64,000 nt of DNA from Malikia granosa (GTDB lineage Bacteria > Pseudomonadota > Gammaproteobacteria > Burkholderiales > Burkholderiaceae_C), in NCBI RefSeq assembly GCF_002980595.1, contig NZ_PVLQ01000020.1:1-64000 (forward strand), in the 5' to 3' direction. Of this stretch, positions 1 to 64,000 are shown piece by piece (the first letter of the stretch is position 1; each line of letters begins with the position of its first letter). The notes under the pieces are model-generated. The model did no database searches. It was not told the origin of the DNA and was given only the letters and a program-made list of their open reading frames with translations. Position numbers and translations under genes: made by a program.

Positions 1-357
1 ACGCTGATCTCGGCCATCGTGAGCGCCAACAGCACGCGCAAGGACTTCATCGCCGACGACATCCTGCGCCGCGGCCCGAAGGTGGTCGGGGTCTACCGGC
101 TGGTCATGAAGGCCGGCAGCGACAACTTCCGCGCCAGCAGCGTGCAGGGCGTGATGAAGCGGCTCAAGGCCAAGGGCATCAAGGTCATCGTCTACGAGCC
201 GGTGCTGGAGGCTGACGACTTCTTCGGCTCGGAAGTCGTGCGCGACCTGGCCCGCTTCAAGCAGCAGTGCGACGTCATCATCGCGAACCGCCAGACCGCC
301 GACCTCGACGACGTCAGAGAAAAAATCTACACTCGCGACCTATTTGGCGACAACTAA
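1..357 (+). CDS. ugd: UDP-glucose 6-dehydrogenase, C-terminal part (5' end outside window)
   Basis: The reading frame is open from base 1, so this is the 3' end of a longer gene; about 118 residues remain. The protein oxidises UDP-glucose to UDP-glucuronate in the cytoplasm, a precursor for capsule and O-antigen sugars. The family signature [14 protein letters not shown], followed by [15 protein letters not shown] and VIVYEP, is typical of the C-terminal UDP-binding domain of Ugd. It is GC-rich like the core genome, and the sequence turns AT-rich within about 30 bases of its stop codon. That makes it the last conserved gene before the variable polysaccharide genes. The identification is firm; only the missing N-terminal half with the NAD site cannot be checked. 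Confidence 0.92.
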
Positions 358-384
358 AAACTCATAAACAATATTAATTTCAAT

Positions 385-1827
385 ATGAGTATAGCAAAAA
401 ATACAATAATAAACATTGCAAGCGCCACTGCACCACTCTTAATCGCACTACTAACTATACCAAAATATTTAGAACTGATCGGAGCAGAAAATTATGGAAT
501 TATAGCAATAATACTTACAATTCAAAGCTACTTTAGCTTTATGGACTTAGGACTTGGCAAATCAGTAACAAAAGAAATATCAAAAAGCAACCCAAACAAT
601 AATGAATGGCACTGCAAAATATACTGGACAGCGACTATAGCAATAGGAGCTATAAGTGGAATCACATCCGCAATCATCATTTCACTTTTAAGCTTATCAC
701 ATAATATAAATTTATTCGGAATAAATCAAAAACTATCAAATGAAACAATAGGAGCAATATTAATTGCAATAGCTTGCGCCCCGATACTACTCATCTCATC
801 GGTAAACATAGGTGCTCTACAAGCCAAACAAATGTTTGGCAAAATTTCAATTATACAAACGATAGGATCTATCGCCTCGCAAACGGCACCTCTAGTTATC
901 GCCTACAATGGCCATATAGATTTACGCATATTAATTGCATCAACATTGGCTGCACGTATAATATCATTGCTATGGTTAATAAAAACGTGCAGAGATGTAT
1001 TTACAAAGCATCGTAAAATTGATTTTAATACTAAAATATTCAAAAGGCTAATAAATTATGGAGGATGGATATCAGCAATAAATTTCTTATCTCCTTTACT
1101 AACAATAATTGATAGATCAATAATTGGATTAATTAAAGGACCAATAGCGGTAAGCGCATATACAATACCATATGACTTAGTTTCAAGATCGATGATAATT
1201 TCATCATCATTTTCTAGCGCGCTATTTCCAAGATTAGCAACAGAGGGAAATATCAAAGGCAGTGAAATTGCAAAAAAATCCTCCGCAATTTTAAATTTTG
1301 CGTCAACATCAGTAGTAATACTATCCATTATTGGATTTGACACCTTTTTAAAGTTCTGGGTTAACAGCGAAAACCATGCAAACAGTCAAGGTATAGGAGA
1401 AATATTACTAATTGGAGTTTGGATTAACTCACTAGTAATTCCATACCACACCAACTTCATATCCAATAATAACCCAAAAAAAATAGTTATAATTTTTGCC
1501 ATAGAAATACCAATATATTTAATACTTCTATATGCCGGAATAAAAACACTCGGACCGATCGGTGCCGCTTATGCGTGGACGGCAAGAGTTTTAATTGACG
1601 CAGCCATTCTATTAAAATTAAACAATGCAATCAGCAACAATTTAAAGTCAACAACTTCATCAGCAATATTTATTTTATTTGCATTTATCATTTCCAAAAA
1701 AATAGATGAAATCATATTGTTAGGCATTTTCGCAATAGCACTCCTATTCACCTACATATTAATAGAACTACGAATAAACGAAATTGCTAGAATTACTATT
1801 AATAACTTCATCAAAAAGCAAAGATAA
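385..1827 (+). CDS. wzx: Wzx-type oligosaccharide flippase
   Basis: A 480-residue, very hydrophobic protein with about 12 to 14 apparent membrane segments, the layout of the MATE/MOP-family polysaccharide exporters. The N-terminus (KNTIINIASATAPLLIALLTIP) and the motif GLGKSVTKEISK near residue 57 resemble O-antigen and teichoic acid translocases. Such proteins flip undecaprenyl-pyrophosphate-linked repeat units across the inner membrane. It is the first AT-rich gene after ugd, its codon use is unlike the core genes, and it is followed one base later by a glycosyltransferase, as expected in a Wzx/Wzy locus. No strong ribosome site is visible before the chosen ATG. Sugar specificity cannot be read from the sequence. 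Confidence 0.85.
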   Translation: MSIAKNTIINIASATAPLLIALLTIPKYLELIGAENYGIIAIILTIQSYFSFMDLGLGKSVTKEISKSNPNNNEWHCKIYWTATIAIGAISGITSAIIISLLSLSHNINLFGINQKLSNETIGAILIAIACAPILLISSVNIGALQAKQMFGKISIIQTIGSIASQTAPLVIAYNGHIDLRILIASTLAARIISLLWLIKTCRDVFTKHRKIDFNTKIFKRLINYGGWISAINFLSPLLTIIDRSIIGLIKGPIAVSAYTIPYDLVSRSMIISSSFSSALFPRLATEGNIKGSEIAKKSSAILNFASTSVVILSIIGFDTFLKFWVNSENHANSQGIGEILLIGVWINSLVIPYHTNFISNNNPKKIVIIFAIEIPIYLILLYAGIKTLGPIGAAYAWTARVLIDAAILLKLNNAISNNLKSTTSSAIFILFAFIISKKIDEIILLGIFAIALLFTYILIELRINEIARITINNFIKKQR

Positions 1828-1828
1828 G

Positions 1829-2953
1829 ATGGCAAAAGTAGCATTGATAGCATTAAACAACATAAACCTTTATCCTGCATTTTTTTACATAGCAGAAAAA
1901 TTATCCCGAGATGGTCATGAAGTGACTTTGCTATCCAGAACAAATCCATTAGAGTTGTCAAACTCATTAGAAATACAAATTAACTTTAAATGGATTGAAA
2001 TTAAAAATACAGGCAGCATCACACGCTTCATTCCATTATTAAAAGGAAATTCACATGGGATATTGGGTGAATTATTTAAGATAAAACCAGATTGGGTGAT
2101 AGGTCAACACCAATACTCAATAATAGGAGTCATATACAAAATAATAATGAATACAAAACGCAAAGTAAAAGCAGGGATTTACTTTTCAGATTATATAGAA
2201 AACAACATCAATGAAATAATTATAAAAAAGTTTAGCCGCTACTTAGACCTATGTATAGATGTTTGCGATTTAAGAGTTCAATGGAGAATCACTGAATGGC
2301 CAAAACTACAATGTAAAACCATTGTTGTTAGGCAAGCAACCCCAGTTAAAAAAAATATAAAACTAGATAAACATTGTGGCCCAGCAAAAATAATATTTAC
2401 TGGGTCTAACTACGGAGCAGGGATGAACTGGGAATTACTTGGAGACTTCATAAACACACTATGTGAAAAAGGAATTTTATTTGACTGGTACCTTCCAGGA
2501 ACTGATAACATAAGAGAAAAAGCAAAAAAACTATCAAACCATCCCAACTATACAGTTTATCCCCCTGTAAGAAAAAGCGAACTCCTAAATCTTCAGCGAA
2601 ACTATGATTTCGGTTTATTTTGGGCACCATATTCTGAAGAAACGACAAAATTAAACAGATCGATTTATGCATCTGCTGCGTCCAACAAAATATGCGAATA
2701 TCAGTCAAGTGGATTAGGTATAATTCACACCGGAAATCCGGGGCTGAGTTATTTGCCAGAAAATATCTCATTCAAGATTAACCCATGGGATATAAATAAA
2801 ACAATTAAAAATTTATTCGATATCATAGAAAGTAGAAATAAAATAGAGGAAATTAGACTCAATTCCCTTGCCTACCATATAAAAACAATGAACAGCGAAA
2901 ATCAAATCGAACCACTATCAAAATACATAAAAAATTATCATGTAGATTTATAA
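1829..2953 (+). CDS. Glycosyltransferase of the polysaccharide locus
   Basis: A 374-residue soluble protein read from the ATG directly after the wzx stop codon; a longer frame begins inside wzx but its extra 15 residues look artificial. The N-terminus MAKVALIALNNINLYPAFFYIAEKL has the form of the first beta strand and helix of a GT-B fold. A second domain begins near AKIIFTGSNYGAGMNWELL (about residue 190). The C-terminal part, with EYQSSGLGIIHTGNPGLSYLPE, resembles the nucleotide-sugar-binding half of GT4-type enzymes. It probably adds one sugar of the repeat unit on the cytoplasmic face of the inner membrane. Donor and acceptor are unknown. The gene is AT-rich like its neighbours and ends about 20 bases before the left end of an IS630 copy. 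Confidence 0.7.
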   Translation: MAKVALIALNNINLYPAFFYIAEKLSRDGHEVTLLSRTNPLELSNSLEIQINFKWIEIKNTGSITRFIPLLKGNSHGILGELFKIKPDWVIGQHQYSIIGVIYKIIMNTKRKVKAGIYFSDYIENNINEIIIKKFSRYLDLCIDVCDLRVQWRITEWPKLQCKTIVVRQATPVKKNIKLDKHCGPAKIIFTGSNYGAGMNWELLGDFINTLCEKGILFDWYLPGTDNIREKAKKLSNHPNYTVYPPVRKSELLNLQRNYDFGLFWAPYSEETTKLNRSIYASAASNKICEYQSSGLGIIHTGNPGLSYLPENISFKINPWDINKTIKNLFDIIESRNKIEEIRLNSLAYHIKTMNSENQIEPLSKYIKNYHVDL

Positions 2954-2972
2954 AAATCTAGTAAATAAAATA

Positions 2973-4050
2973 CTAAGACTTCCGAAAATAAAGCCACTTC
3001 CGTAGAATCGAGGCATGACCACCAACAAGAAGACCAACGCCCGCAAGCTTGACCATGCCACGCTCGAAGCCATGCGGTTTCGTGCGATTGAAGCGACCAA
3101 GGCCGGCATGAAGGCGACTGACCTGGCGCTGGCCTATGGCGTGTGCATCGCCGCACAGTGTTTCGCTGGCTGGCCGACTACTACAAGGGCGGTGAGCCAG
3201 CGCTCAAGGCCAATCCGTCCTCCGAAGCTCGCCGAGCTTCAGATGCAGTCGTTGGCCTAGGCGGTGACCGACCAGACACCACTGCAGCACGGCTTCGAGG
3301 TCAGACTGTGGACGCTGTCGATCCTGCGCCAGTTTGGTCACACCATGTCCCTGTCCTCGGTCCGTCGCGTAATGTCGCAGTTGGGCATCACAGTGCTGAA
3401 GCCGCTCTACCGTGCCTGGCAACAAGACCCCGAACGGGTGCAGAAGTGGGAGACCGAGGAGTTTCCCGCCATCAAGCAGCAAGCGCGCGAACAGGGTGCG
3501 ACGGTGTTCTTTGCCGATGAAGCGGGTATCCGTTCGGACTATCACACGGGCACGACCTGGGCACCGGCGGGACAGACGCCCGTGGTGACAGCCACGGGTC
3601 GCCGTTTCTCGCTCAACATGCTCTCGGCTGTCAGTCCCAAGGGCGAGTTCCGATTCATGCTGCACGAGGGCACAGTCACTGCCCCGTTCTTCAAGACTTT
3701 CCTGCAGCGGGTGATGGTGGGCGCGACGGCTCCGGCCGGTGTTCGTGGTGGTCGATGACCACCCCGTGCAGAGGTCCAAGCTGGTGCGCGAGTACATCGA
3801 GAGCCAGGCCGGCAAGCTGCAACTGTTCTTGCTGCCGCCGTACTCGCCCCAGCTCAACCCGGACGAGCAGGTCTGGGCGCATGTCAAGCGGCGTGTCAGC
3901 AGCCAGTTCGTCGAGACCAAGGACGACATGAAGCGGCTGGTCTTGGGCGCATTGCGCTGCATCCAGAAGCTACCCGAACTGGTCAAGTCGTTCTTCCGTC
4001 ATAACGGATGTCTGTACGCCCTGATGTGACAATTCTTTCCGAAACCTTAG
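2973..4050 (+). mobile_element. IS630-family element, copy 1 (degenerate)
   Basis: 1078 bp bounded by TA dinucleotides at 2971-2972 and 4051-4052, the target duplication expected for IS630. The terminal inverted repeats start CTAAG at the left and end CCTTAG at the right and match the second copy at 6399-7496. Relative to that copy it carries a 2-bp insertion, an 11-bp deletion, an in-frame 15-bp deletion and a 4-bp insertion, which together account exactly for the 20-bp length difference. It is GC-rich inside AT-rich polysaccharide DNA. The transposase is therefore dead, although its ends may still be usable in trans. Confidence 0.88.
3015..4029 (+). pseudogene. IS630-family transposase, frameshifted pseudogene
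   Basis: Homologous along its whole length to the intact 344-residue transposase at 6441-7475, but broken into at least three frames. A TG insertion near 3140 shifts the helix-turn-helix region. Eleven bases are lost near 3210. A CAG codon has become the stop TAG at about 3258. Fifteen bases are missing near 3330, and four extra bases near 3730 shift the frame again. Pieces carrying all three DDE residues are still readable (ADEAG, VVVDDH and NPDEQVW), so the decay is recent on an evolutionary scale. No functional product is expected. It separates two glycosyltransferase genes of the polysaccharide locus. Confidence 0.9.
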
Positions 4051-4060
4051 TACATAACTT

Positions 4061-5263
4061 ATGCCAAAAAACTCTAAAAAAAATAAAATATTTCTACTGA
4101 CATCAGCCGAACCCAATCGCAACGGAATAGGAAGTATTTTTATAAATGACATAATAAATAAAATAAGCGATGTTGATATAATATGGAACTTTGAAGCGCC
4201 GTTTTTATTAAATTTCTCAATTGCCGGCCACGGAATTATTAGCAGGTCGATCAATTCAACGCTTATTAGGCTTCGCTCATGGCAGAATCTGCGATTCTCG
4301 ACTTTTCTAAATTTCGAACTAAAGAACCGTGTTAATAAAATAGAGAAAGAAATTATTGCATCTGGATCTAAGCTTATTTGGACTACAACTTCCAGCCCAG
4401 AACTTATATGTATAACTGCACTACTTGCAGAACGCGGACATGACATACGCGTAACCGTATGGGATGCACCAGAATATCTTCTACATAATCTGGGATTTTC
4501 AAAGCGAAACTGCGAAATACTTGAGAGTTACTTCAAAAGACTCATGTCAAAAGCAAATGCTGCTACTGTAGTGAGTGAAAACATGCGTCAAATTTATTCT
4601 GATAAATTTCCAAGGCTTAAATTATATCTTATGCAGCATGGAATCGCCCCAATCAATACCACTCGCAAATCAAATTCAGAAAACTCGATTAAAATTATTT
4701 TTGCAGGCTCATTATACGCAAAAGATGAATGGAACGCTTTTATTGAGGCAATAGAAAATTCTAACTGGAAAATATCCGGGCATGATATTAATATTATTTT
4801 TGCTGGACGATTTCCACTCAAAGGGGCAGCACGTCCTTCACGCCTAAAGCTCTATAGCCCCATGCCACAAAATGAGGCAATAATGCTCATGTCTCAGATG
4901 GACATCGGCTATCTCCCTTACTGGTTGCATCCAGATAAAGAATTTGTTGCTCGCACATCCTTCCCCGGAAAAATGACTGCATACTCAGCGGCTGGATTAA
5001 GCATATTTCACCATGGCCCACGCAGCAGTAGTGTGACCGGTTTTTTAGAGAAATATCCCTATGGTATAGCCTGCGACAGCCTAGATCCTAAAATCATACT
5101 AAAACAATTGGAACAGCTTATTAAAAATACAGCTAGCGAAGAACACATACAAGTTAGATCACAAGCAATACAAGAGGCACTGTCGGATGATGCCATGATC
5201 AATGCATTCAGACAGCTTACTGCTTTATCACCTACCGCACAAATGGAGAACTGCATCAAATGA
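4061..5263 (+). CDS. Glycosyltransferase, GT4-like, between the two IS630 copies
   Basis: 400 residues. The first Rossmann-like domain begins at KIFLLTSAEPNRNGIGSIF, with the glycine pair and serine typical of GT-B enzymes. The second domain begins near residue 205 with IKIIFAGSLYAKDEW, a common opening of the donor-binding half. Near the C-terminus there is a PGKMTAYSAAGLSIF stretch. It probably transfers a sugar to the lipid-linked repeat unit. The start codon lies eight bases beyond the TA duplication of IS copy 1, so any original promoter or upstream gene end has been replaced by the element. It overlaps the next gene by four bases (ATGA), which indicates translational coupling. Specificity is unknown. 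Confidence 0.7.
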   Translation: MPKNSKKNKIFLLTSAEPNRNGIGSIFINDIINKISDVDIIWNFEAPFLLNFSIAGHGIISRSINSTLIRLRSWQNLRFSTFLNFELKNRVNKIEKEIIASGSKLIWTTTSSPELICITALLAERGHDIRVTVWDAPEYLLHNLGFSKRNCEILESYFKRLMSKANAATVVSENMRQIYSDKFPRLKLYLMQHGIAPINTTRKSNSENSIKIIFAGSLYAKDEWNAFIEAIENSNWKISGHDINIIFAGRFPLKGAARPSRLKLYSPMPQNEAIMLMSQMDIGYLPYWLHPDKEFVARTSFPGKMTAYSAAGLSIFHHGPRSSSVTGFLEKYPYGIACDSLDPKIILKQLEQLIKNTASEEHIQVRSQAIQEALSDDAMINAFRQLTALSPTAQMENCIK

Positions 5264-6357
5264 CTAAAGAATCAAAACCACGCATCGTCATTGTGCAGCC
5301 TGTTGTGCCAAATTACCGAAAAGCTTTCTTTTCCGCATTGGCAGAAAACCTAGGGCCACGTTTTTCTGTTTATTCATCTAAACTTCAAATGGGTGTGCTA
5401 ACAGAAAATTTGCACAATGAGTCATGGTCACATCCCATTGGGCCAACGAAGCGGCTCTTTAGCGGTGCTGAATGGCAGTCGGGGGCGCTTTCTTTACCAT
5501 TTTCACATGACGATGTAGTGGTAGTATCTGGTGCTCCGCGCTGTCTTTCAAATATCGCCCTACTCTTGTTGGCACGCATTCGTGGTGCCAGAACTGTGTG
5601 GTGGGGGCAATATTGGAGTGCAACTTCTCGTTTTCATCGTTTCATTCTACGCATGGCACTGATGCGGATTGCAAACGCTGTTTTATTCTACACTGACGCA
5701 GAGGTTTTAAAATACAAATCTGGATTTGGAAATTCAGATCGGCGGCCTATTGCCGCACTAAATAACGGAATAGATGTCAAGCCAATTCAGAAACTTCGTG
5801 CTAATTATACCCCAAACAAGCGGGGATATAACATTTTATTCATAGGCAGACTGACAGAAAAATCAGAAATATCCCTACTATTGCAAGCAATGCTTAACCC
5901 GCAACTAAAAAAAGCAACGCTGCATATTATTGGCGAAGGAAGCAACACAGCCATATTAAATAAATGGACTCAAGATAATGATCTAAATTCTCGAGTTGTC
6001 TGGCATGGCGCTACTGTTGATGAAGCATATATTGCCTCGGTGGCTAATAAAGCTTCCATTTTTTGCTATCCTGGTGGAGTCGGCCTCAGTTTAATACATG
6101 CTATGGCATATGGTCTTCCATCAGTAGTTCATGATGACCTACTTTCTCACATGCCTGAAATCGCAGCTTTTAAAGAAAACATTACTGGTCTTTCTTTTAA
6201 AAAAGGCGACTCAGACGGATTAGCTAAAACACTTTCCTCCTTACTTGAAAATTCTGAAATGCGAATTCAAATGTCTCATGCTTCTATAGAACTCGCTGAT
6301 ACGGAGTACAACACTGACTCCATGGCAAAACGCTTCATTGAATTTATTGATCACTAA
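5260..6357 (+). CDS. Glycosyltransferase family 4-like protein between the two IS630 copies
   Basis: 365 residues with clear GT4 features. The N-terminus RIVIVQPVVPNYRKAFFSALAENL is typical of transferases acting on lipid-linked glycans. The donor domain opens with NILFIGRLTEKSEISLLLQA near residue 190, and an HIIGEGSN turn follows. The region SLIHAMAYGLPSVVHDD near residue 280 sits where the E-x7-E motif normally lies, although here the first acidic residue is replaced. It overlaps the preceding transferase by four bases and ends about 40 bases before the left end of IS copy 2. The two genes therefore form one cassette between direct IS copies. Linkage and sugar are unknown. Confidence 0.75.
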   Translation: MTKESKPRIVIVQPVVPNYRKAFFSALAENLGPRFSVYSSKLQMGVLTENLHNESWSHPIGPTKRLFSGAEWQSGALSLPFSHDDVVVVSGAPRCLSNIALLLLARIRGARTVWWGQYWSATSRFHRFILRMALMRIANAVLFYTDAEVLKYKSGFGNSDRRPIAALNNGIDVKPIQKLRANYTPNKRGYNILFIGRLTEKSEISLLLQAMLNPQLKKATLHIIGEGSNTAILNKWTQDNDLNSRVVWHGATVDEAYIASVANKASIFCYPGGVGLSLIHAMAYGLPSVVHDDLLSHMPEIAAFKENITGLSFKKGDSDGLAKTLSSLLENSEMRIQMSHASIELADTEYNTDSMAKRFIEFIDH

Positions 6358-6398
6358 GAATTTCCTCCAAAAATGTTTCCGAGCAGTCTGTGAGTATA

Positions 6399-7496
6399 CT
6401 AATGTTTCCGGAAGTAAAGTCACTTCCGTAGAATCGAGGCATGACCACCGACAAGAAGACTGACGCCCGCAAGCTTGACCACGCCACGCTCGAAGCCATG
6501 CGGTTTCGTGCGATTGAAGCGACCAAGGCCGGCATGAAAGCGACCGACCTGGCGCTGGCCTATGGGGTGCATCGCCGCACGGTCTTTCGCTGGCTGGCCG
6601 ACTTCTACAAGGGCGGTGAGCCAGCGCTCAAGGCCAAGCCGATTCCGGGTCGTCCTCCGAAGCTCGCCGAGCCACAGATGCAGTCGCTGGCCCAGGCAGT
6701 GACCGACCAGACGCCGCTGGAGCACGGCTTCGAAGTTGGACTGTGGACGCTGTCGATCTTGCGCGAGCTCATCCGGCGCCAGTTTGGTCACACCATGTCT
6801 CTGTCCTCGGTCAGTCGCGTCATGTCGCTGCTGGGCATCACGGTGCAAAAGCCCCTCTACCGTGCCTGGCAGCAGGACCCCGAACGGGTGCAGAAGTGGG
6901 AGACCGAGGAATTTCCCGCTATCAAGCAGCAAGCCCGTGAACAGGGTGCGACGGTGTTCTTTGCCGACGAGGCGGGCATCCGTTCGGACTATCACACGGG
7001 TACGACCTGGGCACCGGCGGGACAGACGCCCGTGGTGACAGCCACCGGCCGACGCTTCTCGCTCAACATGCTCTCGGCCGTCAGCCCCAAGGGCGAGTTC
7101 CGCTTCATGCTGCACGAGGGCACCGTTACGGCCCCAGTGTTCAAAACTTTCCTGCAGCGACTGATGGTGGGTGCGACGAATCCGGTATTCGTGGTGGTCG
7201 ATGGTCACCCCGTGCACAAGTCCAAGCTGGTGCGGGAGTTCGTCGAGAGCCAGGCCGGCCAGCTGCAACTGTTCTTGCTGCCGCCGTACTCGCCCCAGCT
7301 CAACCCGGACGAGCAGGTCTGGGCGCATGTCAAGAAGCGCGTCAGCAGCCAGTTCGTCGAAAGCAGAGACGACATGAAGCGGCTGGCTCTCGGCGCATTG
7401 CGCCGCATCCAGAAGCTGCCCGAACTGGTCAAGTCGTTCTTCCGTCATAACGAATGCCTGTACGCCCTAATGTGACAATTCTTTCCGAAACCTTAG
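6399..7496 (+). mobile_element. IS630-family element, copy 2 (intact)
   Basis: 1098 bp flanked by TA at 6397-6398 and 7497-7498. The ends are imperfect inverted repeats, with about 15 of 20 positions matching from GTTTC inward to GTCAC. One full-length transposase gene fills the element. It lies in the same orientation as copy 1, 2.3 kb downstream. Many scattered substitutions separate the two copies, so they do not descend from a very recent duplication. It is GC-rich inside AT-rich DNA. Confidence 0.9.
6441..7475 (+). CDS. IS630-family transposase, full length
   Basis: A 344-residue DDE transposase. An N-terminal helix-turn-helix region is seen around residues 45-60 (GVHRRTVFRWLADFYKGG), followed by a second winged-helix-like part. 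The catalytic triad appears as D in FFADEAG (about residue 175), D in VVVDGH (about 252) and E in NPDEQVW (about 290), with the family block LLPPYSPQLNP before the last acid. The length matches IS630 transposases and no frameshift is needed for expression. It could mobilise both this copy and the degenerate copy upstream. The start ATG lies 42 bases inside the left end, the same distance as in copy 1. Confidence 0.93.
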   Translation: MTTDKKTDARKLDHATLEAMRFRAIEATKAGMKATDLALAYGVHRRTVFRWLADFYKGGEPALKAKPIPGRPPKLAEPQMQSLAQAVTDQTPLEHGFEVGLWTLSILRELIRRQFGHTMSLSSVSRVMSLLGITVQKPLYRAWQQDPERVQKWETEEFPAIKQQAREQGATVFFADEAGIRSDYHTGTTWAPAGQTPVVTATGRRFSLNMLSAVSPKGEFRFMLHEGTVTAPVFKTFLQRLMVGATNPVFVVVDGHPVHKSKLVREFVESQAGQLQLFLLPPYSPQLNPDEQVWAHVKKRVSSQFVESRDDMKRLALGALRRIQKLPELVKSFFRHNECLYALM

Positions 7497-7689
7497 TAAC
7501 TGATACAGAAAACAAAGACACGAATCGGCAATCGTTTCAATATGCACGACGTACGGCCAAAAAACCTGAAATCTCATGCGATTTCCAAACATTATTTGGA
7601 ATGATGCATTTTTTAATTATTAAATTATTTAAAAAAATATTTTATTAAAATTTGACCCTCAATAAATTTTAAAAATCAAAAACTTCGAA

Positions 7690-9024
7690 ATGCATAAAAA
7701 ACTACTTTCATATCTATGGCTTCCAACTTCAATTATTATTTTTTTAATTTCATTTGATTTAAATTACGATCTATCAGGTTTAACGTTTTTGACGTTAGTA
7801 TTCCAAAGTGCAATAGGCTTAAGCCTCTCATTTGGCCGCAATACAAGTCTAAATACAATTTATTTCATTTTCTCTCTTGTTTTTCTAGGTCTACTACCTT
7901 GGCTACATTACTCAATGGGACAGATAATATGGCGATCATCTTTTATACCGGAATCCACATATATACTTGTTAATGGAATTATATTTACAGCGAATTTGTT
8001 AGTAATTTTTATTTATTCATTAAACTTTAAAGCAATTAAAAAAATAACCCCCACTCCCAATTATATAATAAAACCCAAATTAACAGCACTTATGCTGATA
8101 ATGCTATCTATATTAAGTTTCATAATTCTTTTTTACATGAATAACTTTTCATTCACGCAACTATTTTTCAGAGGCCTAGCCAACGAACAAAAAACAATTA
8201 ATATTGAATCCTCATCAATAGCACTAGTCATCGGAATGATAACCAGAATGAATGCAGCTTTCTGCTTCTTTTATGCAGCAACACAGATTAAAAACTGTGT
8301 AACCGAAAAGAGTTTTCTTTTTATATTAATGTTAATATCTGTTTTCCCTACTGGAGTTCCGCGCTACATGGTTGCATTTGCATATATTCCATTAATAATA
8401 ATGCTTGTGCCGCCAATGAGAAAATCATCATTTTTTTCTGCTGCACTAATTTTCTCACTAATTTTCATGTTTCCATTCTTGGATCAATTTAGATATTTTT
8501 CAAATTTCAGTAATATAAATTTATTGCCTTCTGCTGAATTCTTTTATGCTGCGCACTTTGATGCTTACGAAAACTTTGCCAGCGCTGTCGAAGCTAATTT
8601 CGTAACAAATGGATATCAACTTCTCGGATCTCTGTTTTTCTTCATTCCTAGATTATTTTGGAGTAGCAAACCAGTTGGTAGCGGTTACGAAATGGCAGAA
8701 CAGCTAGGATATGTATTCAACAATGTATCAATGCCACTCCTAGGTGAAGGTTATGTAAATTTCGGATTAGCTGGCGTTTTAATTTTCGCATCAATTACTG
8801 CTTATTACATGGCTCGCATAGATAAATACTTTCTAAATATAAAATTTATCAAATCAACCTCATACCATCAAATCTTATATTATTTCTTAATTGGATCGTT
8901 ATTTTTCATGCTACGCGGAGATCTTTTATCATCCACAGCCTATATTATAGGAAGCTTATTTTCTTGGGTAATTGTTAAAAATTTCGCTCGATATGTTAAT
9001 ATACTCAAATTTTCCTTCAAATAA
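7690..9024 (+). CDS. wzy: O-antigen/oligosaccharide repeat unit polymerase, Wzy-like
   Basis: A 444-residue integral membrane protein with about 10 to 12 hydrophobic segments and a long loop (around residues 270-330) between late segments, the usual topology of Wzy polymerases. Sequence conservation in this family is poor, so the call rests on topology, AT-rich composition and position in a Wzx-dependent locus with no other polymerase candidate. The stretch around FFIPRLFWSSKPVGSGYEMA is reminiscent of the FIPR-W-KP motif in the OPO-type polymerases. It would join flipped repeat units on the periplasmic side. The 190 bases upstream, between the IS and the start, are extremely AT-rich and may hold a promoter. 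Confidence 0.75.
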   Translation: MHKKLLSYLWLPTSIIIFLISFDLNYDLSGLTFLTLVFQSAIGLSLSFGRNTSLNTIYFIFSLVFLGLLPWLHYSMGQIIWRSSFIPESTYILVNGIIFTANLLVIFIYSLNFKAIKKITPTPNYIIKPKLTALMLIMLSILSFIILFYMNNFSFTQLFFRGLANEQKTINIESSSIALVIGMITRMNAAFCFFYAATQIKNCVTEKSFLFILMLISVFPTGVPRYMVAFAYIPLIIMLVPPMRKSSFFSAALIFSLIFMFPFLDQFRYFSNFSNINLLPSAEFFYAAHFDAYENFASAVEANFVTNGYQLLGSLFFFIPRLFWSSKPVGSGYEMAEQLGYVFNNVSMPLLGEGYVNFGLAGVLIFASITAYYMARIDKYFLNIKFIKSTSYHQILYYFLIGSLFFMLRGDLLSSTAYIIGSLFSWVIVKNFARYVNILKFSFK

Positions 9025-9051
9025 AATATTAATTAAATAAAAACAAATACC

Positions 9052-10272
9052 ATGCAATCAATTAAAGAGCTCAATAAAAACAAGGGTCGGATTAGTGTTT
9101 TTTGTGTCACAGATTATTACATTCCGGGCTATCTCGGCGGCGGACCTATCACAACACTATACAACATGCGCTATCAATTACTAAATCACGTCGATTTATC
9201 AATTTATACTCGCGATCGTGATCTTGGCGGCATCACTCCATATGACGGAATAAAATCTAACGAATGGACAAAATTACCCGATGGGCCTGTGTTTTATACG
9301 AGTCCAAATTACTTTGGATGGCCAGGATTAATACGAGCAAAAAAAGATAAGCACTTTGATGTCATTTATCTTAACAGTTTCTTCAGTTATCGCGCTTCCA
9401 TTTCAATCGCCATTAGAGGCTGGCTTTATAAAAATAAACTTCCTCCCATCTTGCTTGCTCCTCGCGGCGAATTCTCTAGAGGAGCTCTTTCAATTAAATC
9501 CTTCAAAAAGAAAATATATCTAGCATTTTCTCGTTTCTTGGGTATCTACCGCAATATTCACTGGCATGCTTCAACACAAAGTGAAGCAGCGGACATAATT
9601 CGCGTCATACCTGACGCTAAAATCCACACTGCTGCTGACCTCGTTACATTGCAGGACGACAACCAATCGGTTCAATTCAATAATAAAAAAACCGATACAT
9701 TGCAAATTATTTTTATTTCCCGCATATCCCCCAAAAAAAATCTTGATGGATTGCTCAAAATTTTAACAAAAGTCAACTCTAAAGTTGATCTTGATGTCTA
9801 TGGACCACAAGAAGACTCTAACTACTGGAAGAAATGCTTAGATCTATCTAAAAATTTGCCCCGCAATGTTAAATTCAAATACTGTGGCGAACTTACTCCA
9901 AACGAAATCAACTCAACTTTCAAAAAATATGATTTATTCGCTTTCCCCACCCATGGCGAAAACTTTGGACATGTTATTTTCGAATCGCTTTGCGCAGGAA
10001 CTCCAGTTATAACTACAAATGAAACACCATGGAAAGAAGATCCATCAAGTGGTATTCGCATACTCCCCCCGAATGACCTCAGTGCATGGAAAAATTGCAT
10101 TGAAGAATACTCACATCTCACTCCAGAGGAGTTCCTTGACCGCCGTCAATCAGCATTACGATATGCAAAAAAATATCTAGAATCAAGCCTGGCTACCCAA
10201 GACAATCTGAAAATGTTTTTCGATGTCGCAGAAGCGCCTTTCAAAATTTTACCAACCAAAACTTTCGGGTGA
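9052..10272 (+). CDS. Glycosyltransferase family 4 protein
   Basis: 406 residues. The N-terminus RISVFCVTDYYIPGYLGGGPITTLYNM has the glycine-rich loop of GT4 acceptor domains. PRGEFSRGALSIKSFKKK near residue 140 is a block often seen in O-antigen transferases. The donor domain starts with IIFISRISPKKNLDGLL near residue 220. FPTHGENFGHVIFESLCAGTPVI near residue 300 carries the E-x7-E motif (E in GEN and E in FES) that binds the nucleotide sugar. It is AT-rich and lies directly before wbjB, ten bases away. It acts on the cytoplasmic face of the inner membrane; substrate unknown. Confidence 0.82.
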   Translation: MQSIKELNKNKGRISVFCVTDYYIPGYLGGGPITTLYNMRYQLLNHVDLSIYTRDRDLGGITPYDGIKSNEWTKLPDGPVFYTSPNYFGWPGLIRAKKDKHFDVIYLNSFFSYRASISIAIRGWLYKNKLPPILLAPRGEFSRGALSIKSFKKKIYLAFSRFLGIYRNIHWHASTQSEAADIIRVIPDAKIHTAADLVTLQDDNQSVQFNNKKTDTLQIIFISRISPKKNLDGLLKILTKVNSKVDLDVYGPQEDSNYWKKCLDLSKNLPRNVKFKYCGELTPNEINSTFKKYDLFAFPTHGENFGHVIFESLCAGTPVITTNETPWKEDPSSGIRILPPNDLSAWKNCIEEYSHLTPEEFLDRRQSALRYAKKYLESSLATQDNLKMFFDVAEAPFKILPTKTFG

Positions 10273-10281
10273 TAGATCATT

Positions 10282-11310
10282 ATGTTTCAAAACAAAACCT
10301 TGCTTATTACTGGTGGTACCGGCTCTTTCGGTAATGCAGTGTTACGTCGCTTCCTTGACTCTGACCTGCGTGAAATCCGAATCTTCAGTCGCGACGAGAA
10401 GAAGCAGGACGATATGCGAAAAAAGTACAATAGCCCAAAGCTAAAGTTCTATATTGGAGATGTTCGCGACTACCAGTCTGTGCTAAATGTTGTGCGTGAG
10501 ACAGACTTCATCTTTCATGCTGCTGCTCTCAAACAGGTGCCTTCCTGCGAGTTTCATCCGTTGGAAGCGGTCAAAACCAACGTCTTGGGCACAGAGAACG
10601 TGTTGGAAGCAGCGATCAGCTGTGGCGTAAGCCGCGTTGTGGTGCTTAGCACCGACAAAGCCGTCTACCCCATCAATGCCATGGGCATCAGCAAGGCCAT
10701 GATGGAAAAAGTGGCGGTAGCTAAGTCGCGTAGCAGCAATGGCACTGTCATCAACGTCACCAGATACGGCAATGTAATGTGTTCGCGCGGCTCCGTAATT
10801 CCACTGTTCACTAACCAGATTCGCGCCGGTGAACCAATCACAATCACTGATCCAAATATGACCCGCTTCATGATGACGCTAGACGACGCGGTGGATTTGG
10901 TATTATTTGCTTTCGAACACGGCAAACCAGGCGAGATCTTTGTGCAAAAGGCACCCGCAGCAACGATTGAAGTGCTAGCCAAGTCCTTAACAGACATGCT
11001 CGGTATTCCTGAACACCCTATCAACATCATTGGCACTCGCCATGGCGAAAAGCTGTTCGAGGTACTGCTCAGCCGCGAAGAAATGGTTGCGGCGCAAGAC
11101 CTAGGTGGTTACTACCGCGTGCCGCCAGATTTGAGAGACTTGAACTACGGAAAATTCACGGAACAGGGTGAAGTAAAAATTTCTGAAGCGGTGGAATACA
11201 ACTCCCACAATACCATCCGACTTGACGTAAATGGCATGCAGAAGTTGCTGATGAAGCTGCGCTTCATGCAAGCAACTGTACGAGGTGAGCATGTAGAAGC
11301 TGAGGAATGA
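10282..11310 (+). CDS. wbjB: UDP-N-acetylglucosamine 4,6-dehydratase/5-epimerase (WbjB/FnlA/CapE type)
   Basis: A 342-residue extended short-chain dehydrogenase. The NAD-binding GGTGSFGNAV lies at residues 10-19. The active-site block STDKAVYPINAMGISKAMMEK occurs near residue 125, with Tyr replaced by Met as in the inverting dehydratases of this family. RYGNVMCSRGSVIPLF near 165 is a family signature. The enzyme converts UDP-GlcNAc to the 4-keto-6-deoxy-L-talose-type intermediate, the first step toward UDP-L-FucNAc. The next two genes encode the reductase and 2-epimerase of the same pathway, which makes the call firm. Its base composition is intermediate, between the AT-rich transferases upstream and the GC-rich genes downstream. 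Confidence 0.92.
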   Translation: MFQNKTLLITGGTGSFGNAVLRRFLDSDLREIRIFSRDEKKQDDMRKKYNSPKLKFYIGDVRDYQSVLNVVRETDFIFHAAALKQVPSCEFHPLEAVKTNVLGTENVLEAAISCGVSRVVVLSTDKAVYPINAMGISKAMMEKVAVAKSRSSNGTVINVTRYGNVMCSRGSVIPLFTNQIRAGEPITITDPNMTRFMMTLDDAVDLVLFAFEHGKPGEIFVQKAPAATIEVLAKSLTDMLGIPEHPINIIGTRHGEKLFEVLLSREEMVAAQDLGGYYRVPPDLRDLNYGKFTEQGEVKISEAVEYNSHNTIRLDVNGMQKLLMKLRFMQATVRGEHVEAEE

Positions 11311-11359
11311 CAGACTAAATAAGTGATCTATCAAAAATTCTTCCTCTTCCATTAATTCA

Positions 11360-12490
11360 ATGCTGAAAATCCTGATCACTGGCGCCAACGGTTTCGTCGG
11401 CAAGAACCTGCAACTGCACCTGGCAGAACGCAAGGATGTCGAGGTCGTCTGCTTCACGCGGGAGCATTCCACGGCGCAACTGCCGGCCTTGCTGCAGGGC
11501 GTAGCCTTTGTCTTTCACATGGCGGGCATCAACCGGCCGCAGGACCCGGCGGAATTCGTCACCGGCAATGCCGACCTGACGCAAGTACTGTGCGATGCAG
11601 TGGCTGAAATCGCCCAGACCTCGGGCAAGAAGGTACCGGTGGTCTATACCTCGTCTACCCAGGCGGCGCGCGACAACCCCTACGGCCAAAGCAAGCGGGC
11701 CGCCGAGGACGCGCTGTTCGCGCTGCAGCGCGAGCATGGCGTTCCGGTGCATGTGTTCCGCCTGCCCAATGTGTTCGGCAAGTGGTGCAAGCCCAACTAC
11801 AACTCGGCTGTTGCCACTTTCTGTCACAACGTCGCGCGCGAGCTGCCGATCCAGATCAACGATCCGGCCGCGGTGGTGACCCTGGTCTACGTGGACGATG
11901 TGATCGAACGCTTCGTGCAGTTGATGGATGGCGCTGATGCCGCCGTGGATTCGGAAGGCTTTGCCACCGTGACCCCGCAGTACACCAGCACCGTGGGCGA
12001 ACTGGCGGGCCTGATCCAGACTTTCAAGGACAGCCGCCAGACCCTGATGACCGAACGCGTCGGCACGGGTCTGGTGCGCGCGCTCTACGCGACCTATGTG
12101 AGCTATCTGCCGGTGGAGGAATTCACCTACACCGTGCCGATGTATGACGACCCGCGCGGTGTCTTTGCAGAAATGCTCAAGACCCCCGACTGCGGCCAGT
12201 TCAGCTATTTCACGGCGCACCCGGGCATCACGCGCGGCGGCCATTACCACCACACCAAGACCGAGAAGTTCCTGGTGATCAAGGGCCAGGCGCGCTTCAA
12301 GTTCCGTCACATGCAGACCGGAGAATCGCACGAATTGGTGACCAGCGGCGCCAAGGCCGAGATCGTCGAGACCGTGCCAGGCTGGACCCACGACATCACC
12401 AACATCGGCAGCGAGGAGATGATCGTCATGCTGTGGGCCAACGAGGTCTTCGACCGCCAGCGTCCCGACACCTTCGCCTGCCCGCTGTGA
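11360..12490 (+). CDS. wbjC: UDP-L-FucNAc pathway reductase with cupin domain (WbjC/FnlB/CapF type)
   Basis: 376 residues in two parts. The N-terminal SDR domain starts MLKILITGANGFVGKN and has the Tyr-Lys pair in NPYGQSKRAAED near residue 110. The C-terminal cupin domain (roughly residues 255-376) contains the metal-type motif GGHYHHTKTEKFLVIKG. This arrangement is diagnostic for CapF/WbjC, which epimerises C3 and reduces C4 of the product of WbjB. In contrast to its neighbours on the left the gene is GC-rich with core-like codon use, so it probably came from a different donor or has been resident longer. It is followed 23 bases later by the 2-epimerase gene. Confidence 0.93.
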   Translation: MLKILITGANGFVGKNLQLHLAERKDVEVVCFTREHSTAQLPALLQGVAFVFHMAGINRPQDPAEFVTGNADLTQVLCDAVAEIAQTSGKKVPVVYTSSTQAARDNPYGQSKRAAEDALFALQREHGVPVHVFRLPNVFGKWCKPNYNSAVATFCHNVARELPIQINDPAAVVTLVYVDDVIERFVQLMDGADAAVDSEGFATVTPQYTSTVGELAGLIQTFKDSRQTLMTERVGTGLVRALYATYVSYLPVEEFTYTVPMYDDPRGVFAEMLKTPDCGQFSYFTAHPGITRGGHYHHTKTEKFLVIKGQARFKFRHMQTGESHELVTSGAKAEIVETVPGWTHDITNIGSEEMIVMLWANEVFDRQRPDTFACPL

Positions 12491-12513
12491 TCTGCTCTGC
12501 TCCACTACAGAAC

Positions 12514-13641
12514 ATGAAAAAACTCAAAGTCATGACCGTGGTCGGTACCCGACCCGAAATCATCCGCCTGTCGCGCGTGCTGGCCAAGCTGGACGAGCAT
12601 TGCGAACATGTGATCGTCCACACCGGACAGAACTACGACTATGAGCTGAACCAGATCTTCTTCGACGACCTGGGCATTCGCAAGCCGGACCATTTCCTGA
12701 ACGCGGCTGGCGGCAGCGCGGCCGAGACGATCGGCAAGATCATTGCCGCTGTCGATGGCGTGCTGGTGAGCGAAAAGCCTGACGCCCTGCTGGTGCTGGG
12801 CGATACCAACAGCTGCCTGTCGGTGATCCCGGCCAAGCGGCGCAAGGTGCCGATCTTCCACATGGAAGCCGGCAACCGCTGCTTCGACCTGCGCGTGCCG
12901 GAAGAAACCAACCGCCGCATCGTAGACCACACCGCCGACATCAACCTGACCTACAGCTCGATCGCGCGCGAGTACCTGCTGCGCGAGGGCCTGCCGCCGG
13001 ACCAGGTGATCAAGACCGGCAGCCCGATGTTCGAGGTGCTGACCCACTATCGCGCGGGCATCGTGGCGTCGAACGTGCTCGAGCGCCTGGGCCTGGAAGC
13101 CGGCAAGTTCTTTGTCGTCAGTGCACACCGCGAGGAGAACATCGACTCCGACACCAACTTCGGCAAGCTGGTGCAGACGCTCAACACCGTGGCCGAAACC
13201 TATGACCTGCCGGTGATCGTGTCGACCCACCCGCGCACCCTCAAGCGCGTGGAAGCCACCGGTGCGAAGTTCCATGAGCAAGTTCAGCTGCTCAAGCCGC
13301 TGGGCTTCACCGACTACAACCAGCTGCAACTGTCGGCCAAGGCCGTGCTGTCGGACAGCGGCACTATTAACGAGGAATCATCGATCCTGAACTTCCCGGC
13401 GCTGAACCTGCGCGAGGCGCACGAGCGTCCCGAGGGCATGGAGGAAGCTGCCGTGATGATGGTTGGCCTGGAGGTCGAGCGCGTCATGCAGGGTCTGGCC
13501 ATCCTGGAAAGCCAGCCGCGCGGACAGGAGCGCCTGCTGCGTCAGGTCTATGACTACAGCATGCCCAATGTGTCGGACAAGGTACTGCGCATCATCCATA
13601 GCTACACTGACTACGTGAACCGCGTGGTATGGAAGAAATAG
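12514..13641 (+). CDS. wbjD: UDP-N-acetyl-L-talosamine 2-epimerase producing UDP-L-FucNAc (WbjD/FnlC/CapG type)
   Basis: 375 residues of the UDP-GlcNAc 2-epimerase family. Signatures are MTVVGTRPEIIRLSRVL at the N-terminus, VLGDTNSC near residue 93, HMEAGNRCFDLRVPEETNRR near 115, VSAHREEN near 205 and SDSGTINEESS near 285. I chose the ATG at 12514 over an in-frame one at 12433, because the extra 27 residues lie inside wbjC and are not family-like. It catalyses the last step to UDP-N-acetyl-L-fucosamine in the cytoplasm. Composition is GC-rich like wbjC. The next gene, a WbuB-like transferase, probably uses the product. Confidence 0.92.
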   Translation: MKKLKVMTVVGTRPEIIRLSRVLAKLDEHCEHVIVHTGQNYDYELNQIFFDDLGIRKPDHFLNAAGGSAAETIGKIIAAVDGVLVSEKPDALLVLGDTNSCLSVIPAKRRKVPIFHMEAGNRCFDLRVPEETNRRIVDHTADINLTYSSIAREYLLREGLPPDQVIKTGSPMFEVLTHYRAGIVASNVLERLGLEAGKFFVVSAHREENIDSDTNFGKLVQTLNTVAETYDLPVIVSTHPRTLKRVEATGAKFHEQVQLLKPLGFTDYNQLQLSAKAVLSDSGTINEESSILNFPALNLREAHERPEGMEEAAVMMVGLEVERVMQGLAILESQPRGQERLLRQVYDYSMPNVSDKVLRIIHSYTDYVNRVVWKK

Positions 13642-13654
13642 TGAGCTCTGAAAC

Positions 13655-14845
13655 ATGCGAATAGCTCTGATCGCAGACACCTTCCCTCCCCTTCGGACTT
13701 CAGGTGCAGTGCAATTACGGGACTTGTCTCGTGAATTTGCACGTCAGGGTCATGCACTGACAGTACTGTTGCCCGCACCAGACCAGAATAATCCCTGGCA
13801 GCTAGAAGAAATCGACGGGGTGCAGGTACTACGGCTTAAAGCGCCGCGTACGAAGGACATAGGCTACGTTCGCCGTACGCTGGGTGAATTAGTCATGCCA
13901 TTCTCCATGCTGCGACAGTTGAAAAAGAGCCCATTAGCCAATGAAAAATGGGATGGAGTGATATGGTACGCTCCATCGATTTTTCACGGCCCACTGGCCA
14001 ATGAAATAAAAAAATCCAGCAAATGCAAAGGCTACCTGATCATCCGTGACATATTTCCAGAATGGGCGGTTGACATGGGTCTGATGGGGCGTGGGCTACC
14101 ATACCGTTTTTTTGATGCTATTGCTCGTTACCAATACTCCGTAGCAGATGTGATTGGCGTACAAACCCCTGGCAATTTGGGCTACTTCGATCAGTGGCTG
14201 AAACAGTCGGGTCGTCAGTTGGAAGTCCTGAAAAATTGGCTCGACATGCCAGCCCAAGTACGGTGCTCAATACGCGTGAGTGAAACTTTTTTGGAGGGAC
14301 GAAAGATTTTTGTGTATGCGGGCAACATGGGAATCGCCCAAGGCATGGACATACTTTTGGATTTAGCTGAAAAACTGAGCAATCGATCTGATGTAGGCTT
14401 CTTGTTCGTAGGGCGTGGTAGTGACGCTGCACGCCTGAAAACCTCAGCCCAGGATAGAAAGCTAAGGAATGTCCTGTTTTTTGACGAAATTCACCCTGAT
14501 GAAATACCTGATCTTTACTCTCAGTGCAACATAGGAATTGTTGCGCTGGATTCGAAGCACCAATCTCATAATATTCCTGGCAAGTTCTTGACTTACATGC
14601 AAAACGGCTTACCCGTCCTTGCCAACGTGAATAAAGGCAATGATTTGGCAAAATTAATAAGGAACGAACGCGTTGGCCAAGCATGCGAAAGCAATAACAT
14701 AATCGATCTTTTGCAACTAGCAGAAAAAATATTATTTCAGATAAATACTGAAGTCGAACTCCCTAACCGCTGTCGAAATCTATTTTTTCGTGAGTTTTCC
14801 GTCAATAAAACGGTGAAACAAATCGTCACCGCACTATCCACTTAA
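13655..14845 (+). CDS. wbuB: WbuB-like glycosyltransferase, probable L-FucNAc transferase
   Basis: 396 residues of GT4 type. The N-terminus MRIALIADTFPPLRTSGAVQLRDLSREF matches WbuB-like L-fucosamine transferases. GYLIIRDIFPEWAVDMGLM near residue 130 and KIFVYAGNMGIAQGMDILLDL near 215 mark the acceptor and donor domains. The proposed role, moving L-FucNAc from the nucleotide onto the lipid-linked glycan, is an inference from family resemblance and from its place directly after wbjBCD. The base composition drops again compared with wbjD, 13 bases upstream. WbuC follows, as in several enterobacterial and beta-proteobacterial loci. Confidence 0.8.
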   Translation: MRIALIADTFPPLRTSGAVQLRDLSREFARQGHALTVLLPAPDQNNPWQLEEIDGVQVLRLKAPRTKDIGYVRRTLGELVMPFSMLRQLKKSPLANEKWDGVIWYAPSIFHGPLANEIKKSSKCKGYLIIRDIFPEWAVDMGLMGRGLPYRFFDAIARYQYSVADVIGVQTPGNLGYFDQWLKQSGRQLEVLKNWLDMPAQVRCSIRVSETFLEGRKIFVYAGNMGIAQGMDILLDLAEKLSNRSDVGFLFVGRGSDAARLKTSAQDRKLRNVLFFDEIHPDEIPDLYSQCNIGIVALDSKHQSHNIPGKFLTYMQNGLPVLANVNKGNDLAKLIRNERVGQACESNNIIDLLQLAEKILFQINTEVELPNRCRNLFFREFSVNKTVKQIVTALST

Positions 14846-14862
14846 AATACACCAAGCATCTT

Positions 14863-15345
14863 ATGAAAATCTTTTGCGCCAAATATCTTGACGAATTATC
14901 AACGCAGGCAAAAATCAATCCACGTCAACGGCAGCACCGTAATATTCATTACAACTACCAAGAGAGCTGTCAGCGCTTATTCAACGCCATAGAGCCTGAC
15001 AGTTACATCCGCCCTCACCGCCATTCGATTGATCCGAAAGATGAGTTATTAATCACCATTCGCGGAGAAATCGGACTATTAATTTTTAATAACAATGGCG
15101 ACATTATTCAGGCTTTAAGATTCGGATCCGAAAAATATGGTTCAGGCATGGCAGCAGGGTTTGAAATTCCAGCCAACACATGGCATACGGTTATCGCCTT
15201 GAGATCAAACTGCATTTTACTTGAAATCAAATCTGGACCATTTGATCCTAACAATCCCAAAGAACTTGCGCCGTGGGCACCTGAAGAAGGAAGTACTTTT
15301 GCAGTAAATTACTTAAATCAACTAGCTCAAAAATTCTTACTGTAA
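14863..15345 (+). CDS. wbuC: WbuC-family cupin metalloprotein
   Basis: 160 residues with a single cupin barrel. The motif PHRHSIDPKDELLITIRGEIG near residues 50-70 provides the metal-binding histidines and acid, and NTWHTVIAL near residue 105 the second histidine. This is the WbuC family, usually found beside wbuB in L-FucNAc loci; its biochemical role is not established. It is the last recognisable gene of the polysaccharide cluster and shares the low GC content of the transferases. The start ATG follows the wbuB stop by about 18 bases, so the two are probably transcribed together. Confidence 0.85.
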   Translation: MKIFCAKYLDELSTQAKINPRQRQHRNIHYNYQESCQRLFNAIEPDSYIRPHRHSIDPKDELLITIRGEIGLLIFNNNGDIIQALRFGSEKYGSGMAAGFEIPANTWHTVIALRSNCILLEIKSGPFDPNNPKELAPWAPEEGSTFAVNYLNQLAQKFLL

Positions 15346-16156
15346 TAATACAAAAAATACGACCAACACACTTCAGTCATTAATTGAAATTATATTCAAA
15401 AATTTACCTTGACAATCCGGCTTTACATTCATTAGCCGATCCATCCCCACAGCTAACAGCATTAGCTCCAAAATCCAGACGAGACTATTAATTTTAGCTT
15501 CGGTTGCGCCTCCAAATAAATATCAAACTTCCCACCGGGCTCTGCTTGCGCCAACAGATTCATGAATTAGAATTTCTTTTGGAGCTATAATAAAGCAATC
15601 CGATCAAGCAGTATCTACTTACTTATATCAAACATTAACAGGTCGTCTTTGTCGCCTGAATTATCGACAAAATCAAGCTAATGCAAGTCACAGAGCATGA
15701 TGGCATCATCTAATCAAATCACGAACTAAGTCATGAACACCGCGAATAAAGCAACTGCCGCAAAAAATATTACTATTATACATCACAAAATGTGGCAAAT
15801 AACACAGCGCGGAAAATCTTGATAGCAACTTCAGTTTTTAAAACTCCACAAAATCCCTATCTATTAGAGAAAACTGACTCGCAATGTTCGGTTTAAACTA
15901 TCCTCTTTAAGGCAAGCATCAACCAATCTTTTGATGTCATAGACATACTTCCTTCGACTGATGCATGGAAATTACTCCGATGGTTTGAAAAAAGCTGCTC
16001 TAACACAATTACTAAATTTTCAGAAAGTAGAGTCACCATAGCTTCCGCCAACTCCCTCTGGAGGGCTGCCTCTTGGCTGTAGAAAAGTGGCAAATATTTC
16101 CGAAATATTAGTAATATCCTCATCGAATACTTTTAAACCAGCCAATTAAAGACAAA
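15346..16156. other. AT-rich stretch without a supported gene
   Basis: About 810 bases between wbuC and galU. Both strands are cut by frequent stop codons. The only open frame of note, 76 codons on the minus strand at 15893-16123, resembles nothing I know. Short protein-like patches occur in several frames (for example around 15410-15600 on the minus strand), which could mean one or more decayed genes. A promoter for galU is expected in the last 100 bases, but I cannot point to convincing -35 and -10 boxes. Confidence 0.5.
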
Positions 16157-17032
16157 ATGACTTCACCTATTCGCAAGGCTGTTTTTCCGATTGCCGGTCT
16201 TGGCACCCGATTCCTGCCCGCCACCAAGGCCAGCGCCAAGGAAATGCTGCCCGTGGTCGACAAGCCGCTGATCCAGTACGCCGTCGAGGAGGCCTATGCC
16301 GCCGGCATCCGCCAGATGATCTTCGTCACCGGCCGCACCAAGCGCAGCATCGAGGACCATTTCGACACCGCCTACGAACTCGAGAGCGAACTCGAGGCCG
16401 CAGGCAAGACCGCCCTGCTCCAGGTCGCACGCTCGATCGCGCCCGACGACATGACCTGCGTCTACGTGCGCCAACCACGCGCGCTGGGCCTGGGCCACGC
16501 CGTGCTGTGCGCCAAGGAGCTGGTCGGCCACGAGGCCTTCGCCGTGCTGCTGGCCGACGACCTGATGGTGGGCAAGCCGCCGGTGATGGCGCAGATGGTG
16601 CAGCAGTTCGCCGAATGGCGTGCCAGCCTGCTGGCGGTGCAGGACGTGCCGCGCGAGCACACCAAGCGCTACGGCATCGTCTCGGGCCAGCAGGTGGCCG
16701 AGAACATGCTCGACCTGTCGGGCATCGTCGAGAAGCCCGCGCCCGAAGACGCGCCGACCACGCTGGCCGTCGCTGGGCGCTACATCCTGACGCCCGGCAT
16801 CTTTGCCGAACTGGAAAACCTGCCTCGCGGCGTTGGCGGCGAAATCCAGCTGACCGACGGCATCGCGCAGCTGCTGCGGCGCGAGAAGGTGTTCGCCTAC
16901 CGCTACCAGGGCACACGCTACGATTGCGGCAGCAAGCTCGGCTTCCTGCAGGCCACGGTCGACCTGGGGCGCGAGCACGACGAGGTGGGGGCGGATTTTG
17001 TCGCCTGGCTGCAGGAACACGCACTCGCTTGA
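16157..17032 (+). CDS. galU: UTP--glucose-1-phosphate uridylyltransferase
   Basis: 291 residues. The nucleotidyltransferase signature [25 protein letters not shown] lies at residues 13-37. VLLADDLM near 132 holds the metal-binding aspartates, and [12 protein letters not shown] near 192 and [10 protein letters not shown] near 230 complete the family pattern. It makes UDP-glucose from UTP and glucose-1-phosphate, feeding the Ugd enzyme upstream and other glucose-containing glycans. GC-rich, with the composition of the core genome. It is followed 17 bases later by glmM, so both may be co-transcribed. Confidence 0.96.
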
Positions 17033-17049
17033 CATTACGAGAACTTGAT

Positions 17050-18381
17050 ATGACCCGCAAATATTTCGGTACCGACGGCATCCGTGGCACTGTCGGCCAC
17101 AGCCCTATCACCCCTGACTTCATCCTCAAGCTGGCGCATGCGGTGGGCCGCGTGCTCAGGCAGAAGGAAGCACGACCGACCGTGCTGATCGGCAAGGACA
17201 CCCGGATCTCGGGCTATATGCTAGAGTCCGCGCTCGAGTCGGGTTTCAACTCGGCCGGCGTCGATGTCGTGCTGCTGGGCCCGGTGCCCACCCCGGCCGT
17301 GGCCTACCTGACCACGGCCCAGCGCGCCAGCCTGGGCGTGGTGATTTCGGCCAGCCACAACCCGTTTGGCGACAACGGCATCAAGTTCTTCAGCGACCAT
17401 GGCGCCAAGCTGCCCGATGACTGGGAGCTGGCGGTCGAGGCCGCGCTCGAGGAGCCGCCGGTCTGGGCCGATTCGGCCAGCCTGGGCAAGACCCGGCGCC
17501 TGGAGGACGCGGCCGGGCGCTACATCGAGTTCTGCAAGAGCACCTTCGACCGCGAGCTCAGCCTCAAGGGCCTGAAGATCGTGATCGACGCGGCGCATGG
17601 CGCGGCCTACCAGATCGCGCCCAAGGTGTTCCACGAGCTGGGCGCCGAGGTGGTGGCGATCGGCTGCAGCCCGGACGGACTCAACATCAACGATGGCGTG
17701 GGCGCCACCCATCCCGAGGCGTTGGTGGCAGCGGTCAAGCAGCATGGCGCCGACATCGGCATTGCGCTCGACGGCGACGCCGACCGGCTGCAGATGGTCG
17801 ATGCCCAAGGCCGCCTGTACAACGGCGACGAGCTGCTGTATCTGCTGGCCGCCGAGCGGCTGGCGCGCGACGAGGTGGTGCCGGGCGTGGTCGGCACGCT
17901 GATGACCAATATGGCGGTCGAGCTGGCGCTGAAAGCCAAGGGCGTGGCCTTCGTGCGCGCCAAGGTGGGCGACCGCTATGTGCTGGAGGAACTGCACCGC
18001 CACCACTGGCTGCTGGGCGGCGAGGGTTCGGGCCACCTGCTGGTGCTGGACCAGCAAAGCACCGGCGACGCGCTGGTGTCGGCCCTGCAGGTGCTGCAGG
18101 CGGTGGCACGCTCGGGCCAGAGCCTGGCCGAGCTGCTGAGTGGTGTCGAACTGTTCCCGCAAGTGTTGATCAACGTGCGGCTGCAGCCGGGTCAGGACTG
18201 GAAGAACAATGCGGCCCTACAGGCCGCCATTGCAGCGACCGAGGCCGAGCTGGGCCAGACCGGCCGCGTGCTGATCCGTGCCAGCGGCACCGAGCCACTG
18301 CTGCGCGTGATGGTCGAGGCCCGCGATGCGGACCAGGCACGGACGCTGGCTGAGCGCATGGCGGACGCTGCGCGCGCTTGA
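17050..18381 (+). CDS. glmM: Phosphoglucosamine mutase
   Basis: 443 residues. [16 protein letters not shown] at the N-terminus is the family start, which fixes the ATG at 17050 although the frame is open further upstream inside galU. The catalytic serine is in [16 protein letters not shown] near residue 102. The metal loop DGDADR lies near 242, the sugar-binding GGEGSGHLL near 325 and the phosphate-binding [12 protein letters not shown] near 415. It converts glucosamine-6-phosphate to glucosamine-1-phosphate, an essential step to UDP-GlcNAc for peptidoglycan, LPS and the WbjBCD pathway. A rho-independent terminator follows 25 bases after the stop. Confidence 0.97.
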
Positions 18382-18406
18382 TACGCGGCACGTGATCGAC
18401 TCAAGC

Positions 18407-18428
18407 AAAAGCCCCTTTCGGGGCTTTT
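18407..18428. terminator. Bidirectional rho-independent terminator
   Basis: AAAAGCCCC, loop TTTC, GGGGCTTTT: a 9-bp perfect stem with A-tract and T-tract, lying between the convergent glmM and PfkB-kinase genes. It can serve both. Confidence 0.9.
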
Positions 18429-18434
18429 GTCGTT

Positions 18435-19436
18435 TTAGCGCCCGAAACCGTCCAGCAACGCCCGCATCTGCTCCGGCTTGAGCCGGTTGCCGTGCTGGGC
18501 CACCACGGCGGCGGCGCAGCGGTTGCCCAGCAGCGCGGCTTGCTCGTGCGTACAACCATGGGTGGCGGCGTACAGGAAGGCGCCGGCGAACATGTCGCCC
18601 GCGCCGTTGCTATCGACCGGATCGATGCTTGGTGCTGCCACTTCAATGCTGGCGCCGTTTTCCAGCACCAGGCAGCCCTGGGCGCCGCGCGTGATGCAGA
18701 CGGTCCTGGCCATCTGAGCAATAGCGGTGGCAACTTCGGCGATGTCCTGCAGGCCGGTCCAGGCGCGGGCCTCTTCCTCATTGCAGAACAGGTAGTCCAG
18801 CCCGCCTTCGGCCATGGCTTCGAGGCCGGCACGGCAGAACTGGATCATGCTGACGTCGCTGAGCGTGAGCGCGAGCGCCTGGCCAGCTTCGCGCGCGATG
18901 CGTCGGCCCTCGAGCGCAGCCTGCAGCCCGCTGGGCGAGGCGGCCAGATAGCCTTCCATGTAGAAGACCTGCGCGCGGGCGATGTCCTTCGGGTGCAGCG
19001 CGCTGGCTTCGAGTTCGGCGGTGGCGCCCAGGAAGGTACAGAGGCTGCGCTCGGCGTCGGGCGTGACCAGCACCAGGCAGCTGCCGGTCTGGCCGTGCGG
19101 CGCGCGGGTGTGGCTGAGGTTGGTGGCGACGCCGTTGTGCGCGAGGTCCTGCGCGTAGAAGGCGCCGAGTTCGTCGTCGGCAACGCGGCAGGAGTAGAAG
19201 GCATGGCCGCCAAGCTGGGCCAGCGCGACCACGGTGTTGCCGGCCGAGCCGCCACCGGTGCGGCGCGCCTGCTGGCCTTGCAGCTGGGCCAGCAGTTCGG
19301 TGCGGCGCGCGGCATCGATCAGGGTCATGTGGCCCTTGTCCACGCCCATGGCTTGCAGCTGGGCATCGGAGACTTCGTATTCGGTATCGACCAGGGCGTT
19401 GCCGATCGCGTAGAGGTGGTAGTGGTGACTAGACAT
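18435..19436 (-). CDS. PfkB-family carbohydrate/nucleoside kinase (adenosine kinase-like)
   Basis: 333 residues. The ATG at 19436 begins MSSHHYHLYAIGNALVDTEYEV, the family's usual opening; the longer open frame upstream is not protein-like. GGGSAGNTVVALAQLGG near residue 60 is the first PfkB signature and SNGAGDMFAGAFLYA near 270 the second, with the catalytic aspartate in GAGD. These enzymes transfer the gamma-phosphate of ATP to sugars or nucleosides. Burkholderiales homologues are often annotated as adenosine kinase, but the substrate is not decided by sequence. It converges on glmM and shares its terminator, and the lipocalin gene lies 20 bases upstream. Confidence 0.85.
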   Translation of the reverse strand: MSSHHYHLYAIGNALVDTEYEVSDAQLQAMGVDKGHMTLIDAARRTELLAQLQGQQARRTGGGSAGNTVVALAQLGGHAFYSCRVADDELGAFYAQDLAHNGVATNLSHTRAPHGQTGSCLVLVTPDAERSLCTFLGATAELEASALHPKDIARAQVFYMEGYLAASPSGLQAALEGRRIAREAGQALALTLSDVSMIQFCRAGLEAMAEGGLDYLFCNEEEARAWTGLQDIAEVATAIAQMARTVCITRGAQGCLVLENGASIEVAAPSIDPVDSNGAGDMFAGAFLYAATHGCTHEQAALLGNRCAAAVVAQHGNRLKPEQMRALLDGFGR

Positions 19437-19456
19437 GCGCGGGAGTCTACGCGAGA

Positions 19457-20017
19457 TCAGTGCCCCGACTGCGGCGAGCGCTCGAGCTGGCTCAGGTCGA
19501 AGCCCTGCTGCTTGAGCCGGCCCAGCAGCGCGGCGTAGGTCTGCGCGTCGACCTGGGGCTGGCGCGCGAGCACCCAGAGGTATTTGCGCTGCGGTTCGCT
19601 GACCGCGACCAGCTGGTATTCGGGATCGAGGTCGATCACCCAGTAGTCGCCCCAGACCACCGGCAGCCAGGACAGCCAGGCCGGCGCGAAGCGCACCTCG
19701 AGCCGGGCCGAGTCGGGACCGCCGACGCGGCGCGCTTCGCCAATGGCTTCGGTCAGCTGGCCGTCGGCCTTGCGGCAGCGGTTGATGACCTCGACCCGGT
19801 CGCCGGCCAGCGGCCGGTATTCGGCCCTTGTGTCGGAGGCGCATTTCTGCTGGAACCAGTTGGGGGTGCGCGCGATTTCGTGCCAGGTGCCGAGATAGCG
19901 CACCAGGTCCAGCTTTTCGATGGTCTTGAGGGGCGCGGCGGGCTCGGTGCCGGCGCCGAAGGCAGAGCCGGCCACCAGCAGGGCCAGCGCAGCGCTTGCG
20001 AGGCGGTGTTTGATCAT
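19457..20017 (-). CDS. Lipocalin family protein (Blc-like)
   Basis: 186 residues. A signal peptide is visible at residues 1-21 (ALALLVAGSAFGAG). The lipocalin signature YLGTWHEIARTPNWFQQKC lies near residues 40-58, followed by RVEVINRCRK and the GDYWVIDLDPEYQLVAVSEP block typical of bacterial lipocalins. There is no lipobox, unlike E. coli Blc, so a soluble periplasmic form is likely. It is thought to bind fatty acids or lysophospholipids for envelope maintenance. Two cysteines (about 58 and 80) could form a disulfide. It probably shares a transcript with the kinase gene downstream. Confidence 0.88.
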   Translation of the reverse strand: MIKHRLASAALALLVAGSAFGAGTEPAAPLKTIEKLDLVRYLGTWHEIARTPNWFQQKCASDTRAEYRPLAGDRVEVINRCRKADGQLTEAIGEARRVGGPDSARLEVRFAPAWLSWLPVVWGDYWVIDLDPEYQLVAVSEPQRKYLWVLARQPQVDAQTYAALLGRLKQQGFDLSQLERSPQSGH

Positions 20018-20047
20018 CCCATCATGCTAGCGCGAGCGCGCCAAAGA

Positions 20048-20078
20048 CAAAAGCCCCATGCTAGGCATGGGGCTTTTG
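20048..20078. terminator. Strong rho-independent terminator between tRNA-Lys and lipocalin gene
   Basis: A perfect 14-bp stem CAAAAGCCCCATGC with a three-base TAG loop and terminal T-run. It lies just downstream of tRNA-Lys on the minus strand and upstream of the lipocalin start, so it ends the tRNA transcript. Confidence 0.88.
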
Positions 20079-20084
20079 AAGGGA

Positions 20085-20160
20085 TGGTGGGTCGTGCGGG
20101 ACTCGAACCTGCGACCAATTGATTAAAAGTCAACTGCTCTACCAACTGAGCTAACGACCC
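20085..20160 (-). tRNA. tRNA-Lys (anticodon TTT)
   Basis: The minus strand reads GGGTCGTTAGCTCAGTTGG at the 5' end. It then has anticodon loop CTTTTAA giving anticodon TTT, a TTCGAGTC T-loop, an acceptor stem that pairs GGGTCGT with ACGACCC, and encoded CCA: 76 bases. It is followed by a strong terminator, and tcdA lies upstream on the same strand. Confidence 0.96.
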
Positions 20161-20184
20161 CACCTGAAACTGTTGGCAATCGAT

Positions 20185-21069
20185 CTAGCCGTTCGCCGAA
20201 GCCAGCATTGTAGCGGGATTTTTGGCGTTTTCCGGCTCGGGCAGGAGTTTTTTGGCGATGCCCTGCCCGCGCGCCCAGGCGTCCATGGCCCAGCCGGCCG
20301 CGCACAGGCCGAAGCTGGCGGTGACGCTGACCATCGAGCCATAGCCGTGGCAGTTGAGCGTGCCGTCGCTGCTGCCCGGCAGCACGCAGGAGGCGTCGGG
20401 CGGCGCCACCGCTTCGCGGCTGAACACGCAGGGGACTTGCATCTTGCCCTGGCGCGCGCCGCCATGGGCCTTGCGCAGCCGGTAGCGCAGTTGCGCCAGC
20501 AGCGGGTCGTGGGTGGTGTCGCTCAGGTCGGCGATCTCGACCGCATGCGCGAGCCGCTTGCCACCGGCGGCGCCGACGCTGATGAACAGCGCGCGCGTGC
20601 GCAGCGCCCAGGCGGCCATGGCGGTCTTGGCCTTGACCTGGTCGCAGGCGTCGACCACGGCCAGCCGCTCGCCGGGCTGGACGCCGGCCAGGCGCAGGCA
20701 GTCGGCCCAGTTGTCGGGCGTGACGAAGTCGTCGATCAGCTGGACCCGGGCCTGCGGGTTGATCTGCGCGATGCGGTCGCGCATGGCTTCGATCTTGGCC
20801 TGGCCCTGGGTCGCGCTCAGCGCCTGCAGTTGGCGGTTGATGTTGGATTCGCTGACATGGTCGAGGTCGATCAGCGTGATGCGCCCGACCCCGCTGCGCG
20901 CGAAGGCTTCGGCCACCCAGCTGCCCACGCCACCGATGCCGACCACGATGGCGTGGCCGTCGAAGATGCGCTGCGCGCCCTCAAAGCCGTAGAGCCGGCG
21001 CAGGCCGCCGAAGCGGCGCTCGAAGACGGCGCCAGCGCCGTCGCTGTCACTGCTGTCGAAGTCGCTCAC
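20185..21069 (-). CDS. tcdA: tRNA threonylcarbamoyladenosine dehydratase
   Basis: 294 residues of the ThiF/E1-like superfamily. The ATP-binding loop is in IVVGIGGVGSWVAEAFARSGVG near residue 42, followed by LIDLDHVSESNINRQLQAL. VDACDQVKAKTAM near residue 130 matches the TcdA (YgdL/CsdL) group. It cyclises t6A at position 37 of ANN-decoding tRNAs to ct6A using ATP. The start codon overlaps the cpoB stop by four bases, so it is translated as the last gene of the tolB-pal-cpoB-tcdA run. A tRNA-Lys, one of its likely substrates, lies immediately downstream. Confidence 0.93.
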   Translation of the reverse strand: MSDFDSSDSDGAGAVFERRFGGLRRLYGFEGAQRIFDGHAIVVGIGGVGSWVAEAFARSGVGRITLIDLDHVSESNINRQLQALSATQGQAKIEAMRDRIAQINPQARVQLIDDFVTPDNWADCLRLAGVQPGERLAVVDACDQVKAKTAMAAWALRTRALFISVGAAGGKRLAHAVEIADLSDTTHDPLLAQLRYRLRKAHGGARQGKMQVPCVFSREAVAPPDASCVLPGSSDGTLNCHGYGSMVSVTASFGLCAAGWAMDAWARGQGIAKKLLPEPENAKNPATMLASANG

Positions 21070-21923
21070 TGCATGCGGGCCAGTCGGTCGCGGGCGGCGA
21101 TGCCGGCTTCGGTCTTGGGGTAGCTCTTGAACAGCTCTTCCAGCGTGCGCTTGGCGGCCTTGGCGTCCTTGAGCTCCTGCTGGCAGTTGGCAATCGCCAG
21201 CATGGCTTCGGGCACGCGGCTGTGGTTGGGCACCTTGGCGATCAGCGCGCGGTAGCTGTCGATGGCGGGCTTGTAGTCGCGCGAGGCGTAGCGGGCATTG
21301 CCCTGCCAGTAGAGCGCGGCGGGCAGGTAGCCGCTGTCGGGGTAGCGGCGCATGAACTGGCCGTAGAGGTCGGCGGCCTTGTCGAAGTCGGCGGCGCGCA
21401 GGGCGGACATGGCGGCTTCGAATTCGGCCTTCTCGCGCGGCTGGACCGTGAAGTCGACACCGTCCTGGCTCACGCGCACCGGCTCGAGGCTGCGCAGGCG
21501 GTCATCGATCAGGTTCAGCGTGCTCTTTTGCTGGCGCTGCAGCTCGGTCACGTCGCGCTGGAGCTGTTCGTTCTGGCCGCGCAGCTGGGACAGCTCGGTG
21601 CGCAGCGCCTCGACCTGGTTCGCCAACTCGAGCACGACGCGGCCGCTGTTGGCGCTCTGCTCGTCCTGCTTGCGGCGCAGTTCGGCCAGCGCGTTGTCGC
21701 CGGCCTGGCGGTTGGCTTCGACCTTGGCGCGCAGCTCGAGGATGGCCTTGCGCGCCTCGTCGTCGCCGAACAGCGCGGCCTGGGACGGCAGGCTGGCCGC
21801 CAGACCCAGCAGCCCGGCGCAGGCGAGTTGCACCAGGCGGGAGCCAGCGCTGGGCGGTCGCACGGAGCGCATGGGGCGCATGAAGCTCGGGGCCTGGCAG
21901 GGATGGAGGGTCGGACGGCTCAT
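21066..21923 (-). CDS. cpoB: Tol-Pal system coordinator CpoB (YbgF)
   Basis: 285 residues from the longest ATG. Internal ATGs at 21881 and 21872 give a more typical signal peptide (cleavage near SQAALFG), so the true start may be later. After the signal peptide comes a coiled coil (about residues 55-145, rich in heptads such as EALRTELSQLRGQNEQLQRD). Then come TPR-like repeats to the end, for example DLYGQFMRRYPDSGYLPAALYWQGN. The periplasmic protein links the Tol-Pal machine with PBP1B and septal wall synthesis. It sits four bases after pal and overlaps tcdA, a standard order. All expected domains are present. Confidence 0.93.
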   Translation of the reverse strand: MSRPTLHPCQAPSFMRPMRSVRPPSAGSRLVQLACAGLLGLAASLPSQAALFGDDEARKAILELRAKVEANRQAGDNALAELRRKQDEQSANSGRVVLELANQVEALRTELSQLRGQNEQLQRDVTELQRQQKSTLNLIDDRLRSLEPVRVSQDGVDFTVQPREKAEFEAAMSALRAADFDKAADLYGQFMRRYPDSGYLPAALYWQGNARYASRDYKPAIDSYRALIAKVPNHSRVPEAMLAIANCQQELKDAKAAKRTLEELFKSYPKTEAGIAARDRLARMQ

Positions 21924-21927
21924 CGGA

Positions 21928-22503
21928 TCAGCGGTAGGTCAGTTCGACGCGGCGGTTCTGCGCCCAGGCTTCCTCGTTGCTGCCCTGGGCGGCCGGCTTT
22001 TCCTTGCCGAAGCTGACTGCTTCCATCTGGCTGTCGGACACGCCCGAGACGGCCAGCGCGCGGCGCACGGCTTCGGCGCGCTTCTGGCCCAGGGCCAGGT
22101 TGTATTCGCGGCCGCCGCGCTCGTCGGTGTGGCCTTCGAGGTTGACGCGGCGCTGGCTGTTGCCGTTGAGGAACTTGGCGTGGGCGTCGATCAGGCCGCT
22201 GAATTCGGGGCGCACGGCGTAGCTGTCGAAGTCGAAGTAGACCACGCGCTCGACGTTGGCCGGGGCCTGGCCGGCCTTGAAGCCGTCGGCCTGCACGCCG
22301 GAGATGCCACGCTGGCCGAGGCCGTTGGCGCCAGCGCCGCCGTTGCCGCCAGCCAGGCTGGAGCTGCTGCGGTCGGCGACCGGGGCCGCGTCTTCGAGCT
22401 TGACGCTGGAGCCGCAGGCGGCGAGCACAGCGCTCAGGGTGGCGACGGCAGCCAGGCGGGTCAGGCGGCGGGCTTGGGATTCAAAGGCGTTGGAGACTTG
22501 CAT
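21928..22503 (-). CDS. pal: Peptidoglycan-associated lipoprotein Pal
   Basis: 191 residues. The lipoprotein signal ends with LAAC, lipidated at Cys30, and is followed by a flexible glycine/serine-rich linker. The OmpA-like domain (about residues 85-191) opens with VVYFDFDSYAVRPEF. It carries the peptidoglycan-binding NLEGHTDERGGREYNLALGQKRAEAV and the C-terminal NRRVELTYR. It anchors the outer membrane to the wall and works with TolB. The gene lies about 80 bases after tolB on the same strand and is followed by cpoB. Confidence 0.96.
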   Translation of the reverse strand: MQVSNAFESQARRLTRLAAVATLSAVLAACGSSVKLEDAAPVADRSSSSLAGGNGGAGANGLGQRGISGVQADGFKAGQAPANVERVVYFDFDSYAVRPEFSGLIDAHAKFLNGNSQRRVNLEGHTDERGGREYNLALGQKRAEAVRRALAVSGVSDSQMEAVSFGKEKPAAQGSNEEAWAQNRRVELTYR

Positions 22504-22581
22504 CGGCTTGTGGTGGATGAGTTGTTGTTGACGAGAGATGGCTACGAGCGCTGACGATCAGCAAGAAAATCAGCGTGAAAG

Positions 22582-23901
22582 TCAGCGTGGAAACGGGCCC
22601 CAGTTCGGTTCCCGGATGTCGCCGGGCACGCTGGCCAGCCGGGTCTTGATCTGGCCGTCCAGGGTGGTGGTCATCAGGGCCTCGCGGCCGCCGACCTTGG
22701 TGGCGTACATGATCAGGCGGCTGTTGGGCGCGAACGTGGGACGCTCATCATCGCTGGTATCTGTGACAGATGCGATATTACCGCTACTGAGTTCCATCAC
22801 TTGCAGCTTGAAGGCGCCGCCAACGCGCGTGATATAGGCCAGCCAGCGGCCGTCGGGGCTGATGGCGGGCGAGATGTTGTAGCTGCCGTTGAAGGTGACG
22901 CGCTCGGCGTTGCCGCCGCGCGCGGGCATGCGGTAGATCTGCGGCGAGCCGCCGCGGTCGCTGACGAAATAGATGCTGGCGGCGTCGGGACTGAACACGG
23001 CCTCGGTGTCGATGCCGCCGGTCTGGGTCAGGCGACGCGGGTTGCCGCCGCCGTTGGGGCTGATCTCGTGCACCTGGGAGTTGCCCGACAGGGTCAGGGT
23101 GGCGAGCATGCGGCTGCCGTCGGGCGACCAGGCCGGCGCCGAGTTGGAGCCGCGCCAGGTGGCGACCGGGCGGCGGTGGCCGTTGGCGATGTCGTGCACG
23201 TAGATGACGGGCTTGCGCGCCTCGAACGAGACATAGGCCAGCTGGGCGCCGTTGGGCGACCAGGCCGGCGAGATGATCGGTTCGTTGCTGGTCAGCGCGG
23301 CCTGCGCGCCTTCGCCGTCGGCGTCGGCGACCCACAGGCTGTAGCGCGCGCCGCTCTTGGAGACATAGGCGATGCGGGTCGAGAACACGCCCTTGAGGCC
23401 GGTGAGCTTCTCGTAGACATAGTCGGCGACCTTGTGCGCGGCCAGGCGCAGGTCGGCGGCGGCGACCGGAAAGCTCAAGCCGCCGAGGTCCTGGGCTTTC
23501 AGCGTGTCCCAGAGCCTGAAGCGCACGTCGAACTGGCCGTTGGCGAGCCGGATCACGCTGCCGGTGAGCAACGCGTCGGCGCGTTCGCGCCAGGGGCCGA
23601 GGTCGGGGCGCGAGTTCTCGTCGAGCGCGCCGCCCTGGGCCGCGATCAGGCGGAACAGGCCGCTGCGCTCGAGGTCGGCGCGGATGACGGCTGGCACGTC
23701 GGCGTTCGCGGGCGTGGCGCCCTGGAACGGCGCGATCGCGACCGGGATCTGCTTGGCGCCGACACCGCTGACTTCGACCCGGAACTGGGCCCAGGCGGGC
23801 GCGAGCGGAGCGACTAGCAGTCCGGCGCCGGCCAGGGTCAGCAGGCTGCGGCGTCGGCCCGAGGCCGGGGAATGGTCGTCAGGGCCCGAAATCTTCATCA
23901 T
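22582..23901 (-). CDS. tolB: Tol-Pal system protein TolB
   Basis: 439 residues. The N-terminal signal contains RRRSLLTLAGAGLL and ends near PAWAQ, which is Tat-like in character. An N-terminal alpha/beta domain (about 30-165) precedes a six-bladed beta propeller. The propeller repeats are visible as SPAWSPNGAQLAYVSFE, APAWSPDGSRM, EAVFSPDAASIYFVSD and SPAISPDGRWLAYIT. It binds Pal in the periplasm. Normally tolQ, tolR and tolA lie directly upstream, but here an IS200/IS605-type element does and no tolQRA is present in the window. Expression must therefore come from a promoter in the 70-base gap or from read-through. Confidence 0.95.
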   Translation of the reverse strand: MMKISGPDDHSPASGRRRSLLTLAGAGLLVAPLAPAWAQFRVEVSGVGAKQIPVAIAPFQGATPANADVPAVIRADLERSGLFRLIAAQGGALDENSRPDLGPWRERADALLTGSVIRLANGQFDVRFRLWDTLKAQDLGGLSFPVAAADLRLAAHKVADYVYEKLTGLKGVFSTRIAYVSKSGARYSLWVADADGEGAQAALTSNEPIISPAWSPNGAQLAYVSFEARKPVIYVHDIANGHRRPVATWRGSNSAPAWSPDGSRMLATLTLSGNSQVHEISPNGGGNPRRLTQTGGIDTEAVFSPDAASIYFVSDRGGSPQIYRMPARGGNAERVTFNGSYNISPAISPDGRWLAYITRVGGAFKLQVMELSSGNIASVTDTSDDERPTFAPNSRLIMYATKVGGREALMTTTLDGQIKTRLASVPGDIREPNWGPFPR

Positions 23902-23954
23902 GCTGCGGCTTGGGGGATGGACTGCGTCGTGGAGGGTTTAGCGGGTGCGCCAGG

Positions 23955-24130
23955 GCACCGCCCGGAATGGTTTGACATCCTCCCCTGCCTAAAGGCAGGG
24001 GATTCCTACGGCGCGGAGGGGCATGGCGCCTGACTCCGTCGCTTCGGTGGGTTCCTGCTTCACCGAGGCGGCACGCCTGGCCCTCGCGGGCCGGGCTTGA
24101 CTGACTGCCTCTCCACAGGCTGCAACGCGG
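23955..24130 (-). ncRNA. Candidate omega (guide) RNA of the TnpB element
   Basis: TnpB nucleases of IS200/IS605 elements are guided by an RNA that covers the 3' end of tnpB and the right end of the element. Here the expected region includes the terminal hairpin at 23982-24001, and the guide would begin just beyond the GTCAAA end, reading CCATTCCGGG on the minus strand. The exact limits are an inference from the family; no promoter or processing site is visible. Confidence 0.35.
23982..24001. repeat. Terminal hairpin of the IS200/IS605-type element
   Basis: An 8-bp perfect stem CCCCTGCC/GGCAGGGG with loop TAAA, overlapping the tnpB stop codon. Such subterminal hairpins are the recognition structures of TnpA and also part of the guide RNA scaffold. 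Confidence 0.8.
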
Positions 24131-25269
24131 TGTCCCCGCGCCAGTATGTTCATCGCGCCGACCACATCGGCGTTTTCCTCGTAACCGCATGCCACGCATG
24201 CGAATTTCGCTTGCGTGCGCCTGTTGTACGCCGACACATGGCCGCAGGCGGGACAGGTCCGGCTCGTGTTCTGTGGCGGCACGGCAATCAGCAGCCCCCC
24301 GTTCCAGGCCAGCTTGTAGTCGAGCTGGCGACGAAACTCGAACCAGCCCTGGTCGAGGATGACCTTGTTCAACCCCGACTTGGCCCGGACGTTCTTGCCC
24401 GGCTGCTCGCTGCTGCCGACCGCCGACTTCGACATGTTCCTGACCTGCAAGTCCTCGATGCACACCATCGCGTGGTTCTGGCTGATGGCGCTCGTAGCCT
24501 GGTGCAGGTAGTCGCGGCGGACGTTGCCGATGCGGACATGGAGACGCTGGATTCGGGCCTTGGCCTTCTTCCAGTTGCTGCTGAATTTCACCTTGCGGCT
24601 CATGGCCCGCTGGTAGCGGCGCAAGCGCGCCTCGTGCTTCCTGAAGCTGTTGAGCGGCGCCAGGTAGCTGCCGTCGCTCATCGTGGCGAAGCGGGCAATC
24701 CCTACGTCGATGCCAATGGCGCTGCTCGATGCTGGCACAGGCGGCTCGACTTCGCGCTCGGTCTGGATCGACACGAACCATTTGCCGCCAATGCAGGACA
24801 CAGTGGCGTTCTTCACTGTCCCGAGCACCTCGCGGCTGTCGCGGTAACGCAGCCAGCCGAGCTTGGGCAGAAAGAGGCGGCCATTGGCTCGATCGAGCTT
24901 GATCTGTTTCGGATCGGGGTAGCGAAAGCTCTCGCGCTTGCCCTTCTTCTTGAAGCGCGGGAAGGCCATGCGCTGCGCAAAGAAGTTCTGGTACGCCCGA
25001 TCCAAGTTCTTGAGCGCGTGTTGCAACGGGTGTACGGGTGCATCCTTGAGCCACGGCGTCTCGCTGCCATTGCGCCACGCGGTCAGGTGCTTGGCCATCG
25101 CCACATAGCCGATGAACTGGCCGCCGGCCTCGTGATTGGCCTTCTGCAACGCCAGCGCCTGGTTAAACACAAACCGGCACGCCCCGGCGAAGCGGCGCAT
25201 CTGCCGCGCCTGCTCGCCGTTCGGGCGCAGTTCGTACTTGAATGCCTGGAGGCGTCGCATAGTCTCCAT
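23989..25269 (-). CDS. tnpB: RNA-guided endonuclease TnpB (IS200/IS605 OrfB)
   Basis: 426 residues from the ATG at 25269 (METMRRLQAFKYELRPNGEQ, the usual family opening); the longer frame upstream runs into the tnpA relic. The N-terminal part with FNQALALQKANHE is followed by RFKKKGKRESFRYP. The three RuvC motifs are intact: D in GIDVGIARFATM (about 188), E in VCIEDLQVRNMS (about 271) and D in ENADVVGAMNI (about 368). A zinc ribbon with two CxxC pairs, CPACGH and CVACGY, lies between the last two. The nuclease should be catalytically competent. The tail after residue 385 is rich in Arg and Ala. Since TnpA is dead, the element can move only with help in trans. Confidence 0.93.
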   Translation of the reverse strand: METMRRLQAFKYELRPNGEQARQMRRFAGACRFVFNQALALQKANHEAGGQFIGYVAMAKHLTAWRNGSETPWLKDAPVHPLQHALKNLDRAYQNFFAQRMAFPRFKKKGKRESFRYPDPKQIKLDRANGRLFLPKLGWLRYRDSREVLGTVKNATVSCIGGKWFVSIQTEREVEPPVPASSSAIGIDVGIARFATMSDGSYLAPLNSFRKHEARLRRYQRAMSRKVKFSSNWKKAKARIQRLHVRIGNVRRDYLHQATSAISQNHAMVCIEDLQVRNMSKSAVGSSEQPGKNVRAKSGLNKVILDQGWFEFRRQLDYKLAWNGGLLIAVPPQNTSRTCPACGHVSAYNRRTQAKFACVACGYEENADVVGAMNILARGHRVAACGEAVSQARPARARRAASVKQEPTEATESGAMPLRAVGIPCL

Positions 25270-25282
25270 TATAGTTTGGCCT

Positions 25283-25593
25283 ATGAGCCAAGGAAGCGAT
25301 CTTCGACGCGGGAGACACTGCGTATTCCTGATGCATGTCTGATCGAGTTCGACGGCGAGGACGACCATGTCCACCTGCTGGCGAACTACCCGCCCAAGGT
25401 AGCTGTATCCTCACTGGCGAAGAGCCTCAAGGGCGTTTCCAGCCGCACGATCCGCAAGAAAAACTACCCGACCATCCGCAAGAAGTTGTGGGGTGATGCA
25501 CTGTGATCTCCCTACTATATCGTCGGTAGCTGCGGCGGTACACCCATCGCCGTCATACGACAGTGCATCGAGCAACAGCAGACGCCGCACTGA
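25283..25593 (+). pseudogene. tnpA: Remnant of IS200/IS605 TnpA (Y1 HUH transposase)
   Basis: Three lesions are visible. The first 19 codons (MSQGSDLRRGRHCVFLMHV) match the N-terminus of TnpA. An internal deletion of perhaps 35 codons then joins them out of frame to IEFDGEDDHVHLLANYPP, the segment with the HUH histidines (HVH). Near 25504 a TGG codon has become TGA, before the sequence SPYYIVGSCGGTPIAVIRQ. Finally the position of the catalytic tyrosine (normally KQYIEQQ-like) reads RQCIEQQ, that is, Tyr to Cys. No active transposase can be made. It is transcribed divergently from tnpB, 13 bases apart. Confidence 0.85.
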
Positions 25594-25667
25594 TCGCCCC
25601 AAGGACACCTTCGGCGTCCGCGCTTTCCTTCGCCGCCCTAAAGGATAGGGTTTGACGCGCATCTCGA

Positions 25668-27182
<1,515 letters not shown>

Positions 27183-27198
27183 GGATGGAATGCGCCTC

Positions 27199-27813
27199 TT
27201 AGGTGATGGGCAGGCCGGCTTCGGCCAGCAGCTGGGCGGTCTCGAAGGCCGGCAGTCCCATGATGCCGGTGTAGCTGCCCGATATGCGCGCGATCAGCAA
27301 GCCGGCCAGGCCCTGGATGCCGTAGGCGCCGGCCTTGCCCATCGGTTCGCCGCTGGCGACGTAATGCGCGATCTGCGCCTCGGTCAGCGCGGAGAACTGC
27401 ACCGTCGAGCGGCTCAGGGCCTGGTGGATGCGGCCCTGGTGATGCAAGGCGACCGCGGTCAGCACCTGGTGCTTCTGGCCCGAGAGCTGGCGCAAGATCT
27501 GCACGGCATGATCGGGCGATTCGGGCTTGCCCAGGATCTGGCGCCCCAGGGCCACCGTGGTGTCGGCGCACAGCACAGGACCGGCGGGCAGGCCGCGCCG
27601 CTGCAGTCGCGCGACGGCGTGCTCGAGCTTGAGCCGGGTCACGCGCCTGACATAGGTCGCCGGGGCTTCGTTCGGGCGCACGACCTCGAGGCCTTCGGCG
27701 TCCTCGTGCGGGTCGGGCAGCAGCAGTTCGCAGCGCAGGCCCCACTGCTCGAGCAGCTGGCGCCGGCGCGGGCTCTGGGAGGCGAGGTAGAGCCAGGGCG
27801 CTTCGGTGCTCAT
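27199..27813 (-). CDS. maf: Maf-family nucleoside triphosphate pyrophosphatase
   Basis: 204 residues. The start at 27813 overlaps the rlmH stop (ATGA) and gives [19 protein letters not shown], the family's phosphate-binding SxSPRR motif. [11 protein letters not shown] near residue 75 holds the catalytic aspartate, and [18 protein letters not shown] near 160 is the second signature. It hydrolyses non-canonical or canonical NTPs/dNTPs to monophosphates. Which subgroup (YhdE, dTTP/UTP; YceF, m7GTP) it belongs to is not settled here; the operon position with rlmH and rng favours the YhdE type. Confidence 0.93.
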
Positions 27814-28277
27814 TCGCGGTGGTAGGGGTGGTTGGCGTTGATCGACCAGGCGCGGTAGAGCTGCTCGATCAGCAGCACGCGCGCGAAGGCATGGGGCAGG
27901 GTCATGTCGGACAGGCGGATGCGCATCTGCGCCTTGGCCTTGAACTCGGGATCGAGCCCGTCGGGGCCGCCGATCACCAGCGCGACATCGTCGCCCTCGA
28001 GCTGCCAGCTTTTCAGCTGGCGCGCCAGCGCGACCGTGGTCAGCTGGCTGCCGCGCTCGTCGAGCACGACGATGCGCGCGCCCTTCGGGATCGCGGCCTC
28101 GATGCGCGCGCGCTCGGCGGCGTAGAGGGTCTCGAGCGTCTTGGAGCCGCGCGGCTCGGTCTTGACGGTCTTGATCTCGACCCGGCAGTCGGGCGGAAAG
28201 CGCTTGGCGAAATCGTCGTAGGCGGTCTGGGCCCAGTCGGGCATGCGCTGCCCGACCGCGACGATCACGAGCTTCAT
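27810..28277 (-). CDS. rlmH: 23S rRNA (pseudouridine1915-N3)-methyltransferase
   Basis: 155 residues, the standard RlmH length. The SPOUT knot is visible in [19 protein letters not shown] near residue 100 and [23 protein letters not shown] near 125, with the C-terminal NHPYHRE that contacts the substrate. It methylates pseudouridine 1915 of 23S rRNA on the 70S ribosome. It overlaps rsfS upstream and maf downstream by four bases each, so the whole run is translationally coupled. Confidence 0.97.
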
Positions 28278-29014
28278 GCCTTCTTGGGAGCGGCTGCGCG
28301 CTTAGCAGCAGGCTTCTTGACCGGCTCGCCGACCTTGACGACCTGCACCTTCTTGGCCGCGGCCTTGCGCGCCGGGGCCTTCTTGGCGGCAGGAGCGGCC
28401 GAGCCGCCAGCGGTCTTGACCGTCTTGGCGACCTTGCGGGCCGGTGCCTTCTTGGGCTCGTCGGTGGCGGCAGCGGCGCTGTCGGCCGACTTGCGCGCGG
28501 CGCGGGTCGCCTTCTTGGCGGCTTCGGCCGGCGAGACGGCCTTGGCGGCATCGGCCGCTGCGGCATCGGCAGCGCCCTTGAGGCCGGCCTTGCGCGCCGA
28601 GGCGGCATTGGCCTTCTCGGCGGCGGCGCGCGCGGCCTTGCCGCGGGCTTCGCTGCTCTTCAGGCGCACCGGCACGTCGCCCCACAGGTCTTCCAGGCGG
28701 TAGTACTGGCGGATGGTCGGCTGCATCACGTGGACCACGGCCTGGCCGCAGTCAACGATGATCCATTCGCCGTTTTCCTCGCCTTCGGTGCGCGGCTTCT
28801 CGAAGCCGGCTTCACGCACGGCATCGCGCACGCTGGCGGCGAGCGCGCGGGTCTGGCGGTTGGTGCTGCCGCTGGCGACGATCACGCGCTCGAACAGCGG
28901 CGACAGGCCCTCGGTGTTGAAGACCTGGATATCCAGGGCCTTGACGTCCTCGAGGCCGTCGACGATGGCGCGCTGGAGTTTCTGGATCTTTTTCTTGTCG
29001 GCGGTTTCGCTCAT
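28274..29014 (-). CDS. rsfS: Ribosomal silencing factor RsfS with a long basic C-terminal tail
   Basis: 246 residues, about twice the usual length. Residues 1-125 are a typical RsfS domain ([62 protein letters not shown]), which binds ribosomal protein uL14 and blocks subunit joining in starved cells. Residues from about 130 onward are an Ala/Lys/Pro-rich tail with repeated KKAPARK and AAKKA units, reminiscent of histone H1-like tails. The start at 29014 overlaps nadD by four bases; the longer frame upstream is a shadow. The tail might bind rRNA, but that is an inference. Confidence 0.93.
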
Positions 29015-29682
29015 GTGGCGTGTCGGTATAAGTGATGTTCGGAAATATAGCGCGCGACGCCCTCGGGCACCAGCACGTCCAGGTCGGGATAGCGGCGGCT
29101 CTTGCCGTGCACCTGCGCACGCACGGCGGTGGCGCTCAGGTTGTGCAAGGGCATGTCGAGCCGGATGAAGGGAATGTCCACCCCGCTCAAGTCCTGCTCG
29201 ACCTGGCTGTCGGAGACGGCCTCGGCGCCGATGTTGACGCCCCGGTTGGCCACCGCCAGGGTCGCGCACTGTAACACTTCCTGCCAGCGAACCCAAGTCT
29301 TGAATGCAAGCAGCTGGTCGGCACCGAGCACCAGGAACAACTGGGCACCCGGGTATTCGGCCGCCAACTCGGCCAGGGTGTCGGCCGTGTAGGACGGGCC
29401 GTCGCGCCGGATCTCGCGCTGATCGACCAGGACATTGGGCAGTCCGGCAAAGGCACGTTCGCACATCGCGACCCGGTGTTCGGCCGGTATCAGGACCCGG
29501 GTCTTGTGCCAGGCCTGGCCGGTCGGCAGGATATGCATCCGGTCGAGGCCGAGCTGCTTCAAGGCGGTCTCGGCCAGGGCGCGATGCGCCCAGTGCGGCG
29601 GGTCGAAGGCGCCGCCGAACATGCCGATGCGCAAGCCGGCTGGCTCGGACTGCGGCGGGCGGGATGCAGTCAAGTCGCTCAC
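29011..29682 (-). CDS. nadD: Nicotinate-nucleotide adenylyltransferase
   Basis: 223 residues. The nucleotidyltransferase motif [19 protein letters not shown] lies at about residues 20-38, with the H-x-x-H pair. The conserved [17 protein letters not shown] occurs near 94 and the second signature [13 protein letters not shown] near 182, where the usual ISST reads LSAT. It makes deamido-NAD from nicotinate mononucleotide and ATP. It overlaps hemF upstream by four bases and rsfS downstream by four bases. Confidence 0.95.
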
Positions 29683-30599
29683 ACCCAGTCCCGGCGCGGC
29701 AGGAAGTCGCTGTACAGGCGCGCTTCGGGGCTGCCGGGGATGGGCTGTTCCTGGTAGGACCAGCGCACCAGCGGCGGCATCGACAGCAGGATCGATTCGG
29801 TGCGGCCACCCGACTGCAGGCCGAAATGGGTGCCGCGGTCCCAGACCAGGTTGAATTCGACGTAGCGCCCGCGCCGGTAGAGCTGGAACTGGCGTTCGCG
29901 CTCGCCGTAGTCCAGGCCCTTGCGCCGCTCGACGATCGGCAGGTAGGCATGCAGGAAGGCGTCGCCGACCGCGCGCGTCATGGCCGAGCCGCCCTCGAAG
30001 CCAAGCTCGGAGAAGTCATCGAAGAACACGCCGCCGATACCGCGCTGCTCGTTGCGGTGCTTGAGGAAGAAGTAGTCGTCGCACCAGGCCTTGAAGCGCG
30101 GGTACTTGTCGGCGCCGAAGGGCGCGAGCGCGTCGCGGCAGGTGCGGTGGAAATGGACCGCGTCCTCCTCGAAGCCGTAGTAGGGCGTGAGGTCCATGCC
30201 GCCGCCGAACCAGGCCACCGGCTCGCCGCCGCCGACCGGGGTGGCGCTGATCATGCGCACGTTCATGTGCACGGTCGGCACATAGGGGTTGCGCGGGTGG
30301 AACACCAGCGACACGCCCATGGCCTCGAACGGGGCCCCGGCGAGCTCGGGCCGGTGCTGGGTCGCGGACGGCGGCAGGCTGGCACCCGACACATGGGAGA
30401 AGCCGCAGCCGGCGCGCTCGAAGACATTGCCGCCCTCGAGGATCTGCGTCACGCCCTGGCCCTGCAGCGGCTCGCCCGGGGCTTTTTGCCAGCCGTCGGA
30501 CTGGAAGGCCTTGCCGTCGATCTCGGCAATCGCCCAGGTGATGCGCTGCTGCAAGCCGAGCAGGTAGTCACGCATGATCTGCGCCTGCGACTGGCTCAT
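29679..30599 (-). CDS. hemF: Oxygen-dependent coproporphyrinogen III oxidase
   Basis: 306 residues. Family blocks are [14 protein letters not shown] near residue 60, [11 protein letters not shown] near 110, [22 protein letters not shown] near 132, [26 protein letters not shown] near 165 and [31 protein letters not shown] near 245. The enzyme performs the aerobic decarboxylation of coproporphyrinogen III to protoporphyrinogen IX in haem synthesis. The start at 30599 overlaps the purD stop. A larger open frame extends upstream antisense-like through purD but is not coding. Confidence 0.97.
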
Positions 30600-31894
30600 T
30601 TGGCGATGGCCCGGTAGCCGATGTCGCGGCGGAACTGCATGCCGTCGAAGGCCACGCCAGCGACCAGCTCGTAGGCGCGGCGCTGCGCGTCGGCCACGCC
30701 CTGGCCCAGCGCGGTCGCGCACAGCACGCGTCCGCCCGAGGTCACGACCTGGCCGTCCTTCATCGTGGTGCCGGCGTGGAAGACGACGGCATCGTCGCTG
30801 TCCACGGGCAGCGCGCTGATGACGTCGCCCTTGCGCGGGTTCATGGGATAGCCGGCAGCGGCCAGCACTACGCCGAGCGCACAGCGTTCGTCCCATTCCA
30901 GGCTGACCTGGTCCAGGCGCTGTTCGGTCGCGGCCAGCAGCACTTCGGCCAGGTCGGACTGCAGGCGCATCATGATGGGCTGGGTCTCGGGGTCGCCCAT
31001 GCGGCAGTTGAACTCGAGCGTCTTGACCGAGCCATCGGGCGCGATCATCAGGCCGGCGTAGAGGAAGCCGGTGAAGGGGATGCCGTCGGCTTCCATGCCG
31101 CGGATGGTCGGCAGGATGATCTGCTCCATCGCGCGCTGGTGCACCTCGGGGGTGACGACCGGCGCCGGCGAATAGGCGCCCATGCCGCCGGTGTTGGGAC
31201 CCTGGTCGGCATCGAGCAGGCGCTTGTGGTCCTGGCTGGTGGCCAGCGCGGTGACGTTCTTGCCATCGCACAGCACGATGAAGCTGGCTTCCTCGCCCTG
31301 CAGGAAGGACTCGATCACGACGCGGGCGCCGCCTTCGTTGTGCGTCACGCCCAGGGTGTTGTCGACCAGCATGAAGTCGATCGCCTCGTGCGCCTCGGCC
31401 AGGCTCATGGCCACGACCACGCCCTTGCCGGCGGCCAGGCCGTCGGCCTTGACCACGATCGGCGCGCCGACCTGGTCGACATAGGCATGGGCCTGGACCG
31501 GATCGCTGAAGGTCTCGTAGGCCGCGGTCGGGATGCCATGGCGGGCCATGAAGGCCTTCGAGAACGCCTTGGAGCTTTCCAACTGGGCGGCGGCCTGGGT
31601 CGGGCCGAAGATGCGCAGGCCATGAGCGCGGAATTCGTCGACCACGCCAGCGGCCAGCGGGGCCTCGGGGCCGACCACGGTCAGCGCGATGCCGTTGGCC
31701 TGCGCCCATTCGCGCAACGCGACGACATCCGTCACGGCCAGGTTGGTGAGGCCCGCATCGAGCGCGGTGCCGCCATTGCCCGGCGCCACGAACACCTGTT
31801 CGACGCGCGGGGATTGCTTCAGTTTCCAGGCCAGCGCGTGCTCGCGCCCGCCGCCACCGATGACCAGTACCTTCATCTTGTTGTCCGCGCTCAT
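30596..31894 (-). CDS. purD: Phosphoribosylamine--glycine ligase
   Basis: 432 residues of the ATP-grasp family. [19 protein letters not shown] near the start is the PurD N-domain loop. [15 protein letters not shown] near residue 145 is the ATP-binding block, and [19 protein letters not shown] near 290 the second metal- and ATP-binding motif. It catalyses the second step of purine synthesis. The chosen ATG at 31894 overlaps the yebC stop (ATGA); an in-frame ATG six codons later (MKVLVIGG) is also possible. Confidence 0.97.
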
Positions 31895-32616
31895 TCGTTG
31901 ATTTCTGCGTTGTGGAACACGTTCTGCACGTCGTCGAGGTCCTCGATCGCGTCGAGCAGCTTCTGCATGCGGGCGGCATCGTCGCCGCTGAGTTCGATCT
32001 GGTTGTCGGCGCGCATGGTGACTTCGGCCAGTTCGGGCGTCAGGCCGGCGGCCTCGAGCGCGTTCTTGACCGCCTCGAACTCGGCCGGCGAGGTCAGCAC
32101 CTCGATCGCGCCGTCGTCGTCGCTGATCACGTCATCGGCGCCAGCCTCGAGCGCGATTTCCATCACCTGGTCCTCGGAGGTGCCGGGGGCGAAGACCAGC
32201 TGGCCGCAATGCTTGAACTGGAAGGCCACCGAGCCTTCGGTGCCCAGGTTGCCGCCATGCTTGGAGAAGGCGTGGCGCACTTCGGCCACGGTGCGCACGC
32301 GGTTGTCGGTCATGGTGTCGACGATGATGGCCGCGCCGCCGATGCCGTAGCCTTCGTAGCGGATTTCCTCGTAGTTGATGCCTTCGAGCGCGCCAGAGGC
32401 CTTGTCGATGTTGTACTTGACGCGGTCGGCAGGCATGTTGGCGGCCTTGGCCTTGTCCACCGCCAGGCGCAGGCGCGGGTTGGCACTCAGGTCGGGGCCA
32501 CCGGCGCGCGCGGCGACCGTGATTTCGCGGATGATGCGCGTCCAGATCTTGCCGCGCTTTTCATCCTGCCGCCCCTTGCGGTGCTGGATGTTGGCCCACT
32601 TGGAATGCCCTGCCAT
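31891..32616 (-). CDS. yebC: YebC/PmpR-family DNA-binding regulatory protein
   Basis: 241 residues, full length. [23 protein letters not shown] at the N-terminus is the signature and fixes the start at 32616. [25 protein letters not shown] near residue 75 and [26 protein letters not shown] near 112 are the other family blocks. Members act as transcription factors or, by recent work on the family, in translation of polyproline stretches; which applies here is unknown. It is the first gene of the eight-gene overlapping operon that ends with rng. Confidence 0.95.
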
Positions 32617-32666
32617 GAAAACCTCGTGTAATGGAAATGCTGTACGAAGCCGGGGATTGTACTTTT

Positions 32667-34124
32667 TCAGGCCTCGGGCGTGATCGAATCGGCGTAGTCG
32701 TAGAGCGCGGACAGGATGGCCTCGGCGCGCTCGTCCTCGCGCTCGGCGGCGGCCTCCTGCAACTGGTCCAGCCGCGCGAGCAGCGCCTCGCTGCTGAGCA
32801 CCCCACCCGCGCCATGCAGCAGCCGGGCCTGGCAATGGGCCTGCCAGCGCTGGACTTCCTCGGGCGCCAGCGTTTCGGGGAAGTTGCGCGCGCGGTAGCG
32901 GAACACCAGCTCGGGCAGGCGCGGGTCATCGAAGCCGGCCTCGCGCCAGGCCGGGTCCGTCGGGTCGCAGCCGCGCAATCGGGCCAGCCGGCTGCGGTCG
33001 GCGTCGCTGATGAAGCTGCCGTAGAGGTCCTGGTCGACATCGACCGGGCTGGCCGATTCGGGCCGGGCGAACACCTCGCTCCAGCGCCCGCTGAGGTCGG
33101 GCATGGCGCGCGCGAGCTCGGCATGCTGCAGCCCGCGCTCGAGGTCGATGCCCCACTTTGCGGCCAGCTCGGGCTTGAGCGTACGCAGGTTGGCCACCAC
33201 CATCGGCGACTGGTTCAGGTGCACGCTCTTGAGCGGCAGCCGGCGCACGCCTTCGGGCAGCTGGTCCTGCGGCGTGAACAGGCGCTGGCGCAACTGCTCG
33301 GCGCTGAGCTCGAGCAGCACGCGCGGGTCCTGCGCCAGGTCCCAGGCCAGCAGCTCGTTGCGGTTGTTCGGGTGCATGGCCAGCGGCCACATCAGCGCCA
33401 GGCAGCCGCGCTCGGGCGAGAACATGCCCGAGACATGCAGGAAGGGCTTGGCATCGGCCGGCAGCGCGGGCAGGCCAAGCTCGTCGAGCACGCGCTTCTT
33501 CTGGCGCAAGCCGAGCGCGAAGTCGAACAGCCGCGGCTGCTTGGCGCGCAGCAGGCGCGCCAGCGCCAGGGTGGCTCGCACGTCGGACAGCGCGTCATGC
33601 GCGGCCTCGTGCGCGATGCCGTTGGCGCGGGTCAGGTCCTCGAGCCTGAAGCTGGGCTTGCCGTCGGGCTTCCTGGGCCAAGCGATGCCCTCGGGGCGCA
33701 GCGCATGGCACAAGCGCAGCACGTCCATCAGGTCCCAGCGGCCGCACTGGTTCTGCCATTCGCGCGCGTAGGGATCGATCAGGTTGCGCCAGAACAGGAA
33801 GCGGGTGAATTCGTCGTCGAAGCGGATCGAGTTGTAGCCGACGCCGACGGTGCCGGGCCGGGCCAGCTCGGCCTCGAGCCGGGTGGCGAATTCATGCTCG
33901 GGCAGGCCCTGCTCCAGGCAGAGCTGGGGCGTGATGCCGGTGACCAGGCAGCTCTCGGGCGCGGGCAAGTAGTCGGGCGCCGGGCGGCAGTAGAGCATCA
34001 GCGGCGCGCCGATCTCGTTGAGTTCGGCGTCGGTGCGGATGGCTGCGAACTGGGCCGGCCGGTCGCGCCGCGGGCTGATGCCGAAGGTCTCGTAGTCGAG
34101 CCAGAGGAAGGTTAATACGCTCAT
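32667..34124 (-). CDS. sbcB: Exodeoxyribonuclease I
   Basis: 485 residues. The DEDDh exonuclease motifs are visible: D10 and E12 in [30 protein letters not shown] near residue 95 and [21 protein letters not shown] near 170. The SH3-like and C-terminal helical domains follow, with AHCQARL near the end. It degrades single-stranded DNA 3' to 5' and helps in mismatch repair and recombination control. It lies 33 bases downstream of clpA on the same strand. A perfect 11-bp inverted repeat covers its start codon (see the separate entry), and no clear ribosome-binding site is seen. Confidence 0.95.
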
Positions 34125-34137
34125 CGTGAGCGTATTA
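34113..34137. promoter_or_regulatory. Perfect palindrome over the exonuclease I start codon
   Basis: TAATACGCTCA, a three-base spacer, then TGAGCGTATTA. The start codon of sbcB (34122-34124) lies at the inner edge of one arm. As RNA it would form an 11-bp hairpin hiding the initiation site; as DNA it could be a dimer-binding operator. Function is inferred only. Confidence 0.6.
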
Positions 34138-34157
34138 GAACCTATATGCGGGCCTGA

Positions 34158-36503
<2,346 letters not shown>

Positions 36504-36582
36504 GTGGCACTTCCTTTAAACGTGTCTCTAATTTATCGCGTTTTGCAAGCGGATGCTGCGACACTTGGGGGCTTGACCCGGC

Positions 36583-36930
36583 TTATTCAACGGGTTCTGC
36601 CAGACATTGCAAGGGATGGCCGTGATGGCGCGCGGCCTGCAGCACCTGCTCGACCTTGGTGGTGGCCAGGTCATGGGTGAAGACCCCGCAGACGCCACGC
36701 CCCTCGAGGTGGATCTTGAGCATGATCTGGGTCGCGGTCTCGCGGTCCTTGTTGAAGTATTCCTGCAGCACCAGCACGACGAACTCCATCGGTGTGAAAT
36801 CGTCGTTGAGCAGCACGACCTGGTACATCTTGGGCGGCTCGACGCGCTGGGTCTTGCGCTCGAGCACTACCGCGGCCCCGTCGGAGGGCACGGGCGGCTT
36901 GTGGTCGGGATTCTGGGGTGTGGTGGCCAT
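36583..36930 (-). CDS. clpS: ATP-dependent Clp protease adaptor ClpS
   Basis: 115 residues. The core [27 protein letters not shown] near residue 37 carries the NDD motif that reads N-degrons, followed by [27 protein letters not shown]. The start at 36930 ([12 protein letters not shown]) gives a flexible N-terminal extension of normal length; the longer frame upstream is not family-like. It delivers N-end-rule substrates to ClpA, encoded next. A divergent lipoprotein gene starts 131 bases away, so the promoter lies in that gap. Confidence 0.96.
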
Positions 36931-37061
36931 GAAAATGATTCTAGCGGCAGCGTTGCACCTGTGTGACAGCAGCCTCGCTTGTCCTGTCCATGAGGGCGAT
37001 TGACCGCATCGATCGCGGCACCGCAAAATCGGCGCATCCGCCGCTGTCCGCCTGCCATGAG

Positions 37062-37595
37062 ATGATGAACCCGAATGTTTTTCCGACCCCGAAGCCGCGC
37101 TGCTGGGCCTGCCTGATCGGCGCGGCCGGGCTGGCGCTGCTGCTGCAGGGCTGCGGCACGACCCGACCGCCAGCATCGCAGGACAGGCCAGTGCTGCAGC
37201 GCTCGGAGCAGGCGGTCGAGCGCGGCCGCGACGTGGCGCTGTACGCGATGTCGCTGATCGACCAGCGTTACCGCTGGGGCGGACGCGGCCCGGACAGCGG
37301 CTTTGATTGCTCGGGCCTGGTGGTCCATGTGTTTCGCGAGGCGGCCGGGCTGGACCTGAGCGGCAACGCCGCTGCGCTGTCGCGCCTGTCGCGTCCGGTG
37401 CAGGCGGGCGCGCTGCAGGCCGGCGACCTGCTGTTCTTCAACACCCTGGGCCAGCCGAACTCGCATGTCGGGGTCTATGTGGGCCAGGGCAAGTTCGTGC
37501 ATGCGGCCAACGAGCGCAGCGGCGTGCGCATGGACCGGCTGAGCGACCGCTACTACGCGGCCCGCTTCGAGGGTGCCAAGACCATGCTAGATTAG
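37062..37595 (+). CDS. NlpC/P60 (C40) family lipoprotein peptidase
   Basis: 177 residues from the ATG at 37062, chosen because it gives a signal peptide with lipobox LLQGC (Cys31). An upstream in-frame ATG at 36963 adds an uncharged-free stretch that does not look like a leader. The catalytic cysteine is in [12 protein letters not shown] (about residue 83) and the histidine in [16 protein letters not shown] near 138. These enzymes cleave D-Glu-mesoDAP links in peptidoglycan. It is probably attached to the outer membrane. It is divergent from clpS and followed five bases later by the AI-2E family gene. Confidence 0.88.
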
Positions 37596-37600
37596 CCGCA

Positions 37601-38644
37601 ATGATGACTCCTCGTATCGCCGATCGCGTCCTGGCCGTCTTGTCGCTGACCCTGCTCGGAGTGGGCTGCCTGTTCGTGCTCTGGCCCTTCCTGACTTCGC
37701 TGGCCTGGGCAGCGATCCTGGTCTCGAGCAGCTGGGGCGCCTTCTACCGGCTGGACCGGCTGCTGGGCGGGCGGCGTGCGCTCTCGGCAAGCCTGATGAC
37801 CTTGCTGGTGACGCTGGTGGTGCTGATGCCGGTGGTCACGCTGTCGGTGGCGCTGTCGGACAACATCGCCGAGCTGGGCCGTTCGATCGGCGACCTGGTG
37901 CGCGAGGGCCTGCCCGATGCGCCGAGCTGGCTGGGCAAGTTGCCGCTGGTGGGCGGCGCGCTGCTGAATTACTGGTTGCAGTTCGCGCACAACGGCGACC
38001 GCCTGCTCGAGGAATTGACCAAGCTGGCCGAGCCGGCGCAGGACTTCGCGCTCGGCGCGGGCCGGATGGCCGGGCGCGGGGTGATCGATGTCGCGCTGTC
38101 GGTGTTCCTGGCCTTCTTCCTCTACCTGCACGGCGAGTCGCTGGCGCGCCGGGTGCAGTTCGCGCTCGAGCGGCTCAGCGGGGCGCGGGCGGTCTATCTG
38201 CTCGAGCTCACGCGCGGCACGGTCAGCGGCGTGATCTATGGCGTGCTGGGCACGGCGCTGGCACAAGGGGTGCTGGCCTCGATCGGGCTGGCAATTGCCG
38301 GCGTGCCGGGCGCGGTACTGCTGGGCGCGGCGACCTTCCTGCTGTCGGTGGTGCCGGTCGGGCCGCCGCTGGTGTGGGGCGGCGCCGCGTTCTGGCTGTT
38401 CCAGCAGGGCGACCCGATGTGGGCGGTGTTCATGGCAAGCTGGGGCTTCTTCGTCGTCAGCACGGTCGACAACTTCATCAAGCCCTTCATCATCAGCCGC
38501 GGCGCCAAGCTGCCGTTCGCGGTCGTCTTCCTGGGCGTGCTGGGCGGGGTGCTGGCCTTTGGCGTGATCGGTGCCTTCCTGGGGCCGGCGCTGCTGGCGG
38601 TGGGCTTCCGGCTGCTCAACGAGTGGAGCGCGAGCCAGGACTGA
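37601..38644 (+). CDS. AI-2E family transporter (YdiK/PerM-like)
   Basis: 347 residues with about eight hydrophobic segments. MTPRIADRVLAVLSLTLLGVGCLFVLWPF is the N-terminal pair. GVIYGVLGTALAQGVLASIGLAIAGVPGAVLLG near 210 and VSTVDNFIKPFIISRGAKLPFAVVFLGVLGG near 285 are family signatures. Despite the name most members have no proven role in AI-2 export; some are ion/proton antiporters. The ATG at 37601 follows the peptidase stop by five bases. The substrate is unknown. Confidence 0.88.
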   Translation: MMTPRIADRVLAVLSLTLLGVGCLFVLWPFLTSLAWAAILVSSSWGAFYRLDRLLGGRRALSASLMTLLVTLVVLMPVVTLSVALSDNIAELGRSIGDLVREGLPDAPSWLGKLPLVGGALLNYWLQFAHNGDRLLEELTKLAEPAQDFALGAGRMAGRGVIDVALSVFLAFFLYLHGESLARRVQFALERLSGARAVYLLELTRGTVSGVIYGVLGTALAQGVLASIGLAIAGVPGAVLLGAATFLLSVVPVGPPLVWGGAAFWLFQQGDPMWAVFMASWGFFVVSTVDNFIKPFIISRGAKLPFAVVFLGVLGGVLAFGVIGAFLGPALLAVGFRLLNEWSASQD

Positions 38645-38696
38645 AGGATCGCCGCCCCGGCCGCTGGCCCGGCACGCGGCAGGTAATCGGGGCCGA

Positions 38697-40769
38697 TCAG
38701 GCCGGCGGCAGGAAGCGGCTCGCGAATTCGGCCGCCGGCAGCGCGGGACTGAGCAGATAGCCCTGCCCGTGGGGACAGCCCATCTGCAGCAGCAGCTCGC
38801 GCTGGGCTTCGGTTTCTATGCCTTCGGCCAGCAGTCCGAGCCCGAGGCGGCGCACCAGCTGGCACAGGATCTCGACCAGCACGCGGTCGCTCTCGTACTG
38901 TTCCATGCCCTGGACGAAGCAGGCATCGATCTTGACGCCGCTGACGGGCAGCTGGCGCAGGCAGGACAAGCTGGCATAGCCGGTGCCGAAATCATCGATC
39001 AGCAGCGAGACCCCGAGCTCGCGGCACTGGCGCAGGCGCTCTTGCAGCTCGGGCGCGGGATGGGACCAGGCGGCCTCGGGCAGCTCGAGCTCGAGCCAGG
39101 CCGGGTTCAGCCCCGGCCGCTCGAGCAGTTGCTGCAGTTGCTCGAGCCAGTGCGGCTGCCGCAGGTCGGAGGCGCTCTGGTTGAGCGCGAGCTTCCAGTC
39201 CGCGGGCCAGCGGCCCTGGCCGGCCCAGGTTTCCAGCTGCTGCAAGGTGGTGCGCAGCACCCAGCTGTCGATGGTCGCCAGCAGCTGATGCTGCTCGGCC
39301 ACGCGCAGGAAGTCGCAGCAGCACAGCAGGCCCAGGCGCGGGTGACGCCAGCGCAGCAGGGCCTCGGCACCGATGACGGCCATGTCGGAAAGCCGGAACT
39401 TGGGTTGCCAGTGCACCTCGAGCTGGCCCAGCTCGATCGCCGCGCGCAGTTCCTGGTGCTGGCTGAAGGTCTGGCGCATGTGCTGCCCGAGCTCGGGCGT
39501 GTAGGCCTGGAGCTGGTTGCGCCCGGCCCGCTTGGCGGCATACATGGCCTGGTCGGCATGGCGCAGCAAGGCCTCGGCGCTGTCGCCATCGTCGGGAAAC
39601 ATGACCAGCCCGACCGAGACCTGGGCCCGGTAGTCGGGCATGCCCTCGAGCGCGATCGGCTCGTTGAGCTGGCTGACCAGGCGCTCGGCCAGGTCGAGCG
39701 CATGGGAACGGCTGATATTGGGCAGCAGCATGACGAATTCGTCGCCGCCCAGGCGCGCGACCGTGTCCATGTCGCGCACGGCCTCGCGCAGGCGGCGCCC
39801 GATCACGATCAGCAGCTGGTCGCCGACGGCGTGGCCCAGGGTGTCGTTGACCTCCTTGAAATGGTCAAGATCGGCGAACAGCAGCGCGAAGGTCTGCTGT
39901 TCGCGCTGCGCCAGCAGCACCGACTGGTTGAGCCGGTCCTGGAACAACGCGCGGTTGGGCAGTCCGGTCAGGCTGTCGGTGGTGGCCAGGCGCAGGATCT
40001 CGTCGCTGGCGCGGCGCGACTCGGTCAGGTCGCCGATGATCGCCATATAGCCCTGGGCGCAGCCGTCGGCATCGGCCAGCGCGGTCAGGCTGAGCCGGAC
40101 CAGGCGCTCGCTGGCATCGGCGGTACGCAGCCGCGCCTCGCCGCTCCAGCGGCCCTCACGGCCGAGGACGGCAAGGATGGTCGGCTCGAGCTCGCCCTCG
40201 CCCGCCCGGGCCGGCTGCAGCAGCTCGGCGAAGCGGCCCTGCCAGCTGTCGATAGAGAAGCCGGTCAGGCGCTCGAAGGCCGGGTTGACGCGGCGCAGCC
40301 GGCCCTGCGCGTCGGTCACGACGATGGCGTCGTTGCTGTTGAGGAAGACGGTCTCGCTCATCAGCGGGTCGCGCGGCAGCTCCAGGCTGGGCGGGGCCTG
40401 GCGCTCAAGCAGCTGCAGCAGCACGCCTGGGCCGCGATGGGCGCCGCTGCGGCCCGGGTCGAAGCGCCGGACCAGGGCATCGAGAGGCAAGCGGCCATGG
40501 CCGGGTCCCTCGAGCCAGAGCTCGTCGAGCCGGACCGGGACTGGCGGACCGGTCTCGGACAGGGCGCCACGCAAGCGCACGCGGTCCTTGGGCGACAGCA
40601 GGCTGAGCAGCTGCCAGGGGTCTGGCGGCAGATCGACCCTGGGATCGATGCCGGCGAGCAAGGCCCGCGCCTGGGCGTTGGCCAGCAGCGTGCGGCCGCT
40701 GTCGTCGAGCAGCCAGCTCGGCACCGGCTGGAGCTCGAACAGCTGGCGGAAATCAGCACGATGACGCAT
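38697..40769 (-). CDS. PAS-GGDEF-EAL cyclic di-GMP turnover protein
   Basis: 690 residues with no membrane segments. An N-terminal PAS-like region (about 1-100) precedes a canonical PAS domain (about 135-255, FLNSNDAIVVTDAQGRLRRVNPAFERLTGFS). The GGDEF domain (about 265-425) has an intact active site, RLGGDEFVMLLP. The EAL domain (about 435-680) has EALLRW, DDFGTGYASL, VKIDACFVQGM, AEGIETEAQ and QGYLLSP. LTES is replaced by LPEAAW and NxSA by NQSA, so phosphodiesterase activity is likely but not certain. I took the ATG at 40769 rather than 40796 because the latter adds nothing domain-like. It is divergent from the PBP1A gene. Confidence 0.92.
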   Translation of the reverse strand: MRHRADFRQLFELQPVPSWLLDDSGRTLLANAQARALLAGIDPRVDLPPDPWQLLSLLSPKDRVRLRGALSETGPPVPVRLDELWLEGPGHGRLPLDALVRRFDPGRSGAHRGPGVLLQLLERQAPPSLELPRDPLMSETVFLNSNDAIVVTDAQGRLRRVNPAFERLTGFSIDSWQGRFAELLQPARAGEGELEPTILAVLGREGRWSGEARLRTADASERLVRLSLTALADADGCAQGYMAIIGDLTESRRASDEILRLATTDSLTGLPNRALFQDRLNQSVLLAQREQQTFALLFADLDHFKEVNDTLGHAVGDQLLIVIGRRLREAVRDMDTVARLGGDEFVMLLPNISRSHALDLAERLVSQLNEPIALEGMPDYRAQVSVGLVMFPDDGDSAEALLRHADQAMYAAKRAGRNQLQAYTPELGQHMRQTFSQHQELRAAIELGQLEVHWQPKFRLSDMAVIGAEALLRWRHPRLGLLCCCDFLRVAEQHQLLATIDSWVLRTTLQQLETWAGQGRWPADWKLALNQSASDLRQPHWLEQLQQLLERPGLNPAWLELELPEAAWSHPAPELQERLRQCRELGVSLLIDDFGTGYASLSCLRQLPVSGVKIDACFVQGMEQYESDRVLVEILCQLVRRLGLGLLAEGIETEAQRELLLQMGCPHGQGYLLSPALPAAEFASRFLPPA

Positions 40770-40956
40770 GGGCTGGCCTGGGTGACAACAAGACAAGGAT
40801 CTTTCTGGTTTTCAGCCATGCTATATGACTTCGATGTCCTGTAACAGGGGGTAAATCTCCCATGGCCTCGGTAGCAGACGAAAGGGGGCAAATGGCCCAG
40901 CGTTTACGATCGGCGCTGCCGGCAGCGTTTCGCCGGCCTTGCGCCGCCCGTCCGAC

Positions 40957-43377
40957 ATGAACCCTTTGCCCCAGATCGCAGCCGCCTTGCGCGGCCTCTA
41001 CTCCCGCTTCGCGCCAGCCTGCCAGGGCTGGTGGGCGGCTGCTGTCCGCTTGGCGCGGCGGCTGGGCTGGCGTGGCGCCTTGCTGGCGCTGGCCGCGCTG
41101 CCAGCGCTGCTGCTGCTCTACGCCCTGCTGCTGATCCCGTTCACGCCGGCGATCAGCGACATCCGCAAGGCCGCGACCGAGCAGCCGGCGCAGATCATGA
41201 GCGCCGACGGCAGAAAGCTGACCGAGTTCAAGCGCTCGAACCGGGTCTGGGTCGAGCTCAAGGACGTCGCGCCGCATGTGATCGACGCGCTGATCGCGAC
41301 CGAGGACCACCGGTTTCGCGAGCATTTCGGGCTCGACTGGCGGCGCACGGCGTCGTCGGCGCTGCATACCCTGGGCGGCGACCGCCAGGGCGGCTCGACG
41401 CTGACGCAGCAGCTCGCGCGCAACCTGTATCCGGAGGAGATCGGCCGCGCGCCGACGCTGACGCGCAAGCTCAAGGAGGCGATCACGGCGCTCAAGATCG
41501 AGGCGGTGTACTCGAAGGACGAGATCCTGGAGACCTACCTCAACACCGTGCCCTTCCTCTACAACGCCTACGGCATCGAGATGGCGGCGCGGACCTATTT
41601 CGACCGCTCGGCCGACGGGCTCGACCTGCTGCAGGGCGCGACGCTGGTCGGCATGCTCAAGGGCAACAGCTACTACAACCCGGTGCTCAACCCCGAGCGG
41701 GCGCTGCAGCGGCGCAACACCGTGCTGGCGCAGATGGTCAAGCGCGGCAAGCTGAGCCCGGAGCGGTACGCCGCGCTCAAGCAAAGGCCGCTGCGGCTGG
41801 AGTTCGAGCGCCAGAGCGAGTCGCTCGGGCCGGCGCCGCATTTCGCGCAGCAGCTGCGGCGCTGGCTGATCGGCTGGGCCGACCGCCGGGGCTACAACCT
41901 GTACGCCGATGGGCTGGTGGTGCACACGACGCTGGACGCGCGGCTGCAGGCGGCGGCCAACCAGGCGGTGGCGCGCCAGGGCACGCGGCTGCAGTCGGTG
42001 GCGGACGCAGCCTGGCGCCGCGGCTGGAACGTGCAGGACCCGACGGTGCGCGAGATCCTGCGCGCCACGCCCGACTACCAGGCCGCGCGCGCGCAAGGGC
42101 TGGACGAGGCGCAGGCACTGAAGAAACTGCAGGCCGACTGGCCCCTGATGGAGCGGCTGCGCGAGCAGAAGACCCGGGTGCAAGCCGGCCTGCTGGCGCT
42201 CGACCCCAGGAACGGCCATGTGCTGGCCTGGGTCGGCAGCCGCGGCTACGAGCAGGACGCCTTCGACCATGTGCAGCAGGCCAGGCGCCAGCCCGGCTCG
42301 ACCTTCAAGCCCTTTGTCTATGGCGAGGCGCTGCGCTCCGGGCTCAGCCCGGACGACAGACGGCCGGACCGCGAGGTCGAGATCGACGTCGGCCACGGCG
42401 AGATCTGGCGCCCGCGCGACGGCGGCCCGCCGAGCGGGCGCGAGCTGAGCCTGCGCGAGGCCCTGGCCTACTCGAAGAACACCATCACGGCCGAGCTGAT
42501 GCAGGAGGTCGGCCCGGCCAAGGTGGCCAAGCTCGCGCGCGCGATGGGGGTGCGCCAGAGCAAGCTGGAAGCCGTGCCTTCGCTCGCGCTCGGGACCAGC
42601 CCGGTCACCTTGAAGGAGATGGTGAGCGCCTACGGCACCATCGCCAATGGCGGCGACTATGTCGAGCCGGTCATGATCACCCGGATCGAGGACCGCGACG
42701 GCAAGCTGCTGGAGGCATTCGAGCCGGCTACCCCGGAGGCCGTGCTGAAACCACGCACCGCCTGGGAGCTGTACGACCTGATGCGCGGCGTGGTCGACCG
42801 CGGCACCGGACGCGCGATCCGCAGCCAGTACGGCATCCGCGCCGATGTGGCGGGCAAGACCGGCACCACCCAGGACTATGCCGACGGCTGGTTCATCCTG
42901 ATGCACCCGCAGCTGGTCGCGGGGGCCTGGGTCGGCTTCAACGACAGCCGCATCACGCTGCGCAGCGAGCACTGGGGCCAGGGCGCGCACAGCGCGCTGC
43001 CCATGGTCGGCGAGCTGACCTCGCGGGCGCTGCGCGCGCGCATCGCCGACCCGCGCGCGCGCTTCGAGGAGCCCGACAGCGGCAACTGGCTGGGCCGGCT
43101 CTGGCGCGGCGCGACCGACTGGCTGCAAGGCCAGTGGGGCGGGATCTGGAAGGAGCTGGGCGCGCTGTGGGACGAGTGGCTGGGAGGGGGTCGCAAGCCG
43201 GCCCGGACGCCGTCGAGCGAAGTGCCGGTGCGCGACGCCCTGCCCGAGCCGGTGCCGGAGCTGCCGCCGGCCGAGGAAGTCATCCTGCCGCCGGAGTCGG
43301 CCCAGCCGGACCCGCTGCAAGAGAAGATCGACCAGATCCTGTCGAACGAACCGGCAGCGGCGCCAGCCTCGCCTTGA
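40957..43377 (+). CDS. Class A penicillin-binding protein (bifunctional transglycosylase/transpeptidase, PBP1A-like)
   Basis: 806 residues from the ATG at 40957; a TTG six codons upstream is less likely. One membrane anchor lies at about residues 42-65. The GT51 domain has IATEDHRFREHFGLD (Glu about 115), GGSTLTQQLARNLYP and RKLKEAITALKIE. The transpeptidase domain has STFKPF (about 447), YSKNTI (about 505) and GKTGTTQ (about 632). The tail is rich in Pro and Glu. It polymerises and cross-links peptidoglycan. It could be PBP1A or a PBP1C-related form; the absence of a PBP1C C-terminal domain favours the first. Confidence 0.9.
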   Translation: MNPLPQIAAALRGLYSRFAPACQGWWAAAVRLARRLGWRGALLALAALPALLLLYALLLIPFTPAISDIRKAATEQPAQIMSADGRKLTEFKRSNRVWVELKDVAPHVIDALIATEDHRFREHFGLDWRRTASSALHTLGGDRQGGSTLTQQLARNLYPEEIGRAPTLTRKLKEAITALKIEAVYSKDEILETYLNTVPFLYNAYGIEMAARTYFDRSADGLDLLQGATLVGMLKGNSYYNPVLNPERALQRRNTVLAQMVKRGKLSPERYAALKQRPLRLEFERQSESLGPAPHFAQQLRRWLIGWADRRGYNLYADGLVVHTTLDARLQAAANQAVARQGTRLQSVADAAWRRGWNVQDPTVREILRATPDYQAARAQGLDEAQALKKLQADWPLMERLREQKTRVQAGLLALDPRNGHVLAWVGSRGYEQDAFDHVQQARRQPGSTFKPFVYGEALRSGLSPDDRRPDREVEIDVGHGEIWRPRDGGPPSGRELSLREALAYSKNTITAELMQEVGPAKVAKLARAMGVRQSKLEAVPSLALGTSPVTLKEMVSAYGTIANGGDYVEPVMITRIEDRDGKLLEAFEPATPEAVLKPRTAWELYDLMRGVVDRGTGRAIRSQYGIRADVAGKTGTTQDYADGWFILMHPQLVAGAWVGFNDSRITLRSEHWGQGAHSALPMVGELTSRALRARIADPRARFEEPDSGNWLGRLWRGATDWLQGQWGGIWKELGALWDEWLGGGRKPARTPSSEVPVRDALPEPVPELPPAEEVILPPESAQPDPLQEKIDQILSNEPAAAPASP

Positions 43378-43380
43378 GGT

Positions 43381-44085
43381 TCAGCCGCGCGGCGGCATGT
43401 TCAGGCCGCGCTGGACCGCCGGGCGCTGCAGCCAGGCCGACAGCACGCGCTGGACCTGGGCAAAGCGCGGGTAGTCGACCAGCTCGCCGGCACCGTAATG
43501 CTCGACCAGGTTGCGCACCCAGGGCAGGATCGCGATGTCGGCAATCGTGTACTGGTCGCCCATGATCCAGTCGCGGCCCTGGAGCCGCTGGTCGAGCACG
43601 CCGAGCAGGCGCGCCGATTCGGCGACATAGCGGTCGCGCGGGCGCTTGTCCTCGAAATCCTTGCCACCGTACAGGTGAAAGAAGCCGACCTGGCCGAACA
43701 TCGGGCCGATGCCGCCCATCTGGAACATCAGCCATTGCAGGGTCTCGAAGCGAGCAGCCGGGTCCTGCGGCAGGAAGCGGCCGCTCTTCTCGGCCAGGTA
43801 GATCAGGATCGCGCCCGACTCCCACAGCGCCAGCGGCTGGCCGCCGGGACCGCTCGGGTCCAGGATGGCCGGAATCTTGTTGTTCGGGTTCAGCGACAGG
43901 AACTCGGGCGAGAACTGGTCGCGGGTCTCGAAGCTGACCCGATGGGCCTCGTAGGGCAGGCCGAGCTCCTCGAGCAGGATCGAGACCTTGACGCCGTTGG
44001 GCGTGGGCAGCGAGTAGAGCTGGAGCCAGTCGGGATGGCGAGCCGGCCATTTGCGGGTGATGGGGAAGGCGCTGAGGTCGTTCAT
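43381..44085 (-). CDS. Glutathione S-transferase family protein (YfcG/YghU-like)
   Basis: 234 residues from the ATG at 44085; the longer frame uses GTG at 44100. The thioredoxin fold has LYSLPTPNGVKVSILLEELGLPYEAHRVSF near residue 22. The glutathione site is NPNNKIPAILDPSG and LWESGAILIYLAEKSG. The helical domain has WLMFQMGGIGPMFGQVGFFH and IADIAILPWV. The TPNG motif with Asn near the catalytic position is typical of the Nu class, disulfide reductases of the YfcG type. It converges on the PBP1A gene with only three bases between stop codons. Confidence 0.92.
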   Translation of the reverse strand: MNDLSAFPITRKWPARHPDWLQLYSLPTPNGVKVSILLEELGLPYEAHRVSFETRDQFSPEFLSLNPNNKIPAILDPSGPGGQPLALWESGAILIYLAEKSGRFLPQDPAARFETLQWLMFQMGGIGPMFGQVGFFHLYGGKDFEDKRPRDRYVAESARLLGVLDQRLQGRDWIMGDQYTIADIAILPWVRNLVEHYGAGELVDYPRFAQVQRVLSAWLQRPAVQRGLNMPPRG

Positions 44086-44160
44086 GAGCACATCGTACAC
44101 AGCTGGCCGCCTTGCTACAGCGGCCGGGCTCCAAGACCATGACTCAGGCGCGAAAACCCG

Positions 44161-44352
44161 TCAGCGCTGGATCTTGGGTCCTGCCGGCGGCGACCAGCCA
44201 TGGCGCGGCCGCAGCTCGTCGTCGAATTTCTCGTGCGCGATCTGCGAATGCTCGATCTGCGCCCGCTGGTGCGGCTTGAAGCGGCCGCGCAGGTCGTAGT
44301 TTTCCGGGTTCTCGTCGGAAACATCGTCGATGTCGTCTGACCAGTCTTGCAT
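44161..44352 (-). CDS. Small acidic protein of unknown function
   Basis: 63 residues, MQDWSDDIDDVSDENPENYD at the start and GWSPPAGPKIQR at the end. The first half is very acidic, and the middle carries RFKPHQRAQIEHSQIAHEKFDD. I do not recognise a domain. It lies between the glutathione transferase gene and the AttH-like gene on the same strand and has core-like codon use. Third-position GC is high in this frame and poor in the overlapping alternatives, which supports it being real. Confidence 0.55.
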   Translation of the reverse strand: MQDWSDDIDDVSDENPENYDLRGRFKPHQRAQIEHSQIAHEKFDDELRPRHGWSPPAGPKIQR

Positions 44353-44438
44353 ACGGCCTCCCTGGACGCCGGGTCCTGTCCGCAGCGGACATGACCGAGC
44401 CCGGCTGGGGCAATGGTAGTGCCTGCCAGGCGATCGCG

Positions 44439-45734
44439 CTAGAGCGCCAGCCGCTCGCCGTAGCCGGTCAGTTCGAGATAGCCCAGGCCCAGGCGCGGCC
44501 CGCCGTCGGCGGGCTTGAGCTCGCTCAGGCCCTCCCAGTAGACGGCGCCGGTGCTGCGGCGGCTGTCGAGTTCCTGCGCGTCGAGCAGCGCCGCGACCGC
44601 GAAGCGGCCGGCCGGGGTCGCGATCCGCCATTCGACCGGATAGCGGGTGCCGGTGCTCGGGCTGGTCCAGTGGCGGCCGGGCTCGAACCGCACCTCGCCG
44701 GGCTGGAAGATGCGCGTGACCTGGCGGCCAGTCGGCCCGGGTGCTGGACGGTAGGAGCCGCCGGCCCAGAGCGCTGAGCCGTCAGCGCGGCGCAGCTGGA
44801 AGGCGGTCAGGCTGGCACCATCATCGAGGTTCATGCCTATCCAGTCCCAGCCGACGGCATCGGGGTGCAGCAGCGCCTCGCTCCACTCGTGGTCGAGCCA
44901 GGCCAGGCCCCCGACCGGCAGGCTGCGCCCGGCGCGCTGCAGCTGTCCGCTCACGCGCAGCTGCGGCTGGCTGTAGTAGTGACTGGCCTGCTCAGGACTC
45001 GGGCCCTTGCGCGACCAGCCGCGGTCGCCCTGCAGCAGCAGCGGCTGGGTCGGCGCGGCGTCGAGCGCCAGCGCGAAATCGCGCGCGCGGACCTGGGTCC
45101 GGTAGGCGCCAGCACCAAGGCCGACACCGGGCTGGCGCTGCAAGCTCCAGCCACGCAGCCGCACGTCGGTGTCGCTGGCAGCCGCATGGGGTGGCATGAC
45201 CAGATTGGCCGGGATTCCCGCATCACCCGGCAGGGCCGGATTCGCCTGCGGCCCGGCGGGCCATTGCGTGGGCTCGCCGTTCCAGCGCACCAGGGCCTGG
45301 TCGTGCCAGTGCGCCTGCGCGGCGACATCGGTCAGCGCGGCATGGGCGAACAGCAGCTGGCGCGCCGCCAGCCGGCTGCGCAGACCCTGCGCCGGATCGA
45401 CCCGGGAGCGGAAGAAGGTGACCTGGAAGCCATACAAGCGCTGCGCCTCGTCGCGCAGCCAGCCGGTCAGGTACCACCATTCGGTGCGCGTGCCGTTGTG
45501 GCTGCCGTGGTCGGCCGGAAAGACCAGCGGCCGGGGCTTGAGCAGCCGGCCGGCATCGGCCTCTGCAGCCTGAGCGGCCTGAGCGGCCCGAACTGCCGGA
45601 GCGGCTTGGGCGGCTTGGGCAGCCCGGGAGGACTGCGCCGCCAGCGCGGGCAGCGCGGGCAAGGCCCCGGTGCCGGACAGGGCCAGGCCCTGCAGCAGCA
45701 GGCGGCGACGCAGGCGATCGAAGGGAGGGTTCAT
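44439..45734 (-). CDS. AttH/CrtC-like secreted protein of an ABC transporter module
   Basis: 431 residues. The leader RRRLLLQGLALSGTGALPALPALA looks like a Tat or general signal. A low-complexity AQA stretch follows at about residues 38-57. The mature part has TEWWYLTGWLRDEAQRLYGFQVTFFRSR near 83, LFAHAALTDV near 128, GLAWLDHEWSEALL near 272 and GWDWIGMNLDDGASLTAFQLR near 295. These are hallmarks of the carotenoid 1,2-hydratase/AttH lipocalin-like fold. In this context the substrate is probably a lipid-like molecule, not a carotenoid. It is six bases after the permease gene and clearly belongs to the same operon. Confidence 0.88.
   Translation of the reverse strand: MNPPFDRLRRRLLLQGLALSGTGALPALPALAAQSSRAAQAAQAAPAVRAAQAAQAAEADAGRLLKPRPLVFPADHGSHNGTRTEWWYLTGWLRDEAQRLYGFQVTFFRSRVDPAQGLRSRLAARQLLFAHAALTDVAAQAHWHDQALVRWNGEPTQWPAGPQANPALPGDAGIPANLVMPPHAAASDTDVRLRGWSLQRQPGVGLGAGAYRTQVRARDFALALDAAPTQPLLLQGDRGWSRKGPSPEQASHYYSQPQLRVSGQLQRAGRSLPVGGLAWLDHEWSEALLHPDAVGWDWIGMNLDDGASLTAFQLRRADGSALWAGGSYRPAPGPTGRQVTRIFQPGEVRFEPGRHWTSPSTGTRYPVEWRIATPAGRFAVAALLDAQELDSRRSTGAVYWEGLSELKPADGGPRLGLGYLELTGYGERLAL
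45568..45630. repeat. 9-bp tandem repeat inside the AttH-like gene
   Basis: Seven imperfect units of GCCTGAGCG type. In the coding strand they give Ala-Gln-Ala repeats just after the signal peptide. Copy changes would stay in frame. Confidence 0.75.
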
Positions 45735-45740
45735 GGTGGT

Positions 45741-48566
45741 TCAGCTGTCCTGCTTGACGGCCAGCACCGCCTGCTGACTGGCGGCGAGCCGGCCGCTGAG
45801 CCAGGCGGTCAGGGTGCCGGCGGCGACGACCGAGAGCGCGAGCACCAGCAGCCGGGCCCAGGGCAGGTGCAGCTCCATGGTCCAGTGGAAGCTCTGCGGA
45901 TTGACCACATGCACCAGCACCACGCTGACGGCCAGCCCGAGCAGCAGGCCGGCCGCCGCGCCGAGCAGGGTCCAGAGCGCGCCCTCGGCCGCGACCAGGC
46001 CCAGCAACTGGCGCCTGGACAGGCCGATATGCTGCAGCAGGCCGAACTCGCGCCGGCGCGCCAGCACCTGGGCGCTGAAGCTGGCCGAGACCCCCATCAG
46101 GCCCATGCCGATGGCGACCGCCTGCAGCCAGTAGGTGACGGCGAAGCTGCGGTCGAAGATGCCGAGCGAGATGGCGCGGATGTCCTGCGCCGAACTCAGC
46201 TCGTAGAGGCCGCCGCTGGCCCGCTCGAGGCGCTGGCGCAGGTTGGCCGGCGCATCGGGCTCGAGATGGATCGCGAGGTCGTTGACCGAATGGTCATCGG
46301 TGAGGCGCGCATAATCCTGCGCGTCGATCACCAGGCTGCCCTGCTGGCGCGCATAGTCGCGCCAGATGCCGCTGACGACAAAGCGGATACCGGTCGGCCC
46401 GAGGCCCGGCAATTCGAGCTCGCGCCCGAGGCGGGCGCCGTGCAACTCGGCCATCGCCTCGCTCGCGAAGACCGCGATGCGCGGCGCCTCGGTGGCAGCA
46501 GCGGCCGAACTGTCGCTGGCTGCGGCAGCCAGATCGGACGCTGTCGCCTGGGCCGGCCAGGGCAGCGTCTGGCCGACCAGCGGCAGCGGCACGGCAGCAC
46601 CAGACGAGATGCCAGACGACATTCCAGCCGAGATGCCGGCCGAGATGCCGGCCGATGCACTGGCCGAATCCTGGGCTGGATCCTTGACTGGATGGCCTGC
46701 GGCACGCAGCGGGCGCGCGATCAGCGTGATCGGCGGGCGGCGCGGGTCCAGCGTCAGCGTGCGCAGGCGCAGGCCCTCGACCCGTTTCACGCCGGGCATG
46801 GCAGCGACATTGGCGACGAACTCGGGCGTGAGCCGCGCGGTCTCGGCACCGCCGGCGGCCGGGGCCGCGCGCAGGTAAAGCTCGGCCGGCAGCACGCCGT
46901 CGAGCCAGCGCATGACCGACTCGCGGAAGCTGCCGACCATCACGGTCAGCGCGACCGACAGGGCCAGGCTGGCGACAACCGCGCTGGTCGCGATCGAGGC
47001 GCTGTGCGGAAAACGCCGCGCTCGCTCGAGCGCAAGCAGCGCCAGCGGCCGGTTCTGGACCCAGGGCGCGAGCCGGCCCAGGCCCAGCCGGACCAGCACC
47101 GGCAAGCTCAGGATGCCGCCCAGCAGGCCGCAGGCCACCGCGACATAGGCCGCCAGTGGCAGGCCATCGATAGGCGGCAGCCAGCACAGGCCGAAGGCCA
47201 GCAGCAGCAGGGCCGGGCCGGACCAGGCCGCGAGCCCGGCTGGACCATCGGGCTGCATGGCCCAGCCCTTGAGCGCCTGTGCCGGTGCCAGGCCGCGCAC
47301 CGCGAGCGCCGGCCACCAGCCGCCGAGCCAGGCGGCGCCGATGCCGAGCAGGCAGTAGCCGGCGGCAGCCAGCGGATCCCAGTCCAGGCTGGGCGCGATG
47401 GCATCGAAATAGCCGCCGCCCAGGTCACCGCCGAGCAGCCGCAGTGCGGCCCAGGCCAGCGCCGTGCCCAGCGCCACCCCGAGCAGGCTGCCAACGGCCC
47501 CCAGCAGCACCGATTCGGCCCAGACCAGGTATTGGCGCTGGCGCGCATCGAGCCCGAGCACGCCGAGCAGCGCGAAGGCCGGCAGGCGCTGGGTCACGCT
47601 CAGGCTCAATACCGAGAACACCAGGAAGGCGCCAGTGAACAGCGCGACCAGGGCCAGCACCGTCAGGTTGACCCGGTAGGCGCGCGAGAGCTGGCCGAGC
47701 CGGGCCCCGCCGTCGCCGGGCTTGTGCAGCAGCAGCTCGCCGCCATCGAGCGACTGGGTCCCAGCCGAGGCCTTGCTGGCCTGGGCAGCCTGGCGCAGCG
47801 CGGCCAGCAGCAGCTCGGGCTTGGCGCCGGGCTCGAGGCGCAGGTCGATGCGGCTGATGAAGCCGGCGTTGCCGCTAAGGTCCTGCAAGGCCGCCACGTC
47901 CATCGCGAGCAGCGCCGCCCCGCCCTGCGCGACCCGGCCCGCCAGGCGCAGCCGCTGGCGCTGCAGGCCGACCTGGACCAGGATCGCATTGGCCTCGGGA
48001 TTGGCCTGGTCCGGAGCCTGCCGGGCCGGGTCGGACGCCGCAGCGGGGTCTTCCGCGGCGCGGCTGGCGCCATCACTGCGGGCCGCATCATGGATGACGC
48101 GCCAGGCCGCCGGATTGGCAAACACGGTATCGGCAGCGAAAATGGCCAGCCGGTCGACGCCGGCGTCGGGCTGCAGCGCCAGCGCCGGCTGGATCGCCGG
48201 CATGCTGAGTCCGTCCAGCCCCCACAGGCGCACGGACTGGCGCTGGCCCAGGGCATCGAGCAGCTGGGTCTGCAGCTCGAGCACCGGGCTGGCTTCGCGC
48301 ACGCCGGGCTGGGCGCGCGCGAGATCGAGCCAGCGCTCGTCGAGCCGTCCCGCCAGGCCACGCAGCTGGGCGTCGGGCTCGCCGCTGGCGCTCTGGGCCG
48401 CGGCCGAGAACTCGGACAGCGCCGAGGCGTTGATCAATTGCACCGACAGCGCCAGCCCGACCCCGAGCATGACCGCCAGCACCGCCATCGCATGGCGCCA
48501 GGGGTGCAGGCGCAGCTCCTGCCAGGAAAAGGTCTTGAGCAGGGTCCAATAGGTGGACAAGCGCAT
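45741..48566 (-). CDS. ABC transporter permease, FtsX/LolE-like (MacB topology)
   Basis: 941 residues. An N-terminal membrane segment (about 26-48, AVLAVMLGVGLALSVQLI) precedes a large periplasmic domain. A first FtsX block lies near 300-480 (NLTVLALVALFTGAFLVFSVLSLSVTQR), a second periplasmic domain near 540-780, and a second FtsX block at 790-935 (ATYWLQAVAIGMGLMGVSASFSAQVLARRREFGLLQHIGLSRRQLLGLV). That is the double-FtsX design of predicted lipid or lipoprotein exporters. It lies four bases after the ATPase gene and six before the AttH-like gene. The second periplasmic domain contains a four-residue repeat encoded by 12-bp units. Confidence 0.9.
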   Translation of the reverse strand: MRLSTYWTLLKTFSWQELRLHPWRHAMAVLAVMLGVGLALSVQLINASALSEFSAAAQSASGEPDAQLRGLAGRLDERWLDLARAQPGVREASPVLELQTQLLDALGQRQSVRLWGLDGLSMPAIQPALALQPDAGVDRLAIFAADTVFANPAAWRVIHDAARSDGASRAAEDPAAASDPARQAPDQANPEANAILVQVGLQRQRLRLAGRVAQGGAALLAMDVAALQDLSGNAGFISRIDLRLEPGAKPELLLAALRQAAQASKASAGTQSLDGGELLLHKPGDGGARLGQLSRAYRVNLTVLALVALFTGAFLVFSVLSLSVTQRLPAFALLGVLGLDARQRQYLVWAESVLLGAVGSLLGVALGTALAWAALRLLGGDLGGGYFDAIAPSLDWDPLAAAGYCLLGIGAAWLGGWWPALAVRGLAPAQALKGWAMQPDGPAGLAAWSGPALLLLAFGLCWLPPIDGLPLAAYVAVACGLLGGILSLPVLVRLGLGRLAPWVQNRPLALLALERARRFPHSASIATSAVVASLALSVALTVMVGSFRESVMRWLDGVLPAELYLRAAPAAGGAETARLTPEFVANVAAMPGVKRVEGLRLRTLTLDPRRPPITLIARPLRAAGHPVKDPAQDSASASAGISAGISAGMSSGISSGAAVPLPLVGQTLPWPAQATASDLAAAASDSSAAAATEAPRIAVFASEAMAELHGARLGRELELPGLGPTGIRFVVSGIWRDYARQQGSLVIDAQDYARLTDDHSVNDLAIHLEPDAPANLRQRLERASGGLYELSSAQDIRAISLGIFDRSFAVTYWLQAVAIGMGLMGVSASFSAQVLARRREFGLLQHIGLSRRQLLGLVAAEGALWTLLGAAAGLLLGLAVSVVLVHVVNPQSFHWTMELHLPWARLLVLALSVVAAGTLTAWLSGRLAASQQAVLAVKQDS
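46610..46681. repeat. 12-bp tandem repeat inside the permease gene
   Basis: Six imperfect 12-base units (CCGGCCGAGATG and variants). The coding strand reads (Gly-Ile-Ser-Ala)-like repeats, in frame, within the second periplasmic region of the permease. Confidence 0.75.
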
Positions 48567-48570
48567 CCCT

Positions 48571-49293
<723 letters not shown>

Positions 49294-49384
49294 GGGGCCA
49301 GTGTAGCCACGGCGCCCGGCCCCGGAGCCATGCGGGCTTTGCGCCAGCGGCGGCCTGGAGCCAGGGGCTGGATTCGGCCGTCGA

Positions 49385-49798
49385 TCAGCCGTCGATGCGG
49401 CCCCGGCCCGCCTTGACCTCGGCGCGCCTGGCCTTGCCCTGCAGCCGGCGCTGCTGCGAGCCGTAGGTCGGCCGCGTCGGCCGGCGGGTCTTGGGCGCCT
49501 CGGCCACCGAGTTGACCAGTTCCTGTAGGCGGCGCAGGGCATCCTCGCGGTTGGCCTCCTGGGTGCGGAAGGACTGGGCCTTGATGACCAGCACGCCCGC
49601 GTCGCTGATGCGCCGGTCGGACAAGGCCAGCAGGCGGGCCCGCACCGCCTCGGGCAGGGAGGACGCCGCGATGTCGAAACGCAGCTGGATCGCGCTCGAG
49701 ACCTTGTTGACGTTCTGTCCGCCCGGACCCTGGGCCCGGATGGCATGGAATTCGAGCTCGGACGGATCAACGCTCAAGGCAGGATGGGCCGGGTTCAT
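49385..49798 (-). CDS. arfB: Alternative ribosome-rescue peptidyl-tRNA hydrolase ArfB
   Basis: 137 residues, the usual length. The catalytic GGQ lies at residues 26-28 in RAQGPGGQNVNKVSSAIQLRF. The C-terminal tail is basic (RRPTRPTYGSQQRRLQGKARRAEVK) as needed to enter the mRNA channel of stalled ribosomes. The ATG at 49798 (MNPAHPALSVDPSELEF) was preferred to one 18 codons upstream, which adds a Pro/Ala stretch not seen in the family. It is divergent from the phasin gene. Confidence 0.94.
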   Translation of the reverse strand: MNPAHPALSVDPSELEFHAIRAQGPGGQNVNKVSSAIQLRFDIAASSLPEAVRARLLALSDRRISDAGVLVIKAQSFRTQEANREDALRRLQELVNSVAEAPKTRRPTRPTYGSQQRRLQGKARRAEVKAGRGRIDG

Positions 49799-49921
49799 TG
49801 GGGGGGTTGCCGCCAGGCAGGCGCTGGGTGCGGGGAAATCGCCGCTGGGCAAGCTGTCATCAAGGTCTCACAATCAAGGGATACAAGCAGTTGTCATTCA
49901 TCAACCCAGGAGCAAGACCGC

Positions 49922-50305
49922 ATGTTGACCACCGAACAAATCATTGCCGCCCAGCAGGCCCAGCTCAAGGCGCTGCACGAGCTGTCGACCCATTATCTGT
50001 CGAGCGTCAAGCAATTGACGGCACTGAACCTCCGGCTGTCCCAGGACACGCTGAATGACCAGACCCAGCAGGCCCAGGCCAGCCTGAACGCCAAGGACGG
50101 CCAGGAGCTGCTGCAGCTGCACGGCAACAGCCTGCAGCCCCATGTCGACCGGATCGCCACCTACACCCGCCACCTGATGGACATCGTCAGTCACTGGGGC
50201 GCGGGCGTTGCGCAGGTGTTCCAGGCCCAGCAGGAGCAGGTGCGCGAGTCGCTGGCGCTGCCTGGCGACAAGGCGGAAAGCAAGGCCGGCAAGGGCAGCA
50301 AGTAA
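49922..50305 (+). CDS. Phasin family protein
   Basis: 127 residues, mostly amphipathic helix: QIIAAQQAQLKALHELSTHYLSSVKQLTALNLRLSQD, then HVDRIATYTRHLMDIVSHWGAGVAQVFQAQQEQVRESL. The C-terminus is Lys/Gly/Ala-rich, as in many phasins that coat polyhydroxyalkanoate granules. An AGGAG ribosome site lies ten bases before the ATG. It is monocistronic, ending in a terminator shared with tRNA-His. Phasins are short and variable, so the call rests on general character. Confidence 0.75.
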   Translation: MLTTEQIIAAQQAQLKALHELSTHYLSSVKQLTALNLRLSQDTLNDQTQQAQASLNAKDGQELLQLHGNSLQPHVDRIATYTRHLMDIVSHWGAGVAQVFQAQQEQVRESLALPGDKAESKAGKGSK

Positions 50306-50346
50306 GCGCGCCGCCGGCGTGACATGGCGCGCCGGCCAGGACGCAA

Positions 50347-50371
50347 AAAAGCCCGGCTGGACCGGGCTTTT
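50347..50371. terminator. Bidirectional terminator between the phasin gene and tRNA-His
   Basis: AAAAGCCCGG, five-base loop, CCGGGCTTTT: a 10-bp perfect stem. It serves the phasin gene on the plus strand and the first tRNA-His on the minus strand. Confidence 0.88.
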
Positions 50372-50400
50372 GGCTGCGCTCTGCAAGCGCCTTGTAGGGA

Positions 50401-50476
50401 TGGGGTGGCTGATGGGACTCGAACCCACGACAACAGGAATCACAATCCTGGACTCTACCAACTGAGCTACAGCCAC
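50401..50476 (-). tRNA. tRNA-His (anticodon GTG), copy 1
   Basis: The minus strand begins GTGGCTGTAGCTCAGTTGG. The anticodon loop ATTGTGATT gives GTG, the T-loop is TTCGAGTC, the acceptor stem GTGGCTG pairs with CAGCCAC, and CCA is encoded; 76 bases. It is identical to the second copy 128 bases upstream on the same strand. Confidence 0.96.
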
Positions 50477-50499
50477 CACGGCTGACAATCTATCGATGA

Positions 50500-50525
50500 A
50501 AAAAGCCCGAAGGACCGGGCTTTTT
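50500..50525. terminator. Terminator of the second tRNA-His
   Basis: AAAAAGCCCG, six-base loop, CGGGCTTTTT. It lies between the two tRNA-His copies and ends the transcript of the upstream copy on the minus strand; very similar to the terminator at 50347-50371. Confidence 0.85.
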
Positions 50526-50604
50526 CGTTTCGCTTCACAAAGCGCCCCAGTAGTATCTTGCGACTGACTTGCTGGGAATCGCGTTTGCGAATGCCGGGAA
50601 TTCT

Positions 50605-50680
50605 TGGGGTGGCTGATGGGACTCGAACCCACGACAACAGGAATCACAATCCTGGACTCTACCAACTGAGCTACAGCCAC
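50605..50680 (-). tRNA. tRNA-His (anticodon GTG), copy 2
   Basis: The same 76 bases as copy 1 without any difference, including the CCA end. It lies downstream of ppiD on the minus strand. Each copy has its own terminator. Confidence 0.96.
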
Positions 50681-50722
50681 CGTCTGTCGAAGCCGCTATT
50701 CTATACAGAAAAACCGGCCCTA

Positions 50723-52621
50723 TCAGGACTTGATCAGGATTTTTACCTTGTAGTGCTTCTTGAGCGCCTCGAGATAGGCCTGGGCCTCGGCCTGGGCCCA
50801 CATCTGGGCCAGCTGCTGGCGGCCCTGCTCGGCCTGCGGGGCAGGCAGGGTCTCGGGCGCGAGCACCTGGTTGACGCGCGCCACCGCATAGCCCTGGGGG
50901 CCCAGATCGACGCCGGCCCAGCCGGGCTGGCCCTTGGCGACAGGGGCCGACAGCAGGGCCGAGACCAGCGGCTGCGGCAGGCCCTGGGCCTGCTGGCGCG
51001 AGACCACGATGGCCGCCGGCAGGCTGGCGGCAGCGCCGCCCTTCCAGGCCTCGAGCTTGGCCTTGCCGTCGGCCTGGGCCAGCTCGAGCGCGCGCTGCTG
51101 GACCAGGGCCTGGCGTACCTGGGCGCTGACCTCGGCCAGCGGACGGGTCGCGGCCGGGCGGTGCTGCAGCACGCGGGCGGCCACCAGCTGGTTGGGGCCG
51201 ACCTCGACCGCCTCGGTGTTGCGCTTGGAGCGCAGCGCGTCGTCGGCAAACACCGCCTGCAGCAGCTTAGGGTTGGCCAGCAGGGCATCGGCACCAGCGG
51301 CGGTCGGGCCGCTGCGCTGCAAGCCGGCCTGGGTCTTGATGCTCAGGCCCAGCTTGTCGGCGGCGGGCTTCAAGCTGTCGGCCTGCTCGTAGACCAGGTT
51401 GCCGAACTGCTCGGCGGCTTCGACATAGGCCTTGAGCGACTGCTGCTGCTTGAGTTCGCGTTCGAGCTCGGCACGCAGCGACTCGAAGCTGGGCTTGGCC
51501 GGCTGGCGGATGTCGGTCAACTGGATGATGTGGAAGCCGAACTCGGACTCGACCAGGTCCGAGATCTGGCCCTTGGCAAGCGCGAAGGCCGCGTCCTCGA
51601 AGGGCTTGACCATGCTGCCGCGCGAGAAGAACTCGAGGTCGCCGCCCTTGGCGGCCGAGCCCGGGTCCTGCGAGCGGGCCTTGGCCAGTTCGGCAAAGCG
51701 CGCCGGCTTCTGCTTGAGCTCGGCCAGCAGGGCCTGCGCCTGCTCCTTGACCTTGGCCTTGTCGGCAGCAGCGGCATCGGGCGCGACGGTCAGCAGGATA
51801 TGGCTGGCGCGGCGCTGCTCGTCCTTGGCCAGCTGGGCGAGCTTTTGCTCGTAGCGGGCGCGCAGGTCGGCATCGGACACCGTGAGGCGGCGCGCGACGG
51901 CGTCGAGGTCGAGCACCAGGTACTCGATGTCGGCCTGCTCGGGCGTCTGGAAACGGGCCAGGTTGGCCTGGTAGTAGGACTCGACATCGGCGTCGCCGAC
52001 CTGGACCTTGGCGACGAAGTCGGCCGGAACGAAGCGGGCGATCTGGACTTCGCGCCGCTCGAACCAGGCCGCCAGCGCGGGCTGGGCCAAGGCGGCCGGC
52101 AACAGCGAGCTCGCGCTGATGCCCGCCAGCACCTGGCGCTGCGCGAGGTCCTGGCGCAGCGAGTTCTCGTACTGTTCGGGTGTCATGCCCTGGGCGCGCA
52201 GGGCCTCGTTGTAGCGCTGCAGGTCGAGCTGGCCGTCGGGCTTGCGCAAGGACGCGATCGCCGGGTCCTGCGACAGCTCGCGCACCAGGCGCTGGTCGGA
52301 GGTGACGACATGCTGGTCCTTGGCCGCCAGCGCCAGCACGCGCTGGCCGATCAGGCGATCCAGCGTGAGGCGGCGCGCGGCGTCGGACTCGAGCTGGGCC
52401 CGATCCAGGCCGGGCATGCTGGCCAGGCGCTGCTCGACCTCGCTGCGGTGCGCGTTGTCGAGTTCCTGGCGCGTGATGGCCTTGCCGGCGACCTCGGCCA
52501 CCTTGTCGGCACCGCCGCTGCGGTCATAACCCTGTACGCCGAACAGCACGAAGCCGATCACGAGCGGAATGAACAGCAAACCCATGAAAAGCTTCATGTG
52601 CTTGCGGAAAAAATCGAACAT
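50723..52621 (-). CDS. ppiD: Periplasmic folding chaperone PpiD (SurA N-domain, parvulin PPIase)
   Basis: 632 residues. One N-terminal membrane anchor ([19 protein letters not shown], about residues 12-30) follows [11 protein letters not shown] SurA-like chaperone domain with [19 protein letters not shown] spans about 40-210. The parvulin domain, about 255-370, has [42 protein letters not shown] and [14 protein letters not shown]. The C-terminal helical domain is long. It helps fold newly translocated proteins near the SecYEG exit. It ends upstream of the tRNA-His genes and is divergent from an unrecognised gene. Confidence 0.93.
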
Positions 52622-52740
52622 AGCCGGTACCAGTCAGAACAAAAAAGTCGAGCCGAAAGAGTTTACTTGAGATCGATGTCAGACCCCCGGCAGCGGCCGG
52701 GGACGCGGCACGGTGCGAGAATCGCCGCTCGACATCCCTG

Positions 52741-53556
52741 ATGGCGGCCAGGCTGGCCGCCGCGCTCGAAGACTGGAAACCGATGCTGCGCGACTTGCTG
52801 CTCAAAGACTTTGGCCTGGACCTGCCCATCGCGGGCGGCTCCGGCCGCAATGCCGAAGACCCGATCGTCATCGCCACCGATTCGCTCTACCTTGCGGTCG
52901 AGGCGCAGGACAGCATCGCTGCCTGCCTGTTCGGCGGCCAGCAATGGCGGCTGGTGGCCAAGCAGGCCGACCCGGTACGGCCGGCGGTCGAATGCTGCCA
53001 CTACGAGATCCGCTTCATCGACGGCGACAAGCTGGTGGCCGAGCCGCGCCAGCTCTACTTCGACACCCGCAGCCTCAAGCTGGCGCCCGGGCGCAGCACC
53101 CCGGCCTGCGGCTTTGGCCTGGGCGAGCGCTTCGGCTTCGGGCTGCCGGCCCAGTTCGGCTGGCTGCATTTCTTGCGCATGGGCCCACTCGACCAGCCGG
53201 CCGGCGGCCTGCGGCTGGATTACGCGGCGCGCCAGACCGAGGTCAGCCTGACGCTCTACCCGGCGCCCGACCGGACGCCGACCGAGACCGGCCTGCAAGT
53301 CGAACTGGAACAGGCGCTGGCCGATCTGCGGACCGAGTTCCCTGGCCTGCAACCCGCGAGCGAGAACAAGGGCGCCAACCTGCGCTACCTGAGCTTCGAT
53401 GCCGGGCAACGCTTCTCGGCGCTGGCGCTGACGAGCTACCAGGGCCATTACTGCCGCATCCGGCTGACGCTGGCGGAGTCGGCAATCGGCCAGGACTTCC
53501 AGTGCCTGATGGATTCGCTGTCGGCCATGCTGAGCCACTTCAACCCCAAGCGCTGA
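52741..53556 (+). CDS. Protein of unknown function
   Basis: 271 residues, or 257 if translation begins at the Met encoded at 52783 (MLRDLLLKDFGLDLPIAGG). No signal peptide or membrane segment. The sequence alternates beta-like stretches (IVIATDSLYLAVEAQDS, QWRLVAKQADPV, CHYEIRFIDGDKLVAEPRQLYFDT), and the C-terminal part has LRYLSFDAGQRFSALALTSYQGHYCRIRLTLAES. I recognise no family. Codon use and composition are those of the core genome and the frame is intact, so it is a real gene. It is divergent from ppiD; the sulfate-binding protein gene follows after 118 bases. Confidence 0.6.
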   Translation: MAARLAAALEDWKPMLRDLLLKDFGLDLPIAGGSGRNAEDPIVIATDSLYLAVEAQDSIAACLFGGQQWRLVAKQADPVRPAVECCHYEIRFIDGDKLVAEPRQLYFDTRSLKLAPGRSTPACGFGLGERFGFGLPAQFGWLHFLRMGPLDQPAGGLRLDYAARQTEVSLTLYPAPDRTPTETGLQVELEQALADLRTEFPGLQPASENKGANLRYLSFDAGQRFSALALTSYQGHYCRIRLTLAESAIGQDFQCLMDSLSAMLSHFNPKR

Positions 53557-53568
53557 GCGAGTGCGCCC

Positions 53569-53674
53569 TCTTTAGTCGTTTTTGTAATTTTCAAGTGATT
53601 TTTTATTAGTTCTTGTTTGCTGGGTTTGCTTCGATGATCGGTCCCATCACCACCCGATCGCAAGGAAACCCCTC
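53569..53674 (+). promoter_or_regulatory. AT-rich leader before the sulfate-binding protein gene
   Basis: The stretch from 53569 to about 53625 is far richer in A and T than its surroundings, as is common for CysB-activated promoters. AAGGAAA at about 53661-53667 is the ribosome site for the next gene. The exact promoter boxes are not resolved. Confidence 0.4.
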
Positions 53675-54691
53675 ATGCAAGCACGCCGTCACTGGATCAA
53701 ACACAAGCTGGCCGTCGCCGCCCTGCTGGCGACCGGCCTGGTCCCGGCCTGGGCCCAGAACAAGGTCGAACTGCTCAACGTCTCGTACGACCCGACGCGC
53801 GAGCTCTACGTCGAGTTCAACGCCGCCTTCGCCAAGCACTGGAAGGCCAAGACCGGCCAGGAAGTCACGATCAAGCAGTCGCATGGCGGCTCGGGCAAGC
53901 AGGCGCGCGGCATCATCGACGGGCTCGATGCCGATGTCGCGACGCTGGCGCTGGCCGGCGACACCGATGCGCTGCACAACAACGGCAAGCTGATCCCGAA
54001 GGACTGGCAAAAGCGCCTGCCGCACAACAGCTCGCCCTACACCTCGACCATCATCCTGGTGGTGCGCGAGGGCAACCCCAAGGGCATCAAGGACTGGGAT
54101 GACCTGACCCGGCCGGGCATCAAGGTCATCACGCCGAACCCCAAGACCTCGGGCGGCGCGCGCTGGAACTACCTGGCGGCCTGGGAGTTCGCCAAGCGCA
54201 AGTACGGCGGCGAGGCGCAGGCGCGCGACTTCGTCAAGAAGCTGTACGAGAACGTGCCGGTGCTCGACACCGGCGCGCGCGGCTCGTCGATCACCTTTGC
54301 CCAGCGCAACCAGGGCGATGTCTTCATCTCGTGGGAGAACGAGGCCTACCTGCTCGAGAAGGAGTTCGGCACCAAGTTCGACATCGTCTACCCGTCTCTC
54401 AGCATCCTGGCCGAGCCGGCCGTGACCGTGGTCGACAAGACCGTCGACAGGAAGGGCACGCGCCAGGTGGCACAGGCCTATCTGGAATACCTCTACAGCG
54501 ACGAGGGCCAGGACATCGCGGGCAAGAACTTCTACCGCCCGATCTCGGTCAAGGCGCAGGCCAAGTACGCCAAGCAGTTCCCCAAGCTCAACCTGTTCAG
54601 CATCGACCAGGCCTTCGGCGGCTGGAGCCAGGCGACCCAGGCGCATTTCGCCGACGGCGCGAGCTTCGACCAGATCTACACCAAGAAGTGA
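53675..54691 (+). CDS. sbp: Sulfate/thiosulfate ABC transporter substrate-binding protein
   Basis: 338 residues. A signal peptide ends near VPAWAQ (residue 28). The mature part starts [32 protein letters not shown]. It has the family blocks [28 protein letters not shown] (about 67), [18 protein letters not shown] (about 162) and [28 protein letters not shown] (about 195), which together bind sulfate in the periplasm. In Burkholderiales the usual order is sbp-cysT-cysW-cysA-cysB, but here the permease and ATPase genes are absent. A 71-residue TOBE protein and cysB follow. The permease must be encoded elsewhere. Confidence 0.95.
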
Positions 54692-54753
54692 GCGCCGTAC
54701 GCGCTGACACACCAATCCTTCCTTCACATCCCTCATCTTTTCAGGAGAAAACC

Positions 54754-54969
54754 ATGTCCATCCAAGCCATCAACGTCCGCAACCAGTTCAAGGGCAAGGT
54801 CAAGGAGATCATCCGCGGCGATGTCGTGTCGGAAATCGATGTCGAGACGCCCTGGGGCATCGTGACCTCGGTCATCACCAGCCGCTCGGTCGATGCGCTC
54901 GACCTGAAGATCGGCTCCGAGGTGGTCGCGCTGGTCAAGTCGACCGAAGTCTCGCTGGCCAAGCTGTAA
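54754..54969 (+). CDS. TOBE-domain (Mop/molbindin-like) protein
   Basis: 71 residues forming a single Mop domain: NVRNQFKGKVKEIIRGDVVSEIDVETPWGIVTSVIT, then LKIGSEVVALVKSTEVSLAKL. Such proteins bind molybdate or tungstate and store or buffer it. AGGAGA at 54743 is a good ribosome site for the ATG at 54754. Its stop overlaps the cysB start (TAATG). A molybdopterin oxidoreductase gene lies 4 kb downstream and may be the user of the metal; that link is an inference. The TOBE fold also occurs at the C-terminus of CysA/ModC, the type of gene missing here. Confidence 0.9.
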   Translation: MSIQAINVRNQFKGKVKEIIRGDVVSEIDVETPWGIVTSVITSRSVDALDLKIGSEVVALVKSTEVSLAKL

Positions 54970-55895
54970 TGAATTTCCAGCAACTGCGCTCGGTGCGCGA
55001 GGCAGTGCGCTGCGGCTTCAACCTGACCGAGGTCGCCGCCGCGCTGCACACCTCGCAGCCCGGCGTCAGCCGCCAGGTGCGCGAGCTCGAGGAGGAACTG
55101 GGCGTCGAGTTGTTCGAACGCGCGGGCAAGCGCCTGCTGGGACTGACCTCGGCCGGCAAGGCCCTGCTGCCGATCGTCGAGCGGGTGCTGCTCGACGCCG
55201 ACAGCCTGCGCCGGGCCGGCCAGGAACTGCAGGGCCGCGAGGAGGGCCGGCTGTCGATCGCGGCCACCCACTCGCAGGCGCGCTATGCGCTGCCGCATGT
55301 GGTGAGGGATTTCCGCCAGCGCTGGCCGCGCGTGAGCCTGCACCTGCACCAGGGCAGCCCGAAGCAGGTGGCCGAGATGCTGCTGTCGGGCGAGGCCGAC
55401 ATCGGCATCGCGACCGAGGCGCTGGCGAGCTACGACCAGCTCGTCACCCTGCCCTGCTACCGCTGGAGCCACAGCATCGTGCTGCCGCCGGGCCATCCCC
55501 TGCTCGCGCTCGGACGGGAAATCACGCTGCAGGATCTGGCTGCCCACCCGATCATTACCTACGAGCTGGGCTACACCGGCCGCTCGCACATCGATGCGGC
55601 CTTCGCCTCGGCCGGACTGCAGCCCGACGTGGTGCTGACCGCGATGGACGCCGACGTGATCAAGACCTATGTCGAGCTCGAGATGGGGGTGGGCATCGTC
55701 GCCTCGATCGCGATCGACGAGGAGCGCGACCGGCACCTGCACGCAATCGATGCCGGCCATCTGTTCCAGATCAATGTCACGCGGCTCGGCATGCGGCGCA
55801 ATCTCTGGCTGCCGGGTTTCGCCTTCGGTTTCATCGAGACCTTCGTGCCGACGCTGACGCGCGACGAGGTGCTCAAGGCGTTCGGGAATCCCTGA
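54969..55895 (+). CDS. cysB: CysB-family LysR-type transcriptional regulator
   Basis: 308 residues. The helix-turn-helix is FNLTEVAAALHTSQPGVSRQVRELEEELG at residues 19-47, with the CysB-type MNFQQLRSVREAVRCG start. The effector domain has LSIAATHSQARYALPHVVRDFRQRWP near residue 95 and LGYTGRSHIDAAFASAGLQPDVVLTAMDADVIKTYVELEMGVGIVA near 200, typical of CysB/Cbl. It controls sulfate and organosulfur genes in response to O-acetylserine or sulfate. The last codons (LTRDEVLKAFGNP) recur in a variant form after chrA (LTRDEVLKAFDA at 57345-57383), which suggests the present 3' end is not the original one. Confidence 0.92.
   Translation: MNFQQLRSVREAVRCGFNLTEVAAALHTSQPGVSRQVRELEEELGVELFERAGKRLLGLTSAGKALLPIVERVLLDADSLRRAGQELQGREEGRLSIAATHSQARYALPHVVRDFRQRWPRVSLHLHQGSPKQVAEMLLSGEADIGIATEALASYDQLVTLPCYRWSHSIVLPPGHPLLALGREITLQDLAAHPIITYELGYTGRSHIDAAFASAGLQPDVVLTAMDADVIKTYVELEMGVGIVASIAIDEERDRHLHAIDAGHLFQINVTRLGMRRNLWLPGFAFGFIETFVPTLTRDEVLKAFGNP
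55854..55884 (+). repeat. Left copy of the 31-bp repeat flanking chrA (3' end of cysB)
   Basis: Direct repeat of 57345-57375 with two mismatches. It encodes LTRDEVLKAF in cysB. Both mismatches are at third codon positions and are silent. Confidence 0.88.
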
Positions 55896-55975
55896 TCACG
55901 GCCTGGCCTCGGCATGACGCCGCTGGCTTGGGCAAGCCACTGCCGTGATTTGCAGTGGGAAAATCGTCCTCCATC

Positions 55976-57343
55976 ATGAGTTCGCGACCCATCAGCACAT
56001 CCATTCCCGAGCCGAGCTTCACCGCCCCGGTCACCGTCAGTTTCTGGCAGGCCTTCCTGTTCTGGCTCAAGCTCGGCTTCATCAGCTTCGGTGGCCCGGC
56101 CGGGCAGATCGCGCTGATGCACCAGGAACTGGTCGAGCGCCGGCGCTGGATCTCGGACCGGCGCTTCCTGCATGCGCTCAACTACTGCATGCTGCTGCCC
56201 GGCCCCGAGGCACAGCAGCTCGCGACCTATATCGGCTGGCTGATGCACCGCAGCTGGGGCGGCATCGTGGCGGGCGCGCTGTTCGTGCTGCCGTCGCTGC
56301 TGCTGCTGATCGGCCTGTCCTGGATCTATGTCGCCTTCGGCGAGCTGCCGCTGGTCGCCGGCCTGTTCTACGGCATCAAGCCAGCCGTCACCGCGATCGT
56401 GTTCCAGGCCGCGCACCGCATCGGATCGCGTGCGCTGAAGAACAGCAGCTTGCTCGCGATCGCCGCGGCGGCCTTCTGCGCCATCTTCGCCTTCGGGCTG
56501 CCGTTCCCACTCATCGTCGCCGCGGCTGCCCTGATCGGCTATCTGGGCGGCCGCATGGCGCCGGATTCCTTCCAGCTCGGCGGCGGTCACGGCAAGGCGG
56601 GCAAGTCCTTCGGCCCCGCGCTGATCGACGACGACACGCCCACGCCCGAGCATGCGCGCTTCGGCTGGGGCCGGCTGGCCAGGGTACTGGGCGCGGGCGG
56701 CCTGCTGTGGCTGCTGCCGATGGGATGGCTGAGCGCCCGCTACGGCTGGGACCATGCGTGGACGCAGATGAGCTGGTTCTTCACCAAGGCGGCGCTGCTG
56801 ACCTTCGGTGGCGCCTACGCGGTGCTGCCCTATGTGTTCCAGGGCGCCGTCGATCACTACGGCTGGCTGACGCCGGCGCAGATGATGGACGGGCTGGCGC
56901 TGGGCGAGACCACGCCGGGGCCGCTGATCATGGTGGTGGCGTTCGTCGGCTTCGTCGGCGGCTACGTCAAGGCCCTGCTGGGCCCCGACAGCCTGTTCCT
57001 GGCGGGCGCGGTCGCTGCGACGCTGGTGAGCTGGTTCACCTTCCTGCCGTCGTTCGTCTTCATCCTGGCTGGCGGGCCGTTCATCGAGTCCACGCACAAC
57101 GACCTCAAGTTCACCGCGCCGCTGACGGCGATCACCGCCGCGGTGGTCGGGGTGATCCTCAACCTGGCGCTGTTCTTCGGCTATCACGTGCTGTGGCCAC
57201 ATGGCTTTGACGCCAGTTTCGACTGGGTGTCGGCGCTGATCGCGCTGGGCGCTGCCATCGCCTTGTTCCGCTTCAAGCTCAACGTGATCCATGTGATCGC
57301 TGGCTGTGCGGTCATCGGTTTCGCTGTCAGGGCGCTGCCCTGA
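55976..57343 (+). CDS. chrA: Chromate transporter ChrA
   Basis: 455 residues from the ATG at 55976; a GTG seven codons upstream is an alternative. Two homologous halves are visible. Each begins with the family signature: FLKLGFISFGGPAGQIALMHQELVERRRWIS-type at about residue 35 (LKLGFISFGGPAG) and AALLTFGGAYAVLPYVFQGAV at about 275. LPGPEAQQLATYIG and LGETTPGPLIMVVAFVGF are the paired second motifs. About 12 membrane segments are apparent. It exports chromate, a toxic sulfate analogue. It lies between two copies of the cysB 3' end, which points to acquisition by insertion. Confidence 0.93.
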   Translation: MSSRPISTSIPEPSFTAPVTVSFWQAFLFWLKLGFISFGGPAGQIALMHQELVERRRWISDRRFLHALNYCMLLPGPEAQQLATYIGWLMHRSWGGIVAGALFVLPSLLLLIGLSWIYVAFGELPLVAGLFYGIKPAVTAIVFQAAHRIGSRALKNSSLLAIAAAAFCAIFAFGLPFPLIVAAAALIGYLGGRMAPDSFQLGGGHGKAGKSFGPALIDDDTPTPEHARFGWGRLARVLGAGGLLWLLPMGWLSARYGWDHAWTQMSWFFTKAALLTFGGAYAVLPYVFQGAVDHYGWLTPAQMMDGLALGETTPGPLIMVVAFVGFVGGYVKALLGPDSLFLAGAVAATLVSWFTFLPSFVFILAGGPFIESTHNDLKFTAPLTAITAAVVGVILNLALFFGYHVLWPHGFDASFDWVSALIALGAAIALFRFKLNVIHVIAGCAVIGFAVRALP

Positions 57344-57344
57344 A

Positions 57345-57383
57345 CTGACGCGCGACGAGGTGCTGAAGGCCTTCGACGCTTGA
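57345..57383 (+). pseudogene. Displaced 3' end of cysB
   Basis: Begins within three bases of the chrA stop and reads in frame LTRDEVLKAFDA and stop. It is the same as the cysB tail except for silent changes and the last residues (DA instead of GNP). No start codon is attached, so it is a remnant, most simply the original end of a cysB gene split by the chrA segment. Confidence 0.75.
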
Positions 57384-57407
57384 CCCGGGTCGGCGCCCAG
57401 CCGGAAC

Positions 57408-58703
57408 TCAGACCGCGGCCAGCGCCTGCTCCAGATCGGCCAGCAGGTCGTCGATATGCTCGATGCCGACCGACAGGCGCACCGCGTCCTCGGGCACGCC
57501 GGACTTGACCAGCTCCTCGGGCGAGAGCTGGCGGTGCGTGGTCGATGCCGGATGGGTGGCGAGCGACTTGGCGTCGCCGATGTTGACCAGGCGCGTGAAC
57601 AGGCCCAGCGCGTCGAGGAAGCGCGCGCCAGCCGCACGGCCCTCGCCGGCGGCGCTCTTGACGCCGAAGGTCAGCAGGCCCGAGGCCTTGCCGCCCAGGT
57701 ATTTCTGCGCCAGCGCGTGGTCCGGGTGCTCGGGCAGGCCCGCGTAGTTGACCCAGCCCACCTTGGCGTGCTGCTGCAGGAACTGCGCCACCGCCAGGCT
57801 GTTGGCGTTGATGCGGTCCATGCGCAGCGCCAGCGTCTCGATGCCCTGCAGGATCAGGAAGGCGTTGAACGGCGAGATCGCCGCGCCGGTGTTGCGCAGC
57901 GGCACCACGCGGGCGCGGCCGATGTAGGCGGCCGCGCCGAGCGCCTCGGTGTAGACCACGCCGTGGTAGCTCGGGTCGGGCTCGTTCAGGCGCTTGAAGC
58001 GCTCCTTGTGCTCGGCCCAGGGGAACTTGCCGCTGTCGATGATGGCACCGCCCAGGCTGGTGCCATGGCCGGCGAGGTACTTGGTCAGCGACTGCACCAC
58101 GATGTCGGCGCCATGCTCGATCGGGCGCAGCAGGTAGGGCGAGGCCACCGTGTTGTCGACGATCAGCGGGATGCCGTGCTTGTGCGCGATGGTGGCCACG
58201 GCCGCGATGTCAGTGATGTTGCCCTGCGGGTTGCCGATGGACTCGACGAAGATCGCCTTGGTGCGCGAGTCGATCAGCGGCTCGAAGCTGGCCGGATTGC
58301 GGTGATCGGCAAAGCGCGTGCTGATGCCGAACTGCGGCAGCGTGTGCGCGAGCAGGTTGTAGGTACCGCCGTAGAGCGCGGTGCTGGAGATGATGTTGTC
58401 GCCCGCCTCGGTGATGGTCTGGATCGCGTAGGTCACGGCCGCCTGGCCCGAGGCCAGCGCCAGCGCGGCGATGCCGCCCTCGAGCGAGGCGATGCGCTGC
58501 TCGAGCACATCCTGGGTCGGGTTCATGATGCGGGTGTAGATGTTGCCCGGCACCTTGAGGTCGAACAGATCGGCGCCATGCTGGGCGCTGTCGAAGGCGT
58601 AGGCCGCGGTCTGGTAGATCGGCACGGCCACCGCCTTGGTGGTCGGGTCGGGCTGGTAGCCGGCATGGACGGAGCGGGTTTCGAATTTCCAGTTTTCTGA
58701 CAT
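57408..58703 (-). CDS. metY: O-acetylhomoserine aminocarboxypropyltransferase (sulfhydrylase)
   Basis: 431 residues of the Cys/Met metabolism PLP family. [31 protein letters not shown] is the N-terminal signature of the MetY branch. [24 protein letters not shown] near 55, the PLP-binding lysine in [15 protein letters not shown] (about residue 207) and [16 protein letters not shown] near 385 complete it. It makes homocysteine directly from O-acetylhomoserine and sulfide, fitting a sulfur-assimilation locus. It converges on chrA. The upstream 300 bases contain a decayed ssuA-like gene, so its promoter must lie close to the start. Confidence 0.95.
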
Positions 58704-58733
58704 CTGTGACTCCTGTAGTCAAGGGTCGGGCCA

Positions 58734-58998
58734 TCAGGCCCCGGGTTTGAAGAGGGGTGAATTGAGCGCATCCACCCGACGCGGAAGCAGCTTTTCGCCC
58801 AGGAAGGCATCGGCGATGCGTTGCTGCTCACCCATATTAGCCGGCTGGACGGCACGTACCTCGTAGCTGCGCCTGGGCATAGGGCGTGCCAGCCAGGCAA
58901 TAGCGCTGATAGGACGCGAGGTGGCGGCCGTCGGCCAGCAGGCGCACGCTCGCCTGTTTCTGTACCGCCGCCAGGAAGGGGTTGACGCGCCTCTCGAT
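58734..58998 (-). pseudogene. Remnant of an aliphatic sulfonate-binding protein (SsuA-like)
   Basis: Two overlapping minus-strand pieces in different frames. The first (58998 to about 58868) reads NPFLAAVQKQASVRLLADGR and then HLASYQRYCLAGTPYAQ. The second (about 58871 to the stop at 58734) reads VQPANMGEQQRIADAFLGEK and LLPRRVDALNSPLFKPGA. Both look like C-terminal parts of SsuA/TauA-type periplasmic binding proteins, but much of the region that normally lies between them is gone and the frames differ. The N-terminal two thirds are absent. It sits directly after the molybdopterin oxidoreductase stop. Confidence 0.5.
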
Positions 58999-59001
58999 CA
59001 A

Positions 59002-61083
59002 TCAAGCCGCATCCGGCCCGAGCCAGGCGACCTGGACCAGGCAGTCGTAGAACGCCGGCGCCCGGCCCAGATCGGTCAATTGCTGGTGCGTCAGCTCGTT
59101 GACATTGGTCCCGTTGCGGCCGAGCTTGCGCCACCAGATGCCCAGGCCGTTGACGACGCCGGGCCGGGCCCGGGTGCTGACATCGGCCCGGCAGTGGTAG
59201 CGGCCACGGTCGTTGAAGACGCAGACCAAGGAGCCGTCCTCGATGCCACGCGCGGCCGCGTCCTCGGGATGGATCTCGAGCCGCGGCTCGCCCTCGATGT
59301 CGCGCAGGCTGCGGACGTTGACGAAGGTCGAATTGAGGAAGTTGCGCGCCGGCGGCGAGATCATCGCCAGCGGATAGGCCTCGCTGCTGCCCCAGGGCTC
59401 GTGGTTAGGCAGCACCTCGGGCAATCCGTCCAGGCCCTGGGCGGCGAGCGCCGCGCTGAAGAATTCGCACCTGCCCGAAGGCGTCGGAAAGCCGCCCTCG
59501 GCGAAGGGCGCGTCGGGCAGCGGCAGGCTGAAATAGCCCTGTTGCGTCAGCAGTTCCCAGTCCAGCGCGTCGCCGAAGGCCTGGCGGCACAGGGATTCGT
59601 CATCCTGCGCGAAGCAGGGATCGTCGAAGCCCATGCGGGCCGCCAGTTCGCGGAAGACCTGGCTGTTGGGCTTGGCCTCGCCCAGCGGAGCGATGGCCGG
59701 GCGGTTGAGCAGCACGTCGGTGTGGCCGTAGCTGGTGTGGATGTCCCAGTGCTCGAGCTGGGTGGTCGCCGGCAGCAGATAGTCGGCGTAGTCGGCGCTG
59801 TCGGTCTGGAACTGCTCGAGCACGACGGTGAACAGGTCCTCGCGCGCGAAGCCCGCCACGACCTGGCCCGACTGCGGCGCCACGGCGACCGGGTTGCTGT
59901 TGTAGACCAGCAGCGCCTCGATGGCGGGACCGAACTCCGGCGAAGCCGGACGCAGCAGGTCGGCGCCGATGGTACTCATGTTGATCAGGCGCGGCGCGCG
60001 CACGCCAGAGGCCGCCAGCAGGTCGGGCCGCTGCAGCAGGTCGCGCCGGACCGGGAAGTTGCCCGAGCTGCTCAGCAGCAGCCCGCCGGCCCGCTGGCGC
60101 CAGGCACCGATCAGCGCGGGCAGGCAGGCGACGGCGCGCACCGCGTTGCCGCCGCCGCGGGTGCGCTGCATGCCGTAGTTGAGCCGGATCGCGACCGCTT
60201 CGCGCTGCCCGAAGCAGCGCCCGATGTCCTGCGCGAGCGCCAGGATCTGCCCGACCGGCAGGCCGCAATGCCGAGCCGCCCGCTCCGGCGGCCATTGCAG
60301 CGCCCGTTCGCGCAGCTGCGGCCAGCCCAGGGTGTAGCGCTCCAGGTAGTCGTGGTCGAGCCAGTCGTTGACGATGAGCTCGTGCATCAGCGCATAGGCC
60401 AGCGCGGCATCGGTGCCGGGCAGCAGGGCCAGGTGCTCGTGGCATTTGTCGGCGGTCTCGGAGCGGCGCGGGTCGATGCAGACCAGCCTGGCGCCGCGGC
60501 GCTTGGCCTCCTGCGCGTGGCGCCAGAAATGCAGGTTGCTGCCGACCGAGTTGGTGCCCCAGAGCAGGATCAGGCGCGACTCGGCGAAATGCTCTACCTT
60601 CATGCCGAGTTTGCCGCCCAGCGTGGCTTCGAGCGCGGCGGCACCGGCCGAGGCGCAGATGGTGCGATCGAGCCGGGACGCGCCGAGGCGATTGAAGAAG
60701 CGCCGGTCCATCGATTCGCCCTGCACCAGGCCCATGGTGCCGGCATAGCTGTAGGGCAGGATGGCCTGCGGGTCGCGCGCGGCGATCGCCTTCAGCCGGG
60801 CGGCGATGTCGGACAGGGCCTCATCCCAGCTCACGCGCTCGAACCGGCCAGAGCCCTTGGGGCCGACCCGCTTGAGCGGATGCAGCAATCGCTCCGGGTG
60901 GTGGGTACGCTCGGGGTAGCGCACCACCTTGGCGCACAGCACGCCGGCGGTATGCGGGTGCGCGGGGTTGCCGCGCACCTGGACGGCACGGCCGTCCTCC
61001 ACGGTCGTGATCAGCGAGCAGCTGTCCGGGCAGTCGTGCGGGCAGGCGCCAAGCACCTCGAAAGGGGTTTGTGACATAGGCAT
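59002..61083 (-). CDS. Molybdopterin oxidoreductase family protein
   Basis: 693 residues of the DMSO-reductase superfamily. An N-terminal Fe4S4 ligand set is present: C14, C18, C22 and C50 in GACPHDCPDSC and GVLCAK. Asn-Ser in WGTNSVGSNLHFW near 170 and CIDPRRSETADKCHEHLALLPGTDAALAYALMHEL near 200 bind the first MGD. The C-terminal MGD domain has FLNSTFVNVRSLRDIEGEPRLEIHPEDAAARGI. No Tat leader is visible, so it is probably cytoplasmic. The ligand to molybdenum lies near ICASAGAAALEA (about residue 142), where Cys or Ser may serve. The substrate is unknown; context suggests an organosulfur compound or a sulfur oxide. Confidence 0.88.
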   Translation of the reverse strand: MPMSQTPFEVLGACPHDCPDSCSLITTVEDGRAVQVRGNPAHPHTAGVLCAKVVRYPERTHHPERLLHPLKRVGPKGSGRFERVSWDEALSDIAARLKAIAARDPQAILPYSYAGTMGLVQGESMDRRFFNRLGASRLDRTICASAGAAALEATLGGKLGMKVEHFAESRLILLWGTNSVGSNLHFWRHAQEAKRRGARLVCIDPRRSETADKCHEHLALLPGTDAALAYALMHELIVNDWLDHDYLERYTLGWPQLRERALQWPPERAARHCGLPVGQILALAQDIGRCFGQREAVAIRLNYGMQRTRGGGNAVRAVACLPALIGAWRQRAGGLLLSSSGNFPVRRDLLQRPDLLAASGVRAPRLINMSTIGADLLRPASPEFGPAIEALLVYNSNPVAVAPQSGQVVAGFAREDLFTVVLEQFQTDSADYADYLLPATTQLEHWDIHTSYGHTDVLLNRPAIAPLGEAKPNSQVFRELAARMGFDDPCFAQDDESLCRQAFGDALDWELLTQQGYFSLPLPDAPFAEGGFPTPSGRCEFFSAALAAQGLDGLPEVLPNHEPWGSSEAYPLAMISPPARNFLNSTFVNVRSLRDIEGEPRLEIHPEDAAARGIEDGSLVCVFNDRGRYHCRADVSTRARPGVVNGLGIWWRKLGRNGTNVNELTHQQLTDLGRAPAFYDCLVQVAWLGPDAA

Positions 61084-61142
61084 ATGGGCCGATTGTCGGG
61101 CAGCACGCCAATCAACACCACCCTTTGAAACAAGGTGGAATG

Positions 61143-61174
61143 ATGATTTCCGAATAAGGATATTCGGAAATCAT
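61143..61174. promoter_or_regulatory. Perfect 13-bp palindrome in the divergent promoter region
   Basis: ATGATTTCCGAAT, loop AAGGAT, ATTCGGAAATCAT. It lies between the molybdopterin oxidoreductase gene (minus) and the first acyl-CoA-dehydrogenase-like gene (plus), about 60 and 150 bases from their starts. Without a T-run it is more likely an operator than a terminator. The regulator is unknown; CysB- or SfnR-type control is only a guess. Confidence 0.55.
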
Positions 61175-61322
61175 TTGCGTTGCATCTTATTCCAATCCAT
61201 TCCTTCCCGATTACAAGCGGGCTTCCTACGATAGGGACACCAAGGGCTCAAGCCATCCGCTTGCCGCTCCCGCATTAGGCGCCTCATGGCGTCATTGACG
61301 CCCCCATCCAACAAGCCCCAAG

Positions 61323-62549
61323 ATGACCGAAATCACCCTTGAACCCTCGACCGTCCCCGCTGAGGCGGCCACCCGCCTGAGCGTGGCCGAACTCAAGAGC
61401 CGCGCCGCCGCGCTGCTGCCCGAACTGCGCCAGGGCGCCGAAGACCGCGAGCGCCAGCGCCTGCTGCCGCATGAGCCGATTCGCCGCATCGGCAGCGAAA
61501 GGCTGCTGACCTGGCGCATTCCGTCAAGCCAGGGCGGCAGCGGCGCCTCGGTGCGCGACGTGATCCAGTTCGTGATCGATGTCGCCTCGGTGGACTCGAA
61601 CGTGGCGCAGGCGCTGCGCCCGAGCTTCCTGTTCCTCGAGGGCCTGCTCGCCAGCGACGACGAGGCGGCGCGCCAGCGCTGGCTGCCGCATTACCTGAAT
61701 GGCGAGCTGTTCGGCAACGCGGGCTGGGAAGTCGGCGGTGCCAACGGCGCCATCAGCGCCAGCCTGGTGCGCGAGGGCGACCATTACCGCGCCAATGGCA
61801 GCAAGTACTACAGCACCGGCGCGCTGTACTCGGACTGGGTCAGCGCCGTCGCGGTGGATGAAGCGGGCCACGAGCGGCGCTTCATGCTGCCGCGCGACCG
61901 CGAGGGGCTGGAGCTGGTCGACGACTTCGACGCCATGGGCCAGCGCCTGACCGCGAGCGGCACCACGAACCTGAACAACGTCCTGGTGCGCGAGGAGGAC
62001 ATCGTGCCGCACCACCTGTTTGCCGGCGGGCGCACCCAGCGCAGCATCGTGACTCCCTATGCGCAGCTGTTCCTGGCGGCGGTCGAGGCCGGCATCGCGC
62101 GCAATGCGCTCGACGACGCGGTGGCCTTCGCGCGCGACCATGCGCGTCCGATCAAGCACAGCAGCGCCAGCCGCTCGGTCGACGACCCCTATGTGGAATT
62201 CTCGGTCGGCGAGATCTCGGCGCGCGCCTTCGCCGCCGAGGCCGTGGTGCTGCGCGCGGCCGACAGCATAGACGCGGCCTGGGCCGGCGGGCTCGAGGAA
62301 AGCGCGATCACCCAGGCGGCGATCGACGTGGCGCAGGCCCAGTACATGGCCGCCGAAGCCGCGCTCAAGGCGGCGGAACTGCTGTTCGATGTCGGCGGCG
62401 CCTCGACCACCGCGCGCAAGCACAACCTGGACCGCCACTGGCGCAATGCCCGCACCGTGGCCAACCACAACCCGCGCCACTGGAAGGCGGCCGTGGTCGG
62501 CGCCTACCGGCTCAAGGGCAGCCAACCGCCGCTTTCGGGCCTGTTCTGA
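61323..62549 (+). CDS. Acyl-CoA dehydrogenase-like flavoprotein (SfnB/DszC type)
   Basis: 408 residues. The N-terminal helical domain has WRIPSSQGGSGASVRDVIQFVIDVASVDSNVAQALRPSF near residue 62. The beta domain has LFGNAGWEVGGANGAISASLVREGDHYRANGSKYYSTGALYSDWV near 135. The C-terminal domain has LLFDVGGASTTARKHNLDRHWRNARTVANHNPRHWK. The ending, with HWRNARTHTLHDP-like form, and the lack of the acyl-CoA catalytic Glu region point to FMN-dependent monooxygenases of the DszC/SfnB group, involved in sulfone, sulfonate or thioether use. It is divergent from the oxidoreductase and followed 48 bases later by a relative. Confidence 0.85.
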   Translation: MTEITLEPSTVPAEAATRLSVAELKSRAAALLPELRQGAEDRERQRLLPHEPIRRIGSERLLTWRIPSSQGGSGASVRDVIQFVIDVASVDSNVAQALRPSFLFLEGLLASDDEAARQRWLPHYLNGELFGNAGWEVGGANGAISASLVREGDHYRANGSKYYSTGALYSDWVSAVAVDEAGHERRFMLPRDREGLELVDDFDAMGQRLTASGTTNLNNVLVREEDIVPHHLFAGGRTQRSIVTPYAQLFLAAVEAGIARNALDDAVAFARDHARPIKHSSASRSVDDPYVEFSVGEISARAFAAEAVVLRAADSIDAAWAGGLEESAITQAAIDVAQAQYMAAEAALKAAELLFDVGGASTTARKHNLDRHWRNARTVANHNPRHWKAAVVGAYRLKGSQPPLSGLF

Positions 62550-62597
62550 GCCGATGGCTCGAGTCCAGCCCCGCCTTGCCACCAGGAGATATCCCCC

Positions 62598-63935
62598 ATG
62601 ACCCTTGCCGACGTGACCCTGCGCGATGCCAGCGATGCCGCCCTCGCCGCCCTTGCCGACGAACTGGCAGCCGAGATCGCCAAGACCGCGCAGCACTACG
62701 ACCTGTCGGGTGAATTCCCGCACGAGCATTTCGAACTGCTGCGCCAGCGCGGCGCGCTCAAGCTGACCCTGCCCCGTGAACTGGGCGGCGGCGGGATCTC
62801 GCTCTACCAGCTGCTGCTGTTCCAGGAGCGGCTGGCCCGGGGCAGCGGCTCGACCGCGCTGGCGCTGGGCTGGCACCTGATGGTCTTCGGCTACCTGAGC
62901 TTCGACCTCAAGTGGCAGCGCCCGGCCTTCGAGCGCCTGTGCCGGGACGTGGTGCAGCGCGGCGACCTGATCAACGTGCTGGTCACCGAGCGCGAGGCGG
63001 GCAACCTGCTGCGTGGCTCCAAGCCGACCACCGTGGCGCGCAAGACCGAGCAGGGCTACCTGATCCAGGGCCGCAAGGCCTTCTGCTCGGCGGCGCCCGG
63101 GCTCGGGCAGATGATCGTCTACGCCCTGGTCGAGGACGAGGGCCGGGTGGCGGAATTCCTGGTGCCCAGGTCGGATCGCGTGCGCGTGATCGACAACTGG
63201 AACACGATCGGCATGCGCAGCACCGGCAGCCACGACGTCGAGTTCGACCAGGTGCTGGTGCCGCATGACGCGCTGCTGAGCTATATCGACCCGGGCCAGT
63301 CCAGCAGCTTCATGACCGGTAGCCGGGCCTTCGGCCTGCAGCTGTCGGCGGTCTATCTGGGCATCGCGACGGCGGCGCGCGACTTCGCGCTCGACTTCGC
63401 CGACCGCTACCACTCGCACAGCCTGGGCGGATCCATCCTCGACGCCCCCCAGGTGCAGCAAAAGCTCGGCGAGATCGAGCTGCTGATCGGCGCCGCCAAG
63501 ACCCAGCTCTACGGCCTGGCCGAGCGCTGGGAGCGCCACGATGCGATCAAGCACCGGCTCAACCACGAGGTCGCCATCACCAAGCACCAGGTGGGCAACC
63601 ACGCGATCCGCATCGTCGAGCTCGCGATGGGCATCGTCGGCGGCCATGCGCTGTCGAAGGATCTGCCGCTGGAGCGCTATTTCCGCGACGTGCAATGCGG
63701 CCGCTACAACCCGCCGCAGGACGACATGGTGCTGGCCAACCTGGCCAAGTCCGCGACCGCCGCGCTGCGCGCCTCGCGCCAGGCCGAGGCATCGAAGCAG
63801 CGCCCGGCCGAGGCCAGCCAGCCCGGGGTGGCTGCGCCAGCCAAGGCAAGCGCGGCAGCTGCGGCGGCAACGCAGAGCGCTGTCACAGGGACGGCCGATG
63901 CCCTGGAAACCCCGCTCGCGGCGCTGGTCGACTGA
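62598..63935 (+). CDS. Acyl-CoA dehydrogenase family flavoprotein
   Basis: 445 residues, with a second complete acyl-CoA dehydrogenase fold. LRQRGALKLTLPRELGGGGISLYQLLLFQERLARGSGSTALALGWHL lies near residue 48. VTEREAGNLLRGSKPTTVARKTEQGYLIQGRKAFCSAAPG near 130 is the flavin-binding block, and GMRSTGSHDVEFDQVLVPHDALL near 205 follows. RYFRDVQCGRYNPPQDDMVLANLA near 355 is the C-terminal part. After about residue 390 there is an Ala-rich tail of 55 residues (SQPGVAAPAKASAAAAAATQS). An AGGAG ribosome site precedes the ATG by about ten bases. It is probably a flavin-dependent oxidoreductase of the same sulfur-scavenging set; substrate unknown. Confidence 0.83.
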   Translation: MTLADVTLRDASDAALAALADELAAEIAKTAQHYDLSGEFPHEHFELLRQRGALKLTLPRELGGGGISLYQLLLFQERLARGSGSTALALGWHLMVFGYLSFDLKWQRPAFERLCRDVVQRGDLINVLVTEREAGNLLRGSKPTTVARKTEQGYLIQGRKAFCSAAPGLGQMIVYALVEDEGRVAEFLVPRSDRVRVIDNWNTIGMRSTGSHDVEFDQVLVPHDALLSYIDPGQSSSFMTGSRAFGLQLSAVYLGIATAARDFALDFADRYHSHSLGGSILDAPQVQQKLGEIELLIGAAKTQLYGLAERWERHDAIKHRLNHEVAITKHQVGNHAIRIVELAMGIVGGHALSKDLPLERYFRDVQCGRYNPPQDDMVLANLAKSATAALRASRQAEASKQRPAEASQPGVAAPAKASAAAAAATQSAVTGTADALETPLAALVD

Positions 63936-63973
63936 CAGCCCTCGCCAACGCCCTGCCCTTGATTGCAAATGCC

Positions 63974-64000
63974 ATGACCCAGAAGAAACAGATCATCCTC
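63974..64000 (+). CDS. Start of a probable LLM-class flavin-dependent monooxygenase (continues beyond window)
   Basis: Only nine codons are inside the window (MTQKKQIIL). That opening, followed in the family by NAF, is common in NtaA/SnaA/DszA-type FMN-dependent monooxygenases, which are frequent partners of DszC/SfnB-like proteins. The call is based on very little sequence plus context. Confidence 0.4.

What the first reader, a model, noticed from the sequence alone, without database searches (positions are those of the whole stretch)
23971..25656. Intact TnpB nuclease kept beside a triply broken TnpA
The TnpB has all three RuvC acids and both zinc CxxC pairs, whereas TnpA has an internal out-of-frame deletion, a TGG-to-TGA stop and Tyr-to-Cys at the catalytic position. 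An element that cannot transpose by itself but keeps its RNA-guided nuclease is either very recently dead or under selection for another role of TnpB, such as homing-like retention, regulation or defence. The end hairpin overlapping the tnpB stop and a predictable guide start give a testable guide RNA.
Basis: partly seen in the sequence, partly recalled or inferred. Interest (0 to 1): 0.68.

Follow-up and report, generated by a model that had tools for sequence, protein, structure and literature searches.

The report
Crippled IS605 element with intact TnpB
A small bacterial jumping gene in a Malikia genome has a wrecked transposase and a damaged recognition end, while its RNA-guided DNA-cutting enzyme and guide RNA look intact and selected; this is a common fate for this kind of element and fits the enzyme's known job of keeping the element at its site.

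Summary
Window 23972-25666 is an IS605-type element inserted exactly 3' of TTGAT at the rng stop codon; sister species G167 has the clean empty site. tnpB (23989-25260, minus, 423 aa) keeps RuvC D185/E269/D365 and four zinc cysteines. tnpA (25283-25593, plus) has a 106-bp out-of-frame deletion, a stop at a conserved Trp and Cys for the catalytic Tyr. On the window branch tnpB omega is 0.105 (background 0.116; omega=1 rejected), tnpA omega 0.37-0.44 (background about 0.045; omega=1 not rejected). The 89-nt guide-RNA core has no window-private change and forms 18 of 18 pairs. The left-end hairpin has lost 2 of 8 pairs. So the nuclease module was kept while the mobility module decayed. This is not rare: 39 of 77 related loci with an open tnpB and readable upstream DNA have a broken or undetected tnpA. 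Best reading: a decayed IS605 copy whose TnpB does its published job, cutting the empty TTGAT-guide site. I found no support for regulation or defence. Known kind; modest interest.

The parts
23972..25666 (-). IS605-type element, 1695 bp (left end at 25666, right end at 23972)
   Evidence: Empty site in G167 (CTGCTTTGAT|ACCATTCC) against the filled site in the window
25667..25671 (-). TTGAT, insertion target and predicted TAM; its TGA is the stop codon of rng
   Evidence: same TTGAT left of copies L037, L038, L047
23989..25260 (-). tnpB, 423 aa, intact frame of an RNA-guided nuclease
   Evidence: omega on its own branch 0.105
25283..25593 (+). tnpA remnant: 106-bp internal out-of-frame deletion, stop at a conserved Trp, catalytic Tyr replaced by Cys
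23972..24060 (-). omegaRNA core (89 nt) overlapping the tnpB 3' end, with the right-end hairpin
   Evidence: 18 of 18 pairs formed in the window; covariation in 33 other sequences; 0 of 89 window-private changes
24061..24130 (-). probable 5' part of the omegaRNA (extent uncertain)
   Evidence: Sub-threshold Rfam hits RAGATH-18 24052-24119 and HgcC 23964-24081; hairpin with covariation
23956..23971 (-). predicted 16-nt guide ACCATTCCGGGCGGTG, outside the element
   Evidence: Right end TCAA fixed by the empty site; 16 nt as in the ISDra2 constructs of PMC8612924 (passages)
25625..25656 (-). left-end hairpin region, decayed (6 of 8 pairs; -3.4 against -9.7 kcal/mol for L037)

Best explanation
This is an IS605-type element inserted 3' of TTGAT at the rng stop codon, just upstream of tolB (insertion site shown; arrival after the split from G167 is the simplest reading). 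Its transposase gene and its left-end hairpin have decayed, so it probably no longer moves (lesions shown, immobility inferred). tnpB and the omegaRNA stayed intact, tnpB under purifying selection averaged over the branch (shown). TnpB should cut DNA carrying TTGAT followed by the guide, that is, an allele without the element, and repair from the filled copy would restore the element (inferred from published ISDra2 and plasmid work). The selection is therefore most simply selection for element retention or homing, partly exercised while an ancestor still moved with a TnpA of its own or of another copy.
For: Empty site in G167, no element between rng and tolB in G245 and G051. tnpB omega 0.105 on the window branch against 0.116; omega=1 rejected, values of about 0.055-0.20 not rejected. 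tnpA omega 0.37-0.44 against 0.044-0.047. 168 of 170 TnpB columns conserved at 95% or more are kept. omegaRNA core identical to L037 and covarying in relatives. Left-end hairpin damaged. In G245 a copy with intact tnpA (L047) exists besides copies L037 and L038 in which no tnpA was matched. In G058 five tnpB copies without adjacent tnpA sit at five loci. Element dS to the three nearest G245 copies 0.36-0.43, host tolB dS 1.04. In a plasmid study the advantage of element-bearing plasmids needed the TnpB RuvC site and not TnpA catalysis (PMC11870625, passages).
Against: No other IS200/IS605-type TnpA was found in the draft genome, so excision, the usual trigger for TnpB retention, should not now occur there. 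Branch omega is an average that includes earlier homes; by my arithmetic tnpB could have been neutral for about a tenth of it. The tnpA and tnpB omegas compared directly differ only modestly (intervals overlap near 0.13-0.20). Raw counts of window-private changes are alike in tnpB (53 of 1269) and tnpA (12 of 306), by different criteria; the difference lies in the kind of change. The link between weak left-end hairpins and lost tnpA is not significant across copies. tnpB also decays beside intact tnpA in relatives. No expression or cleavage data.
Confidence: 0.72

Rival explanations
1. Recently dead relic: tnpB is intact only because too little time has passed, and nothing selects it now.
For: No TnpA found in the genome to mobilise it; insertion seen in one species only; part of the low omega may predate arrival, since the branch includes earlier homes.
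Against: tnpA looks neutral over about a third of the branch by point estimate (0.34, wide interval) and the left-end hairpin has four private changes, while tnpB shows no relaxation and the omegaRNA core no private change.
Confidence: 0.2
2. TnpB has been recruited for a host role (regulation of rng-tolB, or defence).
For: tnpB lies between two co-directional genes, rng and tolB, so host transcription could express it (no sigma70-type promoter match in 23800-25800); tnpB is conserved.
Against: The three other Malikia genomes with a tolB match lack the insertion, so no long-term retention at the site is seen; nuclease residues intact; guide is the flank; no exact viral match.
Confidence: 0.03
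3. Trans-mobilised element: the copy was moved here by TnpA from another copy, and its tnpA was already broken when it inserted. This concerns how it came here and is compatible with the best explanation.
For: G245 carries a copy with intact tnpA and copies without matched tnpA that have TTGAT and complete ends at other sites; G058 has tnpB copies without tnpA at five sites.
Against: At present no TnpA was found in the genome and the left-end hairpin is damaged. Among the tnpA matches printed (up to three per locus) only the window has the pieces 1-19 and 52-138, so no second copy with this deletion is known to have moved.
Confidence: 0.35

Closest known systems
ISDra2 (IS605 group, Deinococcus radiodurans)
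   Same: Y1 TnpA and TnpB, TTGAT target, related TnpB (E 9.4e-56 to 8bf8); TTGAT and guide rule from PMC8612924 (passages)
   Different: Here tnpA is broken and the left-end hairpin decayed; nuclease activity untested
IS1341 group and IS605 decay copies
   Same: TnpB and IS ends without a working TnpA; PMC9956272 (passages) classes copies with Y1-derived sequence as decays of IS605
   Different: This copy still carries a large tnpA remnant, so by that paper's rule it is an IS605 decay, not IS1341
RAGATH-18-derived reRNAs of IS607 TnpB
   Same: TnpB guide RNA; weak Rfam similarity, 30.7 bits against a gathering score of 44.9 (paper PMC11061315, listing with start of abstract)
   Different: Below threshold; the host element here has a Y1 transposase remnant
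TldR regulators (recalled; PMC13418256 seen as listing with start of abstract)
   Same: TnpB-derived proteins used without transposition
   Different: Nuclease-dead RNA-guided transcription factors (deadness recalled); here the RuvC triad is intact

Membership tests
IS200/IS605 family, IS605 group | Y1 HUH transposase gene in the element | tested here: met
   The remnant matches PF01797 with 75.1 bits, over the cut-off of 23, though it is broken
IS200/IS605 family, IS605 group | Insertion 3' of a short target without target duplication | tested here: met
   Empty site in G167, TTGAT
IS200/IS605 family, IS605 group | Subterminal hairpins at both ends | tested here: inconclusive
   Right-end hairpin complete, left-end hairpin decayed
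IS200/IS605 family, IS605 group | A working transposase of its own (needed for an autonomous member only) | tested here: not met
   tnpA has three lesions; mobility itself not assayed. It is filed as a decayed member, not an autonomous one
TnpB (OMEGA nuclease) | RuvC triad and zinc-finger cysteines | tested here: met
   NF040570 guided_TnpB 362.4 bits against a cut-off of 100
TnpB (OMEGA nuclease) | omegaRNA at the right end with the guide outside the element | tested here: met
   Conserved, covarying RNA by sequence; expression not testable
TnpB (OMEGA nuclease) | RNA-guided cleavage next to the TAM | not testable with these tools
   Needs an assay
IS1341 group | No Y1-derived sequence in the element | tested here: not met
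   tnpA remnant present
TldR | Loss of RuvC catalytic residues (recalled) | tested here: not met
   D185, E269, D365 present

The most novel reading that the evidence does not exclude
After the element lost both its transposase and a usable left end, the TnpB-omegaRNA pair kept being selected at this fixed site as a stand-alone allelic homing drive, converting element-free alleles that arrive by recombination, with no transposition involved.
Probability: 0.2. Interest if true: 0.6.

Novelty: new member of a known kind. Interest (0 to 1): 0.36.

Why it matters
It is a natural case in which the parts of one element can be scored apart: what serves only transposition (tnpA, left-end hairpin) has decayed, and what serves the RNA-guided nuclease (tnpB, omegaRNA) has not. 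That bears on why TnpB genes are often found without a working TnpA. The empty site, TAM and guide are fixed, so the nuclease can be tested directly.

Tried and rejected
Host role: looked for the insertion in the other Malikia genomes. tolB was matched in 4 of 5 genomes (G299, 84% complete, had no match), and the three besides the window's own show no element there. Viral target of the guide: 0 exact matches of the 21-base TTGAT-plus-guide in viral contigs. Second genomic target: none exact for TTGATACCATTCC; with up to 3 mismatches over 20 bases, the element's own right end and one other place, C130:26085-26104, which has TTGAT and three mismatches in the guide part; that place was not followed up. 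Trans-acting TnpA in the genome: the second Y1 match (C141) is RayT-like. Rfam: only sub-threshold hits; no TnpB RNA at gathering score in 12 relatives. Promoter scan of 23800-25800: 0 found, 0.4 expected. Plasmids: 12 records match, none covering 80% in one place. A paper search for TnpA loss with purifying selection returned 0. Structure prediction was not run.

Results against my reading. Among 17 loci with tnpA at 64% identity or more and no stop (L172-L188), tnpB was open over at least 365 aligned residues in 9 (one of them only 24% identical), cut by the contig end in 1, broken or partial in 5 and not seen in 2 short loci; so tnpB decays too. The 80 loci were chosen by tnpB similarity, which favours open tnpB, and are not independent; 3 of 80 were dropped from the count (L080, short tnpB frame; L082 and L114, contig ends), and two of the 77 counted are the G245 copies L054 and L057 (the same as L037 and L038). 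'Undetected' tnpA means no tblastn match at E 1e-3 to two queries. L046, with a broken tnpB, was left out of the codon and RNA sets. The fold of the whole 159-nt RNA region is only slightly better than shuffles (z -1.9; 8 of 200 shuffles at least as good). In one search the 20-base stretch misjudged L061 and L071, whose stems have a longer insert; with 36 bases shows them paired. In one search the window left end folds at -5.5 kcal/mol by another pairing, and 6 of 16 copies with lost tnpA against 1 of 13 with open tnpA are weaker than -6 kcal/mol (Fisher p 0.09), which is not significant. One fold (L041) was offset and is not used.

Full report
What is there. The window is G000:C76:1-64000 of a 3.83-Mb draft genome in 162 contigs. 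The genus is Malikia (Comamonadaceae): the same-genus genome G245 has a contig of the same length and tnpB match as the record of Malikia sp. STC_66. Between rng (25668-27182, minus) and tolB (22582-23901, minus, gene names from their sequences, recalled) lies an IS605-type element. The relative G167 has the undisturbed site: minus strand CTGCTTTGAT followed by ACCATTCC. In the window the element stands exactly between TTGAT and ACCATTCC. The element is therefore 23972-25666, with TTGAT at 25667-25671 and the right end finishing in TCAA. G245 and G051 also lack it at this site; G299 gave no tolB match. Copies in G245 at other loci have the same TTGAT and the same ends.

The two genes. tnpB is open over 423 residues, matches guided_TnpB with 362.4 bits against a cut-off of 100, and is related to ISDra2 TnpB. 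Its RuvC acids and four cysteines are present in 87 of 88 aligned sequences, the other row having a gap; of 170 columns conserved at 95% or more the window departs at 2.

Selection. I fitted codon models with a separate omega for the window branch. For tnpB (9 sequences) omega is 0.105 against 0.116 elsewhere, and omega=1 is rejected (2dlnL 31.5); values of about 0.055-0.20 are not rejected. For the tnpA remnant (9 sequences, 101 codons left after dropping the gap and the stop) omega is 0.44 against 0.044 on a topology that I set, or 0.37 against 0.047 on the FastTree topology; equality with background is rejected (p 1.2e-4 and 1.7e-4) and omega=1 is not (p 0.35 and 0.17). A direct comparison of the two window omegas is weaker, because their intervals overlap near 0.13-0.20. 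Raw window-private change rates are alike in the two genes (53 of 1269 and 12 of 306, by different criteria); what differs is the share that alters the protein, besides the deletion and the stop. The averages cover the whole branch, including time at earlier sites.

The guide RNA. The 3' end of tnpB doubles as RNA. The exact 9-base block GCAGGAACC is found in 76 of 88 loci, read in one frame in 43, a second in 32 and the third in 1; 12 lack the exact block. So it is the nucleotide sequence that is held. In 33 other sequences (of 34 non-redundant ones; L078 left out) a structure of 18 pairs is formed in 94.8% of cells (shuffles 81.2%, slid versions 38-53%), with 70 cells changed on both sides against 23 in shuffles. 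I set that structure from the RNAalifold result, whose 51 sequences included the window, and from the end hairpin, which favours the unslid version; the window was not in the counted alignment and forms 18 of 18 pairs. The 89-nt core is identical to that of L037 and has 0 window-private changes, against 4 of 73 at the left end (Fisher p 0.039). Rfam gives only sub-threshold hits, and the whole 159-nt region folds only slightly better than shuffles (z -1.9).

The left end. The left-end hairpin, which TnpA needs (recalled), has 6 of 8 pairs against 8 of 8 in L037 and L047, and -3.4 against -9.7 kcal/mol for L037 over 32 bases; the right-end hairpin, shared with the omegaRNA, is unchanged at -10.7. 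All four private left-end changes lie in that hairpin. Over 36 bases the window folds at -5.5 by another pairing; all 13 copies with open tnpA form a stem of 7 or 8 pairs there, but the contrast with the 16 copies without open tnpA is not significant (p 0.09 at best). So decay of this end is shown, and immobility is inferred.

How common it is. Of 80 loci returned for tnpB, 77 have an open tnpB of at least 370 aa and readable upstream DNA. In these, tnpA is open and full-length in 38, full-length with a stop in 2, a fragment in 17 and undetected in 20. Thus 39 of 77 share the window's situation, in a sample chosen by tnpB. In a sample chosen by tnpA, tnpB was broken or partial in 5 of 17, so loss is not one-way. 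In G245 one copy with intact tnpA (its tnpB runs off the contig) coexists with copies L037 and L038 in which no tnpA was matched. In G058 five tnpB copies sit at five loci with their left ends close upstream and no adjacent tnpA; four of equal length are 93.5-99.3% alike, and the fifth is 89.8% alike to L164 over 1425 bases. So tnpB-only elements have moved, presumably with TnpA from elsewhere (inferred).

History. tnpB differs from the three nearest G245 copies by dS 0.36-0.43 (the fourth, L038, by 0.93), while host tolB differs by 1.04 between the same species. The nearest copies are younger than the species split, which suggests horizontal transfer (inferred). G000 has no other tnpB match, no other omegaRNA match among the two of four candidates scored, and no other IS200-type TnpA match.

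Function. Published work on ISDra2 shows RNA-guided cutting next to TTGAT and proposes that TnpB restores the element at the donor joint (PMC8612924, passages). A plasmid study reports that the advantage of element-bearing plasmids is lost when the TnpB RuvC site is inactivated and not when TnpA is (PMC11870625, passages). This gives a reason for TnpB to be selected without TnpA. The guide here would be ACCATTCCGGGCGGTG. It has no exact TAM-flanked target in the genome or in the viral collection, as expected for a nuclease aimed at the element's own empty site; one TTGAT-flanked place with three guide mismatches exists. The G167 empty site shares only the first 8 guide bases (read by eye).

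Verdict. The decay is selective, and tnpB plus omegaRNA were kept. The likeliest account is the published retention/homing function in an element that has otherwise died. A host role is unsupported. Whether selection continues today at this site cannot be told from one genome per species.

Noticed in passing
window 25667-25671 and 23901-23971: The insertion keeps the rng stop codon (its TGA is part of TTGAT) and separates rng from tolB, which lie about 50 bp apart in G167; tnpB is co-directional with both, so read-through expression is likely.
   Followed up: partly
L064 1948-2114: A Pseudomonas fluorescens copy of the element family lies within 1 kb of a C4 antisense RNA with its targets (Rfam, above gathering score), which suggests a prophage.
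   Followed up: no
G051:C27:56176-56268, G213:C53:18024-18113: omegaRNA-like ends beside only a short 3' piece of tnpB: guide-RNA ends that outlive most of the nuclease gene.
   Followed up: no
G000:C130:26085-26104: A TTGAT-flanked near-match to the guide with three mismatches, a possible off-target in the same genome.
   Followed up: no
window 50401-50680: Two tRNA-His genes (GTG) close together on the minus strand.
   Followed up: no
L164-L168 (G058): tnpB copies at five loci whose shared left-end sequence starts at TCAC rather than next to TTGAT, apparently a different target in a related element.
   Followed up: partly
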